From Bacteriovoracaceae bacterium (GTDB taxonomy: Bacteria > Bdellovibrionota > Bacteriovoracia > Bacteriovoracales > Bacteriovoracaceae): DNA of 64,000 nt. Location: NCBI GenBank assembly GCA_029865945.1, contig JARXAH010000093.1, positions 1 through 64,000 of the forward strand, given 5' to 3'. The notes under the pieces were generated by a model. The model saw only the letters and a program-made list of their open reading frames with translations, did not search any database and was not told the origin of the DNA. Shown piece by piece: positions 1 through 64,000 of the stretch. Made by a program: the position numbers and the translations under genes. Within the stretch, counting starts at the first letter, position 1; every line of letters starts with the position of its first letter.

Positions 1-1455
1 TTGTCTTAGGGATTTTCCAATAAGGAGCGCTGTCTTTCCTCCTATACCAGTGTCAATTTCATCAAACAAAAAGATGGACACGGATTGATTGAGCGCCGTT
101 ATTTGTCTTAACGCCAATAGAATTCGCGATAGCTCGCCTCCGGACGCGATGTGAATGAGTTCATGTTCGCCCTCGCCTAAATTGAGGCGGGCCATAAGTT
201 TCACTTGATCAATGCCATTGGCAGTCAATTCCTTTTTCTCTTCAAGATTAAAACGAATTTGTGCCCCACTCATATTGAGTTGTTGAACAGTGTCACTTAA
301 TTTTTCTGATAATTTTGCGCAAACAGCAAGCCTTAAATCTCGCAATTTTTTTGCCAGGGACCACAATATTTTTTCTGTTTTTGAAATCTCTACTTGGATC
401 TTTTCCATTTGCGAATCCAAGTCATTGAGAGACTCAAGCTCATCTCGGTACTCCTGCGCCTTGAGGGATAATTCCTTCATGGAAACACCAAATTTCTTTT
501 TTAGTTTTTGAAATTGATCAAGCCGATCAAGTGCCTGCTGAAAAGCTTCTTCATCTACTTCTTCTGCGCGCTTTGAAGTAATGGATTCTAATTGGGATTC
601 CAATTGAAAAATGGCGTCCACGCAAGAATCTACTACATTACTAGAGTAAAATTTTTTGCCTTTGGAGAGTAAGTTTTTTAATTGGCGCAATTGATCTTGT
701 AGCGAATGGCCACTGGCCCCCACATCATCGTTAACTAAGGATGAGAGCGCATTGATGAAAATATTTTTTTCTTCCCATTGAGATCTCTCCAGCTTTAGCC
801 GCAAGCAGCGCTCTTCCTCTAATTCAGATGGATTCGCTTTATTAAATTCTTCTACTAAAAATTTGAGATAGGTTTCACGCTCTAGTTTTACTTCTTGTCT
901 TTTTTTTAATTGAGAAAACTCTGATTCAAGTTGTTGGTAACGAAGAAAATTATTTTGATACTCCACGATTGGAGACTTATCAGTAATGAAATAATCTACA
1001 ATTTGTAGTTGATATTCAGGAAGTAACAATTTTTGATTTTCAAATTGGCCAACTACATCGACAAAATCTTTAGCAAAGTTTTGCAAAACACTTAAGCCGC
1101 AAATTTGTTGATTGAGATAAATTTTTGCTTTTTCATTTAAGAAAATGATTCGCTTAATGGAAATTTCATCTTCTTCGCAAGGGTGACCAATCTCATCAAA
1201 ATATTTTTTTACGAACTGACCTGATGGCCCAGCGTCAATTTGAAAAATGGCCTCGACTGTGGCCGAATTGGTTTGTGCACGTATAAATTTCTTATCTGAT
1301 TTTCCTCCCAATATAAGAAGCAAGGCATCGAGAATGAGGCTTTTTCCAGATCCAGTTTCGCCCATAATAATATTTAGGCCATGATCAAATTCGATATCTT
1401 GATTGCTAAAGGTGGCGAAATTTTGAAGATAGAGTTTTTTGAGAATAATTTTCAT
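1..1455 (-). CDS. recN: DNA repair ATPase RecN (3' end outside window)
   Basis: An SMC-like ATPase that tethers DNA at double-strand breaks and helps RecA repair in the cytoplasm. I translated it by hand: it opens MKIILKKLYLQNFATFS, has a Walker A GETGSGKS near residue 35, a long coiled-coil middle, and near the window edge the RecN Walker B signature LFDEIDTGIGG followed by a typical helix. 485 codons are present, so roughly the last 70-90 residues lie beyond base 1. The ATG at 1455 has AGGAGT about five bases upstream. It lies 25 bases after nadK on the same strand, a pairing common in bacteria, and is the last visible gene of the long minus-strand fliD-led run. Confidence 0.95.
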   Translation of the reverse strand, partial: MKIILKKLYLQNFATFSNQDIEFDHGLNIIMGETGSGKSLILDALLLILGGKSDKKFIRAQTNSATVEAIFQIDAGPSGQFVKKYFDEIGHPCEEDEISIKRIIFLNEKAKIYLNQQICGLSVLQNFAKDFVDVVGQFENQKLLLPEYQLQIVDYFITDKSPIVEYQNNFLRYQQLESEFSQLKKRQEVKLERETYLKFLVEEFNKANPSELEEERCLRLKLERSQWEEKNIFINALSSLVNDDVGASGHSLQDQLRQLKNLLSKGKKFYSSNVVDSCVDAIFQLESQLESITSKRAEEVDEEAFQQALDRLDQFQKLKKKFGVSMKELSLKAQEYRDELESLNDLDSQMEKIQVEISKTEKILWSLAKKLRDLRLAVCAKLSEKLSDTVQQLNMSGAQIRFNLEEKKELTANGIDQVKLMARLNLGEGEHELIHIASGGELSRILLALRQITALNQSVSIFLFDEIDTGIGGKTALLIGKSLRQ

Positions 1456-1480
1456 TTTGTACTCCTGTTGGTTTGCGTGG

Positions 1481-2356
1481 CTACTTGGCGAAAAATTTTT
1501 CTCGCATGGTTTGAAAATAAGTTCTCTCTGGATTTTTCACGAAAACCACGCCTTGTCTAGGATCCATGGAAACTTTGACTAAACATTGATGATCAATTTC
1601 AAAAATGATTTGGCCATCTACCGTAAGTGTAATGTGACGATCAATTTCTTCCAGGCGAATCCCCACTTCGTACTCAGAAGGAATAACAATCGGGCGATGC
1701 ACTAAACTATGAGGACAAATGGGAGTGAGAATAAAGGATTTCACAAGCGGATGAACAATCGGGCCACCGGCCGCGAGAGAGTAGGCCGTGGATCCAATGG
1801 GGGTACTTAAGATAACGCCATCACCAGAAATTTGTTGCAAAATTTCGTGGTTACATTCCACCGTTGTTGTAAAGAGTCTGGAAATATTACTTTTAGATAG
1901 GACAACATCATTAATAAAGTGTTCTTGGAAAATAGTTTTCTTTGATTTCACAACTGAAACCTTAGAAAGTGGAATTTTCGTATAATCACTTTTTCCTTCA
2001 ATGGTGTCGCTTAGGTGTTCATACATGGTTTCAGCAGAAAATTCCGTGATAAAACCAAGCCTTCCCCAGTTAACTCCAAAAATGGGGACTTTGGATTTTA
2101 AAAGTCTTGATAAACCAATAATGGTACCATCGCCGCCAAGGGAGATGATTAAATCGAGGGTTTTTAATTCCTCTGGTTTAACAAAGGAAATAATGGCGTA
2201 ATCAGAATAGAGTTTTTTAAAAAACTCTTTTTCGTTGGCCAAAATATAAATTTTGCATTTGCGACGCAATAACCATTTGATTAAATTGATGACTACATTG
2301 GGAAATAATAAATTCCACTCAGGCTTTAGAACAATAGCGATGTTTGATAATTTCAT
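1481..2356 (-). CDS. nadK: NAD kinase
   Basis: Phosphorylates NAD to NADP with ATP or polyphosphate in the cytosol. The 291-residue product has the usual family length. It shows the catalytic SLGGDGTIIGLSR motif near residue 72 and the NAD-binding block ISGDGVILSTPIGSTAYSLA followed by AGGPIVHP near 175-205. Further on are HRPIVIPSEYEVGIRL and a VDGQ segment, as in the family. It starts MKLSNIAIVLKPEW with only a weak ribosome site. It lies between an unrecognised fliD-linked gene (44 bases upstream) and recN. Its job is housekeeping and need not relate to the upstream flagellar genes. Confidence 0.95.
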   Translation of the reverse strand: MKLSNIAIVLKPEWNLLFPNVVINLIKWLLRRKCKIYILANEKEFFKKLYSDYAIISFVKPEELKTLDLIISLGGDGTIIGLSRLLKSKVPIFGVNWGRLGFITEFSAETMYEHLSDTIEGKSDYTKIPLSKVSVVKSKKTIFQEHFINDVVLSKSNISRLFTTTVECNHEILQQISGDGVILSTPIGSTAYSLAAGGPIVHPLVKSFILTPICPHSLVHRPIVIPSEYEVGIRLEEIDRHITLTVDGQIIFEIDHQCLVKVSMDPRQGVVFVKNPERTYFQTMREKFFAK

Positions 2357-2400
2357 ATATCACTATTATGCCTTCGAGCGACGAACTGAGCAAGATCACA

Positions 2401-3900
2401 TTAGACGGCCTGATCACTTACCTGACCAACGTGAGACTCTAACGAGAGATTGAGTAGCTCTTCTACGGCCTCATAACAAGAATAAAGTTCTCGATAATTA
2501 AGAATGAGAAATTCAACGACAAGCTCTGGGCGTTGAAAGCTCTTGTTACTCATTTGGGCGCGATTAAACTGATAAACACCAGAAATAAGTGGATGCGCAT
2601 TTTTAGCGCAAAGCTTGATGACCTCTTCATGGCGATTGATTTCATGAATGAATATTTCCGTTCTTCCGTGCCTTGACCCCTGCTCGTTTAGGCAATAATT
2701 CATAAACTCAATAATGGATACTTGAATAATTTTAAGATCTCTGAGATGTCGTTTAATTTCTTGGCAAATCGCTTGGGAAGAGAAAAATATTTTTTTTGCT
2801 TGAGTATAATTATTTAAGAAAAAATCCCAAAAAACTTTACTCGTAGTATACAAAACCTGTTCCGTCTCGATGAGTTCACAGGAATTTAAAAGCATGTGCT
2901 CTTCCGATTTATGAATAAACATTAATCCTGAATTCACATTTTGTTCAATAAAATTATTCCACAATCCGGGACTCAATAACTTTTCGCTCATCTCACTTTG
3001 GAGGAGCTCTACTTGCCCTCCTGGAATATAAATATTGAGTGAGGAATCTGAATAATTGGAGAAATTAAAAAAATCGCTCAATTTATTATATAAACAGATC
3101 ACCAGAAATCCTTGCATTTGTAGCAGTTTCGAGTTGATGTAGTTGTCGGTGATGACTAATGTTTGCTCGGAAATAATTTGTTGATTATTGAAAATTAAGG
3201 ACTGGGTGTTCTCTAAAATAGAATTTTTGATATTTTTGCTTGTTAGATCAATGGCGATATTTTCCGTTTGAAACCAATCTGATGTTTTATCAAAGAAACA
3301 CTCTTTGATTGTTAGTTGAGATATTTTTTTATTTAGCTGTGATTGCGAGTAAATAATGTCATTTAGTATTTTTTGATTTGCGTAATGCTTCTTGAAACAT
3401 TCTTTCAGTAGTTGAGTATAGATTTCTGTAAATGAATGGGGTACGTGTCCATAATATTTGGAGAAAAGTAAATGCTCCCATTTCGAGGTCATCACAATTT
3501 TATTTTGTGATGAAGGTAGAAAACCATGCTTGAATTTTATATCTGCCTTTTTAATTAATTCAAAAAAATTAGGATTTAAATTTAAGCTTAAAAGAAAGTC
3601 CGATTCCGTTCCATGAGTAATACTACTGTTGATCGAGGATTGAGATGCGCCAAAAGTAGGGGTAAGTATCTTGGGAAATTTTCCTTGGTTTTTAATTTGG
3701 TTTAGTTCTTCAAGACTTAGGGATACCAAGGAAATTCTTTCTAGGTTGGCGACAGCACTTAATTTATTTTGCAACTCTTGATTAATAACGACAATCGGTG
3801 AAAAACCCAAGTCATCGAGGGGAAATAAACTTAGAGATTCAAAAAGGCAAAGTACTTCAATCAGATTTTCAGGGCCGATAATAATTAGTTTATTTTTCAT
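2401..3900 (-). CDS. Unrecognised 499-aa protein of the fliD-linked cluster, glycosyltransferase-like
   Basis: I do not recognise a named family. The protein is soluble (no signal peptide or membrane helix). It begins with a Rossmann-like strand (NKLIIIGPENLIEVLCLFE) and alternates strands and helices. Residues 225-290 (DLTSKNIKNSIL...LVITDNY...GFLVICLYNKLSDFF) resemble the hinge and second half of a GT-B fold. The last 120 residues are helical and carry RHGRTEIFIHEINRHEEVI. Size, N-terminal strand and helical tail match the gene just upstream (2 bases away), so the two may be diverged paralogues. The position after fliD-fliS and a Maf-like gene suggests flagellin modification; that is inference. 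Confidence 0.55.
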   Translation of the reverse strand: MKNKLIIIGPENLIEVLCLFESLSLFPLDDLGFSPIVVINQELQNKLSAVANLERISLVSLSLEELNQIKNQGKFPKILTPTFGASQSSINSSITHGTESDFLLSLNLNPNFFELIKKADIKFKHGFLPSSQNKIVMTSKWEHLLFSKYYGHVPHSFTEIYTQLLKECFKKHYANQKILNDIIYSQSQLNKKISQLTIKECFFDKTSDWFQTENIAIDLTSKNIKNSILENTQSLIFNNQQIISEQTLVITDNYINSKLLQMQGFLVICLYNKLSDFFNFSNYSDSSLNIYIPGGQVELLQSEMSEKLLSPGLWNNFIEQNVNSGLMFIHKSEEHMLLNSCELIETEQVLYTTSKVFWDFFLNNYTQAKKIFFSSQAICQEIKRHLRDLKIIQVSIIEFMNYCLNEQGSRHGRTEIFIHEINRHEEVIKLCAKNAHPLISGVYQFNRAQMSNKSFQRPELVVEFLILNYRELYSCYEAVEELLNLSLESHVGQVSDQAV

Positions 3901-3902
3901 AG

Positions 3903-5525
3903 TTATGGCCGTTCCTGTATTTTGGAGGCGATCATTTCTCCCGAATAGGATTTTACTAATTTATCAAAAATAAATTTAATAAAATTTGATCCAGCAAGAA
4001 GATTATTTTTTAATTCCAATAGTATTTTTTCTAACTCTTCAACGGAATCTTTTTGTTGATGGATGACCTTATCTAGTTCGTGGCGAGTGGTAATACAAAC
4101 GAGATTCGCCAAGTGATTTATCTTTTTAGGATTAAAGAGTTCATCGAGTTCCTTGAAAAATATTTGTCCTTGAGTTTCAGAATTATATTTTAATTCGTGC
4201 AGCTGCCTAATAGATTTAAGGGTACTTTTATAGACGATTTCTATTTCCTGATACTCAATTTCTAAATTTTTCTTAAGCAGCGACGTTTCTAGTAGTTCAA
4301 ACATTTCTATGGATCTTGGATGTCCAAGGAAGTGTTCGTAGTAAAATGAGCGCATACAAAGATTTGAAAAATTTTGAGTTTCTGCTTCAATATCTTGAAA
4401 ATTTCGATTCATGCAAAAGCTCATTGGGCCAAAATCATCTTTGATGATGGCGTACAAACGATTGTTTTCGCTAATCTGAAGATTTTTTTCCAGAGGCCCG
4501 GTAAGCTGTATATTAATTAAGTCCAGCAATAATTGGTAATCCACTTCATTGTGGGAAGCTTGCAAAATAAAATCACCGACATTATCACTCGTCCCACTGT
4601 GCCCAAGGCTTGGGATTGTTTCAATAATGGAAATTTGAGGAATGCGAAAAAAATTTCCTAAAACCTTAGACGCTCCTCCGAAGTTAAGAGCAGCATCAAA
4701 ATGGACAAAGCATTTTGGAAAATTATTGGTAGAAAACTCTAGAGAGATACATTTACCATCCATGACTTCATTGATTTCATTGGCAAGCTTGAGTTGAGAT
4801 GCATTTTTACTTTGTACAAGTAAAATTGGAAGAATATTATTCGACTGATAAAGATGATAGTAAACTTCTGCCAAATTATTTTCTGGGCGCAATTGAAATA
4901 AATCAATCGCTAGTAATTTTTTTTCTTTATTTTGAAATTTAAATTTACTACGTAGGAATTGCAGCTTTTGCCCAATGTAATCCGTGAGATCAGAATTATT
5001 TTGTAGAAACTGTTGGGAATTTTTTTCTAGTTTACTTAGGGAAAACATTTGCTGATAAAGTTCATTTTTATTCATAATCCATGGATTAGCGGTGTAAATT
5101 TCATTTACAAAATGGGCCGCTAAATTGGAATGAATAATGGTTCTGTAGGGGGAAAATTTTGAACCCGTATAATTTTCTGAGCTCATCAGCGAAGTAAAAA
5201 GATAGCTTTCTTGGTTATTGCTCAAAGTAATTATCTTGTGAAATTTTTTAGTCATCAGAGGAGATATCGCGTCCCAAAGTAAATTTTGAGCAAAGGCCAA
5301 GTTAATTAAGTGGTTGTGATAAGATTTAGAAATTAGGCCTTTATTGATTAAATGAATAGATTCTAGTTTTCCAGAGTAGGATTGCAATATTTCTCGGTGA
5401 TGATCCCAAGTAACAAGCGAAAAATCCTCATTGGGGTATCGTTGCTTCAAATTAGTGATTACATTTAATTGTTGGTAAATTTCAGAGGCATCACTAAAAG
5501 CGATGACTAAATTATTTTTCAGCAT
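3903..5525 (-). CDS. Putative GT-B (heptosyltransferase-like) glycosyltransferase, fliD-linked
   Basis: A 540-residue soluble protein. The N-terminus (NNLVIAFSDASEIYQQLNVITNLKQRYP, then FSLVTWDHHREILQSYSGKLE) resembles family 9 glycosyltransferases of the ADP-heptose:LPS heptosyltransferase type, with KIITLSNN and TIIHSNLAAHFVNE further on. The second half has KKLLAIDLFQLRP and a segment HFDAALNFGGASKVLGNFFRIPQISIIE where such enzymes bind donor sugar nucleotide. The C-terminal 120 residues are helical or coiled. It overlaps the Maf-N-like gene upstream by 14 bases, so translation is probably coupled. A role in glycosylating flagellin is inferred from the fliD-fliS context. No catalytic residue is identified with confidence. 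Confidence 0.5.
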   Translation of the reverse strand: MLKNNLVIAFSDASEIYQQLNVITNLKQRYPNEDFSLVTWDHHREILQSYSGKLESIHLINKGLISKSYHNHLINLAFAQNLLWDAISPLMTKKFHKIITLSNNQESYLFTSLMSSENYTGSKFSPYRTIIHSNLAAHFVNEIYTANPWIMNKNELYQQMFSLSKLEKNSQQFLQNNSDLTDYIGQKLQFLRSKFKFQNKEKKLLAIDLFQLRPENNLAEVYYHLYQSNNILPILLVQSKNASQLKLANEINEVMDGKCISLEFSTNNFPKCFVHFDAALNFGGASKVLGNFFRIPQISIIETIPSLGHSGTSDNVGDFILQASHNEVDYQLLLDLINIQLTGPLEKNLQISENNRLYAIIKDDFGPMSFCMNRNFQDIEAETQNFSNLCMRSFYYEHFLGHPRSIEMFELLETSLLKKNLEIEYQEIEIVYKSTLKSIRQLHELKYNSETQGQIFFKELDELFNPKKINHLANLVCITTRHELDKVIHQQKDSVEELEKILLELKNNLLAGSNFIKFIFDKLVKSYSGEMIASKIQERP

Positions 5526-6186
5526 GGCCTGCCTCCGCTATCGCTTGCAGGAGCAGCGAAAACATTTGTTTATTATCCCAGTGGTCGCTGAGTTCTGCAT
5601 TTTTTAAATATTCAAAATAGTCTAAATTTTCAGGTATTGAGATTTGAAAATATTCTTTTAAGTTTCGATTGAGAAGGGGAGCGACTGATTTCATACTATT
5701 ATTTCGCTTAAATTTTAATACGGAGTGATAGTACTGCAAATCTTTTTGATAGCTTGGTTTATGGGGAATAATTTGCGGTTTCTTTAAAAGCAAATCTAAG
5801 AAAAGTTTATCTTGATACAATTTTTCTACGGGCGCACAAAAGATTTGAATACTTGAAACCATTTCTGGAAAAATTCGCGATTGATACTCAAGATAGTTTA
5901 AGATATTTCTTGGGTCGCTCTCAATGACTGCTAACTTCCATTGAGTTTTATCGCCGTGGAATAGCTTATATTTTTCAATGAGGGCGTGGAAGTGATATCC
6001 AAAGCCCACACCCAGCACAATTCCCATGGGATTTTTTTGGATTTCATCACTATACTGTTCTGCAAAACTGTTCGCCTCTTTAATGGGGTCAAGCATGGAG
6101 TGCATGTATACTCCGTCTACGACTGGCACTAAGTGACCACTTTTGCTTTCTTCTAATAAATATGTTTTAGAAATATTATTTTCCAT
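5512..6186 (-). CDS. Maf-type motility accessory factor, N-terminal-domain-only
   Basis: The 224-residue product matches the N-terminal part of the Maf flagellin glycosyltransferase family: a VDGVYMHSMLDPIKEA segment (residues 23-38) followed by the GIVLGVGFGYHFHALIEKY glycine loop near 55-74 and the KLAVIESDPRNILNYLEY strand-acidic motif. Full Maf proteins are usually over 550 residues with a central DUF115 domain, which is missing here. The next two genes encode large glycosyltransferase-like proteins instead, so the function may be split over several chains. The start overlaps the stop of the FliT-like gene (TAATG) with GAGGT upstream. Family assignment is from motif memory. Confidence 0.65.
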   Translation of the reverse strand: MENNISKTYLLEESKSGHLVPVVDGVYMHSMLDPIKEANSFAEQYSDEIQKNPMGIVLGVGFGYHFHALIEKYKLFHGDKTQWKLAVIESDPRNILNYLEYQSRIFPEMVSSIQIFCAPVEKLYQDKLFLDLLLKKPQIIPHKPSYQKDLQYYHSVLKFKRNNSMKSVAPLLNRNLKEYFQISIPENLDYFEYLKNAELSDHWDNKQMFSLLLQAIAEAGHAEK

Positions 6187-6569
6187 TATCTTACCTCACG
6201 AAGATTATACTTCTTAATTTTTTCTTTCTTTTTGAAAGTTGTCGATATCTCATCTTTTGCTTCTATTTTTTTGCCACTTAGTAGCTCAACAATATTGTCG
6301 TTGAGTTCGATAAGATGTTGAAGCTTATCCATCGGAATGGTGGCCAAATTTTTATCAACCAATGACTCCAGGATTCCAATCATTCTATCTCGCTCTTCAA
6401 GTAAGCTCGTTTCAGGCATTTGCTCTTGTTTAATTACTGAAACAATATTTTGAGTTAATAACTCAAGATCTGTCAGCAACTGCTCAATGAGTTCTTGGGC
6501 CGCAAAATGCTTAGGCCTTACGTTGCTGCTGTTGTTGTTGCTGTTGTTGCTGCTGTTTTGGTTGTTCAT
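6186..6569 (-). CDS. Small helical flagellar protein, FliT/FlgN-like candidate
   Basis: I place the start at the ATG of MNNQNSS, giving 127 residues; a longer frame would extend to 6749 wholly inside fliS. Residues 2-16 are a Asn/Ser run. The rest is predominantly helical (FAAQELIEQLLTDLELLTQN; ETSLLEERDRMIGILESLV; DKLQHLIELNDNIVELLSG) with a basic tail. FliT, a small helical chaperone of FliD, normally follows fliS, and the LLEERDRMI pattern recalls FliT/FlgN chaperones. The assignment therefore rests on position and helicity, not on a clear motif. Its first 59 bases overlap fliS in another frame. No good ribosome site is seen, so coupling to fliS translation is likely. Confidence 0.55.
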   Translation of the reverse strand: MNNQNSSNNSNNNSSNVRPKHFAAQELIEQLLTDLELLTQNIVSVIKQEQMPETSLLEERDRMIGILESLVDKNLATIPMDKLQHLIELNDNIVELLSGKKIEAKDEISTTFKKKEKIKKYNLREVR

Positions 6570-6951
6570 TGGACGGCCCCGATTTAATGAATTTAACTGC
6601 TTCCGTCCAACCGGAATACAGCGTGTTGAGAACACCGAGAACACCCTCAAGTGGTTTTTTATCTTTGTTGAGATTCGCTTGGGTTGAGCTGTAAAGCATG
6701 TAGTCGTAGAGGACCGAAAGCTCTTTTGCAATTTCCCCACCCACTTCAAAATCTAAACTATTGAGAAGTTCGATGATGATGTCTTGTAGCTTACCAATGT
6801 GTTCGCCCTTCTTGACCAAATCTTTGGTTTCGATGGCCTCAATGGATTTTTTGCAATGCTTGATGGCCGCTTGGTAAAGCATGAGTAGAATCTGCTCTTT
6901 ACTCGCAGTTTCTACTGAAGTTTTTTTGTAGGCCCCTAATCCATAGGACAT
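6511..6951 (-). CDS. fliS: Flagellar export chaperone FliS
   Basis: FliS binds the C-terminal helix of flagellin in the cytoplasm and keeps it unfolded for export. The N-terminus, GLGAYKKTSVETASKEQILL then MLYQAAIKHCKKSIEAI, is the classic FliS signature, followed by helices containing LQDIIIELLNSLDFEVGGEI and LYDYMLYSSTQANLNKD. The core ends near residue 125. Beyond it the protein has an unusual tail, SNEQPK, then 11 glutamines and RKA, encoded by CAG/CAA repeats. The ATG at 6951 has AAGGAG upstream. It is directly downstream of fliD, as usual. Confidence 0.95.
   Translation of the reverse strand: MSYGLGAYKKTSVETASKEQILLMLYQAAIKHCKKSIEAIETKDLVKKGEHIGKLQDIIIELLNSLDFEVGGEIAKELSVLYDYMLYSSTQANLNKDKKPLEGVLGVLNTLYSGWTEAVKFIKSGPSNEQPKQQQQQQQQQQQRKA
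6523..6555. repeat. CAG/CAA trinucleotide tract read in two frames
   Basis: Eleven consecutive glutamine codons (CAG or CAA on the minus strand) form the FliS tail. The same bases, shifted one position, are Asn and Ser codons (AAC, AGC) at the N-terminus of the FliT-like protein. A change by whole repeat units would lengthen or shorten both proteins without shifting either frame. Confidence 0.9.
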
Positions 6952-6992
6952 AACAACTCCTTATTAAAACATCAAAGATGCATCGAAATCTA

Positions 6993-8384
6993 TTAACCTA
7001 ATTGCGTCACACCAGGCACTCCACCTTGCGCCATGCCGGTTAATCCCGCGCCTTGCTCTTTAATGCGTGCCATGGTTTCTTCGAGTCTCGCAAATTTATC
7101 TTTCAAGATTCTTTCTTTTTGCTCCAGCATTCTTTGCTTCGTTTCAATTTGTCGGTCGATTTGATCGATGTTGGATTGCAAACCTCCGCGGCGACTTTGT
7201 AAGGTTCCGTTTGGTCGTTGGAGCGATTGATCCACGACGCGGTAAATATTATCTAAGAAGCCATCCGTCTTTGTTCCATTTTCGCCATATTTTCCAATGA
7301 TGACCTGAGAGACAACTTTATAATCTTCACTCAAAAATTTTTCAAAACGTTCTTGATTAAACTCCACTTGTCCTTTTCTATTAAACGCCACCCCGAGATC
7401 GCTAATTCGCTTGGGCCCATTGGAGGTTTCGATAGGTTGAAACACGGCGCCGCGAATTCTACTTTCAATTTGTTGAAGCGTAATATCACCACCGAGGGTT
7501 TTGGTGGTATCAGATTTTTCATCGAGCGAGTTTTGCTTATGAATAAAATCTAAAACATTATTAATGCTCGCCAATAATTTTCCAATTTTTTCGCCGATCT
7601 TTTTTGTATCTTCTGTAATTTGAATGGAGAATTCTTCTCCAGGTTTTGCTTTCTTTAAATCAATCGTGACTCCTGGAATAAGGTTGGCCACTTTGTTGGT
7701 AGGAAGCTCCACTTCAAATCCATCCATTTTTACGACGGCATCAACGGCCTTTCTCTCTTCTTCCACATATAAATCTTCTCGACCATCGACTAAGTAAAAG
7801 TAAGGAAACTGGGCCTGATTTTTATCTCCTGAGTCTTTCACTGATAAAATGAGACGAAAGGGTTTATTTTTATCTTTCCCATCGTCCACAACAGTCGCTG
7901 TCATGCCTGATTCCGAATTGGCATTAATTAATTTTGCTATTCCTGTAAGACTAGAATGTTCTTCATCCACATAAATTTCTTTGGATTCTCCGTTGGGCAA
8001 TTCATAGGAAATATAGCCGACTCCCAAGTAGGTGCTGTCTTTATCTTTAATTCGGTTGGTGAGAGCGGAAGATTTTTGCGCTAATCTTGAAACTTCAAAC
8101 TGGTAATTTCCGGGCATGGCCACGTTTTTATCCAGAGTCACTTGAACGTTTTCCGCTTCCGTGACCACTTTTAATTCTCGAAAACTTTTTTCTCCGCGAT
8201 TCGCCAACACTTCGCCTCGAATGCTTTCTACGTGCCCGATTAATTCGCCTAATAATTTTTGCTTGCCTTCAATCTTTCCTTTGCGCGCTTCCATTTTCTC
8301 CATGGGAATGCGCTCGGCCTTGATGATTTGTTGGACGATATCCTTAGGTAGTCCTGTATTAATAGAACCAAAAGAAATAGACAA
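6993..8384 (-). CDS. fliD: Flagellar filament cap protein FliD (hook-associated protein 2)
   Basis: FliD caps the filament tip and helps flagellin subunits fold into place outside the cell. The 463-residue protein has the expected N-terminal half: SISFGSINTGLPKDIVQQIIKAE, then helices with MEKMEARKGKIEGKQKLLGE, and the domain start VTLDKNVAMPGNYQFEVSRLA. The C-terminal half carries IRGAVFQPIE and ISDLGVAFNRKGQVEFNQERF. The C-terminal coiled coil includes SRRGGLQSNIDQIDRQIETK. The start is TTG at 8384, supported by GAGGG about seven bases upstream; no ATG gives a better fit. It heads the minus-strand operon with fliS and the candidate glycosylation genes. Confidence 0.93.
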   Translation of the reverse strand: MSISFGSINTGLPKDIVQQIIKAERIPMEKMEARKGKIEGKQKLLGELIGHVESIRGEVLANRGEKSFRELKVVTEAENVQVTLDKNVAMPGNYQFEVSRLAQKSSALTNRIKDKDSTYLGVGYISYELPNGESKEIYVDEEHSSLTGIAKLINANSESGMTATVVDDGKDKNKPFRLILSVKDSGDKNQAQFPYFYLVDGREDLYVEEERKAVDAVVKMDGFEVELPTNKVANLIPGVTIDLKKAKPGEEFSIQITEDTKKIGEKIGKLLASINNVLDFIHKQNSLDEKSDTTKTLGGDITLQQIESRIRGAVFQPIETSNGPKRISDLGVAFNRKGQVEFNQERFEKFLSEDYKVVSQVIIGKYGENGTKTDGFLDNIYRVVDQSLQRPNGTLQSRRGGLQSNIDQIDRQIETKQRMLEQKERILKDKFARLEETMARIKEQGAGLTGMAQGGVPGVTQLG

Positions 8385-8498
8385 AGCGTTACCCTCGCGA
8401 ATGTCAAAGTCATGGGCATATGGCCCTTTATAGATCTTATCATATGAGCTAATCTCTACATACTCAGACTCTTGATAGGCAATAATGGACTAACTCCC

Positions 8499-10016
8499 AT
8501 GAAAATTTTAATTACCGCCGATATATTGTTAGAAAAGTGGCAATTTTTTCTCCAGCGTTTTGTGCTGTATTTTGGATTTTTGCTTATCCCGCTTTGGATT
8601 AATCGAATCGTGGAGATCTCGCCAATATTTCAGTTGACTGTGCTACTCTTGTATATCGTATTTCTTTTTGGGCAATTTTATTTGCTCGCAAAAGAAGTGG
8701 ATCATCGTCTTAAAATTTCGGTGAGGGCCCAGTCTTCCACGGATAGAATTCTCTATCGACTTGTCATCGGTCAGTCTTTTTTTCTCATCTATTTTTTTCT
8801 TCTTAACTATATTCCGGAAGAAATATACCGACATTTTTTTTGGGCCACTTGGGCCGCCATGGGACTATTTTATTCATGGCCGACGAGAGGAAAGATCATT
8901 CAAGAAGGATTATCAACGGATTTAAATGAGTTTCGTTTTTTAGATGGATTTGAAAAAACGATTTTAGTCTTACTTATTTCCACTTGTATTTTAAGTATTC
9001 CCTCGATTCCAAAATTTGAATCTTTTGAAACCTTGCGGCTCTACCTAGACCCAACTCAGAGGCTATCTGATTTTTATTTTCATTTTGTTGGCCACGTTCT
9101 CTTTCCTTTTACTAATTTTCCTTCACTCTATTTTTATGGTTGGAATGTTTACCTGTATTTATTTTCTACAACGGTGCTCTTGCTTTCGAGTTATTGTTTA
9201 TTTCGATTTTTCTTTTCTCGGCGTCTTTCCCTCCTTGGACTCTACGCCATCATTTCTTCTTGGGCCTTTAGTAAAACGTTGCAAAACAATTATTACTCCC
9301 TTCTCGTAGGATCTTTTGCGGTTCTCTATATTTGGTCTCTTTATTGGGCATCAAGGGCCGGCAATTATCGCTCAGGCCTCATTGTGGGATCAGTCCTTTT
9401 ATGGGGAGTTTGGATTGATCATTCCATATTTTTGCTCTGGCCGATTACGGTCGTTTACTTCTGGTTTTGGGGATTGAGGTCGTCCCATGCGTGGTTTAAA
9501 CAGCATTTTTATAAGTATACCTTGTTTAGTTTTATCGTTTCACTTTTGGTACTTTTAGATCATGGTATTGGGCTTAAGTTTTCTTCGTGGGATGATTGGA
9601 TAATATTGAAAAATACTTTAATTTTTGTTTTTCTACAAAAATCCTTTCTCTATATCAGCATTGTAGGTATTGGCCTACTTATTCTTACCAAATTTTATCC
9701 CTGGATTGACCGGCAGGCGCAATTTTTGAATCAAGAAAACAAATTTACGGATTTAATTATCATTACTTCTTTTTTCTTAGTGTTGGGCCTTCTCTTTTAT
9801 CATGATTATATTTCTAGTTATTTATTTATTACACTTTTAACATTTTTTTCATTGGTGCCATTGGAAATTCTCTTTAGAAATTTGCAATCACTTCGCTCGC
9901 AAAGAAATTTAATTTTCGTCACTTATATTCTCATTTGTCTTTTTGATTCCCACCTTGAAGGACGGGTAAAGATTTTAATCAATGGCCTGGCACAACTTGG
10001 AATAAGGGGTAATTAA
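8499..10016 (+). CDS. Polytopic membrane protein of unknown function
   Basis: About 505 residues with roughly eleven hydrophobic segments spread over the whole length (FVLYFGFLLIPLWI; FQLTVLLLYIVFLFG; FFLIYFFLLNYI; TILVLLISTCILSI; LFSTTVLLLSSYCLF and more), so it is an inner-membrane protein. Topology resembles polyprenol-linked glycosyltransferases or O-antigen-type membrane proteins, but I see no diagnostic motif and leave it unnamed. A TTG at 8472 would add nine residues; I prefer the ATG at 8499 because the extension is not protein-like, but neither start has a clear ribosome site. It is divergent from fliD and overlaps rlmE by one base (TAATG). Confidence 0.7.
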   Translation: MKILITADILLEKWQFFLQRFVLYFGFLLIPLWINRIVEISPIFQLTVLLLYIVFLFGQFYLLAKEVDHRLKISVRAQSSTDRILYRLVIGQSFFLIYFFLLNYIPEEIYRHFFWATWAAMGLFYSWPTRGKIIQEGLSTDLNEFRFLDGFEKTILVLLISTCILSIPSIPKFESFETLRLYLDPTQRLSDFYFHFVGHVLFPFTNFPSLYFYGWNVYLYLFSTTVLLLSSYCLFRFFFSRRLSLLGLYAIISSWAFSKTLQNNYYSLLVGSFAVLYIWSLYWASRAGNYRSGLIVGSVLLWGVWIDHSIFLLWPITVVYFWFWGLRSSHAWFKQHFYKYTLFSFIVSLLVLLDHGIGLKFSSWDDWIILKNTLIFVFLQKSFLYISIVGIGLLILTKFYPWIDRQAQFLNQENKFTDLIIITSFFLVLGLLFYHDYISSYLFITLLTFFSLVPLEILFRNLQSLRSQRNLIFVTYILICLFDSHLEGRVKILINGLAQLGIRGN

Positions 10017-10609
10017 TGGCCTTCAAAGTAAAAGATCATTTTTTTCATAAAGCTAAGAGTGAAAACTATTTGGCGCGCAGTGTTTATAAATTGTCTGAAA
10101 TTAATGACCGATTTCAAATTTTAAAACCTGGACAACTTGTTTTAGATTTAGGTTACCATCCTGGATCATGGTCGCAATACGCATCAGAAATGGTGGGCAA
10201 TGAAGGATTGGTCGTGGGAATTGATCTTTATCCCATAAATGAAAAATTAGTTCCCGTAAAAAATATTCGCCTCTTCGAAAAAGATATTTTTGATTTAAAA
10301 GGGCCGCAAGATTTAAACGTAGATCAAAAATTTGATATTGTCTTATCTGATATGGCACCCAATACTTCAGGCATTAAGACAGTAGACCAACTGAAAAGTT
10401 TATCCTTAGTTGAGTCCATCTTCGAATTACTCCCGAAATTATTAATTCCCAAGGGACACTTACTGATCAAAGTTTTTGAATCTCAAGGAGCGCAAGATTT
10501 TTTAAAGCAGCAGAAAAAATTATTCAAAGAATTTCATTATCTTCGTCCGGAAGCGACCAGGAAAACAAGTAAAGAGTATTTTGTCATCGGAAAAGGGTAC
10601 AGCGGATGA
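10016..10609 (+). CDS. rlmE: 23S rRNA (uridine-2552 2'-O) methyltransferase
   Basis: Methylates U2552 in the A loop of 23S rRNA with SAM, a late 50S assembly step. The 197-residue protein fits the RrmJ/FtsJ family. It has ARSVYKLSEINDRF (first catalytic Lys), the SAM loop VLDLGYHPGSWSQYA, the acidic VVGIDLYP, the LSDMAPNTSG motif (catalytic Asp), LLIKVFESQG (Lys) and RKTSKEYFVIGKGY (Glu), so the K-D-K-E tetrad is complete. The usual GAAPGGWSQ loop is GYHPGSWSQ here. The start overlaps the previous stop by one base and its own stop overlaps the next ATG (ATGA), which indicates a coupled operon. Confidence 0.93.
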   Translation: MAFKVKDHFFHKAKSENYLARSVYKLSEINDRFQILKPGQLVLDLGYHPGSWSQYASEMVGNEGLVVGIDLYPINEKLVPVKNIRLFEKDIFDLKGPQDLNVDQKFDIVLSDMAPNTSGIKTVDQLKSLSLVESIFELLPKLLIPKGHLLIKVFESQGAQDFLKQQKKLFKEFHYLRPEATRKTSKEYFVIGKGYSG

Positions 10610-11898
10610 AGCGAATCAAGGACCAAGTAAGAGAGCGAGTAAAAAAAATAGGTAAGCATCCAAAGTTTAAAACTGTTGGAATTCCTGTCCTCGTCATTTT
10701 TATTTTATTGGGCATTTTAGTCCCCATTAATAGGTGGCACCAAAATAAATCCATCGAAAATTTTTCTTTTCTAGAACAGGCTAAATTGTCGTCCTATTGG
10801 TTAGACTTAGAGCGTTTGTTGCAAAATTCGTTTGAAGTGGAATCACCTTATTGGCCTTCATTATTTTCATCCGCTGGAGAGCAATACAACGTTAACTATA
10901 CCTACGATTTAGATCTCATGAAATATTTGAAAGACCTTATCTCGCTCTATCCCTCAGATTTTACTTCCGTGGTAGTCATTGAAAATTCCACTGGGCAAAT
11001 TTTAGCGGCCATCGATCATGAACGAAAAACGAATAAATTTGATAAGAAAGTTACCTTTTCGGCCACCTCTCCTGCGGCCAGTTTATTTAAAGTCATTACA
11101 GCTGCGGATGTGATTCAAAACCGAAACGTTTCTTCTATTACCCCGTTTGGATTTTGGGGACGCAAGACTACGCTCTATCGCAATCAATTGCGTGCACAAC
11201 CAAGAGACCGAGAAATTCCCTTTAAAAAAGCTTTTGCGGAGTCAAACAATGTGGTGTTCGGAAAAGCAGCGCTACAATATTCCGACTCGTTAAGTTTATT
11301 TAAAACCGCCGAAAGTTTTGGCTTTAATCGAAATTTAATTGAACTCTTGGATACCGGGAAAAGTTTTTTTCCGCTTGCCGAGAGTGAATATAATTTGGCC
11401 GAGCTTGGCTCTGGCCTCAATACCATGACGATGATTAGTCCCGTGCACGCCGCAAAAATAGCGGCCATCATTGCTAATGGCGGAAAAGATTTTTCCCTTA
11501 AATTGGTCAAGTCAATCACTCAACATTCCAATGGTGCAGAAATTTTTCCACCGCCTGCACCGCCAGAAAAAATGAGAGAAGTGATTACTCCACACACGAC
11601 AGAGGAGCTTCGTATCATGATGAGAGAGGCCGTAGAAAATGGAACCGCTCGCATGATTAGAAAAAAAATGAATCGTAAAATTTATGAGCAACTGGACATG
11701 GGTGGAAAAACGGGACAAATGACTGGCGGAATTCCCCAAGGTAAGCGAGACTGGTTTATTTTATATGCCTCACCAAAAAATGATCCCCAAAAAGGAATTT
11801 CCATCGCCGTCATGCTCGTGAATCAGGAACATTGGTATATCAGATCTGTTTTTTTAGCGATGAAAATTGTAGAACATGTGTATGCTGGCTTGAATTAA
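10606..11898 (+). CDS. Penicillin-binding protein transpeptidase, short class B-like
   Basis: A 430-residue, single-pass inner-membrane protein. The anchor is VGIPVLVIFILLGILVPI at residues 24-41, followed by a periplasmic transpeptidase domain. Active-site motifs are present in order: SLFK near residue 163 (SxxK nucleophile), ESNN near 207 (SxN) and GGKTGQ near 365 (KTG). The residue after KTG is Gln rather than the usual Thr or Ser, which is odd. The region before the transpeptidase domain is much shorter than in PBP2 or PBP3, so this is a stripped-down peptidoglycan cross-linking or remodelling enzyme. It overlaps rlmE by four bases; lepB follows after 49 bases. Confidence 0.85.
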   Translation: MKRIKDQVRERVKKIGKHPKFKTVGIPVLVIFILLGILVPINRWHQNKSIENFSFLEQAKLSSYWLDLERLLQNSFEVESPYWPSLFSSAGEQYNVNYTYDLDLMKYLKDLISLYPSDFTSVVVIENSTGQILAAIDHERKTNKFDKKVTFSATSPAASLFKVITAADVIQNRNVSSITPFGFWGRKTTLYRNQLRAQPRDREIPFKKAFAESNNVVFGKAALQYSDSLSLFKTAESFGFNRNLIELLDTGKSFFPLAESEYNLAELGSGLNTMTMISPVHAAKIAAIIANGGKDFSLKLVKSITQHSNGAEIFPPPAPPEKMREVITPHTTEELRIMMREAVENGTARMIRKKMNRKIYEQLDMGGKTGQMTGGIPQGKRDWFILYASPKNDPQKGISIAVMLVNQEHWYIRSVFLAMKIVEHVYAGLN

Positions 11899-11947
11899 GT
11901 GCAACCCTTTGATAAATTGAACATTTGTAATAATAAAAGAGGTTTTT

Positions 11948-12739
11948 GTGAATAATGTTGAAAACGATAAAGTGAAAAATGAAACTAAGAATTGGAAAAA
12001 TAAATTTGATAAGCAAAATCTTATTAAAGAAAGTAAGTCCTTTATTGTTATTGTGGCCGTTATTTTTTGTTTTAGATCTACTTTTTTTGAGCCATTCAAA
12101 ATTCCGTCTGGATCCATGATTCCAACACTTTTGGTCGGGGACTTTATTTTAGTCAATAAATTTTCCTATGGATTTAAAATTCCTCTCTCCGATTTTTTCG
12201 GTGATCCCATTTATATTACCACGCCAAGTGCACCTGCAAGGGGTGATGTGATTGTATTTAAGTATCCCGTTGATCCCAGTCTTAATTACATTAAGCGTGT
12301 AGTTGGTTTGCCGGGGGATAAAATTAGGCTTATTGATAAGCAAGTTTACGTCAATGGAGAGCCCCTCAATGTGGAATTAATTGATGGAACTCAGTTGCTC
12401 AGCGAATTAAAAATTCAAAACGGTGACTTATCTCTCTATGGTATTCAGCTCTATAAAACAAAAACCGGTGAGCACAACCACTTCATTCAACAAGTGGATG
12501 TGTTGAGCGACCTGTCCAACATGGAAGAAGTGGAAATTCCGGCAGAAAGTTATTTTGTGATGGGAGATAACCGAGATAACTCTCAAGATTCTCGCAAGTG
12601 GGGATTCGTTCCCTTTAAAAATATTAAAGGTCGCGCCATTCTCGTTTGGTTCAATTTAAACATTCCGTGGCCATGGGAAAATGAAAATGCACCGCCCTTT
12701 ATTTTCACACCGTCTCGTATTGGTACGAAAATTCTTTAA
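11948..12739 (+). CDS. lepB: Signal peptidase I
   Basis: Cleaves signal peptides of secreted proteins on the outer face of the inner membrane. The 263-residue protein has one membrane segment (SFIVIVAVIFCFRSTFF). It then has the catalytic Ser in PSGSMIPTLLVGD, box C GDVIVFKYP, the general-base Lys in YIKRVVGLPGDKIR, and the C-terminal signature GDNRDNSQDSRKWGFVP. The start is GTG at 11948 with AGAGGT five bases upstream. The extra segment around residues 150-190 (LLSELKIQNGDLSLYGIQLY) is typical of proteobacterial LepB. It is the last gene of the run from 8.5 kb. Confidence 0.95.
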   Translation: MNNVENDKVKNETKNWKNKFDKQNLIKESKSFIVIVAVIFCFRSTFFEPFKIPSGSMIPTLLVGDFILVNKFSYGFKIPLSDFFGDPIYITTPSAPARGDVIVFKYPVDPSLNYIKRVVGLPGDKIRLIDKQVYVNGEPLNVELIDGTQLLSELKIQNGDLSLYGIQLYKTKTGEHNHFIQQVDVLSDLSNMEEVEIPAESYFVMGDNRDNSQDSRKWGFVPFKNIKGRAILVWFNLNIPWPWENENAPPFIFTPSRIGTKIL

Positions 12740-12900
12740 TCACAGACTCATATCTGACTGCTTTATCATTCTAAGGCTGTAATAGGTAAATTAATTCATA
12801 GTAATTTTTCTAAGCCACCTGTAAAGATGTAGGCACTCATCAATTACTCCTTCCTAATTTTGATTAAACAAGTTACAAGATCCGAAACGGGAGATTTTTT

Positions 12901-13410
12901 ATGAAATTATGGAATTTATTATTAGTTCTATGCACAGTGTCTTTTTCAACGGTAGCTTTTTCTCAAGTGTCAAAGTACCAGGAAATGGCAGTTGATGATC
13001 CTTCTTGTGCTTTAAGTATGATGGATCGGACTATAGATTTAAATCAAGGTGAAGTTGCAAAAGGTGTGGTTGATGTTCATTATATTTTGGACCAACTTCG
13101 CGCGGTTCATTCAAAATATCTTGATAATCGAGACCCGAAAGATCCAAAGAAATATAATAGTTCTAAATTTAGTTTTGAGGAAAAGGCAAAATTTTTTCGT
13201 TCTTTAACGGTTACCTTAACTGACAGTGATGAGAAAGAAGTAATCCTTTATTATCAATCTGCTTTTGATTTTGATTATGTGTTAGAAACTAAAAATGGTG
13301 TCACTGAAAAAGTTTATTTTTCTGTTTGCCCTGGTCATAATGTAACTCTTCATCCTGTTTATTTTTCAATTACAAAAAATAAATCTGAAATTTATTCAAG
13401 ATCTTTTTAG
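12901..13410 (+). CDS. Secreted protein of unknown function
   Basis: A 169-residue protein with a clear Sec signal peptide (MKLWNLLLVLCTVSFSTVAFSQ, cleavage likely after FSQ or AFS). The mature part is hydrophilic and rich in Lys, Asp and Ser, with two cysteines (DDPSCALSMM and FSVCPGHN) that could form a disulfide in the periplasm. The pattern VKYQ...VDVHYILDQLRAVHSKY then strands VTLTDSDEKEVILYYQ suggests a small mixed fold; I do not recognise the family. The start has GGGAGA upstream. It stands alone between lepB and a lipoprotein gene, with 160-190 base gaps either side that contain no other gene I can see. Confidence 0.75.
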   Translation: MKLWNLLLVLCTVSFSTVAFSQVSKYQEMAVDDPSCALSMMDRTIDLNQGEVAKGVVDVHYILDQLRAVHSKYLDNRDPKDPKKYNSSKFSFEEKAKFFRSLTVTLTDSDEKEVILYYQSAFDFDYVLETKNGVTEKVYFSVCPGHNVTLHPVYFSITKNKSEIYSRSF

Positions 13411-13485
13411 GATTTAAACTATTGAAGTAAGTTCTAAGAAAGCAATGAAGCATACTTGAGATAAATATTGAATTATGTTTTTTAC

Positions 13486-13513
13486 AGCACTATCTTATAT
13501 TTTAGGTAGTGCT
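13486..13513. other. Hairpin-forming inverted repeat after the secreted-protein gene
   Basis: AGCACTA and TAGTGCT form seven pairs, extendable to ten with one G-T pair, around an eight-base AT-rich loop, about 75 bases after the stop at 13410. No T run follows on the plus strand, so it is not a standard intrinsic terminator; it may stabilise the mRNA 3' end. Otherwise the 13411-13638 gap shows nothing. Confidence 0.4.
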
Positions 13514-13638
13514 CTAAACTCTGAGGCTTAAAGTCAACTACTTCCTGTTAATTACCTCATAAAATACTCATAAAACTAGAATTCAAAAATCAAAATTTTC
13601 TGATGCTATGTTATTCTTATTATACCAATAGGAATCAC

Positions 13639-14634
13639 GTGAGCTATTTGAAAAAAAACCTAATTTTCTTATCCTTCATATTTGTATTATTTTTTTTCGG
13701 TTGTTCAAAAAAGCCGGAGACCGATCTTTGCGTAATTTTAAAATTAGAAAATTGTCATAACGTAGGAAAATATTCTCACCGCTCAAGCTCGCAATCCATT
13801 CCTTCCATCGGTGCGGCCGCCCAATTTAATCCGGCGAACGTAACTCACGATCGAGGATTTGGAGTGGAGTTGGTCTATCAACCGTCGCAACAACTCGTTT
13901 ATAACTTCGTCGCGGGTACTGGCAAAAGTGGTGCCGCCCTTGTGAGCGCAAAATTAGAAAATTCTTTTTTTAGTAACCGAGTCCCCGAGTTGGACTCAGA
14001 ATATTTAGCACGCAGAAAACTAGATGATCAGTATAAATCAAGCAAGCAAGCACTGGGCTTTAGTATTGCACTCCATAAATCCGCAAATCTCGGACTGGAT
14101 TTAGGAGTCATGGCGAAATATAATCCAGATACAAGCAAAGTTAATCCTGGCGCCGGCCTTGCCCTGCGATTGGGCATTTTCAGTTTTGGTGCTTCCCTCT
14201 ATGCGGATGATTACAAGTTAATATTCAATAATGCCACCTACTGGAATTCTGGATCTCTCTATAGCGATTATTATTTACAAGATGACTATTCTGAAAAATT
14301 TTTAGTGCAAACACTGACAGCGGGGATAAGAATTAAAAATGTATTTTTTGATTTCGGTCAGATAAAAACTAATTATGATTTTTACAATAGCGATCAAGTT
14401 ATTAATTTGTATAGTTCTTCACTGATCATCAAGAGGTGGCTTTTAAGTGCTGCCTATAGAGTAGAAGAATCATCGAATCCCTACTATGATGGAGAAAATT
14501 TGCAGTATAAGACATACAAAAAAGATGCCTTTGGATCGGTTCAGTTTTCACTGGGCAAAGCTGTAGTCCTCATCGCTCAGTACAATTATTTTTTACTAAA
14601 TGAGTTTTCGTTTGGAACGACTATATTTTTTTAA
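13639..14634 (+). CDS. Putative outer-membrane lipoprotein with barrel-like C-terminal part
   Basis: I start it at GTG 13639 (AGGA five bases upstream); the open frame extends to an ATG at 13603 but without a ribosome site. The 331-residue protein then opens VSYLKKNLIFLSF with a hydrophobic run and a Cys in FFFGCSKKPET, close to a lipobox, so lipidation is likely though the -3 to -1 residues are not ideal. The rest alternates short amphipathic strands (LGFSIALHKSANLGLDLGVM; GLALRLGIFSFGASLYAD; VVLIAQYNYF) and ends LNEFSFGTTIFF, an aromatic C-terminus typical of barrels. It converges on mutS2 with a 14-base overlap. Family not recognised. Confidence 0.65.
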   Translation: MSYLKKNLIFLSFIFVLFFFGCSKKPETDLCVILKLENCHNVGKYSHRSSSQSIPSIGAAAQFNPANVTHDRGFGVELVYQPSQQLVYNFVAGTGKSGAALVSAKLENSFFSNRVPELDSEYLARRKLDDQYKSSKQALGFSIALHKSANLGLDLGVMAKYNPDTSKVNPGAGLALRLGIFSFGASLYADDYKLIFNNATYWNSGSLYSDYYLQDDYSEKFLVQTLTAGIRIKNVFFDFGQIKTNYDFYNSDQVINLYSSSLIIKRWLLSAAYRVEESSNPYYDGENLQYKTYKKDAFGSVQFSLGKAVVLIAQYNYFLLNEFSFGTTIFF

Positions 14635-17047
14635 ACTGGATTGTAGTAACCCCATCGCTCTTTTGTAAATCCACAATACCCTCAAGATCACCTTGTTTTT
14701 TTAGAAAAGAGCGAAGCCAATTTTTAAGTATTCCATCTCCGTGGCCATGGATAATTTCTGCGTAAGGCAAATTTTTGGCCATAATGTGTCCACACAAATC
14801 TTGGATTAAATTTTCAAAATCACTGAGGCGCATTCCTCGGCAATCGTGTTTAATTTCTAGTTCCTTATTCGTTTCAATGGTGAAATGAAAAGATTTATTA
14901 GATTTATTTTGGTTTAGTGAAGGATCACTGAGCTTAAGTGTTTGAAGGGGGACGCGAGTACGCATAGATCCTAACGCAATGAGGCCTTGAGCATTCTTGC
15001 CTGTGCCCAAGATTTCAAGCAAAGTAACTTTCTGGTTAAACTGATCACAGAAATATTGTTTCCCCGCTTGCCATTCATCGGTTTCTTGTAGTTCTTTAGA
15101 TGAATTTTGTTGTGAGTTATTGCTTGGTGCACTTAAGGCCGGAAATTGTTCTTTCACCATCTCTGAATAAATTTCAGCTTGGACGACAAAATCACTCACT
15201 TGGTTTTCTATTTTTCTTAGGACCGTTTTTGTAGGAGTAGAATTTTCTTTCACCCAAGAGATCGCTTCATTTTTGATGCGCGCAAGCTCGGACTTCCAAT
15301 CATCCATTTCCTTTTGAAAGCGAAGCTTCATGGATTCTTTTTCTGAGCGAAGCTCCTTGGTCGTTTGATCAATTTTGGTTTTTTGCTCTTGAAAATATTT
15401 TTCTTGAGTAGATTTTTCTGTGATAAGTGATTGCAACAACTGTTCATACTTAATTTGTTGCCCCTCCAGTTGCTTACTCGCTAATGATAAAACTTTGTGT
15501 AGCGGCGGATGTTTCTTGGCAATGTGCTCTGCAATCTCGAGGGCAAAAGAACTTCCTGGTTGACCAAAATGTAATTTGTAGGTTGGCCTTTTTTCTGTTC
15601 CTAAAAATCCCATGTGAGCTGATGCAAACTCCGTGGATTGATGAGCAAAAACTTTTAAGGAGTTGTGGTGAGTTGATAAAAAAGTAAAGGTATTAGGAAA
15701 TTTATTTAACGTAGATAAAATTCCCCAAGCTATGGCCGATGCTTCCTCTGAAGACGTGCTCTTTAAGATTTCATCAATGAAAATTAAATTATCTGTTTGC
15801 AAATTTTCAAGCATCTCTCCATACAATTCCATTTCACTGGCAAAGGAACTTAGGCCTTTAGAAATATCTTGATCGTCTCCCGAAAAATAAATGATATTTT
15901 GAAAAGGATAAATGGAGGCATCGTCCACCGGAATAAATAACCCTTTGGCCACCATGAGATGGATGAGTGAAATGGCCTTGAGAGTAACTGTTTTTCCTCC
16001 CGTATTCGGCCCTGAAATAATAAGAGTCGGTTTTTCTTTACTTAAATAAACATCATTTTTCACAGCGCCTTCAATGAGAGGATGTCTTAGGCCCTCTATT
16101 TTTATTCCTGGAAAATCACTAAGCAGGGGGCGTTTCCAATTTCCCTCCAGCGAGCGAATCGCTTTCGCTTTCACTCCATCGATCACCCTCAGTTGAGCTT
16201 GAATTCGCACAATGGCATAAGCATGTTTATGCATGACTTGAGAATATTGCCACGCCAGTTGATAGAGAATTTGCTCAATTTCTTGTTGCAATTGTTCGCG
16301 CTTCCTAGAGAATTCTTTAAATTCGTGAAGCTCAACGTAGAGAGAAAAACCGGATTCTGAACGCCTGACAATGCTCCCAAGCGCGTGATCAAAAGAATCT
16401 GTTTTGACTAAGATTACATATTTATCATTAATGACGTCCGCTGTTGAACCTTGCCATTTATCTTTTTGCGGATGATGAAAGAGCACTTGCTGAAAAAGTT
16501 TTTTGGCTCGCTCATCACAATCCATCAAAGATTTATATTTGGGTTTCAACAATGGGTGCAAGTGATACTGAATCATTCCGTCGGCGGCAATAAATTCTCG
16601 AATGGATAGCACTAATTGTTTGCGCAATAATTGAAACGTTTCTTGAAACTCTACCGGAAACCAATAAGGTGGACAGTGCTGACGCAGCTCAGACCAAACT
16701 TCGATGGTTGTCACGATTTGATGAATTTCTCCCAAAGAAAACCAGGCCTCTTTTTCTATTCGCGGCCCAGTCTCTTGAAAGGGAAAAGTGGAACTCACCT
16801 TCTGCAGCGGTGTCTGATAAATTTGTGAACCGAGTTGCAAAATTTTTTCGTAAAAAAATCCTAGCTCATTAAACTGTGTGTGCAGTTGAGTTGTCGATTG
16901 ATGAGAGGGCGGCAACTCTAATTCTTTTTTAGTTGTATCAAAGTGAGCATATTTGGTAACTTGAGAGATAAGTTTATACCAGTCGCATTTATTTAAAAAT
17001 GATTCTAAAAAGGGAGAGTTACTCCCTAAAAGATTGAGTCTATTCAT
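14621..17047 (-). CDS. mutS2: MutS2 ATPase with C-terminal Smr domain
   Basis: An 808-residue MutS2: helical core and clamp region, then the ATPase with Walker A GPNTGGKTVTLKAISLIHL (near 345), the following FSGDDQDISKGLSSFASEME, and Walker B LIFIDEILKSTSSEEASAIA with the nearby FLSTHHNSLK. A long coiled region (480-600) leads to the Smr domain: LEIKHDCRGMRLSDFENLI then IIHGHGDGILKNWLRSFLK. MutS2 was first tied to suppression of recombination; in Bacillus it splits collided ribosomes. It starts at ATG 17047, and its 5' end overlaps the divergent NFACT gene by 14 bases. Confidence 0.92.
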   Translation of the reverse strand: MNRLNLLGSNSPFLESFLNKCDWYKLISQVTKYAHFDTTKKELELPPSHQSTTQLHTQFNELGFFYEKILQLGSQIYQTPLQKVSSTFPFQETGPRIEKEAWFSLGEIHQIVTTIEVWSELRQHCPPYWFPVEFQETFQLLRKQLVLSIREFIAADGMIQYHLHPLLKPKYKSLMDCDERAKKLFQQVLFHHPQKDKWQGSTADVINDKYVILVKTDSFDHALGSIVRRSESGFSLYVELHEFKEFSRKREQLQQEIEQILYQLAWQYSQVMHKHAYAIVRIQAQLRVIDGVKAKAIRSLEGNWKRPLLSDFPGIKIEGLRHPLIEGAVKNDVYLSKEKPTLIISGPNTGGKTVTLKAISLIHLMVAKGLFIPVDDASIYPFQNIIYFSGDDQDISKGLSSFASEMELYGEMLENLQTDNLIFIDEILKSTSSEEASAIAWGILSTLNKFPNTFTFLSTHHNSLKVFAHQSTEFASAHMGFLGTEKRPTYKLHFGQPGSSFALEIAEHIAKKHPPLHKVLSLASKQLEGQQIKYEQLLQSLITEKSTQEKYFQEQKTKIDQTTKELRSEKESMKLRFQKEMDDWKSELARIKNEAISWVKENSTPTKTVLRKIENQVSDFVVQAEIYSEMVKEQFPALSAPSNNSQQNSSKELQETDEWQAGKQYFCDQFNQKVTLLEILGTGKNAQGLIALGSMRTRVPLQTLKLSDPSLNQNKSNKSFHFTIETNKELEIKHDCRGMRLSDFENLIQDLCGHIMAKNLPYAEIIHGHGDGILKNWLRSFLKKQGDLEGIVDLQKSDGVTTIQFKKI

Positions 17048-18440
17048 GATTTGCCATTATAACCAAATTGTCCAAAATCTGTCGTGGATTAAAGAAATAT
17101 TAAACTTAAATAAACATCACGGTTCACGACTGATGATTCAAAAACTTTACGCCACTCCCTGGGTGATCGCCATAAGTGTGCGCGCTCCGGGAAAAACTTA
17201 CTGGATTTATCAGGGGCGGGGACAGGGTTGGGAGGGAATTTGGCTGCAGGAAACCCAGCCGCCCTCAGCGTGGAGAGTGGTGGATCGGTTAATTGAATTT
17301 TATCGCAAGCGCTTGAGTGCCAGTAGTTTAGTCGATATTCGTCTTGATCCACTGGACCGCTTAGTTCACATGGATTACCAAAAATGGGGTGCCACCAATA
17401 CTCTTAGTTACTATTGGCAAGGAAGGCTCGCCTATTTAGGTTGTTGTTATTTTGATCCTGATAAACAGGCGTTTAAGATTTTTTTAAGTTGGGATCAGCA
17501 CAGTGAAATTTGTAAGCAAACTTATGAAGATGATTCTGTGGCCAAGCGCGTTTATGAAAATGCGTTTGCCGTCCTTGGCCTTGAAAAAATGAGCAAAAAT
17601 GATGAGGCACCAAGGCCTCCCCAAACAGATATCTGGGACGTCTTAGTTAAGGCACACGTTAACAATACGGAGGCCAATAGTATCAAAAAAGATACGAAGT
17701 CTCGCGACCGAAAGATGGAACTCTTTAAAAAAGATCTTGCGAGAGTTGAGCAAATTCATCAAATCAAACAATACTTAAGTTCTGGTCAGCCAATTGGGGA
17801 GCAACTTAAAATAGGAGATCACTCCTTTAAATTTAAAAGTGAACAAACGGAACATCAAAGGCGGGATTTAATTTTTCAAAAGATTAAGCGCCTGCAAATG
17901 GCCGCAAAAATTATTCAAGAAAAAATGAATGAGCTTAGCACTAAAAAAGAGACGGTAAAGTCTCAAAAAAAAGTGAATACGGTAGGCGTAAAAAGTGTTT
18001 TTCCGGTCATGAAACTGAAAGAAGAAGCAACGCAAGCAAAAGCTGTCAGCGTCCCCCTTAGTGATAAAGATAAAGAATATAAAATTTTTGAGGGAAAACT
18101 TTTTTCCTTGGGCGTGGGAATGAGTGCGAGAGGAAATGATTTACTTAGGAAAGAATGGGCCAAAAAAGAGGATCTTTGGTTTCACGCGGCTTCAGGAAAA
18201 TCTGCCCACGTTATTTTAAAATGGAAAAAAGATACTGGAGTAATTTCTTCGGAAATGATTCAAATGGCGGGGAGCTGTTTACTTGAGCATCAAAAAAATT
18301 CCCTACCTAGCGAGATAGATTTGATCTATACCAAAGTGGCACAACTCAAGGGTGTTAAGGGATCGGCCGGAATGGTAACCTACAAAGGGGAAAAACATTT
18401 AAAGATTCGGTTTAACAAAAATTGGAGAGAGGAAATTTAA
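17034..18440 (+). CDS. NFACT family protein (RqcH/Rqc2-like)
   Basis: Homologues bind the 50S subunit carrying a stuck peptidyl-tRNA and add C-terminal alanine tails (RqcH in bacteria). The 468-residue protein has an NFACT-N-like start (HYNQIVQNLSWIKEILN... WVIAISVRAPGKTYWIY) including LDPLDRLVHM, where the DR pair matches the residues needed for tailing in RqcH. A basic coiled-coil middle (235-320) follows. The NFACT-R domain ends it: FSLGVGMSARGNDLLRKEW, DLWFHAASGKSAHVILKW and GVKGSAGMVTYKG. It is about 100 residues shorter than RqcH. The first ATG lies inside mutS2's first codons; ATG 17046 is an alternative start. Confidence 0.8.
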   Translation: MSLFMICHYNQIVQNLSWIKEILNLNKHHGSRLMIQKLYATPWVIAISVRAPGKTYWIYQGRGQGWEGIWLQETQPPSAWRVVDRLIEFYRKRLSASSLVDIRLDPLDRLVHMDYQKWGATNTLSYYWQGRLAYLGCCYFDPDKQAFKIFLSWDQHSEICKQTYEDDSVAKRVYENAFAVLGLEKMSKNDEAPRPPQTDIWDVLVKAHVNNTEANSIKKDTKSRDRKMELFKKDLARVEQIHQIKQYLSSGQPIGEQLKIGDHSFKFKSEQTEHQRRDLIFQKIKRLQMAAKIIQEKMNELSTKKETVKSQKKVNTVGVKSVFPVMKLKEEATQAKAVSVPLSDKDKEYKIFEGKLFSLGVGMSARGNDLLRKEWAKKEDLWFHAASGKSAHVILKWKKDTGVISSEMIQMAGSCLLEHQKNSLPSEIDLIYTKVAQLKGVKGSAGMVTYKGEKHLKIRFNKNWREEI

Positions 18441-18491
18441 AATCTTGCCTTCGCCTGATTACTCAAATGACAATAGGTTATTGAGGTAAAT

Positions 18492-19649
18492 GTGAAACAG
18501 ATTTTAGTGGCCCTGTTTTTTTTTGCAGTGACTAATTCCTACGCTCTTACCACCACCACCACCAATGGTTTCGAGACCGAAGTGTACGGCTTCTTAAAAC
18601 TAAGTACGATTTATTCTGATAAGGCCTTAGCGAGCTACAATAATATTAATCAATCTGCTCCTACCCATGCGGTGGCCAGAACTCGTCAGAGCGAAGAAAC
18701 ATCACGCTTAAGTTTTCAAGCACAGCAATCGAGAGTGGGAGTGAAGCTTAAAAAAGGGGATCACATTTCAGGGAAAATGGAATTTGATTTTATTGATACC
18801 AATAAATCTTCGCCTACTGTTCAGATGAACCCTAGAGTACGAATCGCGCAAACTACTTATCATGATGATAAAAACCAAGTCATTATTGGGCAAGATTTAG
18901 ATTTATTTTCGCCTGTCACTTCCTATACTTTTGATTATGTGGGTGGCTATTTCATGAGCGGAAATGTGGGTTTTTTTCGCCAACAGCTTCAGTATTTACG
19001 AACGGAAGATCATTGGGAATTTGGCGGGGCAGTGGGGATGGCCGGAAATAATCCTGCCGCGATTGATGGAGATTTAGAATTAAAAAAATCTCCCACCCTT
19101 GCCGCGCGCGCTAGCTATTTGCTTAATCATGGAAGAGTTGGCCTTTCCGCCATTTATAGTGAAATTTATTTTTCAGCAACCAATAATGAATCGCACAAAG
19201 CATATGGACTCAACACTTACTACGAACAACTTTTTGGAAAATTAGGAATTAAGTCTGAATTTTACTACGGCCAAAATTTGGCTAACATTGCCATGCTCTC
19301 CATTGGCAAAGGGACGAGCGCTTTCGATGCCAAGGAATTTGGTGGAACTCTAACCGTCAACGTTCCGGTGATAGATAAGCATTTTATTTTTGGAGGAATT
19401 GGTGGGGCATTTGTCGAAAATGCGTCTGAAACACCAAGTTTCAATCTTGATTCGACCTCGAAACTGATTACTTATCCTGGCATTGTAAAAAATATATCTG
19501 CTAAGGTGGGTTGGGATTATCACTTAACAGAAGACCTTTCTTGGATGACTGAAATTTCAAGGTTTGATACAAAATCTAAAATTAGCACCTCTGAATTTCA
19601 GAAAAATATTGCTTATATGGCCGAGACTGGAGTGCAGTTAAGGTTTTAA
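18492..19649 (+). CDS. Porin-like outer-membrane beta-barrel protein
   Basis: A 385-residue protein with a Sec signal peptide (VKQILVALFFFAVTNSYA). The mature part alternates amphipathic strands: ETEVYGFLKLSTIYSD, SRVGVKLKKGDHISGKMEFD, NQVIIGQDLDLFSP, YFMSGNVGFFRQQLQYLR. It ends in MAETGVQLRF, the terminal Phe recognised by the BAM complex. The arrangement resembles general porins of the DcaP/OprP-like type, but the substrate cannot be told. The start is GTG 18492 with GAGGT upstream; the overlapping ATG two bases earlier is closed at once by TGA. The acyltransferase gene follows after six bases. Confidence 0.8.
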   Translation: MKQILVALFFFAVTNSYALTTTTTNGFETEVYGFLKLSTIYSDKALASYNNINQSAPTHAVARTRQSEETSRLSFQAQQSRVGVKLKKGDHISGKMEFDFIDTNKSSPTVQMNPRVRIAQTTYHDDKNQVIIGQDLDLFSPVTSYTFDYVGGYFMSGNVGFFRQQLQYLRTEDHWEFGGAVGMAGNNPAAIDGDLELKKSPTLAARASYLLNHGRVGLSAIYSEIYFSATNNESHKAYGLNTYYEQLFGKLGIKSEFYYGQNLANIAMLSIGKGTSAFDAKEFGGTLTVNVPVIDKHFIFGGIGGAFVENASETPSFNLDSTSKLITYPGIVKNISAKVGWDYHLTEDLSWMTEISRFDTKSKISTSEFQKNIAYMAETGVQLRF

Positions 19650-19655
19650 TTAAGG

Positions 19656-20324
19656 ATGAGCTTGAGCGCAAAAGAAAAAATTAAGCCACTACCCTTGAGA
19701 AGAAATCAGTGGCATGCGACCGCGCAGGTACATCCTTCCGCCTATGTGGAAGATAGTGTTTCCATCGGAAAAGATGTTCGCATTTGGCATTTTGTTCACG
19801 TGAGAGAAAAAGCAAAAATTGAACAAGGGGTCACACTCGGAAAAGGTGTCTTTATTGATACGAAGGTATCGATTGGTAAATTTACGAAAATTCAAAATGG
19901 AGTCAGTGTCTATCAAGGGGTTCACATTAGTGAATATTGCTTTATCGGGCCACATGCCATTTTTACCAATGACCCTACGCCGCGCAGCTACGTGAAAGAA
20001 TGGAGCATAGTTCCCACTTATTTAAAATGTGGAGCTTCCATTGGTGCGGGATCCATTATTCGTTGTGGCGTCACCTTGGGCGAATTTTCTATGGTGGGTG
20101 CGGGCTCGGTCGTCACCAAAGATGTTCCGGCCTTTCATTTGGCCTTTGGATTGCCGGCCGTTGTTAAGAAAAAAATTTGTGCTTGCGGCCAATCTCAATT
20201 CCCTCTCAAAACCCCCATGAAGCTCTTGCTTGGAAGTTGCTGCCGAAAAAATTTACTTAAAGAAATGTTCGACCAAGCAAAACAATTTTTAGAATTAAAA
20301 ATCACAAAAAATTCCCGTAAGTAG
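19656..20324 (+). CDS. Left-handed beta-helix sugar N-acyltransferase (WbpD/WlbB-like)
   Basis: A 222-residue cytosolic hexapeptide-repeat enzyme. Repeats with the I-x-x-x-x pattern run from about 27 to 165 (VHPSAYVEDSVSIGKDVRIW; VTLGKGVFIDTKVSIGKFTK; ASIGAGSIIRCGVTLGEFSM). They are interrupted by CFIGPHAIFTNDPTPRSY, the active-site loop seen in UDP-2-acetamido-3-amino-uronate N-acetyltransferases. The C-terminus has paired cysteines (KKICACGQ and GSCCRK), as in several members of that group, perhaps a zinc site. It likely makes a modified amino sugar for surface glycan. It lies six bases after the porin gene, but I see no other gene of that sugar pathway adjacent. Confidence 0.75.
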   Translation: MSLSAKEKIKPLPLRRNQWHATAQVHPSAYVEDSVSIGKDVRIWHFVHVREKAKIEQGVTLGKGVFIDTKVSIGKFTKIQNGVSVYQGVHISEYCFIGPHAIFTNDPTPRSYVKEWSIVPTYLKCGASIGAGSIIRCGVTLGEFSMVGAGSVVTKDVPAFHLAFGLPAVVKKKICACGQSQFPLKTPMKLLLGSCCRKNLLKEMFDQAKQFLELKITKNSRK

Positions 20325-20379
20325 TGTGTGTTTCATTTTTGTAGCAAAGTCGACCAAAGAGCTCACTTAAAGTTTATAT

Positions 20380-20409
20380 TTGTCACATGGGAAATAATAA
20401 AGTTAGGAT
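20380..20409 (+). promoter_or_regulatory. Candidate promoter of the 20477 porin gene
   Basis: TTGTCA (20380-20385), an 18-base spacer and TAGGAT (20404-20409) form a reasonable sigma-70 promoter, predicting a start near 20416, inside the tandem decamer repeats. Pattern-based only. Confidence 0.35.
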
Positions 20410-20411
20410 AA

Positions 20412-20441
20412 TTATGAAGTCTTATGAAATCTTATGAAGTC
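20412..20441 (+). repeat. Three tandem decamers TTATGAAGTC / TTATGAAATC / TTATGAAGTC
   Basis: Three directly abutting 10-base units with one substitution in the middle copy lie 36 bases before the porin start and directly downstream of the candidate promoter. The 10-base period is close to one DNA helical turn, which would place three identical sites on one face of the helix. They could be an operator or a 5'-UTR element. Confidence 0.75.
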
Positions 20442-20476
20442 ATAAAATTTATTTAAACCATGGAAAGGAGTAAATA

Positions 20477-21877
20477 ATGCCATTATCTGCTATCTCACGT
20501 ATGTTGCTTTTGTTACTAACTCTCATGTTCCTTCTAGCATCTCCCTCTTTTGCTCAAAAAAAAGGACCAGGTGGGATCGGAAAATCTAAAAAAGACTATT
20601 TGAGTTTTGATTCAAAGATGTCTTTAGAAGAAAAGGATCGCGCCATTATCCAAAGGTTGCTTGAAGTTCGAGAAGAAATAAAAACTTTGTTTGAGCTATC
20701 GACAGATAAAAGACCTAAAAATTTTCAATCACTGGTGGCCGAAAAAGAAGTAACACTTCAAAAATTAGAAAAAGCTAAGTTAGAAAATGAATTACTCATG
20801 AGCGAAAATGACGTGAAGGCCTTGGAAGAGTTCAAAAAATCTGGTGTTCGCGTGGGAATGATGGTGGATTTTTACTATCAGTATGACTTAAATACTCCAA
20901 GCGCCTCTCGAACAGACTCACAAATTCCTTTCAAGAATTACAATAGTCGCCACAATGATTTCACGCTTCAATTGGTGGAAATAAATATGGCGAAAAGTTT
21001 TCGAAGCATAGATTCTTATGTGGATTTGGATTTTGGGGAAATGTCTGATCAAAATAACTACAACAACACTAGTGATTCAGTCACAAGACACATCGGCCAG
21101 GCCTTCTTGCGATATAATATCTCCAAGTGGGAAGGAGCGGCCTTTACGGCCGGTAAATTTTATACCCATTTCGGTTATGAAACGCCAAAGACCGTAGATA
21201 ATCGCAACTATTCTAGACCAACTTATTACAACTTAGTTTGTCCTTTTTGGCATGAGGGGATTAGTTTTACAAAAACAGGTTGGGGGCCATTTGGTTTTGG
21301 GCTCTATGTTTACGACCAAACTGACAGTCGCGTAGAACGAAACAAAGATAAAACTTACGGATCTCAACTAAATTATAATTTGGAAAAATTTTCTGCTACC
21401 TACAATATGATTACAGGATCCGAACTAACAACCGGTGGAGATCACGATAAGAGAACTCAACATGAAATGATTTTGCAATTTCGTCCTAACAAAAGATGGA
21501 CCTTGGTGGCAGATACGGTCACTGGTAAAGAAATCAATGGTGGTGGGTCAGGGATAGATAAAAAGTGGTTGGCGCTAGTAGGGTATATTGACTACGAAAC
21601 TCATGAGCGAAATAAGCTTGTTTTAAGGTATGAGCAATTCCAAGATAAGACTGATGCCACCGCTTCTTCTAACTTATTTAATGGAACCATTACGACTTTT
21701 GCTCCAAGTAAAGTTAATTCAGTGACATTAACAGATAGATATAATTTAAATAATGGTACAGAGGTGAGGCTTGAGTTTCGACATGATTCGGCGGATAACC
21801 AAATTTTCCCAAAAAATGCGTCGGAATTTACCAAGAACCAGGATACTCTGACCGCAGCTTGGATTTACTCTATTTAG
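20477..21877 (+). CDS. Outer-membrane beta-barrel porin (OmpL-like/BBP2 type)
   Basis: A 466-residue protein with a Sec signal peptide (MLLLLLTLMFLLASPSFAQ), then a periplasmic coiled-coil stretch (residues 45-125, MSLEEKDRAIIQRLLEVREE and EKEVTLQKLEKAKLENELL). A barrel of alternating strands begins at GVRVGMMVDFYYQYDLN. Motifs such as AAFTAGKFYTHFGYETPKT, YSRPTYYNLVCPFWHEGISF and FGFGLYVYD match the putative beta-barrel porin-2 family. The coiled N-terminus may reach the peptidoglycan. Strong ribosome site (GGAAAGGAG) before ATG 20477. Three decamer repeats and a candidate promoter precede it. Confidence 0.8.
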   Translation: MPLSAISRMLLLLLTLMFLLASPSFAQKKGPGGIGKSKKDYLSFDSKMSLEEKDRAIIQRLLEVREEIKTLFELSTDKRPKNFQSLVAEKEVTLQKLEKAKLENELLMSENDVKALEEFKKSGVRVGMMVDFYYQYDLNTPSASRTDSQIPFKNYNSRHNDFTLQLVEINMAKSFRSIDSYVDLDFGEMSDQNNYNNTSDSVTRHIGQAFLRYNISKWEGAAFTAGKFYTHFGYETPKTVDNRNYSRPTYYNLVCPFWHEGISFTKTGWGPFGFGLYVYDQTDSRVERNKDKTYGSQLNYNLEKFSATYNMITGSELTTGGDHDKRTQHEMILQFRPNKRWTLVADTVTGKEINGGGSGIDKKWLALVGYIDYETHERNKLVLRYEQFQDKTDATASSNLFNGTITTFAPSKVNSVTLTDRYNLNNGTEVRLEFRHDSADNQIFPKNASEFTKNQDTLTAAWIYSI

Positions 21878-21944
21878 AAAGAAGTTTAAATTTCAGTCGT
21901 GACAAACTCTCACGAAAAATAGATATTTTTGGACGGAGGAAATC

Positions 21945-22907
21945 TTGAAGAAAGTATCTATTCTCATGGGAGTTTTTAATAATGCTCGTGATCTGTCTGT
22001 TGCGATAGATTCCGTGATTCAACAAACGTATCCAAACTGGGAATTATGTATTAGCGATGATGGATCTACTGATGGTTCTTGGGACATTATTTTAAACTAT
22101 CAAAAAAAATTTCCGTCTCAAATAAAATCTTTTCGCCAAGAAAAAAACTTAGGCATTCTCAAAAATGTAAATTTTCTTTTGGAGCAATCAACAGGAGATT
22201 TTCTATCCATCCTCGATGCTGATGATTTTATATATCCCACTAAATTGGCGAAACAAATTTTTGCCTTTGAGCAAAACCCAGATTTGGCCGTTTGCTGGAC
22301 GGGTGTTTCCTATTGTGATGAAAAAGGTAATTTGCTTGCGCCCGGAAAATACTATCCTACCGATGAATTAGAAATTCGAGAATTTATTAAAGTTAAGAAT
22401 GCGGTGCCTTGTAGAAATGTGGCCTCCATGATGTATCCGAGGCGTTTGTATGAAAAACTAGGTGGCTACCGCTCCCTATTTGATGGAATTGGAAGCTGGG
22501 ATATCGATTTGGTTTTAAGACTTATTGAACAGGGAAATATTTTTGTCGTCTCAAAAAATCTCTATTTTTGGCGCAAACACCCTTATTCTTTTAGCCGAAA
22601 AGAAAATTTAAATCCCTTAAGAAATCAGTCCCACCAAATAGCACACCTCTTGAGACGCCAACGGGCCGAACGTCAGGGGGGAGATGATTTAACTCCTGGG
22701 GCCAAAAATTCTGGAGAAGTGGAGAAATTAATTTCCCAAATTAAAAACGACTATCAAGCTGATCCTTCAAGAATTTTAAGAGAGATGGCCAATTCTAAAG
22801 ACCTGCCGAGGGAAGTTCGTATGAATTATGCTAAAAGATCTATCAAAGTAGATCCCTTTCAATGGAAAAATTACAAATATTTTTTTAAAGCGATGAAACG
22901 TGCTTAA
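21945..22907 (+). CDS. Glycosyltransferase family 2 protein
   Basis: A 320-residue GT-A enzyme that transfers a sugar from a nucleotide donor. It shows the family-2 start VSILMGVFNNARDLSVAIDS, the nucleotide-binding SDDGSTDGSW, and the metal-binding LSILDADDFIYP near residue 90, then the acceptor-side GIGSWDIDLVLRLIEQGNIF. There is no membrane segment. The start is TTG 21945 with a strong GGAGGA upstream. It overlaps the rRNA methyltransferase gene by eight bases. Acceptor unknown; the modest C-terminal domain after residue 220 is helical and basic. Confidence 0.85.
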   Translation: MKKVSILMGVFNNARDLSVAIDSVIQQTYPNWELCISDDGSTDGSWDIILNYQKKFPSQIKSFRQEKNLGILKNVNFLLEQSTGDFLSILDADDFIYPTKLAKQIFAFEQNPDLAVCWTGVSYCDEKGNLLAPGKYYPTDELEIREFIKVKNAVPCRNVASMMYPRRLYEKLGGYRSLFDGIGSWDIDLVLRLIEQGNIFVVSKNLYFWRKHPYSFSRKENLNPLRNQSHQIAHLLRRQRAERQGGDDLTPGAKNSGEVEKLISQIKNDYQADPSRILREMANSKDLPREVRMNYAKRSIKVDPFQWKNYKYFFKAMKRA

Positions 22908-24120
22908 AAAAATTCTCTTAAAGCGTCTTCCTCATAAACTGGGCCAAACGATTTCTAAGGATGACTTAGAGGGTGTTGCTCACGGAATTCCAGGTGAGTG
23001 GGTGCTCTTTGTGACAAAAAACTCTTCAGACTCTGGCAAGCAAGGCCTGCTTGGTTTTCTTAATATGTTTCAGCAGCAGGGTATTGTCGGACAATTGGTG
23101 GGTGGTTCGAACCTGGGATTTGATCTTGTAGATGAAAATATTTCGGTCGAACAAGTCATTGTTTCAATCATGAAGCGCGCCTTTGATTTAAGACGCCAGG
23201 TCTTAAACTATCAAGAAAATTCGAGGCTTTTTTTTGGATTTCAAGATGGACTTCCGGGTCTCATTATCGACTCTTATTCCAATGCTGTTTTGGTGCAAAT
23301 TAACACGGCAGGTGTTGATCAATTCAGGTCCCTCATTGAGCAAACGATCAAAAATGAAATTTCCGAAAAAAATCCCATCATCTTTTTGGATCAATCGGCC
23401 GCGCGCCAAAAAGAGCAACTTCCTGAGTATGAGGATGTTAAGACTCCCGTGCCAGAGTTCATTGAAGTGATTGAAAGCACTCGAATTCAATTAAAGATTC
23501 ACCGGGATAAATTACAGAAGCAGGGTTACTATTATGATCACCGGGATAATCGAGAGCGACTTTACCAAAAACTAACACAATTAAAACTAGACAAGAACAA
23601 TGGGCTAGATTTGTTTTGCTACCATGGCTCTTGGGGGATTACTCTGCTGCAGGCAGGTGTAGAACATGTTCACTTCGTTGATCAAGGAAATTTAGGTACA
23701 GAAGTTTTCCAAAATCTCAGTTTTAACAACCTTCATCAGAGGAAGGGAGATTTTTTTGAACAAGATGCCTTCCAATTTCTTGATCAGCAATTTGCAAAAG
23801 GTACTACTTATAATGTGATTGTAAGTGATCCTCCCTCATTCACTAAATCTCCCACCAAATTGGCCCAATCTTTAAGCGGATATAAAAATTTACACTCCAA
23901 GGTTTTGCGTTGTGCTGCGCTTCAGTCGCTGGTGGTGTTTTGCTCCTGTACTTCCTACGTATCCATAGAACAATTTGAAGAGTCCATTCAGATTGCCTCG
24001 CAACAGACCAAGCGCAAGTTGCGACTTGTTGACGTTGGACTGCAGGCACTTGACCATCCTGTAAGAAAATTGAATGATAAATCCAACTACCTAAAATATC
24101 TTGCCTATATTGTAGAATAA
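22900..24120 (+). CDS. rlmI: Class I SAM-dependent rRNA methyltransferase, RlmI-like
   Basis: RlmI makes 5-methylcytosine 1962 in 23S rRNA. The 406-residue protein has a PUA-like N-terminal region (GIPGEWVLFVTKNSSD..), the RlmI middle domain (LFFGFQDGLPGLIIDSYSNA), the conserved KQGYYYDHRDNRERLYQKL, and the SAM-binding GLDLFCYHGSWGITLLQAG. It also has the IVSDPPSFTKS motif and the catalytic-Cys region VVFCSCTSYVS. Start is GTG 22900 inside the end of the GT2 gene. The exact target base cannot be known from sequence; RlmK/RlmL-like C5 or N7 specificity remains possible. Confidence 0.8.
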   Translation: MLKKILLKRLPHKLGQTISKDDLEGVAHGIPGEWVLFVTKNSSDSGKQGLLGFLNMFQQQGIVGQLVGGSNLGFDLVDENISVEQVIVSIMKRAFDLRRQVLNYQENSRLFFGFQDGLPGLIIDSYSNAVLVQINTAGVDQFRSLIEQTIKNEISEKNPIIFLDQSAARQKEQLPEYEDVKTPVPEFIEVIESTRIQLKIHRDKLQKQGYYYDHRDNRERLYQKLTQLKLDKNNGLDLFCYHGSWGITLLQAGVEHVHFVDQGNLGTEVFQNLSFNNLHQRKGDFFEQDAFQFLDQQFAKGTTYNVIVSDPPSFTKSPTKLAQSLSGYKNLHSKVLRCAALQSLVVFCSCTSYVSIEQFEESIQIASQQTKRKLRLVDVGLQALDHPVRKLNDKSNYLKYLAYIVE

Positions 24121-24135
24121 AATTGTGGAGTAAAT

Positions 24136-25158
24136 ATGTCTCTTATTCCAGAGCGAAATTCTGAAACAAGTTCAAAATCTTCTTTGCAACCAACCCAGCA
24201 TCACGTGGTTGATCAAAAAAATGTGGAACGTATCGGTGAAGTGCTCGCCCAAGCGAAGAGTATCGTCTTCGGACAAGATGATTTATTAGAATCCGTTCTG
24301 GCCGCTCTTATTTGTGAAGGTCACGTACTGATTGAAGGGATGCCTGGTCTTGGAAAAACCTTAAGTGTTTCGACCATGAGTAAATTATGTCATTTGAGTT
24401 TTAAGCGCATTCAGTTTACTCCCGATTTGCTTCCTTCTGATTTAGTGGGAACCATGATTTTTAATCAGGTGTCCCAAGAATTTACCACCAAATTTGGGCC
24501 AATCTTTACTCAAATTTTATTAGCTGATGAAATTAACCGCTCGCCTGCCAAAGTACAGTCGGCCCTCTTAGAAGCGATGGCCGAACGCCAAGTAACGATT
24601 GGCGATAATACGTTTAGACTAAAAACTCCTTTTGTCGTACTTGCGACACAAAATCCCATCGAACAAGAAGGAACTTATCAATTACCGGAAGCGCAGTTGG
24701 ACCGCTTCATGATGAAAGTAACTGTGGATTATCCGGATTTTGAGAGCGAAAAGCGCGTGTTAACTTTGAAACAAGAATATCATCAAGAATTTAAACCTAT
24801 TCTTGGGCCTGAAGAATTGAAAGCGATTCAAAATGATGTAGAAAAAATTTATGTAGATGAAAAAATAAAAGATTTTATCATTAAGATTGTTCACGGATCT
24901 AGGCCGGGTAATGAATTGTTTCCCAAAGAATTTGAGGGAATTATTACGGCGGGTGCGTCGCCTCGTGCCAGTATATGGCTTCACAAAATTGCCAAATTTA
25001 AAGCTTACCGTGAAGGAAAACAATTTGTGACTCCCGATCATGTTTTATCACTAGTGGGCAAGGTGCTGGGACATAGAATTATTTTATCTTATGAGGCCCA
25101 GATGGATAAAATGTCTTCGGGCGAAGTTTGTCATAAGTTAGCGCGCAAATTTTTATAA
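24136..25158 (+). CDS. moxR: MoxR-type AAA+ ATPase of the Bat operon
   Basis: A 340-residue AAA+ ATPase, thought to act as a chaperone on its VWA-domain partners. It has SIVFGQDDLLESVLAALICE, Walker A LIEGMPGLGKTLSVS, RIQFTPDLLPSDLVGTMIF, Walker B ILLADEINRSPAKVQSALLE followed by AMAERQVTIG, and sensor 1 VLATQNPIEQEGTYQLPEAQ, all diagnostic of MoxR. The C-terminal lid runs from about 220 (ILGPEELKAIQND) to the end. It is the first gene of a tightly spaced run (10 bases to the DUF58 gene) and comes just 15 bases after the RlmI-like gene. Confidence 0.93.
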   Translation: MSLIPERNSETSSKSSLQPTQHHVVDQKNVERIGEVLAQAKSIVFGQDDLLESVLAALICEGHVLIEGMPGLGKTLSVSTMSKLCHLSFKRIQFTPDLLPSDLVGTMIFNQVSQEFTTKFGPIFTQILLADEINRSPAKVQSALLEAMAERQVTIGDNTFRLKTPFVVLATQNPIEQEGTYQLPEAQLDRFMMKVTVDYPDFESEKRVLTLKQEYHQEFKPILGPEELKAIQNDVEKIYVDEKIKDFIIKIVHGSRPGNELFPKEFEGIITAGASPRASIWLHKIAKFKAYREGKQFVTPDHVLSLVGKVLGHRIILSYEAQMDKMSSGEVCHKLARKFL

Positions 25159-25167
25159 GGTTTAAGT

Positions 25168-26013
25168 ATGGATATTAAGGCCATTGAGAAAGCGGCCCTT
25201 CGAATTCAAAATAAACTTTTTAAAAAAACGAGTACCAATGCTTTAGGAGCATTTAAATCTCAGTTTCGTGGATCAGGCCTACAATTTAGGGAGCATCAAG
25301 TTTACACACCGGGTGATGATGTTCGATTTATTGATTGGAAATTATCTGCGCGTCTGCAAAAAACTTATATCAAAACGTTTGAAGAAGAGCGCAACGTAGA
25401 AATTGTGGTGTGCATTGACCTCACCTCATCTTCTCACATGGGACACAAAAAAATTTCCAAATACCAAGCGGCGCTAGAAATTGCCTGTTTGCTTGCTTAC
25501 CTTGCGCAAAAAACCAAAGATTTAGTGAAAGTTGTTTTACTTATTGAACCAGAAATTCAAACTCCCTTTTTGGCCGGGCGAGAACTCATTACTTACCTAA
25601 CCGTTCAGTTAGATCGAATGGGGCACTTATCCAAAGATAAATCCATTGGGCGAGAATTTGAAATGAATCCCATGGACATTGATAAAAAAATTAAAGTGAT
25701 GATGTCATATGCACAAAGAAAAAAAGAAGTTGTTTTCTTATCAGATTTTTATGACCTAAGCAGTGATCATATAAAGAAGTTAAGTTCTCAAAGGCATCTT
25801 CACCTCTTTAGACTGGTGACTCCCTTTGATTACGCAACCAAAATGCCATTTTCATTTTGGGGAAAAGAAAGTGGTGGCACAGGGAAAAAATTTTATCCAA
25901 GAATCTCGCTGGCCCATCCTGAAATGGAAGCGAAAAAATTAGGAAGACAAAAAATTCACTCCATTGATCTTTCCAAGGGACATCTCGATCAAATCATAAA
26001 AGAGATGGCGTAA
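25168..26013 (+). CDS. DUF58 domain protein of the Bat operon
   Basis: A 281-residue cytosolic protein with the DUF58 signature: GAFKSQFRGSGLQFREHQVY, then TPGDDVRFIDWKLSARLQKT, YIKTFEEERNVEIVVCIDLT and SSSHMG. The D-x-T-S-S pattern is a VWA-like MIDAS start. DUF58 proteins nearly always follow a moxR gene, as here, and are believed to be part of the MoxR-VWA assembly at the membrane. The VWA-like part ends near VVFLSDFYDLSS. The end (HSIDLSKGHLDQIIKEMA) fits the family length of 280-300. Confidence 0.88.
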   Translation: MDIKAIEKAALRIQNKLFKKTSTNALGAFKSQFRGSGLQFREHQVYTPGDDVRFIDWKLSARLQKTYIKTFEEERNVEIVVCIDLTSSSHMGHKKISKYQAALEIACLLAYLAQKTKDLVKVVLLIEPEIQTPFLAGRELITYLTVQLDRMGHLSKDKSIGREFEMNPMDIDKKIKVMMSYAQRKKEVVFLSDFYDLSSDHIKKLSSQRHLHLFRLVTPFDYATKMPFSFWGKESGGTGKKFYPRISLAHPEMEAKKLGRQKIHSIDLSKGHLDQIIKEMA

Positions 26014-26022
26014 GGTGAGAGC

Positions 26023-26790
26023 ATGGCACTAACCACCATTAATATCCCAGAAATGGAAATTGTACTAAGGCCAAGTCAAACGACACTAGTTGCGGGCGAT
26101 GCCTTTAAATTAGTGCTGCATGATCTACCTAAGGATGATGCATTAACATTAACCTCTAAAATGAAAAACGTGAGTTCTTGGAACAAATCCTTTACCTTTT
26201 TTGAATTAAATTTTAATACGCCTAAAGAAAATCAAAAATACGATGTGGGGGTGACGCTCATTTACCGAGGGGGATTGGAGGGGCCCGATCAGCAATTTGT
26301 GATCCCGCTCTCAAAAAAAGAGCAGAATTTCTTAGTTGTTAATTTAAAAATTCCTCAAGAAAAAATTTATTTGTTTACGAAAGATGTGGTGGAGAAACCA
26401 CAAGTTTCTCTCATGGAAACAAATTATGAAAGTAGTCCCTTGTGGAATTTTTGGCGTCTGCAAAAAGAATGGATCACGGGTGGCGCAGTTGTCTCCATTG
26501 TCTTAGTTTCAGGATTGATACTATTTCTTTTAAATCGTTGGCGAAAAAAAAGGCAACAAAAAAAAGAAATTCAATTTTTAAAAACTTTGTTAGCGAGCGA
26601 TGGGGGCCGTAAAGAGTTAGAAAAAATTTATCAACTGAGAAACAGGTGGATGCCCAAGGTAGAGGCCGGTGCGGCGGATAAATTTTTGCAAGAAATGGAC
26701 ACTATTCAATATGCTCCCAGCTGGAGTGATACAGATTTGAAACGAATTCAAAGTACCTTACTTCGTTTGCGGGAGACGTTTCGTGGTTGA
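26023..26790 (+). CDS. Bat operon membrane protein, BatX/DUF4381-like position
   Basis: A 255-residue protein. The periplasmic N-terminal half is strand-rich (IVLRPSQTTLVAGDAFKLVLH), a single membrane helix lies at about 154-172 (GGAVVSIVLVSGLILFLLN) followed by WRKKRQQKKE, and a short helical cytosolic domain ends the protein. There is no cleavable signal peptide, so topology is uncertain. Bat operons often carry such a gene between DUF58 and batA (called BatX or DUF4381 in some genomes). I name it by position and architecture, not by motif. It overlaps batA by eight bases. Confidence 0.65.
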   Translation: MALTTINIPEMEIVLRPSQTTLVAGDAFKLVLHDLPKDDALTLTSKMKNVSSWNKSFTFFELNFNTPKENQKYDVGVTLIYRGGLEGPDQQFVIPLSKKEQNFLVVNLKIPQEKIYLFTKDVVEKPQVSLMETNYESSPLWNFWRLQKEWITGGAVVSIVLVSGLILFLLNRWRKKRQQKKEIQFLKTLLASDGGRKELEKIYQLRNRWMPKVEAGAADKFLQEMDTIQYAPSWSDTDLKRIQSTLLRLRETFRG

Positions 26791-27787
26791 TCAAGGACTA
26801 CAATTCAAGCATCCTTACTTAATGGCCCTAGGCCTATTATGGCTGATTGCTTGGAGCACAGATTTTTGGATGTTAGGAATCCAGACTCCCTTCTCCATTC
26901 CTAAGAGTTTTGCTAGTCAATACAAAAATAAATTTAGAAATTTTCGCTTCTTAAAGTGGATCATATTTTTTGCAGGTGTCATCGGGATTGGCCACATGAC
27001 CTACGCACTCATGGGGCCTCGGATGCCCGAGTCTTTTTCAAGAAACGAAAGAGAAGTTTTAGATATATTTCTGGTGGTGGACGTATCGAGATCCATGCTG
27101 GCAGAAGACGTGAGGCCAAACAGACTGGAAGCGGCCAAAAATAAATTGCGAGAATTTGCTCTCCTTAAACCTAAAGACCGAATTGGATTAATTATTTTTT
27201 CTGAAAAAATTTTTACACTACTTCCCCTTACCATGGACCCAAGTTTAGTGACGAAAATTATTGATGATATCAATATCGGATTTTTAGGAAGTGGAACCAA
27301 TATTGGAGACGCCCTTGGACTCGCGGTGGGAAGATTGCAACTGACCGCTACCAAAAATAAAGTGATTATTTTACTTACCGATGGAGTGAGTAATGTGGGA
27401 AATCTCACCCCTCTTCAGGCCGCAGATATGGCCGCTAAAAATAAAATTAAAATTTATGGCATTGGTCTTGGAACTGATAAGGACGCGAGAATTCCCGTGG
27501 GCCAAGGAATTTTTGGAATGCAGTATCAAAATATTCCCGGCGGATCCATTGACCATGAGGGCCTTAGGACCATGGCGAAAATGACGGGTGGAAAATCCTA
27601 TGAGGCCACCAGCAGTGAGGCCTTAGAAAATATTTTGCGAGAGATTGATCGACTCGAACGAACCAAGCAGCAAGATGATGATCAGGTAAGCTTTGAAGAA
27701 TTATTTGCAAAGTATTTAATCGTGGGACTTCTCTTCTACTTGGCCGCAGAAATGGCGAAGTGGTATGTGTTAAGAGAGGTGGCCTAG
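26783..27787 (+). CDS. batA: VWA-domain membrane protein BatA
   Basis: A 334-residue inner-membrane protein: helices near residues 10-28 and 52-74, a VWA domain, and a final helix (FAKYLIVGLLFYLAAEMA). The MIDAS motif is intact: IFLVVDVSRSMLAEDVRPNR (D-x-S-x-S), GTNIGDALG (Thr) and VIILLTDGVSNVG (Asp). BatA with BatB is thought to form a metal-dependent adhesion complex linked to MoxR and stress tolerance in Bacteroides and Leptospira; the precise role is unsettled. The start overlaps the previous gene by eight bases and it abuts batB with no gap. Confidence 0.88.
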   Translation: MVDQGLQFKHPYLMALGLLWLIAWSTDFWMLGIQTPFSIPKSFASQYKNKFRNFRFLKWIIFFAGVIGIGHMTYALMGPRMPESFSRNEREVLDIFLVVDVSRSMLAEDVRPNRLEAAKNKLREFALLKPKDRIGLIIFSEKIFTLLPLTMDPSLVTKIIDDINIGFLGSGTNIGDALGLAVGRLQLTATKNKVIILLTDGVSNVGNLTPLQAADMAAKNKIKIYGIGLGTDKDARIPVGQGIFGMQYQNIPGGSIDHEGLRTMAKMTGGKSYEATSSEALENILREIDRLERTKQQDDDQVSFEELFAKYLIVGLLFYLAAEMAKWYVLREVA

Positions 27788-29740
27788 ATGAGTTTTTTAT
27801 ATGCTGAGTATCTTCCTCTCGTTTTTGTTTTTGTAGTCCTTCTTGGATGGGGAATGCTGCGAGTAAAGAAGCAGTTTTGGAAATATGCCGAACTCTATTG
27901 GGGAAAGCGTCCGAGTTTCATTCAAAACATTAGTCTTTTCCTTTTTTTAATGGGCCTCTTGCTTGTGGGACTCGCGTTGTTAGATTTTCGCGGCCCTGAA
28001 CATATGGTGGATGCTAGAAAACAAGAAAAGAGCATGGTGATTCTGATTGATAATTCCCAAAGTATGCTTTGTGAAGATGTAAGGCCTAACCGAATGAATA
28101 AGGCCGTGATGTTGGCCAGGCATTTAGTCAAAAATTCTTTTCAGACAAAAATTGCCGTGATGCTCTTTTCAGAAGTGACACGAAAACTCGTACCCTTTAC
28201 GTCTGATCGCGATCTCATTGATGCCAGGCTCATGTCGCTTCAAGAACGAAATGATTTGCCTTCGGGCGGAACTCGCTTGAAGCAGGCGATTCGGGAAGCA
28301 TTGCAAGAGTTATTTACGCATTCAGGAGATCAAGGAAATATAGTGATCATTAGTGATGCCGAAGGTTGGGATGAAAGTTTTAGTCTCTCCATAAGTAAAA
28401 ATGTGAATGTCGCTTTTATTGCGGTGGGAACGGCGAAGGGTGGCCCGATTCCGCTTCGAGATAAGCGTGGACGATTTATTGATCACAAGCGAGAAGGCAG
28501 TGAGATCGTCAATACCGCTTTGGATGAAAAATTTTTAAAGGGGCTCTCCAGCGATATTCCTAATTACCGATACTGGATCACGTCATCTTATTCATTGCCC
28601 ACAGAAGAAGTGCTGGGGTTTCTCAACCAAAATGCTAAATTGAGTGACCAGAAATCCTTGGCCAGAAATCGAGACAGTTATTTTGATTATTTTTTAATTA
28701 GTGGGGTTGTTTTATTAATCGTTTCACTTCTGATAAAGCGATTTTTTAAATCCTACGTGGTTATGACTTCTTTATTTCTTCCTATTTTGCTTGTGGGAGG
28801 AATGAGCTCTTACTCTTTAATAAGTAATGGTTCTAATGCTTACGCACAAAATGCTCCGCAAACGACAACACCAACCCCTAAGCCTAAACCGACGTTTTCT
28901 CCAAAAACCAAAGAGTATTTTGAGTTGTGGAAAAAAGGGAATTTAAACGAGAAAGAAAAAAAAGATCTGGCGATGGATTTACTGAAGACAGGTTTTCCTA
29001 AGCTGGCGCTTTCTCTTTATTTGGAAATTCAAGGGAAGCGAGAATTAAATGGAGAGTTGGTCGATATTTGGAATAACGGTGCGATTGCTAAATCGCAAGG
29101 TGGGGACGCGAAAGGTGGAATAAAAAAATTAATGGAGCTCCAAGAATATTTAGAAAAAGTTTTACTGTCTCTAAGTGAGATGAAAAAAACTGAACTAGTT
29201 GCGCCTGTCGAAAAAATTCAATCCTTAGTTAGGCAAAATATTTTAGCATTAACGATTCAGCAACAGCAGCAGCAGCAGCAAAAACAACAGCAGGAACAGA
29301 ACGATCAAGAGAAGCAGGACCAAGAGGAGCAGAACGACAATAAAGATCAGAGCGATCAAAATCAGAAACAAGATCAGAGTCAAGATCAAAAACAAGATCA
29401 GAATCAAGATCAAAAAGATGAGAAACAAGATCAAAAGGATCAAAAGGACGAGAAAAAAGACGAAAATAAAAATCAGAAAGATCAGAAAGAAAAATCTGAA
29501 GAAGAAAAGAAAAAAGAAGAAAAAGAAAAAGAAAAAGAAAACGAAAAAAATAACGAACCGAAGAACGAACCTAAAGACGAACCCACGGAAGATTCAAAAG
29601 CGAAACAAATGAGCGCCGAAGATTATAAAAAACTTCCTGCCATTCTCAAGCAGCTCATGAATGAAGATCGAGATTTACAAAAGCAGTTAATCGACACGAC
29701 GACAAAAGAAAAAGGTGTTGGATATGAAAAAGATTGGTAA
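27788..29740 (+). CDS. BatB-BatC fusion: VWA domain plus TPR and charged tail
   Basis: A 650-residue protein. Residues 1-300 are BatB-like: two N-terminal helices, MIDAS VILIDNSQSMLCEDVRPNR, GGTRLKQAI and IVIISDAEGWDES. Hydrophobic helices follow near 300-320 and 325-350. From about 370 (TKEYFELWKKGNLNEKEKKD) it looks like the TPR-containing BatC, with FPKLALSLYLEIQGK and NNGAIAKSQGGDAKGGIKKL. A tail of some 110 residues made almost only of Gln, Asp, Lys, Glu and Asn ends in a short conserved-looking helix (YKKLPAILKQLMNEDRDLQK). batB and batC are usually separate genes. No internal stop or frameshift was seen. Confidence 0.85.
   Translation: MSFLYAEYLPLVFVFVVLLGWGMLRVKKQFWKYAELYWGKRPSFIQNISLFLFLMGLLLVGLALLDFRGPEHMVDARKQEKSMVILIDNSQSMLCEDVRPNRMNKAVMLARHLVKNSFQTKIAVMLFSEVTRKLVPFTSDRDLIDARLMSLQERNDLPSGGTRLKQAIREALQELFTHSGDQGNIVIISDAEGWDESFSLSISKNVNVAFIAVGTAKGGPIPLRDKRGRFIDHKREGSEIVNTALDEKFLKGLSSDIPNYRYWITSSYSLPTEEVLGFLNQNAKLSDQKSLARNRDSYFDYFLISGVVLLIVSLLIKRFFKSYVVMTSLFLPILLVGGMSSYSLISNGSNAYAQNAPQTTTPTPKPKPTFSPKTKEYFELWKKGNLNEKEKKDLAMDLLKTGFPKLALSLYLEIQGKRELNGELVDIWNNGAIAKSQGGDAKGGIKKLMELQEYLEKVLLSLSEMKKTELVAPVEKIQSLVRQNILALTIQQQQQQQQKQQQEQNDQEKQDQEEQNDNKDQSDQNQKQDQSQDQKQDQNQDQKDEKQDQKDQKDEKKDENKNQKDQKEKSEEEKKKEEKEKEKENEKNNEPKNEPKDEPTEDSKAKQMSAEDYKKLPAILKQLMNEDRDLQKQLIDTTTKEKGVGYEKDW
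29259..29600. repeat. Low-complexity Gln/Asp/Lys/Glu coding repeat in the BatB-BatC gene
   Basis: Begins with CAG/CAA runs (seven Gln, one Lys, more Gln), passes into repeated CAAGATCAG/AAAGATCAA-type units (QDQ/KDQK) and ends in GAAAAAGAA-type Lys/Glu units. The reading frame stays open throughout. Long open frames on the other strand here are only a by-product of the repeats. Confidence 0.9.
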
Positions 29741-31454
29741 TTTCGTAGCTATTTCTATATTTTTTTTATTTTTTTCCTCACAGGTTTTCGCGCAAGTGGC
29801 CCTGGAATTTTCAACGGAACGCCCGGTGGCCGGTGAAGGATTTTCTGTCTCATTTAAAATTCAAACCGATGGGAGCGAAGAGCCCCAAATTGAATTTACG
29901 CCGGAAGGCATCGAAGTTCAGGATAAAAGTTTCGATGGTGTCTCCACGCAAACAACTTACATCAACGGAAAATTGAGCACCACTCGTGAGCTGATCATCA
30001 CTTACAATATGGTGGCCCAAAAGGCCGGTCGCATTGCGCTTAAAAATATCAAAGTGAAAGTAGGAGAAAAATCCTACGAACACCCTGATAAAAGTTTTCA
30101 ATCGCTCTCAACTCCTCAGCAATTGCCTGATGTTTTATTGCTCGCTGTTCCCTCTAAGAAGAGTGCCTATCGAGGAGAGGGAATTTATGTTCGCTATTTT
30201 ATTTATCACAAAATTGGTTTATCCAATTTTAATATTTTGCAGTATCCCAAATTAGATTATTTTACGAAACGCTACTTGCAAGATAATAAGCAGTTCACTG
30301 AGACGGCGAGTTATGAAGGTGAGATGTACTACCGCACGCTCATTTATGCGGCCTATGTTTTTCCTGATAAGGAAGGAAAACTACAACTTGATCCCATGAA
30401 GGCGAGTATCAACTATCCGTCTGGTAGGGGGAGTGGTGATCCTTTTGATTTGCTTGGATTTCAAAGGGGCCGAATGGTGAGTAAAACGATGTCGAGCGCG
30501 GCCGTTGCGATAGAAGTAAAATCACTGCCAACAAGCAACGTTCCTAAAAATTTTACCGGATTAGTAGGCGTTCATACTTTTGAATTAGATGCTCCTCGAA
30601 CAAAGTTGTTGGTGAATGATCCTTTAGAAATTCGTTTGAAAATTCAAGGGCCAGGAAATTTAGAAAGCATGGATCCACCTCAATTACTGTCTCATCCGCA
30701 ATTAGAGCAGTTTGATGTGACCTCTAATTTTGAAATTCAAAATACCAATAGTGCTTCGAAATCTTTTAATTATGTATTTTTGCCGCGCTCCAATTTAAAA
30801 CTTCCAGAAAGTCAGTTCTCCTTGAGTTACTTTGATCCTGAAAAGCAAATTTATGTTGAAGTTCCCTTGAAGATGGCCGCGCTAGAAGCAAGTGGCGGAA
30901 ATTTGGCAGGGGCGCAAAATCTGCCAGCGAAAAGTAGTGGCGCAGTGGATTTAAATCAGAGTGCTACTGAAAATTTACCTCAAGGTACAATTGCCCAATT
31001 AGCTATGCCGGCAAAATCTTTTGTAGGGCCATTATGGGTAGTTGAGTCGCCAAAAAATTATTATAAATTAGCGACAGTCGTGATTTTAGGTTTATTTTTT
31101 CTTTTAGCGATTTATTTTTTTGTGAGAGACTTCCTCGCTTATCGCAAATGGAAAGGAGTGGAAGCCGTTTGGGGTAGTATTTTTTCAGGCTCCATCACGC
31201 TTGTGCAATTTATGGCAATATTAGATCAGATCAGTAAATCCAATAAAGATGCTACCTTATTTGAACGAGTACACTCCTTGAAAATCGATGATGAAAATAA
31301 AAAAGTGTTGCTTAAAATTTTAGAAAATTTACAATCGCCTTATTTTCAAGCGAAAAGTGATCAAGATTTAAGATTAGATAAAGAACAAATTTTGGGCCTA
31401 CGACAACTGAGAGATTATGCAACAAACCACCATTCAAGTCCCGAATTCACTTAA
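29724..31454 (+). CDS. batD: BatD (oxygen tolerance protein), periplasmic with C-terminal anchor
   Basis: A 576-residue protein beginning at ATG 29724; a GTG at 29715 would add three residues. Signal peptide MKKIGNFVAISIFFLFFSSQ VFA is followed by BatD-type beta domains: LEFSTERPVAGEGFSVSFK, GVSTQTTYINGKLSTTRELI, AGRIALKNIKVKVGEK, SAYRGEGIYVRYFIYHK. A membrane helix lies at about 452-472 (LATVVILGLFFLLAIYFFV) and a helical cytosolic domain of 100 residues follows. It overlaps the BatB-BatC stop by 17 bases and the ribF start by 38. It is the last Bat gene. Confidence 0.85.
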   Translation: MKKIGNFVAISIFFLFFSSQVFAQVALEFSTERPVAGEGFSVSFKIQTDGSEEPQIEFTPEGIEVQDKSFDGVSTQTTYINGKLSTTRELIITYNMVAQKAGRIALKNIKVKVGEKSYEHPDKSFQSLSTPQQLPDVLLLAVPSKKSAYRGEGIYVRYFIYHKIGLSNFNILQYPKLDYFTKRYLQDNKQFTETASYEGEMYYRTLIYAAYVFPDKEGKLQLDPMKASINYPSGRGSGDPFDLLGFQRGRMVSKTMSSAAVAIEVKSLPTSNVPKNFTGLVGVHTFELDAPRTKLLVNDPLEIRLKIQGPGNLESMDPPQLLSHPQLEQFDVTSNFEIQNTNSASKSFNYVFLPRSNLKLPESQFSLSYFDPEKQIYVEVPLKMAALEASGGNLAGAQNLPAKSSGAVDLNQSATENLPQGTIAQLAMPAKSFVGPLWVVESPKNYYKLATVVILGLFFLLAIYFFVRDFLAYRKWKGVEAVWGSIFSGSITLVQFMAILDQISKSNKDATLFERVHSLKIDDENKKVLLKILENLQSPYFQAKSDQDLRLDKEQILGLRQLRDYATNHHSSPEFT

Positions 31455-32388
31455 GCAAATTTCAAGTGAAAGGCCGATTCTTCTTACGATTGGAAATTTT
31501 GATGGTGTGCATTTGGGACACCAACATATTCTTAAGCACCTCAAGAAAGAATGTATTGCGAGAAATTTTTTACTTGTGGTCATGACTTTTTTTCCACATC
31601 CGCAAGAAATCTTGGGGAAGGTAAGCGATTTTTCCTATCTATGTTCCAGAAATGAAAAGTTTGAAAAATTGAAATTCTTTGGTGCCGATGAAGTAGTTGC
31701 TATTAGCTTTAATCGAGATTTTTCAACCATGGGCCCGGCCACCTTTTTAGAAGATTATGTTTTAGTTCATGATAAATTAAAAAAATTGGCCTTAGGTCAC
31801 GACTTTTCTTTTGGCGCCAATAAGACGGGCACCCATCAATTTGTCCAAAATTATTTTCAAGAAAATAAAACTAAAAATTTGTGCCAGAATATTGAATTAG
31901 AAATCATGAGTGAATTTCGAACACAAGGTGATATCGTTTCTTCTTCCAAAATTAGAAAATTTTTATTTGAAGGAAATATTAAAGCGGCCAATACTTACTT
32001 GGGGTATGGGTATAGTGTGCGTGGCCCCGTGATTAAGGGCGATGGGAGAGGGCGCACGATAGGATTTCCAACCGCCAATATTGATTACGCAGAACGCAAG
32101 TGTTTACCTGGGAGAGGTGTTTATATTACTCAAACAAAGTATAAAGAAAATATTTTTCATTCCGTGACCAACATTGGACTCAATCCCACGTTTTTAGATC
32201 AGAATATTTTGAGAGTGGAAACTCATATCTTGGATTTTGAAGAGCAAATTTACGGAGAATTTGTAGAAGTGAAATTTTTGGATCGCTTGCGTTCAGAAGT
32301 AAAATTTCAAAATAAAGAGGAATTAATTTTTCAAATAAACGAAGATGTAAAAAAAGCACGAAATTATTTCCAAGGAAATTTTTCCTGA
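31417..32388 (+). CDS. ribF: Bifunctional riboflavin kinase / FAD synthetase
   Basis: Converts riboflavin to FMN and then FAD. The 323-residue protein has the FAD synthetase nucleotidyl-transfer motif ILLTIGNFDGVHLGHQHIL, TFFPHP, LALGHDFSFGANKTG, and the ISSSKIR equivalent DIVSSSKIRKFL. The riboflavin kinase domain follows with VIKGDGRGRTIGFPTANIDY, GVYIT, VTNIGLNPTF and the Glu of VETHILDF. The start ATG 31417 lies inside batD. Its last 70 bases and some 3' flank are duplicated 2,910 bases downstream; this copy, with VNEDVKKARNYF-type ending, completes an ordinary-length RibF. Confidence 0.93.
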   Translation: MQQTTIQVPNSLKQISSERPILLTIGNFDGVHLGHQHILKHLKKECIARNFLLVVMTFFPHPQEILGKVSDFSYLCSRNEKFEKLKFFGADEVVAISFNRDFSTMGPATFLEDYVLVHDKLKKLALGHDFSFGANKTGTHQFVQNYFQENKTKNLCQNIELEIMSEFRTQGDIVSSSKIRKFLFEGNIKAANTYLGYGYSVRGPVIKGDGRGRTIGFPTANIDYAERKCLPGRGVYITQTKYKENIFHSVTNIGLNPTFLDQNILRVETHILDFEEQIYGEFVEVKFLDRLRSEVKFQNKEELIFQINEDVKKARNYFQGNFS

Positions 32389-32441
32389 ACCAAAAATGAA
32401 ATATTTATTTATTATTCAGAGAAGTTTAACAAATTATGGAT
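32311..32441 (+). repeat. Left copy of the duplicated ribF 3' end
   Basis: Bases 32316-32370 match 35226-35280 with three mismatches in 55 and no gaps (offset 2,910). The following 18 bases up to the ribF stop match at about 11 positions, and weaker similarity runs on to a shared AAATTATGG at about 32440. The mismatches are two silent (GAA/GAG, GTA/GTG) and one changing Gln to His. Confidence 0.85.
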
Positions 32442-32469
32442 TTTGGGAATTAAAAATTTCACCGTCTTC

Positions 32470-32619
32470 TCATTTAACAAATGCAAGAAAATCATCAAGG
32501 CCGGTGCTTGTGGCAATTTCTGTTAATCCTTTTCCTAAGCTAAATACTAAATCTTTAATTTCTTTGAATCCGCTTAAAATGTAGTTAATTTGTAATGCTG
32601 CCGCTTCTGCTACTTGCAT
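32470..32619 (-). CDS. Possible small protein (49 aa), unrecognised
   Basis: A minus-strand frame from ATG 32619 to TGA 32470 encodes MQVAEAAALQINYILSGFKE and continues with LVFSLGKGLTEIAT and GLDDFLAFVK. The composition (amphipathic, no rare residues, no in-frame stop) looks like real protein rather than chance. GAGG lies directly before the ATG, too close for an ideal ribosome site, so it may be the 3' end of a decayed gene; in-frame stops occur about 30 bases upstream. It starts about 80 bases past the left ribF repeat, inside the accessory stretch. No family recognised. Confidence 0.35.
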   Translation of the reverse strand: MQVAEAAALQINYILSGFKEIKDLVFSLGKGLTEIATSTGLDDFLAFVK

Positions 32620-32647
32620 ACCTCGGATTTGCCGAATCAGGTATTTT
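32618..32647 (+). other. Inverted repeat followed by T run
   Basis: ATACCT and AGGTAT pair, with an inner GATT/AATC stem, a two-base bulge and a TGCCG loop, followed by TTTTT. This could be a weak intrinsic terminator for plus-strand transcripts leaving ribF, or an operator before the minus-strand small ORF whose start it overlaps. The rest of 32648-33062 shows no gene I can support. Confidence 0.35.
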
Positions 32648-33062
32648 TATCAATACAGTTATGACGTTTTTCACCGAACTGAGGTTAACTATATTTCTCC
32701 ATTCTTTATTACGGATTGAGTTACTCTAATTGTATTCTCTAATTTTTATTAGATGACATGAAAACTCAATGGGGAAAAATACTTCCCTAACAAAGTTATT
32801 TCGATCAGTAGATAATTCTATGTATTATTTAATCATTCTTGGGTGTCAGGCCCATGACTTTCCCTAACTTTAATGAGAATTCACTGATGCGTTGGAATTT
32901 ACGAGCAAAAAATGAAAAGTTTCAAGATTGAAGCCAGGAGAGTATCATCTCCCAGCTTAGATGTGTGTTAAAACTTCGAATACTAGCTTCAAGTGAGTTC
33001 TAACAGATACGGATTTACGATTGGCTCTCTTCCAGCATTAATTTCTTATACAAGGAAAGCTA

Positions 33063-33089
33063 TTGATGTTATAACGAATTTGGTATAAT
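33063..33089 (+). promoter_or_regulatory. Promoter of the HigBA-type pair, predicted leaderless
   Basis: Extended -10 TGGTATAAT with TATAAT at 33084-33089 is a perfect consensus; TTGATG at 33063-33068 is a plausible -35 with a short 15-base spacer. The ATG of the toxin is at 33097, seven bases after the -10, so the transcript should begin at or one base before the start codon. No Shine-Dalgarno is present. Confidence 0.6.
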
Positions 33090-33096
33090 TTTTTTA

Positions 33097-33432
33097 ATGG
33101 AAATAGTTGACATCAAGCAAGCTGAAAAAGAGCTGAAAGAAGGTCCAAAAGAGTTGATAGAGGATATTTACTCTCTTTTTGAGGATTTGGCCCTAGGTAA
33201 GTCTCTCGGAATGCCAATCTCTAGACCTCTTCCATTAATTGGGAAAAGTGTTCATGAACTAAGGTTATCCAGTAGATCTGGTGAATTTAGGGTGTTTTAT
33301 TTTATTAAAGTTGGGGATGCCATTTATATTATTCACGCTTGTTCTAAAAAGAAACAGGCCATTGATAAAAAAACGACAGACTTGCTAAAAAGTAGAATAA
33401 GTAGAATAAGGAGAATAACTCATGAAAGATAA
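33097..33432 (+). CDS. HigB/Gp49-family toxin of a type II toxin-antitoxin pair
   Basis: A 111-residue RelE-superfamily toxin, expected to cleave mRNA on the ribosome. It has the HigB/Gp49 pattern: an N-terminal helix (AEKELKEGPKELIEDIYSLF), the PISRPLPLIGKSVHELRL linker-strand, then the SRSGEFRVFYFIKVGDAIYI sheet and ACSKKKQAIDKKTTDLLKSR, the region that usually carries the catalytic basic residues. Toxin-first order and an 11-base overlap with an XRE antitoxin fit HigBA-type modules. The start lies seven bases from a strong -10, so its mRNA looks leaderless. It is part of the insert bounded by ribF repeats. Confidence 0.85.
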   Translation: MEIVDIKQAEKELKEGPKELIEDIYSLFEDLALGKSLGMPISRPLPLIGKSVHELRLSSRSGEFRVFYFIKVGDAIYIIHACSKKKQAIDKKTTDLLKSRISRIRRITHER

Positions 33433-33718
33433 GAATAAAAAATTTAAGTCTTCTAAAGAATTTGGGACGTTCCTTGGTCTATCAGATCTAGACATGGAAT
33501 TAATTCAGCAAAAAAAGAGGCTTATTGGTAAGCTGAAAAAAGCGAGAATAGACCAAGAGCTTACTCAAACTGAGCTAGCACAAATGGTTCAAACAAAGCA
33601 GCCATCCATTGCAAGAATGGAGTCCGGTCTTGTAAGTGAAATTAGCTTTGATTTTTTAGCTAAGGTTGCTCTGGCCCTTGATGTCTCCTTCATATTTAGA
33701 AGGGATAAGGTTGCTTAA
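33422..33718 (+). CDS. XRE-family antitoxin (HigA-like)
   Basis: A 98-residue DNA-binding antitoxin. Residues 38-95 form a Cro/C1 helix-turn-helix: LIGKLKKARIDQELTQTELA, then QMVQTKQPSIARMESG and FLAKVALALDVSFIF. It should bind the upstream toxin and the shared promoter to autoregulate. It overlaps the toxin gene by 11 bases, so synthesis is coupled. Its 3' end overlaps, on the opposite strand, the possible small basic ORF that follows fic. Confidence 0.88.
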   Translation: MKDKNKKFKSSKEFGTFLGLSDLDMELIQQKKRLIGKLKKARIDQELTQTELAQMVQTKQPSIARMESGLVSEISFDFLAKVALALDVSFIFRRDKVA

Positions 33719-33847
33719 ATACGTTCCCTCTAAGCGCCGCAGGTGTTGATCGACGATTGTAATACCCGTTGGATTTTTCTTACTCACTTCTACATGTCTT
33801 GCGTGTTCATTAACAATAGTGATTTTTTTAGATTTTTTCTTTTTCAC
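33656..33847 (-). CDS. Possible small basic protein downstream of fic
   Basis: A 63-residue frame beginning at GTG 33847, whose first bases overlap the fic stop as GTGA; a TTG at 33865 is an alternative. It is Lys-rich at the start (VKKKKSKKITIVNEHARHVE) and contains a short internal repeat, ITIVNEHARHVEV then ITIVDQHLRRLEG. The four-base overlap suggests translational coupling with fic. Against it: the last 60 bases run antisense to the antitoxin gene, and I know no family for it. It could be a Fic partner or an antitoxin-like accessory. Confidence 0.4.
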   Translation of the reverse strand: MKKKKSKKITIVNEHARHVEVSKKNPTGITIVDQHLRRLEGTYLSNLIPSKYEGDIKGQSNLS

Positions 33848-34890
33848 TCGTTTCTCTTTTGCCAAGTTGCAGCACGACCAGTACCACTTGAAATAATCAA
33901 TCCTTCCTTCTTCATTCGAGAAAGTACTTTTTTAATAAGTTCTCGGTCAATAGAAGGATGAAGATTTTGAATTTCTGAAATTTGGAATGGATGATCATAA
34001 GTGAGAATAGTTTGTCTCAAGAGTGAGGATTTGTGATCGCCATGAGTCGATAGATTTACTCGCTCCTTTAATTCTTGATATGCTGACTTAACAACTCCCA
34101 ATAAATAATTCCACCATGGCATTAATTCGTGCTGATCTTGATGCCAATTCTCAGATGATTCTTTAAGCACACGATAATAATCTTCTTTGGTATTCTCGAC
34201 AATTCGCTCAAGACTTATATAGCGTCCAACTTCAAAACCTTGTTGTTCCATTAGAAGTAATGTCAGCAACCTTGATACACGGCCATTGCCATCACGGAAA
34301 GGATGAATACACAAAAAATCGAAAACAAAATTAGCAATTAAAATTAACGTAGGAACCTTATTATTTTGTGATAAATCCTGATAACCTAAGCACAACTGAT
34401 CTATGGCCTTTGCAGTATCTTTAGCAGTTGTGGGCGTAAAACGAATGGAGCGATCTCCAACTTGATTAATCTCAATAATATCATTATCTTTTGTCTTAAA
34501 CAGACCTGCATCTGAGATCATCCCACCTTGCGCTAAAGCATGAATTTTTTTTATAGTAGTAGCATTAATTTTTAGACTTTTGTAATTTTTATGAATAAAG
34601 GAAAGTGCATTTCTATAACCTACAATTTCTTCTTCTGATCGATCCCTCGGTTTTGATTTTCCAAGGGCCAAAGGCAGCAGCCTTCCTTTTTCAACTACCA
34701 CTCCCTCTATGCGATTTGATGATTCTGTACTTTGTATAATGGCCGATTCTTTAAGTTTTTTTAAGACTTCAGGTTTGACACTATTCCACAATTTTTGCAT
34801 TCCACTGGCTTCGCTACAAAGTGTGAGATACCAGGTCGTGCTTGTATGGAAAGTGAGGCTTTTAAGATAACTCTTTGAAAATGATCCCAT
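33844..34890 (-). CDS. fic: Fic-domain protein (AMPylase-type, class II) with winged-helix C-terminus
   Basis: Fic enzymes transfer AMP (or another nucleotide moiety) to a target hydroxyl. The 348-residue protein has the complete active-site loop HPFRDGNGRVSRLLTLLLM near residue 207. It has the N-terminal inhibitory motif SNRIEG near 60 (S/T-x-x-x-E-G/N), which marks class II self-inhibited Fic proteins. The preceding GLFKTKDNDIIEINQ and the flap HKNYKSL region fit. Residues 280-340 resemble a winged helix (ILTYDHPFQISEIQNLHPSI), often present in this Fic/DOC group. The promoter abuts the ATG. It faces the HigBA-type pair within the ribF-bounded insert. Confidence 0.9.
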   Translation of the reverse strand: MGSFSKSYLKSLTFHTSTTWYLTLCSEASGMQKLWNSVKPEVLKKLKESAIIQSTESSNRIEGVVVEKGRLLPLALGKSKPRDRSEEEIVGYRNALSFIHKNYKSLKINATTIKKIHALAQGGMISDAGLFKTKDNDIIEINQVGDRSIRFTPTTAKDTAKAIDQLCLGYQDLSQNNKVPTLILIANFVFDFLCIHPFRDGNGRVSRLLTLLLMEQQGFEVGRYISLERIVENTKEDYYRVLKESSENWHQDQHELMPWWNYLLGVVKSAYQELKERVNLSTHGDHKSSLLRQTILTYDHPFQISEIQNLHPSIDRELIKKVLSRMKKEGLIISSGTGRAATWQKRNE

Positions 34891-34896
34891 ACTTTT

Positions 34897-34924
34897 ATAT
34901 TACCCATTTATTCCCCATTCTCAA
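34897..34924 (-). promoter_or_regulatory. Promoter of fic, predicted leaderless
   Basis: Reading the minus strand: TTGAGA (34924-34919), a 16-base spacer and TAATAT (34902-34897), followed after six bases by the fic ATG at 34890. The expected transcription start is the start codon itself. No ribosome site lies between. Confidence 0.55.
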
Positions 34925-34984
34925 CACCTAATTCCCCATTAAGTATTTTCTTACCACTCACCAGACCAAGCTCTCAAAAAGGCC

Positions 34985-35137
34985 ATGTTCGGGTCTGCAG
35001 TGAAAAAGTCCAACACTCATGGTGTTATGATTTGTGCGTCATTTTTCAATCGAAACAAGATAGAGGAAGTCGGGCACGAGTGTCCTAACACCGCAATACT
35101 GAGGTTTGTGTCATTTGAAAAAATCAAATCAATATGA
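34985..35137 (+). CDS. Orphan 50-aa open frame, doubtful
   Basis: ATG 34985 to TGA 35137 encodes a 50-residue frame (MFGSAVKKSNTHGVMICASF ... ending FVSFEKIKSI). There is no ribosome site. The opposite strand over the same bases also has short open frames that look protein-like, so this may be a relic of a gene on either strand. Listed only because the stretch 34925-35205 has nothing else. Confidence 0.15.
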   Translation: MFGSAVKKSNTHGVMICASFFNRNKIEEVGHECPNTAILRFVSFEKIKSI

Positions 35138-35188
35138 TCTAGATTTCATTGATATGTCCTTTGACTCAGCTCTCAGTACGCCGGGGTG

Positions 35189-35217
35189 ATGGCACGCGTA
35201 GCAAAATGGCACGCGTA
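35189..35217 (+). repeat. Direct repeat ATGGCACGCGTA, two copies
   Basis: Copies at 35189-35200 and 35206-35217, five bases apart, in a short GC-richer patch, ending directly before the right ribF duplicate. The second copy supplies an in-frame ATG to that fragment. Position at the repeat edge suggests a recombination or insertion junction. Confidence 0.8.
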
Positions 35218-35298
35218 AATAAAAGAGAGGAATTAATTTTTCATATAAACGAGGATGTGAAAAAAGCACGAAATTATTTCCTAAAACCTTTATCCTGA
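35206..35298 (+). pseudogene. Displaced ribF 3' fragment (right copy)
   Basis: In frame from ATG 35206 this encodes MARVNKREELIFHINEDVKK followed by ARNYFLKPLS and a stop. From EELIF on it matches the RibF C-terminus (EELIFQINEDVKKARNYF). 24 residues of RibF likeness without the catalytic domains cannot be functional as a riboflavin kinase. It marks the right boundary of the insert between ribF and the pil genes. Confidence 0.75.
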
Positions 35299-35346
35299 GC
35301 TAACAATTTTTTTTTTAGATATACTGAGGAGCTTAAGAAATTATGG
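35221..35346 (+). repeat. Right copy of the duplicated ribF 3' end
   Basis: Partner of 32311-32441. Gap-free for about 73 bases at an offset of 2,910, including the stop codon, then weakly similar through GAGGAGCTTAAG to AAATTATGG near 35345. Confidence 0.85.
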
Positions 35347-35507
35347 GTTCTTAAAGGTATTAACAAAAAAAGATACTGAAATGCATGTAAGTAATATTTT
35401 CAGCGCTTGGTTCATAAATTTCCTCACGTAATTTTTATTAATTCTAGTATAAAATTTTTGGAAGTTAGTTAAAAGCAGAGAAAAACATTCCCAAAGTTTT
35501 TGGATTT

Positions 35508-35740
35508 TTAATAAGAAACGGTAATGTAACCATTAAACTCAAGCATTCCTAGGCTCTGATCAAAAGGCCCTACATAAAACCAACCTTTAGTTCAATTTCA
35601 AATTCATAGTAGAGCAAATCGATCTGAAATATTTTATAAGTTTTAAAAATATTGTGAGTAATTTGCAAATTGAGCACTCCTTTCTTCAAGTAATTTTTCC
35701 ATTCTTTCGAAGAGATAGCACCATTAACATTTTTTAAATT
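35508..35740 (-). pseudogene. Decayed C-terminal gene fragment, antisense to the pilB leader region
   Basis: On the minus strand one frame reads NVNGAISSKEWKNYLKKGVL then NLQITHNIFKTYKIFQIDLL and YYEFEIELK before a stop at 35570. An adjacent frame continues GWFYVGPFDQSLGMLEFNGY and ITVSY to TAA at 35508. Joined by one frameshift near 35585 they give a continuous, strand-rich C-terminus of the kind found in secreted or outer-membrane proteins. No start codon is available and the 5' part is missing where pilB begins. The family is not recognised; the call rests on protein-like composition in two consecutive frames. Confidence 0.4.
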
Positions 35741-37414
35741 ATGATCAAGGAAGAGTTCCTAGAGTTAGTTGCAAAAACTGGCCTAGCGACAATCAAAGAT
35801 TTACGAAAAATCGCAGCAGCGAACAAAGACCCCAACAAGATTGGGGAGTTCGATCTGTTGGATATTTCCACATTCAACGAAACCCTTTTTGCGACTCAAA
35901 TGTCGGAGCAATATAAAGTCCCTTTCCTCGACCTCTCCACTCTCAAAATCCAGCCAGATGTCATCTCCCGCCTCCAGAAAAAAAATGTACTGAAGTACCG
36001 CTTAATCGTTGTGAAAGAAGAAGGCGATAAAGCAACTTTTGTTACATTCGATCCCCTCGCTGCTACTAATGTGAAAGTGGCTTCAGATTTATTGAACCGA
36101 CAAGGAAGTGTCATTCTTGTCACCATCAGTGCTTGGAAAAGATTCTTTGAACACGTTAGGCTTTCGGTTGAAGAAGTCATTGATACCGTCAGAGAAGTTC
36201 AATCTGATAGTCCCAATGATCAAGATGTGCGCGCTGAAGATATCGGTGCTGACATCGTCACTTTCGTCAACCGCCTGTTGGCCGATGCCTACATTCGCAG
36301 GGCATCCGACATTCACATCGAGCCGTATGAAAAACGATTTCGTGTTCGTTTCAGAATTGATGGGAATTTGATTGAAGTGATTTCGCCGGCCAAGCAAATC
36401 ATGGCACCAGTTATTTCGAGAGTGAAAATTCTTGCTCGTCTCGACATTTCTGAAAAAAGGAAACCGCAAGACGGAAGAATTAAACTCGCCATTTCCGGTA
36501 AGACCATCGACTACCGGGTTTCAACGCTGCCCACACTCTTTGGTGAAAAAGTCGTGATGCGTTTACTCGATTCCTCTTCCTTGCAATTAGATTTAACTAA
36601 GCTGGGATTTTTACAGCAGCAGTTAAAAGGTGTCGAAGAAGGAATTAAGAAACCTTTTGGAATGGTTCTCGTTACGGGGCCAACTGGTTCTGGTAAAACC
36701 ACAACTCTCTATTCTGCACTGCAAGCACTCAACACACCTGATACCAACATTTCGACGGCGGAAGATCCGTGCGAATACAACTTAGAAGGTGTGAATCAAG
36801 TGAACGTGAAAACAGATATTGGTTTCACTTTTGCAGCGGCGATGAAGGCCTTCTTAAGGCAAGATCCAGATGTCATCATGGTGGGTGAGATTCGTGATCA
36901 AGAGGTAGCTGAAATTGCGGTAGAGGCCGCACTTACTGGTCACTTAGTACTATCAACTCTTCATACCAACGACGCCGCTTCAACTATTACACGTTTACTC
37001 AATTTAGGAATTGAAGGATTTCTTGTCGTGGCCGCGTTGAATTGTATTGTTTCTCAGCGACTTCTTAGGCGCATTTGTCAGACTTGTAAGGTCGAAGTTC
37101 CAGGACAAGCAAAAAATTTAATTGCCTGTGGAGTCTCTCCTGATTCGGCGGAAAAAATTACTGTTTATAAAGGTGCTGGATGCACAGAGTGTGGTGGCCT
37201 TGGATACAAAGGACGAATTGCTGTTCACGAAGTGTTAACGATATCACCCGTCATTAAAGAAATGGTTTTAGCAGGTGCCTCGGCCGATGCCATAAAATTG
37301 CAGGCAGTGAAAGATGGCATGCGAACCCTGCGAATGGCCGCGATTATTAAAGTGGCCATGGGACAAACAACATTAGAAGAAGCGGTCGGAAATTCCGCTT
37401 CCGATCATGATTAA
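35741..37414 (+). CDS. pilB: Type IV pilus extension ATPase PilB
   Basis: A 557-residue hexameric ATPase that powers pilus assembly at the inner membrane. N-terminal MshE/T2SSE-N-like domain (EQYKVPFLDLSTLKIQPDVI), then the ATPase with the DIHIEPYEKRFRVRFRIDG block, Walker A GPTGSGKTTTLYSAL near 307, the Asp box (STAEDPCEYNLEGVNQVNV), Walker B RQDPDVIMVGEIRD, the His box LSTLHTNDAASTITRL, and a zinc site (CQTC and CTECGGLGYKGR). No ribosome site is evident before ATG 35741, and the sequence just upstream is a decayed gene. pilT and pilC follow. Confidence 0.95.
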   Translation: MIKEEFLELVAKTGLATIKDLRKIAAANKDPNKIGEFDLLDISTFNETLFATQMSEQYKVPFLDLSTLKIQPDVISRLQKKNVLKYRLIVVKEEGDKATFVTFDPLAATNVKVASDLLNRQGSVILVTISAWKRFFEHVRLSVEEVIDTVREVQSDSPNDQDVRAEDIGADIVTFVNRLLADAYIRRASDIHIEPYEKRFRVRFRIDGNLIEVISPAKQIMAPVISRVKILARLDISEKRKPQDGRIKLAISGKTIDYRVSTLPTLFGEKVVMRLLDSSSLQLDLTKLGFLQQQLKGVEEGIKKPFGMVLVTGPTGSGKTTTLYSALQALNTPDTNISTAEDPCEYNLEGVNQVNVKTDIGFTFAAAMKAFLRQDPDVIMVGEIRDQEVAEIAVEAALTGHLVLSTLHTNDAASTITRLLNLGIEGFLVVAALNCIVSQRLLRRICQTCKVEVPGQAKNLIACGVSPDSAEKITVYKGAGCTECGGLGYKGRIAVHEVLTISPVIKEMVLAGASADAIKLQAVKDGMRTLRMAAIIKVAMGQTTLEEAVGNSASDHD

Positions 37415-37437
37415 AAAAAAGAGAGAGGAGAATTTTT

Positions 37438-38652
37438 ATGTCGAGTCATCAAAGTAGTGGAAATGGAAATGGGAATGGCAGTGGAAATGAAACGAAACCT
37501 TCCGTGATTGCAGGTGCTACACCCAATGGTGATCAACCACAAAAGACCGCGTCTGAGTCTACAGCTTCCATCAATACCGATATCAATTTAATAAAAATGC
37601 AACATCTCTTGCAAGCGATGGTGTCGCAAGGGGCGAGTGATTTGCACTTAGTGGTCAACTCCGCACCTGCCATTCGTGTGAGTGGAGATGTAGTGAGACT
37701 TAATTTACCAGCACTAACGGCAGAAGCATCACAACGAATTATTATGCAAGTGCTCACAGAAAATCAAAAATCAGAATTGCTAAAACATAAACAAGTAGAT
37801 TTTTCTTTTGGTGTAAAAAATTTAGCGCGCTTTCGTGCTTCTGTTTTTTATGCGCAGGGAAATTTATCTGCGGTCTTTCGTCAAATTCCCTCTGTCATTC
37901 CTGAATTTGAAAAATTGGGTTTACCAAAAGTTCTGATGGAAATGTGTAAAGTAAATAACGGACTTATTTTAGTCACTGGCCCAACGGGTTCGGGTAAATC
38001 GACTACCCTCGCTTCCATGATTGATAAACTCAACCGCACGGAACACTGCCACATTATTACCCTAGAAGATCCTATTGAATTTGTGCATCAGCACCGCAAT
38101 TCTATTGTGAATCAAAGAGAAATTGGATCTGACGCTGACTCCTTTTCCCTTGGACTTCGCTCTATGCTTAGGCAAGATCCGGACATTGTATTAGTGGGTG
38201 AGTTGCGTGACATCGAAACCATTGAAGCGGCACTGACGATTGCAGAAACGGGACATATCGTTTTTGGAACGCTTCACACCAACTCAACAGTCCAAACGAT
38301 CAACCGGATCATCAACGTTTTTCCAGCTGATAAGCAAGATCAGGTGCGAAGTTTACTTTCGTTTGTACTCCAAGGCGTTATCGCCCAACAACTTGTTCCC
38401 AAGGTGGGCGGAGGAAGACAATTGATTCAAGAAATTTTAAGGCCCACCATGGGGATTAGAAATTTAATTAGAGAAAATAAAATTCACCAAGTGTATTCCC
38501 AAATGCAAATTGGGCAAGAGGAGTCCGGCATGTTTACCATGAATCAATCGTTAAAAATTTCTCTCGATAAAGGTGTCATCTCCAGAGACAACGCCATCAA
38601 TTATTCCAATAACGCAGAAGAAATGTTGAAGATGTTGGCGAATGGAAAATAG
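37438..38652 (+). CDS. pilT: Type IV pilus retraction ATPase PilT
   Basis: A 404-residue ATPase that depolymerises pili for twitching. It begins with a low-complexity Gly/Asn/Ser stretch (residues 4-20) absent from typical PilT. The PilT core follows: MQHLLQAMVSQGASDLHLVV, RFRASVFYAQGNLSAVFRQI, Walker A GPTGSGKSTTLASM near 178, ITLEDPIEFVHQH, LRQDPDIVLVGELRD, GTLHTNSTVQTINRIINVFP and IAQQLVPKVGGGR. The AIRNLIRE retraction motif appears as GIRNLIREN. ATG 37438 has GAGAGGAG upstream. It is the only pilT-like gene in the window. Confidence 0.95.
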   Translation: MSSHQSSGNGNGNGSGNETKPSVIAGATPNGDQPQKTASESTASINTDINLIKMQHLLQAMVSQGASDLHLVVNSAPAIRVSGDVVRLNLPALTAEASQRIIMQVLTENQKSELLKHKQVDFSFGVKNLARFRASVFYAQGNLSAVFRQIPSVIPEFEKLGLPKVLMEMCKVNNGLILVTGPTGSGKSTTLASMIDKLNRTEHCHIITLEDPIEFVHQHRNSIVNQREIGSDADSFSLGLRSMLRQDPDIVLVGELRDIETIEAALTIAETGHIVFGTLHTNSTVQTINRIINVFPADKQDQVRSLLSFVLQGVIAQQLVPKVGGGRQLIQEILRPTMGIRNLIRENKIHQVYSQMQIGQEESGMFTMNQSLKISLDKGVISRDNAINYSNNAEEMLKMLANGK

Positions 38653-38763
38653 TCGATCTTAATGCTCGGAATTTGTGTGAATGGTTTTTGTATTTCGTTT
38701 TTCTGAAGTTTAGACTCAACAAATCCGATAAGTAGTTAGAAAAGAATTGCGAGAATTGGTTTC

Positions 38764-39984
38764 ATGGGTGCATTTAAATACGAAGGAATTAATAAAGACG
38801 GAAAAAGAATTTCCGGTGAATTAGATGCAAGATCATCTCAAGACGTAAAACGTATTTTAAGACGAGAAGGAATTAAAGCAACCAGAATTAAAACTCCTTC
38901 CATTCTGGAATTAGATTTTAATGCGTGGATCGTTGATAAGACAGGGGCGAAGGCCTTTGGCGATAAGGACCTTGCACGCTTCACTGGTAATTTGCACACC
39001 CTCGTTGATGCAGGCGTTCCTTTGCTGCAATCTCTAGAAATTCTTGGTAAGCAAGAGCGAGTTTACGGCCTAAAAAAATCCATAAAAAATATTTCGGTTT
39101 CCGTGAGTGATGGAAAATCTCTTCATGAGGCGATGCAAAATGAAAAAGTTTTTGGAAAATTATTTTGCCAATTAATTAAGGCCGGAGAGATTGGAGGAAT
39201 TTTAGATAAAATTTTATTAAAACTCGCCAGTTTTTTAGAACGCAAAATAGAACTTAGAAAAAAAATTAAAGGCGCCCTCACTTATCCGGCAGTTATTGTA
39301 ACCGTTGGTATAGGTGTGATTACTATTATGATGGCCTTTGTGGTTCCGCAGTTTATGTCGATGATTAAAGACAGTGGTCAGGAAGTTCCCTTTCTCACAC
39401 AACTAGTGACAGATATTTCCAATTTTTTTGCTCAGTATTTTTTGTTTCTCTTCTTAGGAGCATTTTTTGCTGCGATTTCTTTTTTTGGTTCCCTTCGCAC
39501 AAAATCCGGAAAGGAAGCGTTCGATAAAATTATTTTACAAGTTCCACTTTTTAACACGATTACCATTAAAGGAAATTTAAGTGGCTTCACCCAAACGTTG
39601 GCCACGCTGATTAGTTCTGGTGTTCCCATTGTGGAAGCGTTGGACGTTTGTAATGAAACTATTGATAATGTAATCATTGCTCAAGATTTAGCGAAGGTAA
39701 AAGTTGCCGTATTGGCGGGTAAGAATTTAACTGAACCTTTGAAGCGCATTAAATACTTTCCTGAATTAGTTGCTCAAATGATTGAAGTCGGAGAAAGTAC
39801 AGGAAATTTAGATACCATGTTGGGTAAGGTTGCTAAGATTTTTGAAATGGAAGTAGAGAGTGCCATAAAGCAGATGACCCAACTTATTGAGCCGATCATC
39901 TTAGTTGTTTTAGGGGGAATTATTGCGGTTGTACTCGTTGCGATTTACTTGCCAATTTTTATGTCGGCAGGTGGTGTTGGTTGA
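38764..39984 (+). CDS. pilC: Type IV pilus inner-membrane platform protein PilC
   Basis: A 406-residue GspF/PilC family protein that couples the ATPases to pilin. N-terminal FKYEGINKDGKRISGELDA, two cytoplasmic GspF domains (RFTGNLHTLVDAGVPLLQSL ... and GFTQTLATLISSGVPIVEAL), and three membrane helices: YPAVIVTVGIGVITIMMAFV, FLFLFLGAFFAAISFF and PIILVVLGGIIAVVLVAIYL. MIEVGESTGNLDTML is conserved. It sits 111 bases after pilT; that gap holds nothing obvious. It is followed by 129 AT-rich bases with a likely pilin promoter. Confidence 0.93.
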   Translation: MGAFKYEGINKDGKRISGELDARSSQDVKRILRREGIKATRIKTPSILELDFNAWIVDKTGAKAFGDKDLARFTGNLHTLVDAGVPLLQSLEILGKQERVYGLKKSIKNISVSVSDGKSLHEAMQNEKVFGKLFCQLIKAGEIGGILDKILLKLASFLERKIELRKKIKGALTYPAVIVTVGIGVITIMMAFVVPQFMSMIKDSGQEVPFLTQLVTDISNFFAQYFLFLFLGAFFAAISFFGSLRTKSGKEAFDKIILQVPLFNTITIKGNLSGFTQTLATLISSGVPIVEALDVCNETIDNVIIAQDLAKVKVAVLAGKNLTEPLKRIKYFPELVAQMIEVGESTGNLDTMLGKVAKIFEMEVESAIKQMTQLIEPIILVVLGGIIAVVLVAIYLPIFMSAGGVG

Positions 39985-40032
39985 GCGAATTGGTCAGGCA
40001 TAAAGAAGAAAAAAAATAGTAATACAAAAAAA

Positions 40033-40063
40033 TTAACAAATATAAATGAAAAGAATGTAAAAT
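40033..40063 (+). promoter_or_regulatory. Candidate promoter of the pilin genes
   Basis: TTAACA (40033-40038) and an extended -10 TGTAAAAT (TAAAAT at 40058-40063) with a 19-base spacer, about 50 bases before the first pilin ATG. The spacer is longer than ideal. No sigma-54 (GG-N10-GC) pattern was found here, although pilin genes elsewhere often use one. Confidence 0.35.
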
Positions 40064-40113
40064 AAAATAAATTGTGTTGGAAAAACTCTAATGGTTTATG
40101 GAAAGGAAGTTAT

Positions 40114-40686
40114 ATGATTGCCGAAAATTCTGTTGAGAAAACGGAGTCCGGATTTACGCTCGTTGAGTTGATGGTAGTTGTTGCGATCATCGGGATTTTA
40201 GCGGCCATCGCTATTCCGAACTTTAAAAAATACCAAGCAAAATCGAGAACCAGTGAAGGTAAGATCATGCTTGCATCGGGTTATACGGCGCTGGAATCTT
40301 TTTATCAAGAGTACAACATGTATTGTTCTTGTTTTAAATTTTCTGGATTTATTCCAACCGGAATAACAACGGCAGCTTCCTCGAGATCGACAACCAATTA
40401 TTACACAGTGGGTTTTTCTGCGACCGACATAACATCTCCAGGTGCTCAGGTCGTACCAGCAGGTTGTACGGCAGATAACACATTTGTTTACTTTGGAGAT
40501 AGGACTCCAGCGGGTGTTGCTTCTTTAGCTGCCAATACACTAACCAACTCGATTGTAACAAACAACTCTTCTTATGTTATTCAGGCGCAAGGTCAAATTG
40601 ATCCAGATTATACGACTTCACTTTCTGCCGATTCATGGACCATGTCGAGTCTAAAGGTTCTTGATCAAGCAAGAAGTGGTTATTAA
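40114..40686 (+). CDS. pilA: Type IV major pilin, first tandem copy
   Basis: A 190-residue class III prepilin: a 13-residue leader [13 protein letters not shown], cleaved before Phe by PilD, then [20 protein letters not shown], the conserved hydrophobic helix with Glu5. The globular part is rich in Ser and Thr ([13 protein letters not shown]) and has cysteines (CSCFKF and AGCTAD) that may form the D-region disulfide. ATG 40114 has AAGGAAG upstream; an upstream ATG at 40072 gives a poorer leader. The frame is shared with the second pilin and they are separated by one TAA and 21 further bases. Confidence 0.95.
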
Positions 40687-40707
40687 TTTTTTCAAGGAGT
40701 CATCAGT

Positions 40708-41268
40708 ATTAGCCTTCAAAGAAGTGAATCTGGTTTTACTCTTGTAGAGCTCATGGTAGTCGTGGCCATCATCGGTATATTAGCAGCGATTGCTATTCCC
40801 AATTTCAAAAAATATCAGGCAAAATCGAGAACCAGTGAAGGAAAGATTATGTTGGCGTCGGGTTACACGGCGTTGGAATCTTTATACCAAGAGCACAATC
40901 TCTACGCTTCATGTTTTAAATTTGCAGGATTTATTCCCACAGGAATTCTTACGGCCGCATCCACAAGGGCAACGACAAATTATTATACTATCGGATTTGA
41001 TACCGCAGACATAACAGCTCCGGGTGCGCAGACTGTACCGACTGGATGTACAGGAGATAGTACTTTTGTTTATTTTGGAGACAGGACTCCTGCAGGTGTT
41101 GCGTCGCTGGCCGCTAACACGCTTACCAACTCTATTTCTGCAGATAATTCTGCTTATGTTTTACAGGCCCAAGGTCAAATTGATCCAGATTATACGACAT
41201 CACTTTCGGCGGATTCGTGGACGATGACTAGTGCTAAAGTTCTAGACCAAGTCAGAAGCGGTTATTAA
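40708..41268 (+). CDS. Type IV pilin, second tandem copy, apparent ATT start
   Basis: The mature sequence is close to the first pilin throughout ([60 protein letters not shown], then a shared [12 protein letters not shown]). Between the previous stop (40686) and the internal ATG at 40753 there is no ATG, GTG or TTG in frame. The ATG at 40753 would remove the leader and half the helix. ATT at 40708 lies eight bases after AAGGAG and gives the leader (M)SLQRSESG before FTLVE, so I choose it; ATC 40702 is the alternative. 186 residues; two Cys (ASCFKF, TGCTGD). Confidence 0.8.
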   Translation: MSLQRSESGFTLVELMVVVAIIGILAAIAIPNFKKYQAKSRTSEGKIMLASGYTALESLYQEHNLYASCFKFAGFIPTGILTAASTRATTNYYTIGFDTADITAPGAQTVPTGCTGDSTFVYFGDRTPAGVASLAANTLTNSISADNSAYVLQAQGQIDPDYTTSLSADSWTMTSAKVLDQVRSGY

Positions 41269-41330
41269 TCAGCATTCCTGAGATCGGGAAATCCGTCGAT
41301 GTGCTCCTCGTTTACCATGGATTTGCGGAC

Positions 41331-43067
41331 TCATTGAAAATTTAAATTTAAATTTGAATTTGAATTTAAATTTGAAGTTGGTGTAGTCGATTGTAAAAAC
41401 GTGGGGAGTGTTTTTGGTTTTATATTCATCGCTTTAAATTTTTCTTCGATGAATGTTTGAATTTTTTTACAATCTTCTCCCCCTACGCTTTGGCAAACCT
41501 CAATAATATTTTGAAATCTAATGTAAGTTTCCTCATCTGTCGCTTTACGATTGGACTCATTATCAAGACGAAAATCTTTAAGTTTTTTAAGAGATGCGAG
41601 AGCGTCACTAGACCTTCCACCCTCTAAATAGAGCGACGCCAAAACATACAAGTACCAATCATTTTTAGACTTCATCTCCAGCATTTTATCAATTTTTTGG
41701 GCGTTAGAAAATTTAGGATGCATGAACACGGCAATGGCGTAGGTAATATCATATTGGTCTAAATGTTCTTTCTTCGCTGTCTCTGGTTCAACCGTTTTAA
41801 TCTTAAGTAGCAAATCGTAAACTTGCTCAGGATTTTTTTTCACCCGGAACATGCAAAGAAATAATCCATTGAGCCATGTTTTATCAACGGTAAAAGAATA
41901 GGACCAAAGTTCATCATCACTCATCCAAGTTTTCGCCAAGGAAAAACTGTGAACGTAAAAAATACAAAAAAAGGCGAGGTAAATGAATTTAGAGAAAATT
42001 TTAATTTCTCTTCCTTTAAGCGAGGTGAAAGTTAAAAAGAAAATTAAAAAAATAGAGACCGTAGGAATCAACGCGTAAGTATCATAATAATAATAGCGAA
42101 AGGAAACGACTGTGGGCAGCAAGATAAATAAATAAAGCAAAAAAGACTTCCGAGGACGACGATAGGCAAAGAAGTGGAGAATCGTGAAAAGAGAAAATAC
42201 GATCCATCCAATTTTGGAATTTTCAGGTTTCATAATGGGAATGGCGCCGTATGTATCCACTCCTAATGACTGATAAAAAGTTCTGCCCAGCGTATCGAAA
42301 AGAAAATAAAAAGTGGGACGCGCTTCGGCAAGCAGCCTCTCTTGGTACTTGAGGTTGTTGGCATAAATGAACAATCCCCCAAGAATAAAAAAGATAACAA
42401 AGAGTAAAAATTTTTTCTTATTTTCTTTGTGAATAAATAAACTCTGCAGAAAATGGGTCAACACGTGAATGGGGTGAGATAGAGTGGATAGCATGTAAAA
42501 GGCAGTAGCTTTTGGAAATGAGGATGTAATTTTATTTTTGCGATGATTGATGACAAAAATAAATCCCAAAATGAGAAAGAGGGCCGAGAGAAGATGCTTG
42601 ATGCTAGAAATCCATGCAACGGATGCCACCGTCGTCGGGTGAATGCAGATGAGGGATAAAAAAAGATAGGTCTTGAGTGGGGAGAGATAGTACCTACTAA
42701 TTAAAATTCCACACATGCTAAGAAAAAGAGAAAAAATTATCAGACAATAAAGATGAAACGATCTTAATCCGGTCAATTCTTCAATTTTCCAAAAACAAAA
42801 AATAAATAAATCACGAACCGGCTGGATGTCGAGAATTTCATTACTTTTAAAGAGCCTGATATAATCGGCCAAAGAATGAACTTTTTTTATTGATAAATAA
42901 ATGACGTTATCATCGCGAATAAGCATCGGGTCTTTGATAATGAGGTTTTTATAAATCGGAAATGTGATCGCAAAGAGTAGCAAAAATCCCAGAATCGGAG
43001 AGTAGCGAGTGATTTTAAAATCCAAAAAAATTTCCCATGTTAAGGGAAGTATATTTTTGCAAAGCAT
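41331..43067 (-). CDS. TMTC-like membrane protein with TPR-like C-terminus, candidate O-glycosyltransferase
   Basis: A 578-residue polytopic protein. About ten helices occupy residues 1-390. An early loop has RDDNVIYLSI, matching the acidic pair found at this place in C-family glycosyltransferases, and residues 140-175 read HPTTVASVAWISSIKHLLSA, very like the HP-x-x-x-x-VAW-[IV]-S block of TMTC/TPR proteins. From 400 on it is soluble and helical (TWLNGLFLCMFRVKKNPEQV; NDWYLYVLASLYLEGGRSSD), TPR-like. It ends in an Asn/Leu/Ser tail from a hexamer repeat. It overlaps pilD by 53 bases at ATG 43067; a later TTG start is possible. It lies between pilins and pilD. Confidence 0.65.
   Translation of the reverse strand: MLCKNILPLTWEIFLDFKITRYSPILGFLLLFAITFPIYKNLIIKDPMLIRDDNVIYLSIKKVHSLADYIRLFKSNEILDIQPVRDLFIFCFWKIEELTGLRSFHLYCLIIFSLFLSMCGILISRYYLSPLKTYLFLSLICIHPTTVASVAWISSIKHLLSALFLILGFIFVINHRKNKITSSFPKATAFYMLSTLSHPIHVLTHFLQSLFIHKENKKKFLLFVIFFILGGLFIYANNLKYQERLLAEARPTFYFLFDTLGRTFYQSLGVDTYGAIPIMKPENSKIGWIVFSLFTILHFFAYRRPRKSFLLYLFILLPTVVSFRYYYYDTYALIPTVSIFLIFFLTFTSLKGREIKIFSKFIYLAFFCIFYVHSFSLAKTWMSDDELWSYSFTVDKTWLNGLFLCMFRVKKNPEQVYDLLLKIKTVEPETAKKEHLDQYDITYAIAVFMHPKFSNAQKIDKMLEMKSKNDWYLYVLASLYLEGGRSSDALASLKKLKDFRLDNESNRKATDEETYIRFQNIIEVCQSVGGEDCKKIQTFIEEKFKAMNIKPKTLPTFLQSTTPTSNLNSNSNLNLNFQ
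41338..41373. repeat. Six AAATTT/GAATTT hexamers at the 3' end of the TMTC-like gene
   Basis: Six abutting 6-base units (three AAATTT, two GAATTT, one AAATTT) encode the NLNSNSNLNLN tail on the minus strand. Whole-unit changes would keep the frame. Confidence 0.9.
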
Positions 43068-43809
43068 AGGTTAGAATAATCGCCGGGCCAAAAGGAATCG
43101 GCCGGGCCAAAAGCGATTTTTTATTTTGATTCCAGAGAAGATAAGGGAGTCCGAAAAGTATGCCGAGTGTGGAGCTAAGAAAAAGTGTTTCCATAATTTT
43201 TTGGGCACCGAGAGATAGGCCTAAGATTCCCAAAATTTTAATATCGCCTCCACCAAGTCCTATTCGATTTTTTAATTTGAGATAAATCCAACTAATCAAA
43301 AAGGGGACTAGGAATCCAGTTAGGCCTCCAACAACATGCCAGGTGATAGATTGATGACTAAAAAAGAGGAATTCCACGGCGATCAATCCAAGCAAAATCA
43401 TGTTGAGTCGATCAAGGAGAAGAAAATGCTCAAGGTCAATGAAAAAATGGGATATCAATATTGAAACGATACTAAGGGCAAGTAATGACTGTATTACTGG
43501 GTGCGAAGTTGACTGGAAATATTCGGGAGATAATAAAAAGAAAGCTACGCCAGTAATAAACTCCACCAAGGGGTAGCGAAGGGAAATTTTATTTTTACAT
43601 TGAAGGCAACAACCTCTTATGAGGATAAAACTTATAAGGGGAACATTGCAATAGATGGGAATGAGAGCTTGGCAGTGGGGGCAGTGAGAGCGCTTAAATA
43701 TCCAATCTATATTTCTTGGCAGGCGATAAATAATGACATTAAGAAAACTACCGACGAGTAGTCCTAAAAATAAAAAAAACCATTTGGACGTTAATGTTTG
43801 CTCGATCAT
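43015..43809 (-). CDS. pilD: Prepilin peptidase / N-methyltransferase PilD
   Basis: A 264-residue inner-membrane aspartyl protease that removes the pilin leader and methylates the new N-terminus. It has FLGLLVGSFLNVIIYRLP, the two CxxC pairs (SHCPHC and CLQCK) between the first helices, RYPLVEFITG, the first catalytic Asp region (HFFIDLEHFLLLDRLN) and the second in GLGGGDIKILGILG. All essential motifs are present, so the pilins here can be processed by it. Leader specificity (Gly before Phe) fits. It is on the opposite strand from pilA; two bases separate it from the permease gene upstream. Confidence 0.95.
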   Translation of the reverse strand: MIEQTLTSKWFFLFLGLLVGSFLNVIIYRLPRNIDWIFKRSHCPHCQALIPIYCNVPLISFILIRGCCLQCKNKISLRYPLVEFITGVAFFLLSPEYFQSTSHPVIQSLLALSIVSILISHFFIDLEHFLLLDRLNMILLGLIAVEFLFFSHQSITWHVVGGLTGFLVPFLISWIYLKLKNRIGLGGGDIKILGILGLSLGAQKIMETLFLSSTLGILFGLPYLLWNQNKKSLLARPIPFGPAIILTYALQKYTSLNMGNFFGF

Positions 43810-43810
43810 C

Positions 43811-44590
43811 TTACTCGAAATCCTTATTCTTAATAATCATGGCGCCAAGAACGATAAAAATCAAAATATACAAACCGGTGTAAAGGTAGGCCGTGTAAAT
43901 ATATTGAAGGGAAAAAGGGCGCGAATAATAGATGTGATCTCGAATATTAAGTTTATTGAAGTCAGGGAAAAACCACATAAGTATTTTTAAAGTTTGTTTG
44001 AGCCACGGAAGATTAACAACGATGCTGGTATCAAGAATTTGCGGAATAAATTGTCCTGCCAGATAAACGGAAAGGGAAGTAACCATGGCCAGCATTTTTG
44101 AGAGAAAGAGTGAAAAAAAAATACTGATTAGTAAAACAATGAGGGATTCAAGTAATAAAATGGTAATTCCCAACCATTGATAGCTTTGCAGATTTCCCCC
44201 ATAAAGATAAAACAGCGATGTAGATACTGTGGTTAAAACTAAAAAATTGCAAATGAGATAGAGATACACGCCCACCGTTTTTCCAACTAAAAATTGAAAT
44301 CGAGAAATAGGCCTAGTGATAATCATAAACACAGTTCTGCTTTCTATCTCGTCAGGGATGACCGAACATCCCCATATAACACTAAAAATGAGAGAAGTTA
44401 GGGAGACAAGTCCAAGGCCAACGTCGAGGGAAGATCTTTCAGGTACTCCAAAGGTAAACTCAGTGGATATGAAGGTAGCAAACATAATAAAAATAACCGC
44501 TGCCACCGTTGCAAAAAAAGCTTTTCCGTAAATGAAGTCGGCAAAACTATTTTTTGCCACCACCCAGATGGGGAAAATTCGGTTATACAT
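43811..44590 (-). CDS. pilI: ABC-2 type transporter permease, PilI-like
   Basis: A 259-residue permease with six hydrophobic segments (FATVAAVIFIMFATFIST; VSLTSLIFSVIWGCSVIPDE; VYLYLICNFLVLTTVST; ITILLLESLIVLLISIFFSL and others) and ESRTVFMIITRPISRFQFLV near residue 85, as in ABC-2 permeases. In Myxococcus and Bdellovibrio an ABC pair named pilH-pilI lies beside pilD or pilM and is needed for pilus formation; the location here matches, hence the name. The gene overlaps the ATPase gene by eight bases. Confidence 0.75.
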   Translation of the reverse strand: MYNRIFPIWVVAKNSFADFIYGKAFFATVAAVIFIMFATFISTEFTFGVPERSSLDVGLGLVSLTSLIFSVIWGCSVIPDEIESRTVFMIITRPISRFQFLVGKTVGVYLYLICNFLVLTTVSTSLFYLYGGNLQSYQWLGITILLLESLIVLLISIFFSLFLSKMLAMVTSLSVYLAGQFIPQILDTSIVVNLPWLKQTLKILMWFFPDFNKLNIRDHIYYSRPFSLQYIYTAYLYTGLYILIFIVLGAMIIKNKDFE

Positions 44591-45443
44591 CGAAGATAAC
44601 TTCCTCTAAAGATTTTTGAATGGGAGTCAGAGAGTAAATTTCAAAATTGTTACTTTGTAATTCCGCAATCATTTTATTTTTTTGAGATTTTTCAATTTTC
44701 TGAGAAATCAATTTCTTGTTAGAATCTAAATAAGAAATTTGAAAATAATTTGAAATTCCAGATTGTATGATGTCTTCGAGTTTTCCATTAAAGAAAATTT
44801 CTCGGTTTTTTAGAAAGATGACGTTATGGCAGATGTCTTCGATGTCTGACACAATGTGGGTCGTAAATAGTATAGTCTTACCTTCGGAATGTAATCTCAC
44901 TAACAAATCTTTTACTTCTTTTCTGCCCACCGGATCAAGCCCTGAGGCCGGTTCATCGAGAATAATAAACTGGGGATCGTGAAGGACAGTAACAAGCAGC
45001 CCGAGTCTTTGCAGCATTCCTTTAGAGTAAGTTCTAATGGATCGCTTAAGCGCTTCTTCATGTAGGCCTACAATCGGGGCCCATTTTTTTATTCCAGCAG
45101 TAATATCTGCGCGTTTCATTCTTGATAATTGGCCCATGTAGAAAATGAATTCTTGTCCTTTCAGTGCGGGGTAGTAGTAAGCGCGCTCCGGCATGTACCC
45201 AATATTTTGATTGATTTCAAAAAGGGAACGTCCCATCGAGGGATGATATTCTACTTCGCCACTTGAAGGCCTAATAAGTTTCAAAAGAATCTTGATACAG
45301 GTTGTTTTTCCAGCTCCGTTGGCACCTAAGAATCCGGTGATTTTGTTAGGAAGAATTTCAAAATTGATATTTTTAAGAGCAGTCACTGGGTGAGATAAAA
45401 TATCGGAATTGTAGGTGTGAGAGATGGAGTTGAGCTTAACCAT
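44583..45443 (-). CDS. pilH: ABC transporter ATPase, PilH-like
   Basis: A 286-residue ATP-binding subunit starting at ATG 45443 (MVKLNSISHTYNSD); a TTG-started extension to 45494 is not protein-like. Walker A is GANGAGKTTCIKILLKLI, Q-loop NIGYMPERAYYYPALKGQEF, signature RTYSKGMLQRLGL, Walker B FIILDEPASGLDPVG, H-loop LFTTHIVSDIED. The C-terminal 60 residues are a short regulatory-looking domain common to ABC-2 ATPases. It pairs with the permease downstream. Divergent from the TPR gene at 45516, with about 70 bases for both promoters. Confidence 0.85.
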   Translation of the reverse strand: MVKLNSISHTYNSDILSHPVTALKNINFEILPNKITGFLGANGAGKTTCIKILLKLIRPSSGEVEYHPSMGRSLFEINQNIGYMPERAYYYPALKGQEFIFYMGQLSRMKRADITAGIKKWAPIVGLHEEALKRSIRTYSKGMLQRLGLLVTVLHDPQFIILDEPASGLDPVGRKEVKDLLVRLHSEGKTILFTTHIVSDIEDICHNVIFLKNREIFFNGKLEDIIQSGISNYFQISYLDSNKKLISQKIEKSQKNKMIAELQSNNFEIYSLTPIQKSLEEVIFDV

Positions 45444-45515
45444 ACTGTATTCTAATTTAATTTTACTTCTAGGGCCATCAATTGCTACGATCAAAATTGT
45501 GGAAAAGATGATTCT

Positions 45516-46181
45516 ATGTTCATAAAAAAAATGGAAATCTCATTTTTATTTTTACTACTTGCAGTGGGATTTTTATTTACCAATTATGTAAATGAATATC
45601 TTGTCTTGCCGCCCCTTTCCGTAAAATCAGAAGAGAGTAAATTAAAAATTTCAGATAAAATTTCATATTTTAATTTTGGTCACCGAAGACTCATGCTTGC
45701 TTTGCTATGGATTAAAACTTTGCTTGATGCGGACATTGAACATTATCAAAAACGAGATCTAGGAAATTGGCTCTACTTAAGGTTTAGAGCGCTTCTTGAA
45801 TTAGATCCTCTGTTTTTGGAGGCCTATCAATACGGTGGACTATATTTGTCAGTTATAAAAGATGACATTAAAGGGGCAACGGAAATCTACAATTTAGGTT
45901 TGGCAAAATTTCCTAACGATGATGTTTTAAATTTCAATGCTGGCATTCATTTTTTAAAAGAGGAAAAAGACTTGGCAAGGGCCTTGCTTCTCTTGCAAAG
46001 AGTCGTCAATGCTGAACTTTGTCCTCCTCACATTCCCCTATTGATTGCGAGAATTATGTTGAAGTTGGGAAAACCAAAAGACGAAGTGATTCGCTATCTT
46101 GAAGAGCTACTCAAAATTTCAAATAACGAATTTAGATCGAATAACATCCAAAAGAAAATTCATGAACTTAAAAAAAATTAA
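45516..46181 (+). CDS. Membrane-anchored TPR-like protein, possible PilG counterpart
   Basis: A 221-residue protein with one N-terminal helix (ISFLFLLLAVGFLFTNYV) and a helical periplasmic or cytosolic domain carrying TPR-like pairs: LRFRALLELDPLFLEAYQYG, GATEIYNLGLAKFPNDDVLN, ARALLLLQRVVNAELCPPHI, VIRYLEELLKISNNEF. The segment FNFGHRRLMLALLWIKTLLD precedes them. In Myxococcus pilG precedes pilH and pilI; here this gene is divergent from pilH, so identity with PilG is only an inference from neighbourhood. It overlaps the next gene by 20 bases. Confidence 0.65.
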   Translation: MFIKKMEISFLFLLLAVGFLFTNYVNEYLVLPPLSVKSEESKLKISDKISYFNFGHRRLMLALLWIKTLLDADIEHYQKRDLGNWLYLRFRALLELDPLFLEAYQYGGLYLSVIKDDIKGATEIYNLGLAKFPNDDVLNFNAGIHFLKEEKDLARALLLLQRVVNAELCPPHIPLLIARIMLKLGKPKDEVIRYLEELLKISNNEFRSNNIQKKIHELKKN

Positions 46182-47508
46182 TCTTAACTTAATAAATCTA
46201 AGACCTGCCGAGTTTCAAGTCGTCATCTTTCTTTTTATTCTCATTCTCAATATTGGAGCGCTGTATTTACATATAGCAAGTGGGTATGAATTTAATTCTA
46301 ATACTCGAACGAGTTTCGATGGGGAATTTTATAAAAATTTAATTCATTGTTACGAAGTTGATGAGTGCTCGTACAAGCAAATTAATTCCACCGCTGATGA
46401 CCCTGGCCACATGGGATTATTTTTTTTTAACTATTTACTTTTTCCCTCCGATTCAAGTTTCGATCCTAAAGACTACAATTCCTTCCCCACGTTTGTGCAG
46501 TTTTTTTACCTGTTGAGTTTCTGGGTTTTTTTAGGCATTTATTTTTTTAATGCAGTAAAAATTTGGGGCCTATTGGTGGCCACGCTAGGGGGACTCTCAT
46601 TTATCTTATTTGAAAATTTTTATCACTTGGCCTATTCCAATGATGTTTATTTGTTTCCAGTTTATGGAATTTCTGCGGCATTGATTTGGTTTTCACCGAC
46701 GATTTTTTCTAAAAAATATATCTACGCGCTAGGGATTTACTGTGGAATTTTAGAGTGGTTTAGAGTTGGGTCAGGAAAGTATTTTTTAGTGGGAGCATTG
46801 ATCTATATTTTATTTTATAACAATAAAATTCTCTCACGCCGACGGGAAATGTTAAATTATTTTTTCATCATTATCCTTTCTTGGTTAGTTTCCTTATTGC
46901 CGAAGGTGATCTTATCTAACGCGGGCCACTCTCTTTGGCATGCCATCCACGCAGGGATGTTTGAAGAGGGCGGCGTGGAAATTTCTGGGCACCGTTTTGT
47001 TCCCAATTTCTTAATTGATGAATTCAAAAATGAGGAAGTGCGACAAAGATTCGGAAGTTGGTCTGATCAAAATCAATTTGCTGTTGTTTTAAGAACGAAC
47101 CCTAAGGCCGCTTTAGGTTCAGTTGAATATGATCATATTTTAAAAAATGATTATTTAAATCTTGTGAAGGCGTATCCAAGAAAATTTTTAGAATTTTATG
47201 TGGCCAGATTTTTAAAAGTTATTGATTTAAATCCCTGGAAGCAACATGAAGCAGATAGCCATTATCAGGTGAATAGATGGACAAGCAGGATATCGTTGGC
47301 AGTATTTTTATTTTTCATTGGGGCATTTTTAATTTCCCCAATGTCCTCTCACACTAAAATTTTGTTTCTTGCCATGATGTCCTTATCTTTAGTCGGACCA
47401 ATACTCATTCATCCTACTTACGTCATGTATAATATTTCTTTTTATTGGATGGCATTTCTCCTCATATATATCGTGCTTTCCTATCGATTCACTTCACGCG
47501 TGCGATGA
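46162..47508 (+). CDS. Polytopic membrane protein, glycosyltransferase-like topology
   Basis: A 448-residue protein from ATG 46162 (MNLKKINLNLIN); the open frame begins at 46099 inside the previous gene. About nine helices, with a large polar loop after the first containing RTSFDGEFYKNLIHC (an acidic pair region) and a second soluble loop at about 260-350 (WHAIHAGMFEEGGVEISGHR). Arrangement resembles C-family membrane glycosyltransferases (ArnT/PMT-like), but no firm motif is seen, so I leave it unnamed. It ends in a 20-base convergent overlap with the methyltransferase gene of the glycan operon. Confidence 0.6.
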   Translation: MNLKKINLNLINLRPAEFQVVIFLFILILNIGALYLHIASGYEFNSNTRTSFDGEFYKNLIHCYEVDECSYKQINSTADDPGHMGLFFFNYLLFPSDSSFDPKDYNSFPTFVQFFYLLSFWVFLGIYFFNAVKIWGLLVATLGGLSFILFENFYHLAYSNDVYLFPVYGISAALIWFSPTIFSKKYIYALGIYCGILEWFRVGSGKYFLVGALIYILFYNNKILSRRREMLNYFFIIILSWLVSLLPKVILSNAGHSLWHAIHAGMFEEGGVEISGHRFVPNFLIDEFKNEEVRQRFGSWSDQNQFAVVLRTNPKAALGSVEYDHILKNDYLNLVKAYPRKFLEFYVARFLKVIDLNPWKQHEADSHYQVNRWTSRISLAVFLFFIGAFLISPMSSHTKILFLAMMSLSLVGPILIHPTYVMYNISFYWMAFLLIYIVLSYRFTSRVR

Positions 47509-48343
47509 CGTACATAATATCAAAAAAGTTTAAATAAATATCAAACGACAAAATTTTTGTTTTTTTCAATAATCGGTAGATCCAAGAAAATTTCCAACGG
47601 ATAACAAATAATTGATAACAAATTAAATCCAGACTTCTGTAAGCGCCACTATGTTCGAAATGTATGATTTCTAGTCCATGTTTTTGAAGCAAAAGCTTGA
47701 GGGTGTTTTTATTAAAATAGTGAGCATGGGTTGGTGGATGAATAAGGCGCCACTTAGATTTACGAACTCGTGCCACTAGACTTCCAATATCTCCCGTGGT
47801 GAGCGCTATCAGTCCCTTGGGATTTAAATGGGAAGCTATTTTCTTGATATAAATATCTGGATCTCGTAAATGTTCAATCGTATCCCAGAGGCAAACTACA
47901 TCATAGTTTTTATTTTGAAAGTCCCAATGTTCCAAATCCATTTTAATGGCGGTAAGGCCCAGTTGATGATTGATATAGTCCACGCCTTCTTTTGTGACAT
48001 CTATCCCCATCACGGATTGATAAAATGGCCTCGCCACTTGTAAAAAAAAACCATAAGCACAACCAACCTCGAGTAAAGATTTATCGTGAGAGTTCTCAAC
48101 TTTATCCTGCAAGACCTTTAGTCTGGACTTGAAATTTTTTTTAATAATGATCTCATCGGCCAAATAATTTGAGTATTCATCGCCATGGAAATATTTATTT
48201 TGATATAAGGCCTCAAAATCTTTTTGTGATAAATTTAAATCAGCGTAGATGTATCCACAATGGGAGCATTTCAAAATAGCTGGATAGAATACGAGTGATG
48301 AAGACAGGCCACAAATAAGACATGGGCCATGGGGATTGTTCAT
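47489..48343 (-). CDS. Class I SAM-dependent methyltransferase with N-terminal zinc-ribbon-like motif
   Basis: A 284-residue soluble enzyme. Residues 6-32 hold CLICGL and CSHCGYIYAD, a zinc-ribbon-like pair seen in sugar C- and O-methyltransferases of surface-glycan clusters. The SAM fold follows: LLEVGCAYGFFLQVARPF, VMGIDVTKEGVDYIN, YDVVCLWDTIEHLRDPDIYI and GLIALTTGDIGSLVAR. It is the last gene of a minus-strand operon of five genes joined by four-base overlaps, so a glycan or polyprenol-linked sugar is the likely substrate. Exact reaction unknown. Confidence 0.8.
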   Translation of the reverse strand: MNNPHGPCLICGLSSSLVFYPAILKCSHCGYIYADLNLSQKDFEALYQNKYFHGDEYSNYLADEIIIKKNFKSRLKVLQDKVENSHDKSLLEVGCAYGFFLQVARPFYQSVMGIDVTKEGVDYINHQLGLTAIKMDLEHWDFQNKNYDVVCLWDTIEHLRDPDIYIKKIASHLNPKGLIALTTGDIGSLVARVRKSKWRLIHPPTHAHYFNKNTLKLLLQKHGLEIIHFEHSGAYRSLDLICYQLFVIRWKFSWIYRLLKKTKILSFDIYLNFFDIMYVIARVK

Positions 48344-49290
48344 GGAAAATTAATTTTCCTTTCCACAATATAAAGTGGGCGTCCTTTCACTTCATCAAAG
48401 ATGGCGCCAATGTATTCACCTAGAATCCCTAGGAAAAAAAGTTGAATCCCTCCAAAAACACAGATGAGAATACTGAGTGTGCTCCATCCACTAGGTATGG
48501 ATCTATCCATAAAGTAATTAGCGATAACTATGACGATAAAAATTAAACCCAAGAGACTAAATAATAATCCTGAAACAATGGCGTACTGCAAAGGTCGTTT
48601 GCTAAAAGATGTAATTCCAGAAAGAGCAAACGTAAATATTCTCGCCCAGTTATATTTGCTCTCTCCGATCGCCCTTGGGAGTGCATCGTAATGAATTCCA
48701 ACTTTATTAAATCCCACCCATTGAAAGAGACCGCGAAGGAATTGATTGCGTTCGCGAATTTGATGTCTAAAAATTTCTGCAACCCTCCTTGAGATGAGAC
48801 GAAAATCGGCCTCACCAGAACTTAGTTTGATTTCCGAAATTAAATTGAGAATTTTATAGAAATATTGGGATCCCATTCGGTTGATGAATGACTTATTTTG
48901 GGGCACATTTCTGATCGTATAGACAATATCGTATCCATTTTCGAACGTTAGCAACATGTTGGGAATTAACTCAGGTGGGTGCTGTAAATCGGAATCCATC
49001 ATAATGATGACGTCCGTATTTACATGATCGATCCCGGCCACTAATGACATTTGATGTCCAAAACGGGAACTTAAAGATAAGATTTGTACTTTCGAATTTT
49101 GGGCCGCTATTTTTTCTAGCTCCTCTAGGCTTCTATCAGATGATTTATCTAAAACGAAAATAATTTGCCAATCATAGCGCGTGTCCAATGTGTCTAGGGT
49201 ATTTTTTAATTTCTCGTAAAAAAGTGAGATCATTTTCTCTTCATTAAAAACAGGACAGATGACGGATACTGAAGTCACAAGAGATTTCAT
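48340..49290 (-). CDS. Family 2 glycosyltransferase with two C-terminal membrane helices (GtrB/ArnC-like)
   Basis: A 316-residue polyprenol-phosphate glycosyltransferase type enzyme. Start at ATG 49290, which overlaps the previous stop as ATGA; an upstream start at 49323 is less likely. VSVICPVFNEEKMISLFYEK, LDKSSDRSLEEL, DVIIMMDSDLQHPPELIPNM (metal site), GEADFRLISRRVAE and RNQFLRGLFQWVGF match the GtrB/DPM1 group. Two helices (YAIVSGLLFSLLGLIFIVIV and LSILICVFGGIQLFFLGILG) and EYIGAIFDEVKGRPLYIVE close the protein. It probably makes undecaprenyl-phosphate-linked sugar for a flippase. Confidence 0.85.
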   Translation of the reverse strand: MKSLVTSVSVICPVFNEEKMISLFYEKLKNTLDTLDTRYDWQIIFVLDKSSDRSLEELEKIAAQNSKVQILSLSSRFGHQMSLVAGIDHVNTDVIIMMDSDLQHPPELIPNMLLTFENGYDIVYTIRNVPQNKSFINRMGSQYFYKILNLISEIKLSSGEADFRLISRRVAEIFRHQIRERNQFLRGLFQWVGFNKVGIHYDALPRAIGESKYNWARIFTFALSGITSFSKRPLQYAIVSGLLFSLLGLIFIVIVIANYFMDRSIPSGWSTLSILICVFGGIQLFFLGILGEYIGAIFDEVKGRPLYIVERKINFP

Positions 49291-50231
49291 GATTGAAGCA
49301 TCCTGTTTAGTGATTGCTGCCAAGGTAGGAAATGTTGAAAACCCGTTAAGGATTTTAAAAGGGTAGGATCACCATAGTTAATGTACAGATCATTGGATCT
49401 CATGCGGCCAGTGTCCTTCCGAATAGCGAGTTTCATGCCGGAATGCTCGACTAGAAAATGCACCATATCTTTGAGAGAAACAGGAACCCCAGAACATAAA
49501 TTAACGATATTTCCATAGGATTTCTCATGAATCGCCAGCGACCAAATAAGGGGAATGGCGTCGTCAATATCGATAAAGTCTCTTAAGGTTTCTAAGTTTC
49601 CCACTTCCAGAAAAAAATCTTTCGATGGATTCTCAAGTCGCCATTTTTTGATTTGATTCACAAAGCTTCCGATGGCCATGTAGTGAGGCATTCCATGTCC
49701 TAAAACCGTAAAAGGTCTAATGCACAAAACTTGAATTTGAGGAAAAGCACTTAACGACATTTGTGTTTGTGATAATTTACTAATTCCATAATTGCTTATC
49801 GGCCTAGGGCAATGACTTTCTTTGATTGGCAAACTGGACTCTTCAACAAAACCATACTCAGCTGCTGAGCCAAAGACAATAAGTTTGGATTTTTCTTGAA
49901 GCTGACTTAGCTTGATGGCGTCGATGATCCTCATCGCGTATTGGCAATTAATTTCCATCGATTCATGCAGCCCATTGGTGTGAACACTGGTGGCCAAGTG
50001 GAAAATTAAATCTGGGCGAATTTCGAGTAAAACTTCCTTTATGTATTCCGTGTTATTGGCTCCGATAGATGATGGGCCCAATGCAAAATGCTTGTCGCGA
50101 TTGATACCTGGATCTTTTCTTGCAAGCGTAAAAACGTGGTGTCTTTTTTGAAACAAAAATTTTAATAAATGTTGACCGATAAAGCCGTTGGATCCGGTCA
50201 CTAAAATTTTAAGATGCTGAGTTTCTTTCAT
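49287..50231 (-). CDS. NAD-dependent sugar epimerase/dehydratase (extended SDR)
   Basis: A 314-residue Rossmann enzyme acting on nucleotide sugars. It has the N-terminal LVTGSNGFIGQHLLKFLFQK (GxxGxxG), LIFHLATSVHTNG, KLIVFGSAAEYGFVEES, and the catalytic Tyr-x-x-x-Lys as NYGISKLSQTQM, then VLCIRPFTVLGHGMP and FIDIDDAIPLIWSL. Similar to UDP-glucose 4-epimerase/GDP-4-keto-6-deoxy sugar reductase type proteins; the substrate cannot be fixed. It starts within the end of the WecB-like gene (overlap four bases) and is followed by the GtrB-like gene (overlap four bases). Confidence 0.85.
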   Translation of the reverse strand: MKETQHLKILVTGSNGFIGQHLLKFLFQKRHHVFTLARKDPGINRDKHFALGPSSIGANNTEYIKEVLLEIRPDLIFHLATSVHTNGLHESMEINCQYAMRIIDAIKLSQLQEKSKLIVFGSAAEYGFVEESSLPIKESHCPRPISNYGISKLSQTQMSLSAFPQIQVLCIRPFTVLGHGMPHYMAIGSFVNQIKKWRLENPSKDFFLEVGNLETLRDFIDIDDAIPLIWSLAIHEKSYGNIVNLCSGVPVSLKDMVHFLVEHSGMKLAIRKDTGRMRSNDLYINYGDPTLLKSLTGFQHFLPWQQSLNRMLQS

Positions 50232-51307
50232 TTTTTGTTTTTAAAAAGATCGTTAATAATCCAATAAATCATTTTTAAGTATAGCTTTTGGTGTGAGCGA
50301 TATTTAAATTTTTTAGTTATTTTCTGTTTGAGTATTTTGTTAACAGAATTTAAGTTAAGTTTTGTCGGGGGAATTAATTCCACGATTCCCGGCTTAAGGT
50401 GCTCGGGGTATTCTGTGTTTTCTCGCAGTATGATTAATTTTTTATTTAAATAGTGTGCCTCATCTGTAACCCCGCCAGAATCAGAGATGATTAATTTACA
50501 ATGATAGAGCGAATTTAAAAATTCTAGATAGGGCAGTGGCCCGCTGGATTCAAATGTGAAATTATTTTCTTTCTCAAATTTAAGAATAGAAGGCCGCGCT
50601 CTGGGGTGAGTGATAAAGAATAATTTATGTTCTTTATTTATTCTCAAAAGTTTGTTTAGGATTTTACGGAATTTTTCGTAATCATCCACATTGGTGTTGC
50701 GGTGGATTGTTATCAAAATAGCATCTTGAGCTTTTTTTTGAAACGTATTAGCTTTTTTAATTTTTTCTCTATGAAAATGAATCGCTTCAAGTCCCGTATT
50801 AGGAAGTAAAAATTTCTTTTGCTTCAATTTTTCTGCTTTCAAATGATTCAGGCTGCTTTTACTAAAGGGCTGATTGGCGTAGGCAAGATGATCCACGATT
50901 TTTCGATTGATTTCTTCTGGCATCCGTTGATCAAATGACCTGGCGCCCGCTTCCAAATGTAAAAAAGGAATTTCTAGTGATTTTGCCACCAAGGCACCAA
51001 GTACTGTGGAATGGGTGTCTCCTTGGACGATAATGAAACTCGGCCTAATTTTCGCCACCAGTTCAAACATTTTTTTAAACGACTCGGCGATTTGTAGTGG
51101 TTTAGCCAATGTTAAATCAAATTTTAATTCCCAATCTGGTTTGCGAATATTTAAAGATAATAAAGTCGCTGGGTACATTTCGTCTGAGTAGTGCTGTCCC
51201 GAGGAGATCAGCGTGTGCTTAAAGTGCTTATCGAGTAGCGGTATGAGAGGCGAGAGTTTGATGAGCTCCGGGCGAGTTCCAAAAATAGTACAAAGATGGG
51301 CCCTCAT
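50228..51307 (-). CDS. UDP-N-acetylglucosamine 2-epimerase-like protein (WecB family)
   Basis: A 359-residue GT-B-fold epimerase family protein. It has LCTIFGTRPELIKLSPLIPL, TLISSGQHYSDEM, FIIVQGDTHSTVLGALVAKS, LEIPFLHLEAGARSFDQRMP, the EEINRKIVDHLAYA block, ILITIHRNTNVDDYEKF and ISDSGGVTDEAHYLNKKLII. This set of motifs is diagnostic for the family that makes UDP-ManNAc (WecB) or hydrolysing relatives. The usual ATVHREN is AILITIHRNTN. It lies between the SDR and GT2 genes, four-base overlaps on both sides, so it likely provides an amino-sugar precursor to this operon. Confidence 0.88.
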   Translation of the reverse strand: MRAHLCTIFGTRPELIKLSPLIPLLDKHFKHTLISSGQHYSDEMYPATLLSLNIRKPDWELKFDLTLAKPLQIAESFKKMFELVAKIRPSFIIVQGDTHSTVLGALVAKSLEIPFLHLEAGARSFDQRMPEEINRKIVDHLAYANQPFSKSSLNHLKAEKLKQKKFLLPNTGLEAIHFHREKIKKANTFQKKAQDAILITIHRNTNVDDYEKFRKILNKLLRINKEHKLFFITHPRARPSILKFEKENNFTFESSGPLPYLEFLNSLYHCKLIISDSGGVTDEAHYLNKKLIILRENTEYPEHLKPGIVELIPPTKLNLNSVNKILKQKITKKFKYRSHQKLYLKMIYWIINDLFKNKK

Positions 51308-52062
51308 TTAATGATACCCAACGAAATTTTGAGCACAAACATTAAATGCTGTTTGATGTTTTTCAAAATTTTCATTTTTGATTCGCCAAATTTTCGATAA
51401 TTATTTTCAGCGGGAAATTCGTAAATTGAAATTTTCTTTAAAATAGCTTTCACCTTAATTTCGGTGATAGCTAAAAATCCATTCTCTTGGATGATCATAT
51501 CTTGAAGGACATATTTTCTATAAATTCTTACCATGCAGGTATAGCAAAAAAATTTTTTTCTTAAAATGAGATTATAAATAAGGACAACCCCACGGCTCAG
51601 TGCCAAACGATAGAGGGGAACACTTTTATTTTTGGGTGCCTTTGGATGATAGGGGCACGCATCAACAATTTCATAATAATTAATGTGTTTGATCATCGCC
51701 AAAATCAACAACGGGCTGTAAGCGCAATCCGCATCAAGCACAGCAACCATGTCTCCTTTTGCGTGGGCAATTCCTGTTTTGACGGCCGAGCCTAACCCAG
51801 AGTTACTTGTATGGTGAACAATGGAGGAGTTCTGGAAATCCTTTTTGAAGGCCTCCAACTGGGCCCCAGTATCATCGTCACTTCCATCATTAACAAAAAT
51901 AAATTGTAGAGTAATACTATTTTTTAACTTGAGAAATTGTTCTTGAAGATTGAGTAACTTACTTTTGGAATACTCCAAAGTTAGAGCTTCATTGTAGCAT
52001 GGAATAATAATACTCAGATAATTACCTGACCATCCGCGGATGGTATTTTCTTTCACTGCCAT
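51304..52062 (-). CDS. Family 2 glycosyltransferase
   Basis: A 252-residue GT-A enzyme starting at ATG 52062 (MAVKENTIRG); a start nine residues earlier is also open, and neither has a clear ribosome site. YLSIIIPCYNEALTLEYSKS, FIFVNDGSDDDTGAQLEAFK, SNSGLGSAVKTGIAHAKGDM and VAVLDADCAYSPLLILAMI are the typical nucleotide and metal motifs. The C-terminal part has a hydrophobic stretch but no clear two-helix anchor, unlike the GtrB-like enzyme of the same operon. It is the first gene of the operon; the promoter must lie in the 130-base gap shared divergently with pilM. Confidence 0.85.
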   Translation of the reverse strand: MAVKENTIRGWSGNYLSIIIPCYNEALTLEYSKSKLLNLQEQFLKLKNSITLQFIFVNDGSDDDTGAQLEAFKKDFQNSSIVHHTSNSGLGSAVKTGIAHAKGDMVAVLDADCAYSPLLILAMIKHINYYEIVDACPYHPKAPKNKSVPLYRLALSRGVVLIYNLILRKKFFCYTCMVRIYRKYVLQDMIIQENGFLAITEIKVKAILKKISIYEFPAENNYRKFGESKMKILKNIKQHLMFVLKISLGIIK

Positions 52063-52122
52063 AAAAAGATCATAGCAAGGAAAAATCAATAGTTCAGGTC
52101 TTTATTCCGTCTGAATGTTTTT

Positions 52123-52151
52123 TTTTGGAAAATCTATTTCTGAGTTATAAT
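52123..52151 (+). promoter_or_regulatory. Candidate promoter of pilMNOPQ
   Basis: TATAAT (52146-52151) with TTTTGG (52123-52128, spacer 17) or TTGGAA (52125-52130, spacer 15) upstream, about 40 bases before the pilM start. The -10 is a perfect consensus; the -35 is weak. Confidence 0.5.
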
Positions 52152-52192
52152 AAAATGAAGTTAAACAAAATTTTGTATTGAGGAGACTTACC

Positions 52193-53296
52193 TTGAGTGT
52201 AACGCAATCATTGTCAGATAAGATATCTGGTTTGCTGGAAACTGGTGTCGTTGGCCTTGACGTAGGGGCAAGTGCGATTAAAATTTGCCAACTAACGAAA
52301 CAAGGTAAGTCGAATTATATTTTAAAAAATTTTGGATATAGACCGCTCGCGGAAGGGGCCTTTTCAGACTCGGGCGTAGAGAAAATGGAAGATGTGGTAG
52401 AGGCGCTCAAAGAATCTTTTAAGTCTGCAGGAATGAAAGGCAGGCAAGTATGTTTTGGTATTGGCGGACAGCAAGTGGTCTTAAGAAAAATGAAATCGCC
52501 GAAAGGAAAAAGAAGTGAAATCGAAGATCAAGTGGCGTGGGAGGCGGAACAATTTATTCCTTTTGGTGCCGATAATAGTGTGGTCGGAATTCATGTTTTG
52601 GGCCCGGCGGATAAAGATAATGTGAATGTGATTATGGCGGCCGGAAAACTTGATTATATTCAATCTTGTGAAGAAACAATCAAGCAAGCTGGCCTTGTTC
52701 CCAAAATTCTTGATCTCCAATTTTTAGCGCTCATCAATATTTTCGAAATTTCTTATTCCGAACTCATTCAAGATCTAGGAAAAGGAACGTTGCTTATTGA
52801 TTTTGGGGCACAGTTTACTAAAATCATTGTTTATAAGGAAGGAGCACCTCTCCTTGCAAGATCCATTGCTCTCGGAGGAATTACGGTAACAGAAGAAATT
52901 CAAAAAGAAATTGGATTAACTTTTCAAGAGGCAGAAGATTTAAAATTAACGAGAGATGAACAAGGAAATTTTCCTGAAGAGATAGCGCCGATCTTGGCAA
53001 GGTGTAGGGAAGATATCGTTAAAAATATAGTGGATTCCATAAGTTTTTATACGACCCAAAGTGCCCAAGACAAAGTTTACAATTGTTTTATAACGGGAGG
53101 AAATTTACAGCTCCCAGGGCTTATTGAAGAATTGACTACGGCGCTCAATTTAACCGTTGAAATTTTGGATCCTCTTCGAAAAATAAAAGTGAAAAAAAAG
53201 TTGCCAGATGATTTGCTGGATCAATTAACTTATATTGCTTCAGTTCCCATCGGATTGGCCTTGAGATCATTTGATATTCCGATAAAGGATAAGTAA
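52193..53296 (+). CDS. pilM: Type IV pilus assembly protein PilM
   Basis: A 367-residue actin-like ATPase that binds the cytoplasmic tail of PilN on the inner membrane. It has VVGLDVGASAIKICQLTKQG, GRQVCFGIGGQQVVLRKMKS, WEAEQFIPFGADNSV, TLLIDFGAQFTKIIVYKEGA and VYNCFITGGNLQLPGLIEEL. TTG 52193 is the start, with AGGAGA seven bases before it; a TTG at 52178 would lie upstream of that ribosome site. It is the first of pilMNOPQ, all closely spaced, and has its own promoter divergent from the glycan operon. Confidence 0.93.
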   Translation: MSVTQSLSDKISGLLETGVVGLDVGASAIKICQLTKQGKSNYILKNFGYRPLAEGAFSDSGVEKMEDVVEALKESFKSAGMKGRQVCFGIGGQQVVLRKMKSPKGKRSEIEDQVAWEAEQFIPFGADNSVVGIHVLGPADKDNVNVIMAAGKLDYIQSCEETIKQAGLVPKILDLQFLALINIFEISYSELIQDLGKGTLLIDFGAQFTKIIVYKEGAPLLARSIALGGITVTEEIQKEIGLTFQEAEDLKLTRDEQGNFPEEIAPILARCREDIVKNIVDSISFYTTQSAQDKVYNCFITGGNLQLPGLIEELTTALNLTVEILDPLRKIKVKKKLPDDLLDQLTYIASVPIGLALRSFDIPIKDK

Positions 53297-53300
53297 ATCC

Positions 53301-53891
53301 ATGATTCAAATAAATTTAAAATCTCAGGCCGCACAATCAAGTTCTTTCTTAGGTGATTTCGATCTCTCAAAAATAAATTTTAAGTATTTGGCCATTGGTG
53401 TCGTTTTCTATACGTTTGCTCCCGGAATCGTAAAAGATCAATTCGTGGAAAAACAAACGAAAATTCAAAAGAAAATCGATATTTTAACCTTAGAGAGAAA
53501 GGCCTTAAATGAGGAGCTTGATAAGTTGGCCGACATAGAGACGAGAATAGAGAAAATGAAAAAAGAAGAGGAAGATTTTAATTCTCGTCTAAAAGTTGTT
53601 CAAAAAGTTTTAGAAAGCAAACAAAATCCTATGCATATGTTGCACTTTATTGCCAAAAATATTCCTGAAGATGTCTGGTTACAAGAATTAAAAATTGAAA
53701 ATAATGTCTTAGAATTTAAAGGAAATGCCTTAAATTACGACAGCATTGGAAAATTTATAGCTCAACTGAAAGATTCTATCTTTTTTGATAAGAACGTATC
53801 GCTAGAAAATTATACGACGAAAGATGGTAAGGAATCTGAAACGAGATATGAAGAGTTTAGTGTTAAGGCCACGATTGCTCGCTATGAGTAG
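53301..53891 (+). CDS. pilN: Type IV pilus assembly protein PilN
   Basis: A 196-residue inner-membrane protein with the short cytoplasmic start MIQINLKSQ (the INLLP-like motif that docks into PilM), one membrane helix (FKYLAIGVVFYTFAPGIV), a coiled coil (RKALNEELDKLADIETRIEK) and a ferredoxin-like periplasmic domain (VWLQELKIENNVLEFKGNAL). PilN pairs with PilO and aligns the secretin with the inner-membrane motor. It starts four bases after pilM. The helix is less hydrophobic than usual, but order and fold pattern leave little doubt. Confidence 0.85.
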   Translation: MIQINLKSQAAQSSSFLGDFDLSKINFKYLAIGVVFYTFAPGIVKDQFVEKQTKIQKKIDILTLERKALNEELDKLADIETRIEKMKKEEEDFNSRLKVVQKVLESKQNPMHMLHFIAKNIPEDVWLQELKIENNVLEFKGNALNYDSIGKFIAQLKDSIFFDKNVSLENYTTKDGKESETRYEEFSVKATIARYE

Positions 53892-53935
53892 AGGCCTAGT
53901 ATGGCAGGTTATGAGTTATGACGGAATAAAATGAA

Positions 53936-54556
53936 ATGACTGAAAAATTGTTTAAATTTTTACCTTTTCTCTTGATTGCATACGCTTCGTGGCAGAGTTT
54001 CAATATTTTTGAAGAAGAAACAACCAAAACTGAAACCATGGAAATGCAAATTGCACCCTCCGAAGCGAACAATGTGAAACTCAGAAAAAGAATTGAGGAA
54101 GTGAAGCTTAATGAAAGCAAAATTGCCGAATATGAAAAGCGAATAATTGACTTACAAAAACAGATGGAGGAATTAAAAACCAAAATGCCTCCAGAGTCCG
54201 ATAAGACGGCCGTTCTTCAAGAGTTAAGAAATTCTGCGCAAACGATTAATTTAAAAGAAGTGACGTTTAACCCTGGTACCAGAAAAGATAATGGCCTCTA
54301 CTTTAGTAATGGTATTGATATCAAAGGCCGGGGAACATTCTTGCAGTACTTAATTTTTTTAGAGCAATGTTACAGCGGAAAGCGTTTATTAAATATCAGT
54401 AAATTCCTCATGACCGCCTCAGATAAGCAAACAAAAGGGAGATTTTTTTTCGTAAAAGTGGAAACGCAATTAGAAACTTATGAGTACAATGTTAATTATG
54501 TTCCACCTGCTCCCCCCGTTGCTGTTGCACCAGAAAAAGCGAAGGAGGGGAAATAG
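53936..54556 (+). CDS. pilO: Type IV pilus assembly protein PilO
   Basis: A 206-residue protein with a short N-terminal helix (LFKFLPFLLIAYASWQSF), a coiled coil (NVKLRKRIEEVKLNESKIAE and IIDLQKQMEELKTKMPPESD) and a small alpha-beta periplasmic domain (GRGTFLQYLIFLEQCYSGKR). It forms the heterodimer with PilN. The C-terminal tail is Pro/Ala-rich (YVPPAPPVAVAPEKA). pilP begins on its last base. Assignment rests on position and architecture, as PilO sequences vary widely. Confidence 0.85.
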   Translation: MTEKLFKFLPFLLIAYASWQSFNIFEEETTKTETMEMQIAPSEANNVKLRKRIEEVKLNESKIAEYEKRIIDLQKQMEELKTKMPPESDKTAVLQELRNSAQTINLKEVTFNPGTRKDNGLYFSNGIDIKGRGTFLQYLIFLEQCYSGKRLLNISKFLMTASDKQTKGRFFFVKVETQLETYEYNVNYVPPAPPVAVAPEKAKEGK

Positions 54557-55077
54557 TGAAAATTTTTTATTATTTTCTATTCATTGCTTTTAGTTTTACA
54601 AAAAATTTTGCTGCTGAAGATCCTATCCCTACAAATGTTTTGGAACAAGAAGTTGACATCAAGGAGAGCAAATCCACTAATCCTCTTGCAAATTTGAAAA
54701 CGAAGATTACTAAACCTATGGATTTGCGGGACCCCTTTAAGCCCCCGGCAGTTGAAACGAATGATGCAAAGTTAAAAGACAAAAAAACCCAGATCATCAA
54801 TGGAACCTATACTAATATCCAAACTCTTGACTCGATTAATCTAGATAACATTGTGGTCACTGGCGTTGTCATTTTATCTAAAACAAATCGTAGAGCGATT
54901 ATTACTTCCAAAAGTACATCGGATGCGCCATTAGTGATCAAAGAGGGTGAAAAAATAGCTGAGGGAAAAGTACAACTAAAAGCGATCTTTGAAAAAAGTT
55001 TGCATTTCATCGAAGAGATTACGAACGTCTACGGCCAAAAAGAAATTCTTGAAACAAAAGTTCCCCTTTCTGAATAA
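54556..55077 (+). CDS. pilP: Type IV pilus assembly protein PilP
   Basis: A 173-residue periplasmic protein starting with GTG 54556 (stop-start overlap with pilO) and a signal-like segment (IFYYFLFIAFSFTKNFAAED). The typical PilP motif MDLRDPFKPP is present near residue 55, followed by the beta domain (LDSINLDNIVVTGVVILSKT and RRAIITSKSTSDAPLVIKEG, ending in KEILETKVPLSE). No Cys follows the leader, so it is not a classical lipoprotein as in some species. It links PilN-PilO to PilQ. Confidence 0.88.
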   Translation: MKIFYYFLFIAFSFTKNFAAEDPIPTNVLEQEVDIKESKSTNPLANLKTKITKPMDLRDPFKPPAVETNDAKLKDKKTQIINGTYTNIQTLDSINLDNIVVTGVVILSKTNRRAIITSKSTSDAPLVIKEGEKIAEGKVQLKAIFEKSLHFIEEITNVYGQKEILETKVPLSE

Positions 55078-55137
55078 ATTTCGTTTAAAATAGAGATGAA
55101 TAGCGTTCTGTATTTTACTTCATGGACGAGGCAAAAT

Positions 55138-57039
55138 ATGCGTCAAATTTTTTTACTGAATCTCTGGGTTTTTTTTTCTCATGCCATCCAATTGCACGCG
55201 GCGACGGTAAATATCACCGGTGTTAAATTTCTGCACCAAGGCACCACGAGTCAATTTATCATAGAGGCCGATGCTCCCCTCAACTGGGACAACAAAGAAA
55301 ATAACGAGGCCAAGCAATTTGTAGTTGATGTTAAAGATGCTACTTTTACGCCAAAAATTTTGCGCCCCATCGATACTTCCGAATTTTCCAGTGCCGTCAT
55401 TTATGTTTCAGGTTACGGAAAGGGAAGTAGTGATGTCAGATTCACCATGCAGCTTAGAGGTATGGTTCCTATTAAAACAGAAAATCAGGGAAATAATTTA
55501 GTGGTGACCGTATCTAATGGTTCTTATGCTTCCGCTGGTGGAGGTAGTGGCGGAGGCGGTGGTTCTCTTGGTTCCAATGGCGAAAGTGGAAGCTTCAGTA
55601 GTGAAACAAATGAAAGTAGTGTCGCCAACTCCAGTCAAAAAGACGGATCTTCCGCCAGTGCGACCGAAAATGAGGTCGACGGCGCAGGGGAAGTCATTCA
55701 TGCACCAAAATCTTCGGCAGTTGAAGATATATTAGAAAATGTGACGATGTCGGGTAAGAAAAAATTTATTGGAAAAAAAATATCCATTAATGTGAAAAGT
55801 ATAAAACTTGCTGACCTTTTAAAAATTATCGCCGATACCTCGGGCTTTAATATTTTTGTAGAAGAAGATGCTGCCTCAAAGCCCCCTATGACACTCACCC
55901 TCAATGATGTTCCATGGGACGAAGCGCTAGATACCATCCTTACCATTAATAAGTTAGTGGCCACTAAGTATAATAATGTTTTAACTATTACAACGATTGA
56001 TAAGGCGTTATCCGACAAGAAAAAACAACTGGAAGATCAAAAAACGACCCAAGAGCAAATTCCACTTGTTTCAAAAATTTTCTCCATTAGTTATGCTCAA
56101 ATTGATGAACTCATTGCTACATTAAAAGAATTCCAAACGCCCATTCGCGGTAAAATTACAAAAGATAATCGAACCAATCGCATCATTGTGAAAGATACCG
56201 CAGAGGTCATTGAAAAAATAAAAAAATTAGTAGAGCTTTTAGATACCGCGACTCCTCAAATCCTCATTGAAGCGAAGATTGTCGTTGCCACAGAGTCTTT
56301 CTTGAAAGATATCGGATTCGGTGGCATGCGCTTTGGATATAACCCACTTAAGGAGATAGATGTAGCAGGAGCAGGAGCGAATTCTCCTCAAGCGGGATTT
56401 GCCTTTAATACCTTAACTTCACCAACGGCACCGAGTTTAATTGGTTTCACTATTGATAAGTACAAAAGATTAGGGAATTTAAATTTGCAATTAAAACTCA
56501 TGGAATCTCAGGCAAAGGTGAAGATTGTTTCATCTCCTCGAGTGATTACTCAAAATAAACAAGCGGCCTCACTAACTTCCTCAGATGAAACGAGCTACGT
56601 AACCACAACAGTTAGTAATGGTGTGGTATCATCCAATTATTCTTCTTCCGCTGTCTCCGTTGGTTTATCAGTGACACCACAAGTAACCAATGATGGCGGC
56701 ATTGCCATGACTGTTAACGTGACCAAGTCCTCTTTTGGGGCAAGACTCTCTAGCGATGGCCCACCCAACAGATCCAACAATACGATCAACACCAATGTTT
56801 TAGTGGATAACGGATCGACGGTCGTTCTGGGTGGACTTTACGAAGTTGATGAAAACATAACTGAGGTAGGAGTTCCGTGGCTCAAAGACATTCCCGTCTT
56901 GGGATGGTTATTTAAAAATTCCTACAATCCAAGTAAAAATAAGAAAGAATTATTGGTGTTTATCACTCCTAGAATTATCAACCAGGAAGCTGCAGGAATG
57001 GCCGAAAACGATGTGGGGACCGAAAGCGTTCAAGAATAG
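55138..57039 (+). CDS. pilQ: Type IV pilus secretin PilQ
   Basis: A 633-residue outer-membrane secretin, the exit pore for the pilus. ATG 55138 has GAGG upstream and gives a signal peptide (RQIFLLNLWVFFSHAIQLHA); a start at 55096 would hide it. One AMIN domain (VNITGVKFLHQGTTSQFIIE), then a Gly/Ser linker (residues 133-190), N0/N1 domains (ISINVKSIKLADLLKIIADT; VPWDEALDTILTINKLVATK; ITKDNRTNRIIVKDTAEVIE) and the secretin domain (VKIVSSPRVITQNKQAASL; NVLVDNGSTVVLGGLYEVDE; VPWLKDIPVLGWLFKN; ELLVFITPRII). Only one AMIN domain is seen; many PilQ have two or three. Confidence 0.93.
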   Translation: MRQIFLLNLWVFFSHAIQLHAATVNITGVKFLHQGTTSQFIIEADAPLNWDNKENNEAKQFVVDVKDATFTPKILRPIDTSEFSSAVIYVSGYGKGSSDVRFTMQLRGMVPIKTENQGNNLVVTVSNGSYASAGGGSGGGGGSLGSNGESGSFSSETNESSVANSSQKDGSSASATENEVDGAGEVIHAPKSSAVEDILENVTMSGKKKFIGKKISINVKSIKLADLLKIIADTSGFNIFVEEDAASKPPMTLTLNDVPWDEALDTILTINKLVATKYNNVLTITTIDKALSDKKKQLEDQKTTQEQIPLVSKIFSISYAQIDELIATLKEFQTPIRGKITKDNRTNRIIVKDTAEVIEKIKKLVELLDTATPQILIEAKIVVATESFLKDIGFGGMRFGYNPLKEIDVAGAGANSPQAGFAFNTLTSPTAPSLIGFTIDKYKRLGNLNLQLKLMESQAKVKIVSSPRVITQNKQAASLTSSDETSYVTTTVSNGVVSSNYSSSAVSVGLSVTPQVTNDGGIAMTVNVTKSSFGARLSSDGPPNRSNNTINTNVLVDNGSTVVLGGLYEVDENITEVGVPWLKDIPVLGWLFKNSYNPSKNKKELLVFITPRIINQEAAGMAENDVGTESVQE

Positions 57040-57102
57040 TTTTACCGCTCACCGTGTACTGAGTTTTTAAGACAAGTTAAGGATTCGTAGATACAATTTA
57101 TT

Positions 57103-58284
57103 ATGATGATGATGGCCACACAATCAAAACCTCCTCTCAATCCACTAGTAGAAAAATATCTACTTCAGTGGAAAAAAGATCCGCGTGGCTACTCCTTTGC
57201 TCCGCTTGCGGAAGCTTATCGCCGTTCAGGATTAATCAAGGAGGCGATGAATGCATTGGCCAGAGGTCTAAAAATTCATCCTCATTATGTGCTCGGACAT
57301 TTAGTGATGGCAGAATGTTATTGCGATGAAGATCGCTGGGAGGAAGCTTACAAAACCCTAAGGCCATTTGCCCAAATTCATTTTGATAATTTGAAATTAC
57401 AAAATCTTTTTGCTCAGGCGGCCTATAAAAATTATTCCATGACAGAATCTCTTCAGGCCTATAAATGCGTTCTCTTTTTAGATCCACACAACGAAGAAGT
57501 GCGACTTAAAATTAGGGAATTAGAAGAAAACGAAAAAAATTACTACGCTTACCTCAATAAAGAAAAACAAGATCAAAATTCAGTAAGTTTCAAAAATGAT
57601 AAGGCAGAACGAGAACTTCAAAACTCTGCGGAAAATTGGGTTAATGTAAATCCCGTTAAATTCGACGACGAATTTTTAGAAGACGAGTCGGATGAATTAT
57701 CCGAATGGAGTGTGAGAAAAGATAATATCACCCTCAATCCCCAAGCGGGTATGCCGGAAGTGATTGAACCAGAAGATAAAGAGACTGTGAAATTGCTAAA
57801 GAATCCACCCCACTTTAAGTCTACTATTGACGACGAACTGGTGGAGCTTCCTGAAGTCATCGCAGATGAAAATGAAATAGAAGATGAAGTAAAACAATCT
57901 GATTCTTCAAAAAATTTTGAAGACACCTTCGAAGAAATTCATGATGGGGAAGAGATTCCCATTGTTACTCATACTCTTATTGATCTTTACTTTGCACAAA
58001 AACATTACGAAAAGGCCCGCGAGCTTTTACTAAAAGTTTTAAAACATGATCCCAACGATGAAAGGTCTCAAGATAAATTAAAAAAAATCGAATCGCTCAC
58101 AGGAAAAGCCACTCCAGTCATGGCGGCGCCAAGCCAAAAGTCAGTGATATCTCATCCTTCAAAAGTTGCCCAAAGTTCCTCTCAACAACAAACAAAAAAA
58201 TACACAGAAGATGACTATGGACGCTTGGCCCAGTCCTACTCCTTGTACTTAAAAGAGTTGCGCAAGCATTACTGGAAACAATAG
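57103..58284 (+). CDS. TPR protein downstream of pilQ
   Basis: A 393-residue soluble protein with TPR helix pairs at the N-terminus (GYSFAPLAEAYRRSGLIKEA; ALARGLKIHPHYVLGHLVMA; ALQ-type SLQAYKCVLFLDPHNEEVRL), an acidic linker (residues 165-280, rich in Asp and Glu), and another TPR pair (LIDLYFAQKHYEKARELLLK). No signal peptide or membrane helix, so it is likely cytosolic. Start codons ATG 57103 or 57112 have no ribosome site. Such proteins commonly act as scaffolds near pilus genes, but I know no specific partner. aroQ follows after 11 bases. Confidence 0.75.
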   Translation: MMMMATQSKPPLNPLVEKYLLQWKKDPRGYSFAPLAEAYRRSGLIKEAMNALARGLKIHPHYVLGHLVMAECYCDEDRWEEAYKTLRPFAQIHFDNLKLQNLFAQAAYKNYSMTESLQAYKCVLFLDPHNEEVRLKIRELEENEKNYYAYLNKEKQDQNSVSFKNDKAERELQNSAENWVNVNPVKFDDEFLEDESDELSEWSVRKDNITLNPQAGMPEVIEPEDKETVKLLKNPPHFKSTIDDELVELPEVIADENEIEDEVKQSDSSKNFEDTFEEIHDGEEIPIVTHTLIDLYFAQKHYEKARELLLKVLKHDPNDERSQDKLKKIESLTGKATPVMAAPSQKSVISHPSKVAQSSSQQQTKKYTEDDYGRLAQSYSLYLKELRKHYWKQ

Positions 58285-58295
58285 GGCCTATACCC

Positions 58296-58739
58296 ATGAC
58301 TGTTAAAAAAAGAAAATCCTTAGTTATCAATGGGCCCAATTTAAATATGCTGGGAAAACGTGAACCAGAAATTTATGGGCCGCTCACACTCAAAGATATT
58401 GAAACATTGACCAACGACTTATGCGAACATTTGTCTATGGATATTACTTGGTTTCAGTCTAATCACGAAGGTGCCATCATCGATCGCATTCACAAAATGA
58501 AAAAAGAAAAATGGGATTATTTAGTGATTAATCCTGGGGCGTTTTCCCACACCAGTGTTGCCATTTTAGATGCCCTTAAAATATTGTCTATTCCTATCGC
58601 TGAAGTACACCTCTCCAACACCTATTCTCGAGAATCCTTCAGGCACACATTGTTGACGGCCCAAGCCGCAACGATAATAATGAAGGGGCTTGGAATATAT
58701 GGATATGCTTTTGCCCTCAATGCGCTTGTGATGAAGTAA
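58296..58739 (+). CDS. aroQ: Type II 3-dehydroquinate dehydratase
   Basis: Dehydrates 3-dehydroquinate to 3-dehydroshikimate in the shikimate pathway; cytosolic dodecamer. The 147-residue protein has the full type II set: LVINGPNLNMLGKREPEIYG (Arg and Tyr of the active site), WFQSNHEGAIIDRI, YLVINPGAFSHTSVAILDAL (Asn and His), AEVHLSN (Glu and His) and RESFRHTLL (Arg). The Tyr of GAY is Phe and the NxHxRE segment reads NTYSRE, both harmless variations. It heads the aroQ-efp-accB-accC cluster known from many bacteria. Confidence 0.95.
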   Translation: MTVKKRKSLVINGPNLNMLGKREPEIYGPLTLKDIETLTNDLCEHLSMDITWFQSNHEGAIIDRIHKMKKEKWDYLVINPGAFSHTSVAILDALKILSIPIAEVHLSNTYSRESFRHTLLTAQAATIIMKGLGIYGYAFALNALVMK

Positions 58740-58801
58740 TACCATTTTTTTCTCCAATCCATTTTTTATCAACCGCTCAATTACTGCAAGGAATGAATCT
58801 C

Positions 58802-59368
58802 ATGATACGTACCACTGATTTTCGAAAAAATTTGAAACTAGAACTAGAAGGAAAACCCTACATCATTGTAGATTTTCAACACATCAATCCAGGTAAAGGT
58901 TCTGCCTTCGTGAGAACTAAGCTTCGCAATTTAGAAACTAGCCAAGTGCTAGAGCGAACCTTTAAGGCCGGCGTCGATACCTTTGAAGAACCTGATATTG
59001 AACAAAAAGAAATGGAGTATACTTACTCAGATACCGATGGATTTAATTTTATTGATCAAACGACATTTGAATCCATTCACTTGAATACCGAACAAGTGGG
59101 CGATTCCCGTTTCTTCTTGCAAGAAGGTATCAAAATTGAAATTTTATTTTATAATGCCAAACCTATTGCTCTTGAATTGCCAAACTTTGTAAACTTAAAA
59201 GTGGAACAGACAGACCCAGGATTGCGTGGCGATACTTCCAGCGGCGGAATGAAGAAGGCGATTATGGATACCAAGTTACAAGTAAACGTTCCTCTCTTTA
59301 TTAAAGAGGGAGAAGTACTAAAAATTGATACCAGGACTTCTGAATACGTGGAACGAGTAAAGAATTAA
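58802..59368 (+). CDS. efp: Translation elongation factor P
   Basis: Binds between P and E sites and helps ribosomes form Pro-Pro bonds. 188 residues, the standard length, from ATG 58802, which has AAGGA nine bases upstream; the ATG at 58793 is only one base from that site. Domains: N-terminal KOW-like (TDFRKNLKLELEGKPYIIVD), the modification loop HINPGKGSAFVRTKLRN with Lys at the tip, domain II (YTYSDTDGFNFIDQTTFES) and domain III with DPGLRGDTSSGGMKKAIMDT. The Lys could be modified by EpmA, but no epmA is in this window. Confidence 0.95.
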   Translation: MIRTTDFRKNLKLELEGKPYIIVDFQHINPGKGSAFVRTKLRNLETSQVLERTFKAGVDTFEEPDIEQKEMEYTYSDTDGFNFIDQTTFESIHLNTEQVGDSRFFLQEGIKIEILFYNAKPIALELPNFVNLKVEQTDPGLRGDTSSGGMKKAIMDTKLQVNVPLFIKEGEVLKIDTRTSEYVERVKN

Positions 59369-59388
59369 ACTAGTTGGGAGAGAGAGCG

Positions 59389-59850
59389 ATGGAATTAGAT
59401 AAAATAAAAAAATTCCTAGAACTAGCGCGTAAGGAAAACGTAGCAGAGTTAGACTATCAGTCGAATGATATTAAAATTCGCGTCTCCTTTAAGCAGCGTT
59501 CCACTGAAATTCATCTGCCATCCAATAACCCAATATCCGTCTCTGATTCCCAAAGAAAAGACCAAAAATTTTCTAAAGTTGATAGTGGTCCTGCGCCTGC
59601 AGAAGATCTTAATCTTATCCTAGTGAAGGCCCCTTTTGTGGGAACTTATTATAGCTCTGCTGGTCCAGGTGAACCTCCCTACATTAAGGTTGGAGACAAA
59701 GTTAAGACGGGACAAACCTTATGTATCCTCGAGGCCATGAAAATTATGAACGAGATTGAATGTGAGCAAAGCGGACAAATCGTGGAAATTTGCGTGGAAA
59801 ATGAAAATTATGTGGAGTACGGGCAAATTCTTTTCAAAATTAAACCTTAA
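59389..59850 (+). CDS. accB: Biotin carboxyl carrier protein of acetyl-CoA carboxylase
   Basis: Carries the carboxybiotin between biotin carboxylase and carboxyltransferase in the first step of fatty acid synthesis. The 153-residue protein from ATG 59389 (GGGAGAGAG upstream) has the N-terminal helix MELDKIKKFLELARKENVAE, a Ser/Pro-rich linker (55-75) and the biotinyl domain: VKAPFVGTYYSSAGPGEPPY, VGDKVKTGQTLCI, LEAMKIMNEIECEQSG (biotinylated Lys), GQIVEI. The thumb residues GEPPY are retained. accC follows after 18 bases. Confidence 0.95.
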   Translation: MELDKIKKFLELARKENVAELDYQSNDIKIRVSFKQRSTEIHLPSNNPISVSDSQRKDQKFSKVDSGPAPAEDLNLILVKAPFVGTYYSSAGPGEPPYIKVGDKVKTGQTLCILEAMKIMNEIECEQSGQIVEICVENENYVEYGQILFKIKP

Positions 59851-59868
59851 TTTTTGATTGGCGATTTT

Positions 59869-61230
59869 ATGTTAAAAAATATTCGAAAAGTTTTAATCGC
59901 CAATCGAGGCGAGATCGCAGTACGAGTCATTAGAAGTTGCCGCGAGCTTGGTATCGAAACCGTTGCTGTTTATTCTACCGCCGATGAAAATTCCCTACAC
60001 GTAAAAATTGCCGATGAATCTGTGTGTATTGGCCCACCTAAATCAAAAGATAGCTATTTAAATATTCCCTCAATTTTGTCAGCGGCCCATATTACTGGTG
60101 CGGATGCTATCCATCCTGGCTATGGTTTTCTCTCTGAGAATTCAGAATTCGCAAGTCTTTGTAAAAAAATGAATATCACTTTCATTGGGCCAAGCGTTTC
60201 TTGTATTGAAATGATGGGTAGTAAAATTGAATCTAAAATTTTAGCAAAAAGAGCAGGGGTGCCTACACTAGAGCCAATTTACGTTAAAGGTGAGGCGGAT
60301 GAAAAAATTTTAGAAGAAGCTGCCAAACTTGGCTATCCAGTATTAATCAAGGCCTCTGCAGGTGGTGGCGGCCGAGGCATGCAACGAATTGATCAAGCGT
60401 CACAATTATTGGGGTCCATTAAGAAATTACAAACGGAAGCGGAGCTAGCATTCGGAGATAGCACTCTTTTTATTGAAAAATATATTACGAAACCAAGACA
60501 TATTGAAGTTCAAATTCTCGCAGATAAGCACGGGAATCAAATTCATTTAGGTGAAAGAGATTGTACCATTCAAAGACGCTATCAAAAAATTGTCGAAGAA
60601 TCCCCGTCTCCCGTTTTGAGCGAAATCGTGCGAGAAGAAATGTTCAAGGCCTCTTTAAGTTTGGCCAAACTCGTCAACTATGATTCGGTTGGAACCATGG
60701 AATTTTTGTATGACTTAGATGCTCAGAAATTTTATTTTATGGAGATGAATACTCGGATTCAAGTGGAACATCCCGTAACTGAGCACCGAGTTGACGTAGA
60801 TCTAATTACCGAACAAATTTTAGTGGCCGACGGATCCCCGCTTCGTTACAAGCAAGAGGAAATCATTTTTCGCAATCACGTCATTGAATGCAGAATTAAT
60901 GCAGAAGATCCATGGACGATGACCCCATCGCCTGGAATGGTAGATCACTATCATCGACCTGGGGGGTTAGGGATTCGAGTAGATGACTATATTTATACTG
61001 GATACGTCGTCCCTCCTTTTTATGATTCCTTAGTTTCAAAAATTATTGTTTATGCTCGAAATCGTGATGAGTGTATCAGGCGAATGCTGCGAGCCTTAAA
61101 CGATACGACTATCATCGGAATTCGAACCAATTTAGAATTACATAAAAAAATTCTAGAGCACGAAAAATTTCGAAATCACGACTACACCACTGATTTTCTC
61201 GCGAAAGAAATTTACTCTCAAAAGAACTGA
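59869..61230 (+). CDS. accC: Biotin carboxylase subunit of acetyl-CoA carboxylase
   Basis: ATP-dependent carboxylation of biotin on AccB. The 453-residue protein has VLIANRGEIAVRVIRSCREL, AIHPGYGFLSENSEFASLCK, the ATP-grasp loop KASAGGGGRGMQRID, EKYITKPRHIEVQILADKHG, LGERDCTIQRRYQKIVEESP and the carboxylation-site block FYFMEMNTRIQVEHPVTEHR. Length is normal. ATG 59869 fits family alignment; a TTG five codons earlier is unlikely. accD and accA are not in the window. Confidence 0.96.
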   Translation: MLKNIRKVLIANRGEIAVRVIRSCRELGIETVAVYSTADENSLHVKIADESVCIGPPKSKDSYLNIPSILSAAHITGADAIHPGYGFLSENSEFASLCKKMNITFIGPSVSCIEMMGSKIESKILAKRAGVPTLEPIYVKGEADEKILEEAAKLGYPVLIKASAGGGGRGMQRIDQASQLLGSIKKLQTEAELAFGDSTLFIEKYITKPRHIEVQILADKHGNQIHLGERDCTIQRRYQKIVEESPSPVLSEIVREEMFKASLSLAKLVNYDSVGTMEFLYDLDAQKFYFMEMNTRIQVEHPVTEHRVDVDLITEQILVADGSPLRYKQEEIIFRNHVIECRINAEDPWTMTPSPGMVDHYHRPGGLGIRVDDYIYTGYVVPPFYDSLVSKIIVYARNRDECIRRMLRALNDTTIIGIRTNLELHKKILEHEKFRNHDYTTDFLAKEIYSQKN

Positions 61231-61313
61231 GAACTACTTCCTTCTAATTCAGTCTGATTTAGTCTGATTTCATAATTGATACTAGAAATGGACAGGCCAT
61301 TGTAAAATAGTAT

Positions 61314-62741
61314 ATGGCCAAAATTGGTAATTTCCAGAGCTATATTGATCTAGACGATGAAGAATTTCATTCACGATTAGAGCAAGATTTTCCACCGAAA
61401 GACAAAACTTGGTTTGAGCAGCTTTACGAATTTAACGAGCTTCTGAAATCTCTTTCTTTAGATCCAAAGTGGGATTTCTCGTCTAAAGAAAAATGGATGA
61501 AAAGAGTAAGCGAATTTTTTCTTTTCCATTTTTCCAATAAAATAGATTTCAGTTCCCAGGGTAACTTAAGCATCTCAAATTTTTTTCTCTCCAGACTTAT
61601 TGATATATCCATGAGTGAGGGAAATTTAGAGTTAGCAAAAAAATTATCTTCACAATTAGATGCTAAGAATTTTCATGGCCATGAAAATATACTTAATCCT
61701 ATTTTACCCTTTCTGGACGTCGAGCAATTATATCTTTTATTAACATCTCAGATAAAACGAAATTCTGTCTCACAAATTAAGGAAATCTATCAAGAATTTT
61801 ATACGCAATGCATTTCTAGGAAAATGTGGAATGAGAAATTTAGATTTTTATTAGAAGAGCTTAGAAATTTGTCAAAAATTTATTTACTCGAAAGCAATTT
61901 TAAACAAGCATTTTTAATAGATTTGTTACTCCTCATCGATCTATGTGTCTCCCAGTACACTAAGCTTCAAGTTCCTATGTTTCGAAGAAAAAAAGAATTT
62001 TTATTTCTTTTTTACTACCGAAATTCCTATGATTTCGGTTTATTCACTCTTTTACTTTATTCCAAAAATGCAGGAAATACGGAGATTTTTGATTCGATCT
62101 TAAATTTAATTAAGGAACAAAAAAATAAAAACTACACGCTCTTAAGCAAGGATGTTTTTAGTTCACTACTGGTTGTGGGATTGGGAAGTGAAAAAAATGG
62201 TTCCCTTTTGAAAGAATTTTTTCCGGCGAAAGAGAATCAATCAGATTCTGATTTTGATTTTGATTTTGATTCTGACATCGATTTCGAGCTTGATCCTTAT
62301 CCTAATAATTTGGCCAAGGGACCTTCAGAAAAAAATAATGATAATGGCGGAGATCAGACCCGATTTCCTTTGGCCATCAATTTTAAACCATCCAATGAAG
62401 AAGAAAATAAAATTTATATTGAAACCCTAAAGCAATTTGGCAAATACAAAGAGGCCGTAAAATACATACGGGCCAATGGACTAAATAAAGATTTTTACTG
62501 GGTACTTGAAGAAGCAGAGTTACTCTTTAAGTTAAATAAGTGGGAAGAGTGCTTACAGCTCCTTGAGGCGCTAAATCTTAATGGCCAAAAGATAGAATTT
62601 CAAAATGCAAGCAATTACTTGATGGGAGAGGTGTATCAAAAACAAGGGCAAATTTCCCTAGCTAGAGGGTACTATAAAAAAGTATTCTCAAACAATCCCA
62701 ACTACTTGTTAGTTAAAAATAAATTAGATGAAACTAAATAG
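61314..62741 (+). CDS. TPR-like protein of unknown function
   Basis: A 475-residue helical protein, no signal peptide or membrane helix. Residues 1-300 are irregular helical repeats (LIDISMSEGNLELAKKLSSQ; FKQAFLIDLLLLIDLC). A strongly acidic stretch at 310-330 (SDSDFDFDFDSDIDFELD) comes from GATTTT-type hexamers. The C-terminal 120 residues are TPR pairs (IYIETLKQFGKYKEAVKYIR; ALNLNGQKIEFQNASNYLMG; QGQISLARGYYKKVFSNNPN). Only TAAAAT seven bases before the ATG and no ribosome site is seen, so the mRNA may be leaderless. It overlaps the next gene by 14 bases. Confidence 0.7.
   Translation: MAKIGNFQSYIDLDDEEFHSRLEQDFPPKDKTWFEQLYEFNELLKSLSLDPKWDFSSKEKWMKRVSEFFLFHFSNKIDFSSQGNLSISNFFLSRLIDISMSEGNLELAKKLSSQLDAKNFHGHENILNPILPFLDVEQLYLLLTSQIKRNSVSQIKEIYQEFYTQCISRKMWNEKFRFLLEELRNLSKIYLLESNFKQAFLIDLLLLIDLCVSQYTKLQVPMFRRKKEFLFLFYYRNSYDFGLFTLLLYSKNAGNTEIFDSILNLIKEQKNKNYTLLSKDVFSSLLVVGLGSEKNGSLLKEFFPAKENQSDSDFDFDFDSDIDFELDPYPNNLAKGPSEKNNDNGGDQTRFPLAINFKPSNEEENKIYIETLKQFGKYKEAVKYIRANGLNKDFYWVLEEAELLFKLNKWEECLQLLEALNLNGQKIEFQNASNYLMGEVYQKQGQISLARGYYKKVFSNNPNYLLVKNKLDETK
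62244..62273. repeat. GATTCT/GATTTT hexamers coding an acidic tract
   Basis: GATTCT, three GATTTT, then GATTCT encode DSDFDFDFDS, followed by related Asp/Phe/Leu codons. An in-frame hexamer array like the one in the TMTC-like gene. Confidence 0.85.
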
Positions 62742-64000
62742 ATTAAAAAAATTATTTTATATTTTTGTCCTGTTTTTTATCGTTAGCCAGTTTATTCTAT
62801 GGAAAATCTTAAACTCATCTTATTTTGCAAGTTTTATTAGCGATATCCTTAACCAAGAATTGGCAAAAAATAATGAAGTAAAATTTAAATTTAATGGTTT
62901 GGGTGTTTCCTTTTATCCGCCCGGTATTGAAATTGAAAATGTAGAAATAGAGTCAAAACATAAGATTGAAATTTTCGATTATTTTTACTTGAAATCTCCA
63001 AAACTCGTTTTGCAATTGCATTTATTTTCCCATACCGGAAGAAAGTACAGAATCAGTAACGTAGAACTTGAAGGGCCAAGTATAGAAATATCCTTCGACG
63101 ATGATTGGTTGAAAAAAAATCAACATGAGAACAACCAATGGTGGGGCGATCAGCTTCAGACAACAATAAATAACTTAATGCTTCAAGATTCCTTTGAATT
63201 ACTTAGGCTCGCTGTTAGTGATGCTAAGGTGAGATCAAATTGGATAAACCTTCAGTCCAAAGAAATTTCCTTAGAGCGAAATGGAAAAGAGTATGCTGGG
63301 AAATTAGAAATTGAAAACGTAATCCTTCTCAATAAAGACTTATACGAATATAAAATTCCTAAAATCAATTTCTTGAATTTCGAAACGAGATTGTCTAACA
63401 ATTCCCTTTTTTTTGATAAGTTGGAATTAAGTTCCACTGGATTAGATTTTAATGGCCAAGGTGAAATGAGGGGAATCTATTCTAAAAATAAAACATCTTT
63501 GGATTTTGAGTTAAAATTAAAAACGAATCAAGCTTTTATCGATTATTGGGCCATTCCGAAATATGTGACCTCAGGGGATACCAATTTAATACTAAAAACC
63601 AGCGGGCGCTTATTTAATCCCAAAATCGAAGGAAAAATAGAAGTCTCCAATTTAAATTCGAAATTTGCCGACCTATCTTTTGCTAGTGTCACATTTTTTT
63701 TAGAAGAGGAAAAAATACGAGCAAGAAAAATATTTCTTAAAGACTTGTCCTCTGGTGAGATGGAGTCAGATAAACTTAATCTCGTCTATGATTTTGCTAA
63801 TTTCAAATTTTTAAACGCCTCAGGCGAAGTCTTTGCGAGAAATTTTTCCTTAAAATCTGCTTTGAAATATGTTCCTTCTGTTGCCAATGTCATCGATGGA
63901 AAAATTTCAGGGCCCATCTCCGTGGAGGTATTGAGAGATCACTGGCCTGTGAAAATTTTTGGGAAAGGTGCTAAGGCAATCGATTTATCTCTCAACTTAG
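62728..64000 (+). CDS. AsmA/TamB-like membrane-anchored protein (3' end outside window)
   Basis: I translated 424 codons from ATG 62728 with no stop to the window end. It starts MKLNRLKKLFYIFVLFFIVS with one anchor helix, then a long periplasmic region of amphipathic strands: FKFNGLGVSFYPPGIEIENV, RISNVELEGPSIEISFDDDW, LELSSTGLDFNGQGEMRGIY, ILKTSGRLFNPKIEGKIEVS and a KFADLSFASVTFFLEEEKIR segment. The GRLFNPKIEGKIEV phrase (x-G-x-P-x-L-x-G) and the anchor-plus-strands architecture are those of AsmA/TamB/YhdP lipid-transfer bridge proteins. The start overlaps the TPR gene by 14 bases. Total length unknown. Confidence 0.7.
   Translation, partial: MKLNRLKKLFYIFVLFFIVSQFILWKILNSSYFASFISDILNQELAKNNEVKFKFNGLGVSFYPPGIEIENVEIESKHKIEIFDYFYLKSPKLVLQLHLFSHTGRKYRISNVELEGPSIEISFDDDWLKKNQHENNQWWGDQLQTTINNLMLQDSFELLRLAVSDAKVRSNWINLQSKEISLERNGKEYAGKLEIENVILLNKDLYEYKIPKINFLNFETRLSNNSLFFDKLELSSTGLDFNGQGEMRGIYSKNKTSLDFELKLKTNQAFIDYWAIPKYVTSGDTNLILKTSGRLFNPKIEGKIEVSNLNSKFADLSFASVTFFLEEEKIRARKIFLKDLSSGEMESDKLNLVYDFANFKFLNASGEVFARNFSLKSALKYVPSVANVIDGKISGPISVEVLRDHWPVKIFGKGAKAIDLSLNL

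Follow-up and report, generated by a model that had tools for sequence, protein, structure and literature searches.

Results

A membrane protein gene between pilin and prepilin peptidase genes

What is the role of a large membrane protein encoded in the middle of a pilus (pil) locus, and is the neighboring pilin its substrate? The question was raised by a preliminary description of the 64,000-nucleotide stretch of Bacteriovoracaceae DNA analyzed here (the window), in which an open reading frame (ORF) was proposed to specify a TMTC enzyme that glycosylates pilin. The ORF does lie between the pilA and pilD genes, as that description had it, flanked by pilin 2 on one side and pilD on the other (Table 1). 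The locus comprises pilB (35741), pilT (37438), pilC (38764), the pilin genes, pilD, genes for an ABC permease and ATPase, a TPR gene and, from 52178, pilM to pilQ; the names follow from position and from resemblance to the corresponding genes of relatives, supplemented by family matches for those genes that were so tested. The gene for the candidate glycosyltransferase (GT) converges with that of pilin 2, and its start overlaps the 3' end of pilD, on the same strand, by 53 nt, an arrangement suggesting that the two may be translationally coupled. At its own 3' end (window 41331-41380), the GT gene consists of successive AAATTT/GAATTT hexamers, which encode SNLNSNSNLNLNF; through slippage, these could make the C-terminus of the protein variable.

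Searched as a single sequence, the GT gave no significant match to Pfam, NCBIfam or PDB sequences. Relatives with 25-30% identity were found in the host's taxonomic family, and further members were then gathered by profile, yielding a 38-row alignment drawn from 129 genomes of that family. The presence in many genomes of homologs with identical invariant residues rules out a chance ORF and confirms 41331-43067 as a genuine gene.

Between the stop codon of pilin 1 and the prepilin motif of pilin 2 (window 40684-40760) there is no ATG, GTG or TTG codon. An AGGAG sequence lies 8 nt ahead of an ATT codon (40708), suggesting that pilin 2 either uses a rare ATT start or is a silent copy. Both pilins are rich in Ser and Thr, as previously remarked: once the first 30 residues are set aside, the two amino acids make up 24-27% of the sequence, whereas pilins from loci without GT average 17.9%. 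The mean for GT-bearing loci is 21.9%, and a test in which the other GT-C loci were included gives a p of 0.001, with no correction for kinship. The enrichment lends weak support to the idea of a modified pilin.

Table 1. Features of the window and of related loci. Positions are those of the window unless preceded by a handle.
Feature	Position	Strand	Evidence
Pilin 1, putative acceptor	40114..40686 (ATG 40114)	+	N_methyl Pfam 1.5e-8; typeIV_PilA_Myxo 5.3e-23, under model cut-off
Pilin 2, putative acceptor	40708..41268	+	N_methyl Pfam
Candidate pilin glycosyltransferase, TMTC-like GT-C membrane protein, 578 aa	41331..43067	-	ORF, profile match, AF2 model, fold matches
C-terminal TPR-like alpha-solenoid, residues 384-547	41427..41918	-	AF2 secondary structure; TPR/PPR fold matches
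Codons 329-331 (DTY), place of TMTC motif M7, without arginine; Y331 invariant	42075..42083	-	Profile alignment
Codons 197-200 (SHPI), place of TMTC motif M4 KE(T/Q), without Lys and Glu	42468..42479	-	Profile alignment
Codons 143-158, HP...VAWISSIKH; K157 and H158 invariant 38/38, at TMTC RxD place	42594..42641	-	Family alignment
D80-x-Q-P83-x-R-D86 codons; D80, P83, D86 invariant 38/38	42810..42830	-	Family alignment
D52-D53 codons, first periplasmic loop; D52 in 37/37 rows with a residue there	42909..42914	-	Equals TMTC motif M1
pilD prepilin peptidase	43015..43809	-	Pfam A24_N_bact and Peptidase_A24
SAM-dependent methyltransferase	47489..48343	-	PF13489 6.3e-26
PgfS/ArnC-like membrane-bound family-2 glycosyltransferase, candidate donor synthase	48340..49323	-	PF00535 1.6e-28; NF047588 PgfS 4.2e-82, 276 of 500 bits cut-off
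NAD-dependent sugar epimerase/dehydratase	49287..50231	-	PF01370 6.7e-31
wecB-type UDP-GlcNAc 2-epimerase	50228..51307	-	TIGR00236, 211.4 bits, cut-off 210.15
Family-2 glycosyltransferase, candidate polyprenyl-phosphate sugar maker	51304..52089	-	PF00535 5.4e-27; weak PgfS and PpgS matches
TMEM260-like (PF11028) ORF of G120 pil locus and probable one of G104	L114:6911-8794, L115:2521-4362
GLFTKTQ membrane-anchored proteins	L018:8173-8895, L019:8412-9011, L022:9883-10524, L059:8265-8963		No Pfam match

A relative of TMTC-like proteins with a signature of its own

When the 38-row family profile was compared with 14 ordinary bacterial TMTC-like proteins, the two aligned over 458 columns (hhalign 99.9%, E 6.5e-33); the homology to TMTC is traced through these bacterial proteins. 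Eight residues, D80, P83, D86, P144, K157, H158, L160 and Y331, are invariant in the family. The early DD pair of the preliminary description was found at residues 52-53 and corresponds to TMTC motif M1 (DD, first outward loop); its first Asp is universal in the family and its second is present in only 19 of the 38 rows. The block reported as HP-x4-VAW-x-S exists as H143-P144-TTVAS-V150-A151-W152-I-S-S, but the spacing from HP to VAW is five residues. Among the 38 relatives, this block always has P144 and almost always W152, and its invariant core is K157-H158, on which that description is silent.

The TMTC motifs as published (PMC7801869) were checked column by column. Across the 38 rows, M2 (SHKSYRP, first outward loop) is not kept, D-x-Q-P-x-R-D standing in its place; M3 (RxD, EL2) gives way to R/I-K-H, with His in all rows; M4 (KE(T/Q)xxT, EL3) has Q or H at the Lys place and mostly P at the Glu place; and M7 (ERxxY, EL5), whose Arg contacts phosphate, is replaced by D-T/S-Y. 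Most ordinary bacterial TMTC-like proteins from this phylum retain the M4 Lys (13/14) and the M7 Arg (10/14), so that loss of both is a feature of the lineage to which the window GT belongs. The Pfam domain DUF1736 had no match in the 12 family members examined and was absent from the matches listed for the 14 ordinary proteins.

In TMTC models, M3, M4 and M7 contact mannose and phosphate, which makes a different donor or a re-modeled site likely, so that mannose cannot be assumed. Absence of RxD, KE(T/Q), ERxxY and a DUF1736 match leaves the O-mannosylation previously suggested by TMTC kinship unsupported, and the designation "O-mannosyltransferase" was discarded in view of the loss of the mannose- and phosphate-contact motifs. 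Since the Lys and Arg through which TMTC contacts phosphate are missing, the chemistry may be altered or lost. What survives of the original "TMTC enzyme" is a distant homology to TMTC-like proteins and probable membership in the GT-C type; the strict definition fails at M2, M3, M4, M7 and DUF1736. Judged from its sequences, the family is a sister lineage of TMTC-like proteins, with its own D-x-Q-P-x-R-D and K-H signature, and not a true TMTC. The TMTC label is thus unjustified for the window GT, which nevertheless probably acts as a TMTC does, with a different sugar site.

Predicted structure

An AlphaFold (AF2) model of the window GT was obtained with a pLDDT of 80.7 and a pTM of 0.84. Its leading membrane-enzyme fold matches are GT-C enzymes, namely PglB (probability 0.98), STT3 (0.98), DPY19 (0.90) and Pmt4 (0.94), with E values of 0.1-0.8 and TM scores of 0.33-0.41. 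As no match passes E 1e-3, the fold search supports, rather than proves, a GT-C fold. A search of viral folds returned nothing at E <= 0.001. The TPR-like tail of the preliminary description is visible in the model as an alpha-solenoid (about residues 384 to 547), and the fold matches include TPR and PPR proteins, but the tail has no significant counterpart at the sequence level (Pfam TPR_19, E 0.19); the family profile compared with PDB sequences gave only weak matches to designed TPR proteins.

Recurrent association with pilin genes

The region following pilC was surveyed in about 106 loci of the host's taxonomic family, 90 of them complete from pilC to pilD. Gene order is near-invariant: pilC, pilin, tprX (reversed), ABC ATPase, ABC permease, pilD, pilM. 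The ABC ATPase and permease pair and the membrane-anchored TPR protein (43811-46181 in the window) lie between pilin and pilD in almost all surveyed loci. No extra large gene is found in 75 of the complete loci; eight carry a member of the GT family and four carry other GT-C-type or GT-C-like membrane proteins. Three further loci with a GT family member are on incomplete contigs. A family-wide requirement of the GT for pilus assembly is ruled out by the 75/90 loci that lack the gene.

Altogether, 12 of the 38 family members in the 129 genomes reside in pil loci, where about 0.1-0.2 would be expected by chance (P about 1e-19 or less, or about 1e-12 if only eight are independent, both figures ignoring shared ancestry). 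Direct contact with a pilin gene is seen in 10 of the 11 pil-linked members with full context, and in G022 a single pilin gene is flanked by two GT copies. At least five gene arrangements occur: the GT gene may follow the pilin gene in either orientation, precede it, lie on both sides of it or between two pilin genes, or stand before pilD. Of 15 ordinary TMTC-like genes inspected from the same family and phylum, none maps to a pil locus (Fisher p 0.012). Pil-linked members are dispersed on the GT tree, with nine changes for 12 rows, a count which cannot separate gains from losses and comes from a quickly built tree with many long branches. Their grouping in a single clade was rejected (AU p 1.9e-6), and with it a single origin of the pil linkage; repeated gain and repeated loss of the pil position alike leave a non-random association. 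The pattern extends to two further families of the phylum: the pil loci of G181, G171 and G210 again have a GT gene beside the pilin gene, accompanied by a gene for another large membrane protein.

The preliminary description had proposed to look in relatives for co-occurrence with pil genes, and this was found far above chance. The same description had held that a location of relatives away from pil loci would speak against the idea; this is half the case, 26 of the 38 members being elsewhere and 12 in pil loci. From these gene neighborhoods, the link of the family to the pilus, or more exactly to pilin, is strong.

Other proteins at the same position

The pil locus of G120 encodes, after pilD, a TMEM260-like protein scoring over the PF11028 cut-off, and that of G104 has a partly masked ORF beside the pilin gene whose match falls just under the cut-off, making it a probable TMEM260-like protein. 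PF11028 was not found in the window genome. Large membrane proteins encoded beside pilin in G033 (weak match to a membrane-protein family of unknown function) and G010 (no family match) were read as GT-C enzymes, judged by eye only. The interval between pilin and tprX in G026 (L163:2645-5392) is occupied by the gene for a 915-aa membrane protein with a spermidine-synthase domain; not every insertion at this position is therefore a glycosyltransferase.

Additional large membrane proteins were encountered near GT genes. Elsewhere in the phylum, outside the host's taxonomic family, the GT gene adjoins genes for proteins of 726-803 aa that match no Pfam family significantly (L230:6750-9035, L231:6764-8944, L232:578-2833, L234:10927-13338); these may be a second GT-C enzyme or a partner. 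The window itself has, beside the TPR gene (46099-47508), an ORF for a membrane protein of 469 aa, possibly another GT-C-like enzyme, that matches no Pfam family and has nothing similar in the other surveyed pil loci.

Family members outside pil loci

Away from the pil loci of the taxonomic family, the GT genes of G026, G033, G035 and G084 converge on a gene whose small product bears the sequence GLFTKTQ and a membrane helix at its N-terminus. Strong copies of this protein in the 129 genomes number four full-length and one fragmentary, and all four full-length ones adjoin a GT gene. In three of these loci, and on fragment L244, the next gene encodes a large membrane protein; the one in L018 has a sulfatase domain, and the remaining ones resemble it in length and N-terminus. 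The GTs of these loci, with one further member, form one clade (SH-aLRT 99). The structure model of the GLFTKTQ protein is poor (pLDDT 51). The pairing suggests that being encoded next to a putative substrate may be a habit of the family. In another subclade (L071, L072, L076, L081), the GT gene is consistently found between lepB and a mutS2-like gene, with no evident substrate, and some non-pil members adjoin genes without a visible link to glycosylation. The G071 copy (L070:8998-10092), near a contig end and beside a family-2 glycosyltransferase gene, is broken by several stop codons.

A sugar gene cassette in the window locus

Five reversed genes between tprX and pilM (47489-52089; Table 1) form a cassette that, among the surveyed pil loci, is confined to the window genome. 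Their family assignments suggest that it could build a polyprenyl-phosphate amino sugar, and it may supply the window GT with its sugar, possibly a HexNAc. Beside the pil locus of G104 lie a similar family-2 glycosyltransferase gene and a weakly similar methyltransferase gene, a likeness suggestive of a link to donor supply. The window genome also encodes one Wzy_C protein, unlinked to the GT gene, which could be an O-antigen ligase, a polymerase or a PglL-type enzyme.

Discussion

From the gene, its homology, its predicted fold, its conserved polar signature and its repeated linkage to pilin genes, we infer catalysis, a donor and its sugar, a Ser/Thr acceptor, pilin as that acceptor and a role for the tail. 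The interpretation that we favor, and consider reasonably probable, is that the window GT is a pilus-dedicated glycosyltransferase of the GT-C class, from a bacterial sister lineage of TMTC-like proteins, which glycosylates pilin in the periplasm from a lipid-linked sugar. On the cytoplasmic face of the membrane, a family-2 transferase would load a sugar onto undecaprenyl phosphate, and the charged lipid would flip. The GT would then bind it in the periplasm through the first-loop aspartates (D52, D80, D86) and K157-H158 and move the sugar onto a Ser or Thr of the membrane-anchored prepilin or pilin, in whose choice the TPR-like tail may help. The enzyme would thus probably add sugar to the pilus.

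It seems conceivable that a GT-C glycosyltransferase of this kind acts mainly on another surface protein or on a lipid, its proximity to pilin being incidental or reflecting a permissive insertion site. Most family members do lie outside pil loci (26/38), a different secreted protein accompanies one subclade in all four assessable genomes, and the pilA-tprX region may tolerate insertions, such as the spermidine-synthase-like gene of L163. However, insertions in the locus are rare (75/90 loci have none) and mostly of GT-C type, pilin contact is far above expectation and the members arrived or stayed there independently; we regard an acceptor other than pilin as unlikely. Somewhat less likely still is a non-catalytic accessory or assembly factor that has kept the GT-C scaffold and binds pilin through its TPR-like tail. 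The loss of TMTC motifs M3, M4 and M7 and the solenoid-like tail would fit such a role, and there is precedent in TfpY-type proteins, which are encoded beside pilA and aid assembly without glycosylation (PMC11841053). Yet Asp, Lys and His are invariant where the active-site loops of a GT-C enzyme are expected and, because unrelated GT-C-type enzymes take the same position elsewhere, chemistry fits better than binding.

Of all the readings considered, we give least credence to participation in a capsule or LPS pathway, together with the cassette at 47489-52089 and with no tie to the pilus. Its attraction is that the cassette shares the locus in the window genome, but no other surveyed pil locus has the cassette, and the adjacency of GT and pilin recurs without it. 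About the wider generalization our opinion is evenly divided: that the family is a new one of pilin glycosyltransferases, sister to TMTC, with its own active-site signature and repeated linkage to pilin; that it shares its position with other GT-C-type enzymes, including TMEM260-like ones; that the pilA region is a changing site of pilin modification; and that related enzymes have a different secreted protein as their dedicated substrate.

Full-length homologs of TMTC proteins are present in poorly characterized prokaryotes (PMC7801869), and the literature searched contained no paper assigning a substrate to a bacterial TMTC-like protein. In the GT family, predicted enzyme and predicted substrate are encoded next to each other, and such pairs can be tested by measuring pilin mass. 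The pilus is an organ of predation in Bdellovibrio-like predators (PMC4237445), and the sugar on the Pseudomonas pilus is reported to bear on phage resistance (PMC11841053). If the host is such a predator, as pilin similarity leads us to suspect, a sugar coat on its pilus could affect both prey contact and phage resistance.

Comparison with known systems

TMTC1-4, the animal O-mannosyltransferases of CAZy family GT105, resemble the window GT in their multi-spanning N-terminal part, the acidic pair in the first outward loop and a C-terminal part that is TPR-like in the model, with profile homology by way of ordinary bacterial TMTC-like proteins. Unlike them, the window family lacks RxD, KE(T/Q), ERxxY, SHKSYRP and DUF1736, and the window GT belongs to a prokaryotic cell and has a pilin neighbor. 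TfpO/PilO and TfpW of Pseudomonas aeruginosa, likened here by their published descriptions, are also encoded beside pilA as proposed modifiers of that pilin. TfpO and TfpW are reported to be unrelated to each other (PMC11841053), and the title of a paper cited there presents TfpW as a GT-C arabinosyltransferase.

Periplasmic O-glycosylation of pilins, as proposed for the window GT, is performed in Neisseria and others by PglL-type O-oligosaccharyltransferases. PglL enzymes are Wzy_C-family proteins; the window GT, unlike the PglL and PilO type, has no match to Pfam Wzy_C. In the Pgf system of Streptococcus mutans (PgfS-M1-E-M2), a family-2 glycosyltransferase, an epimerase and GT-C-like membrane proteins modify adhesins (PMC5856776). 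The substrate and the membrane enzyme differ from those proposed here, and the likeness lies in the window gene at 48340-49323, which best matches the PgfS model, though under its cut-off. TMEM260-like proteins (PF11028, GT117) form a separate Pfam family, to which the window GT has no match, but they are GT-C proteins with a TPR-like tail, as the window GT is predicted to be, and they too are encoded in pil loci, in G120 and probably in G104.
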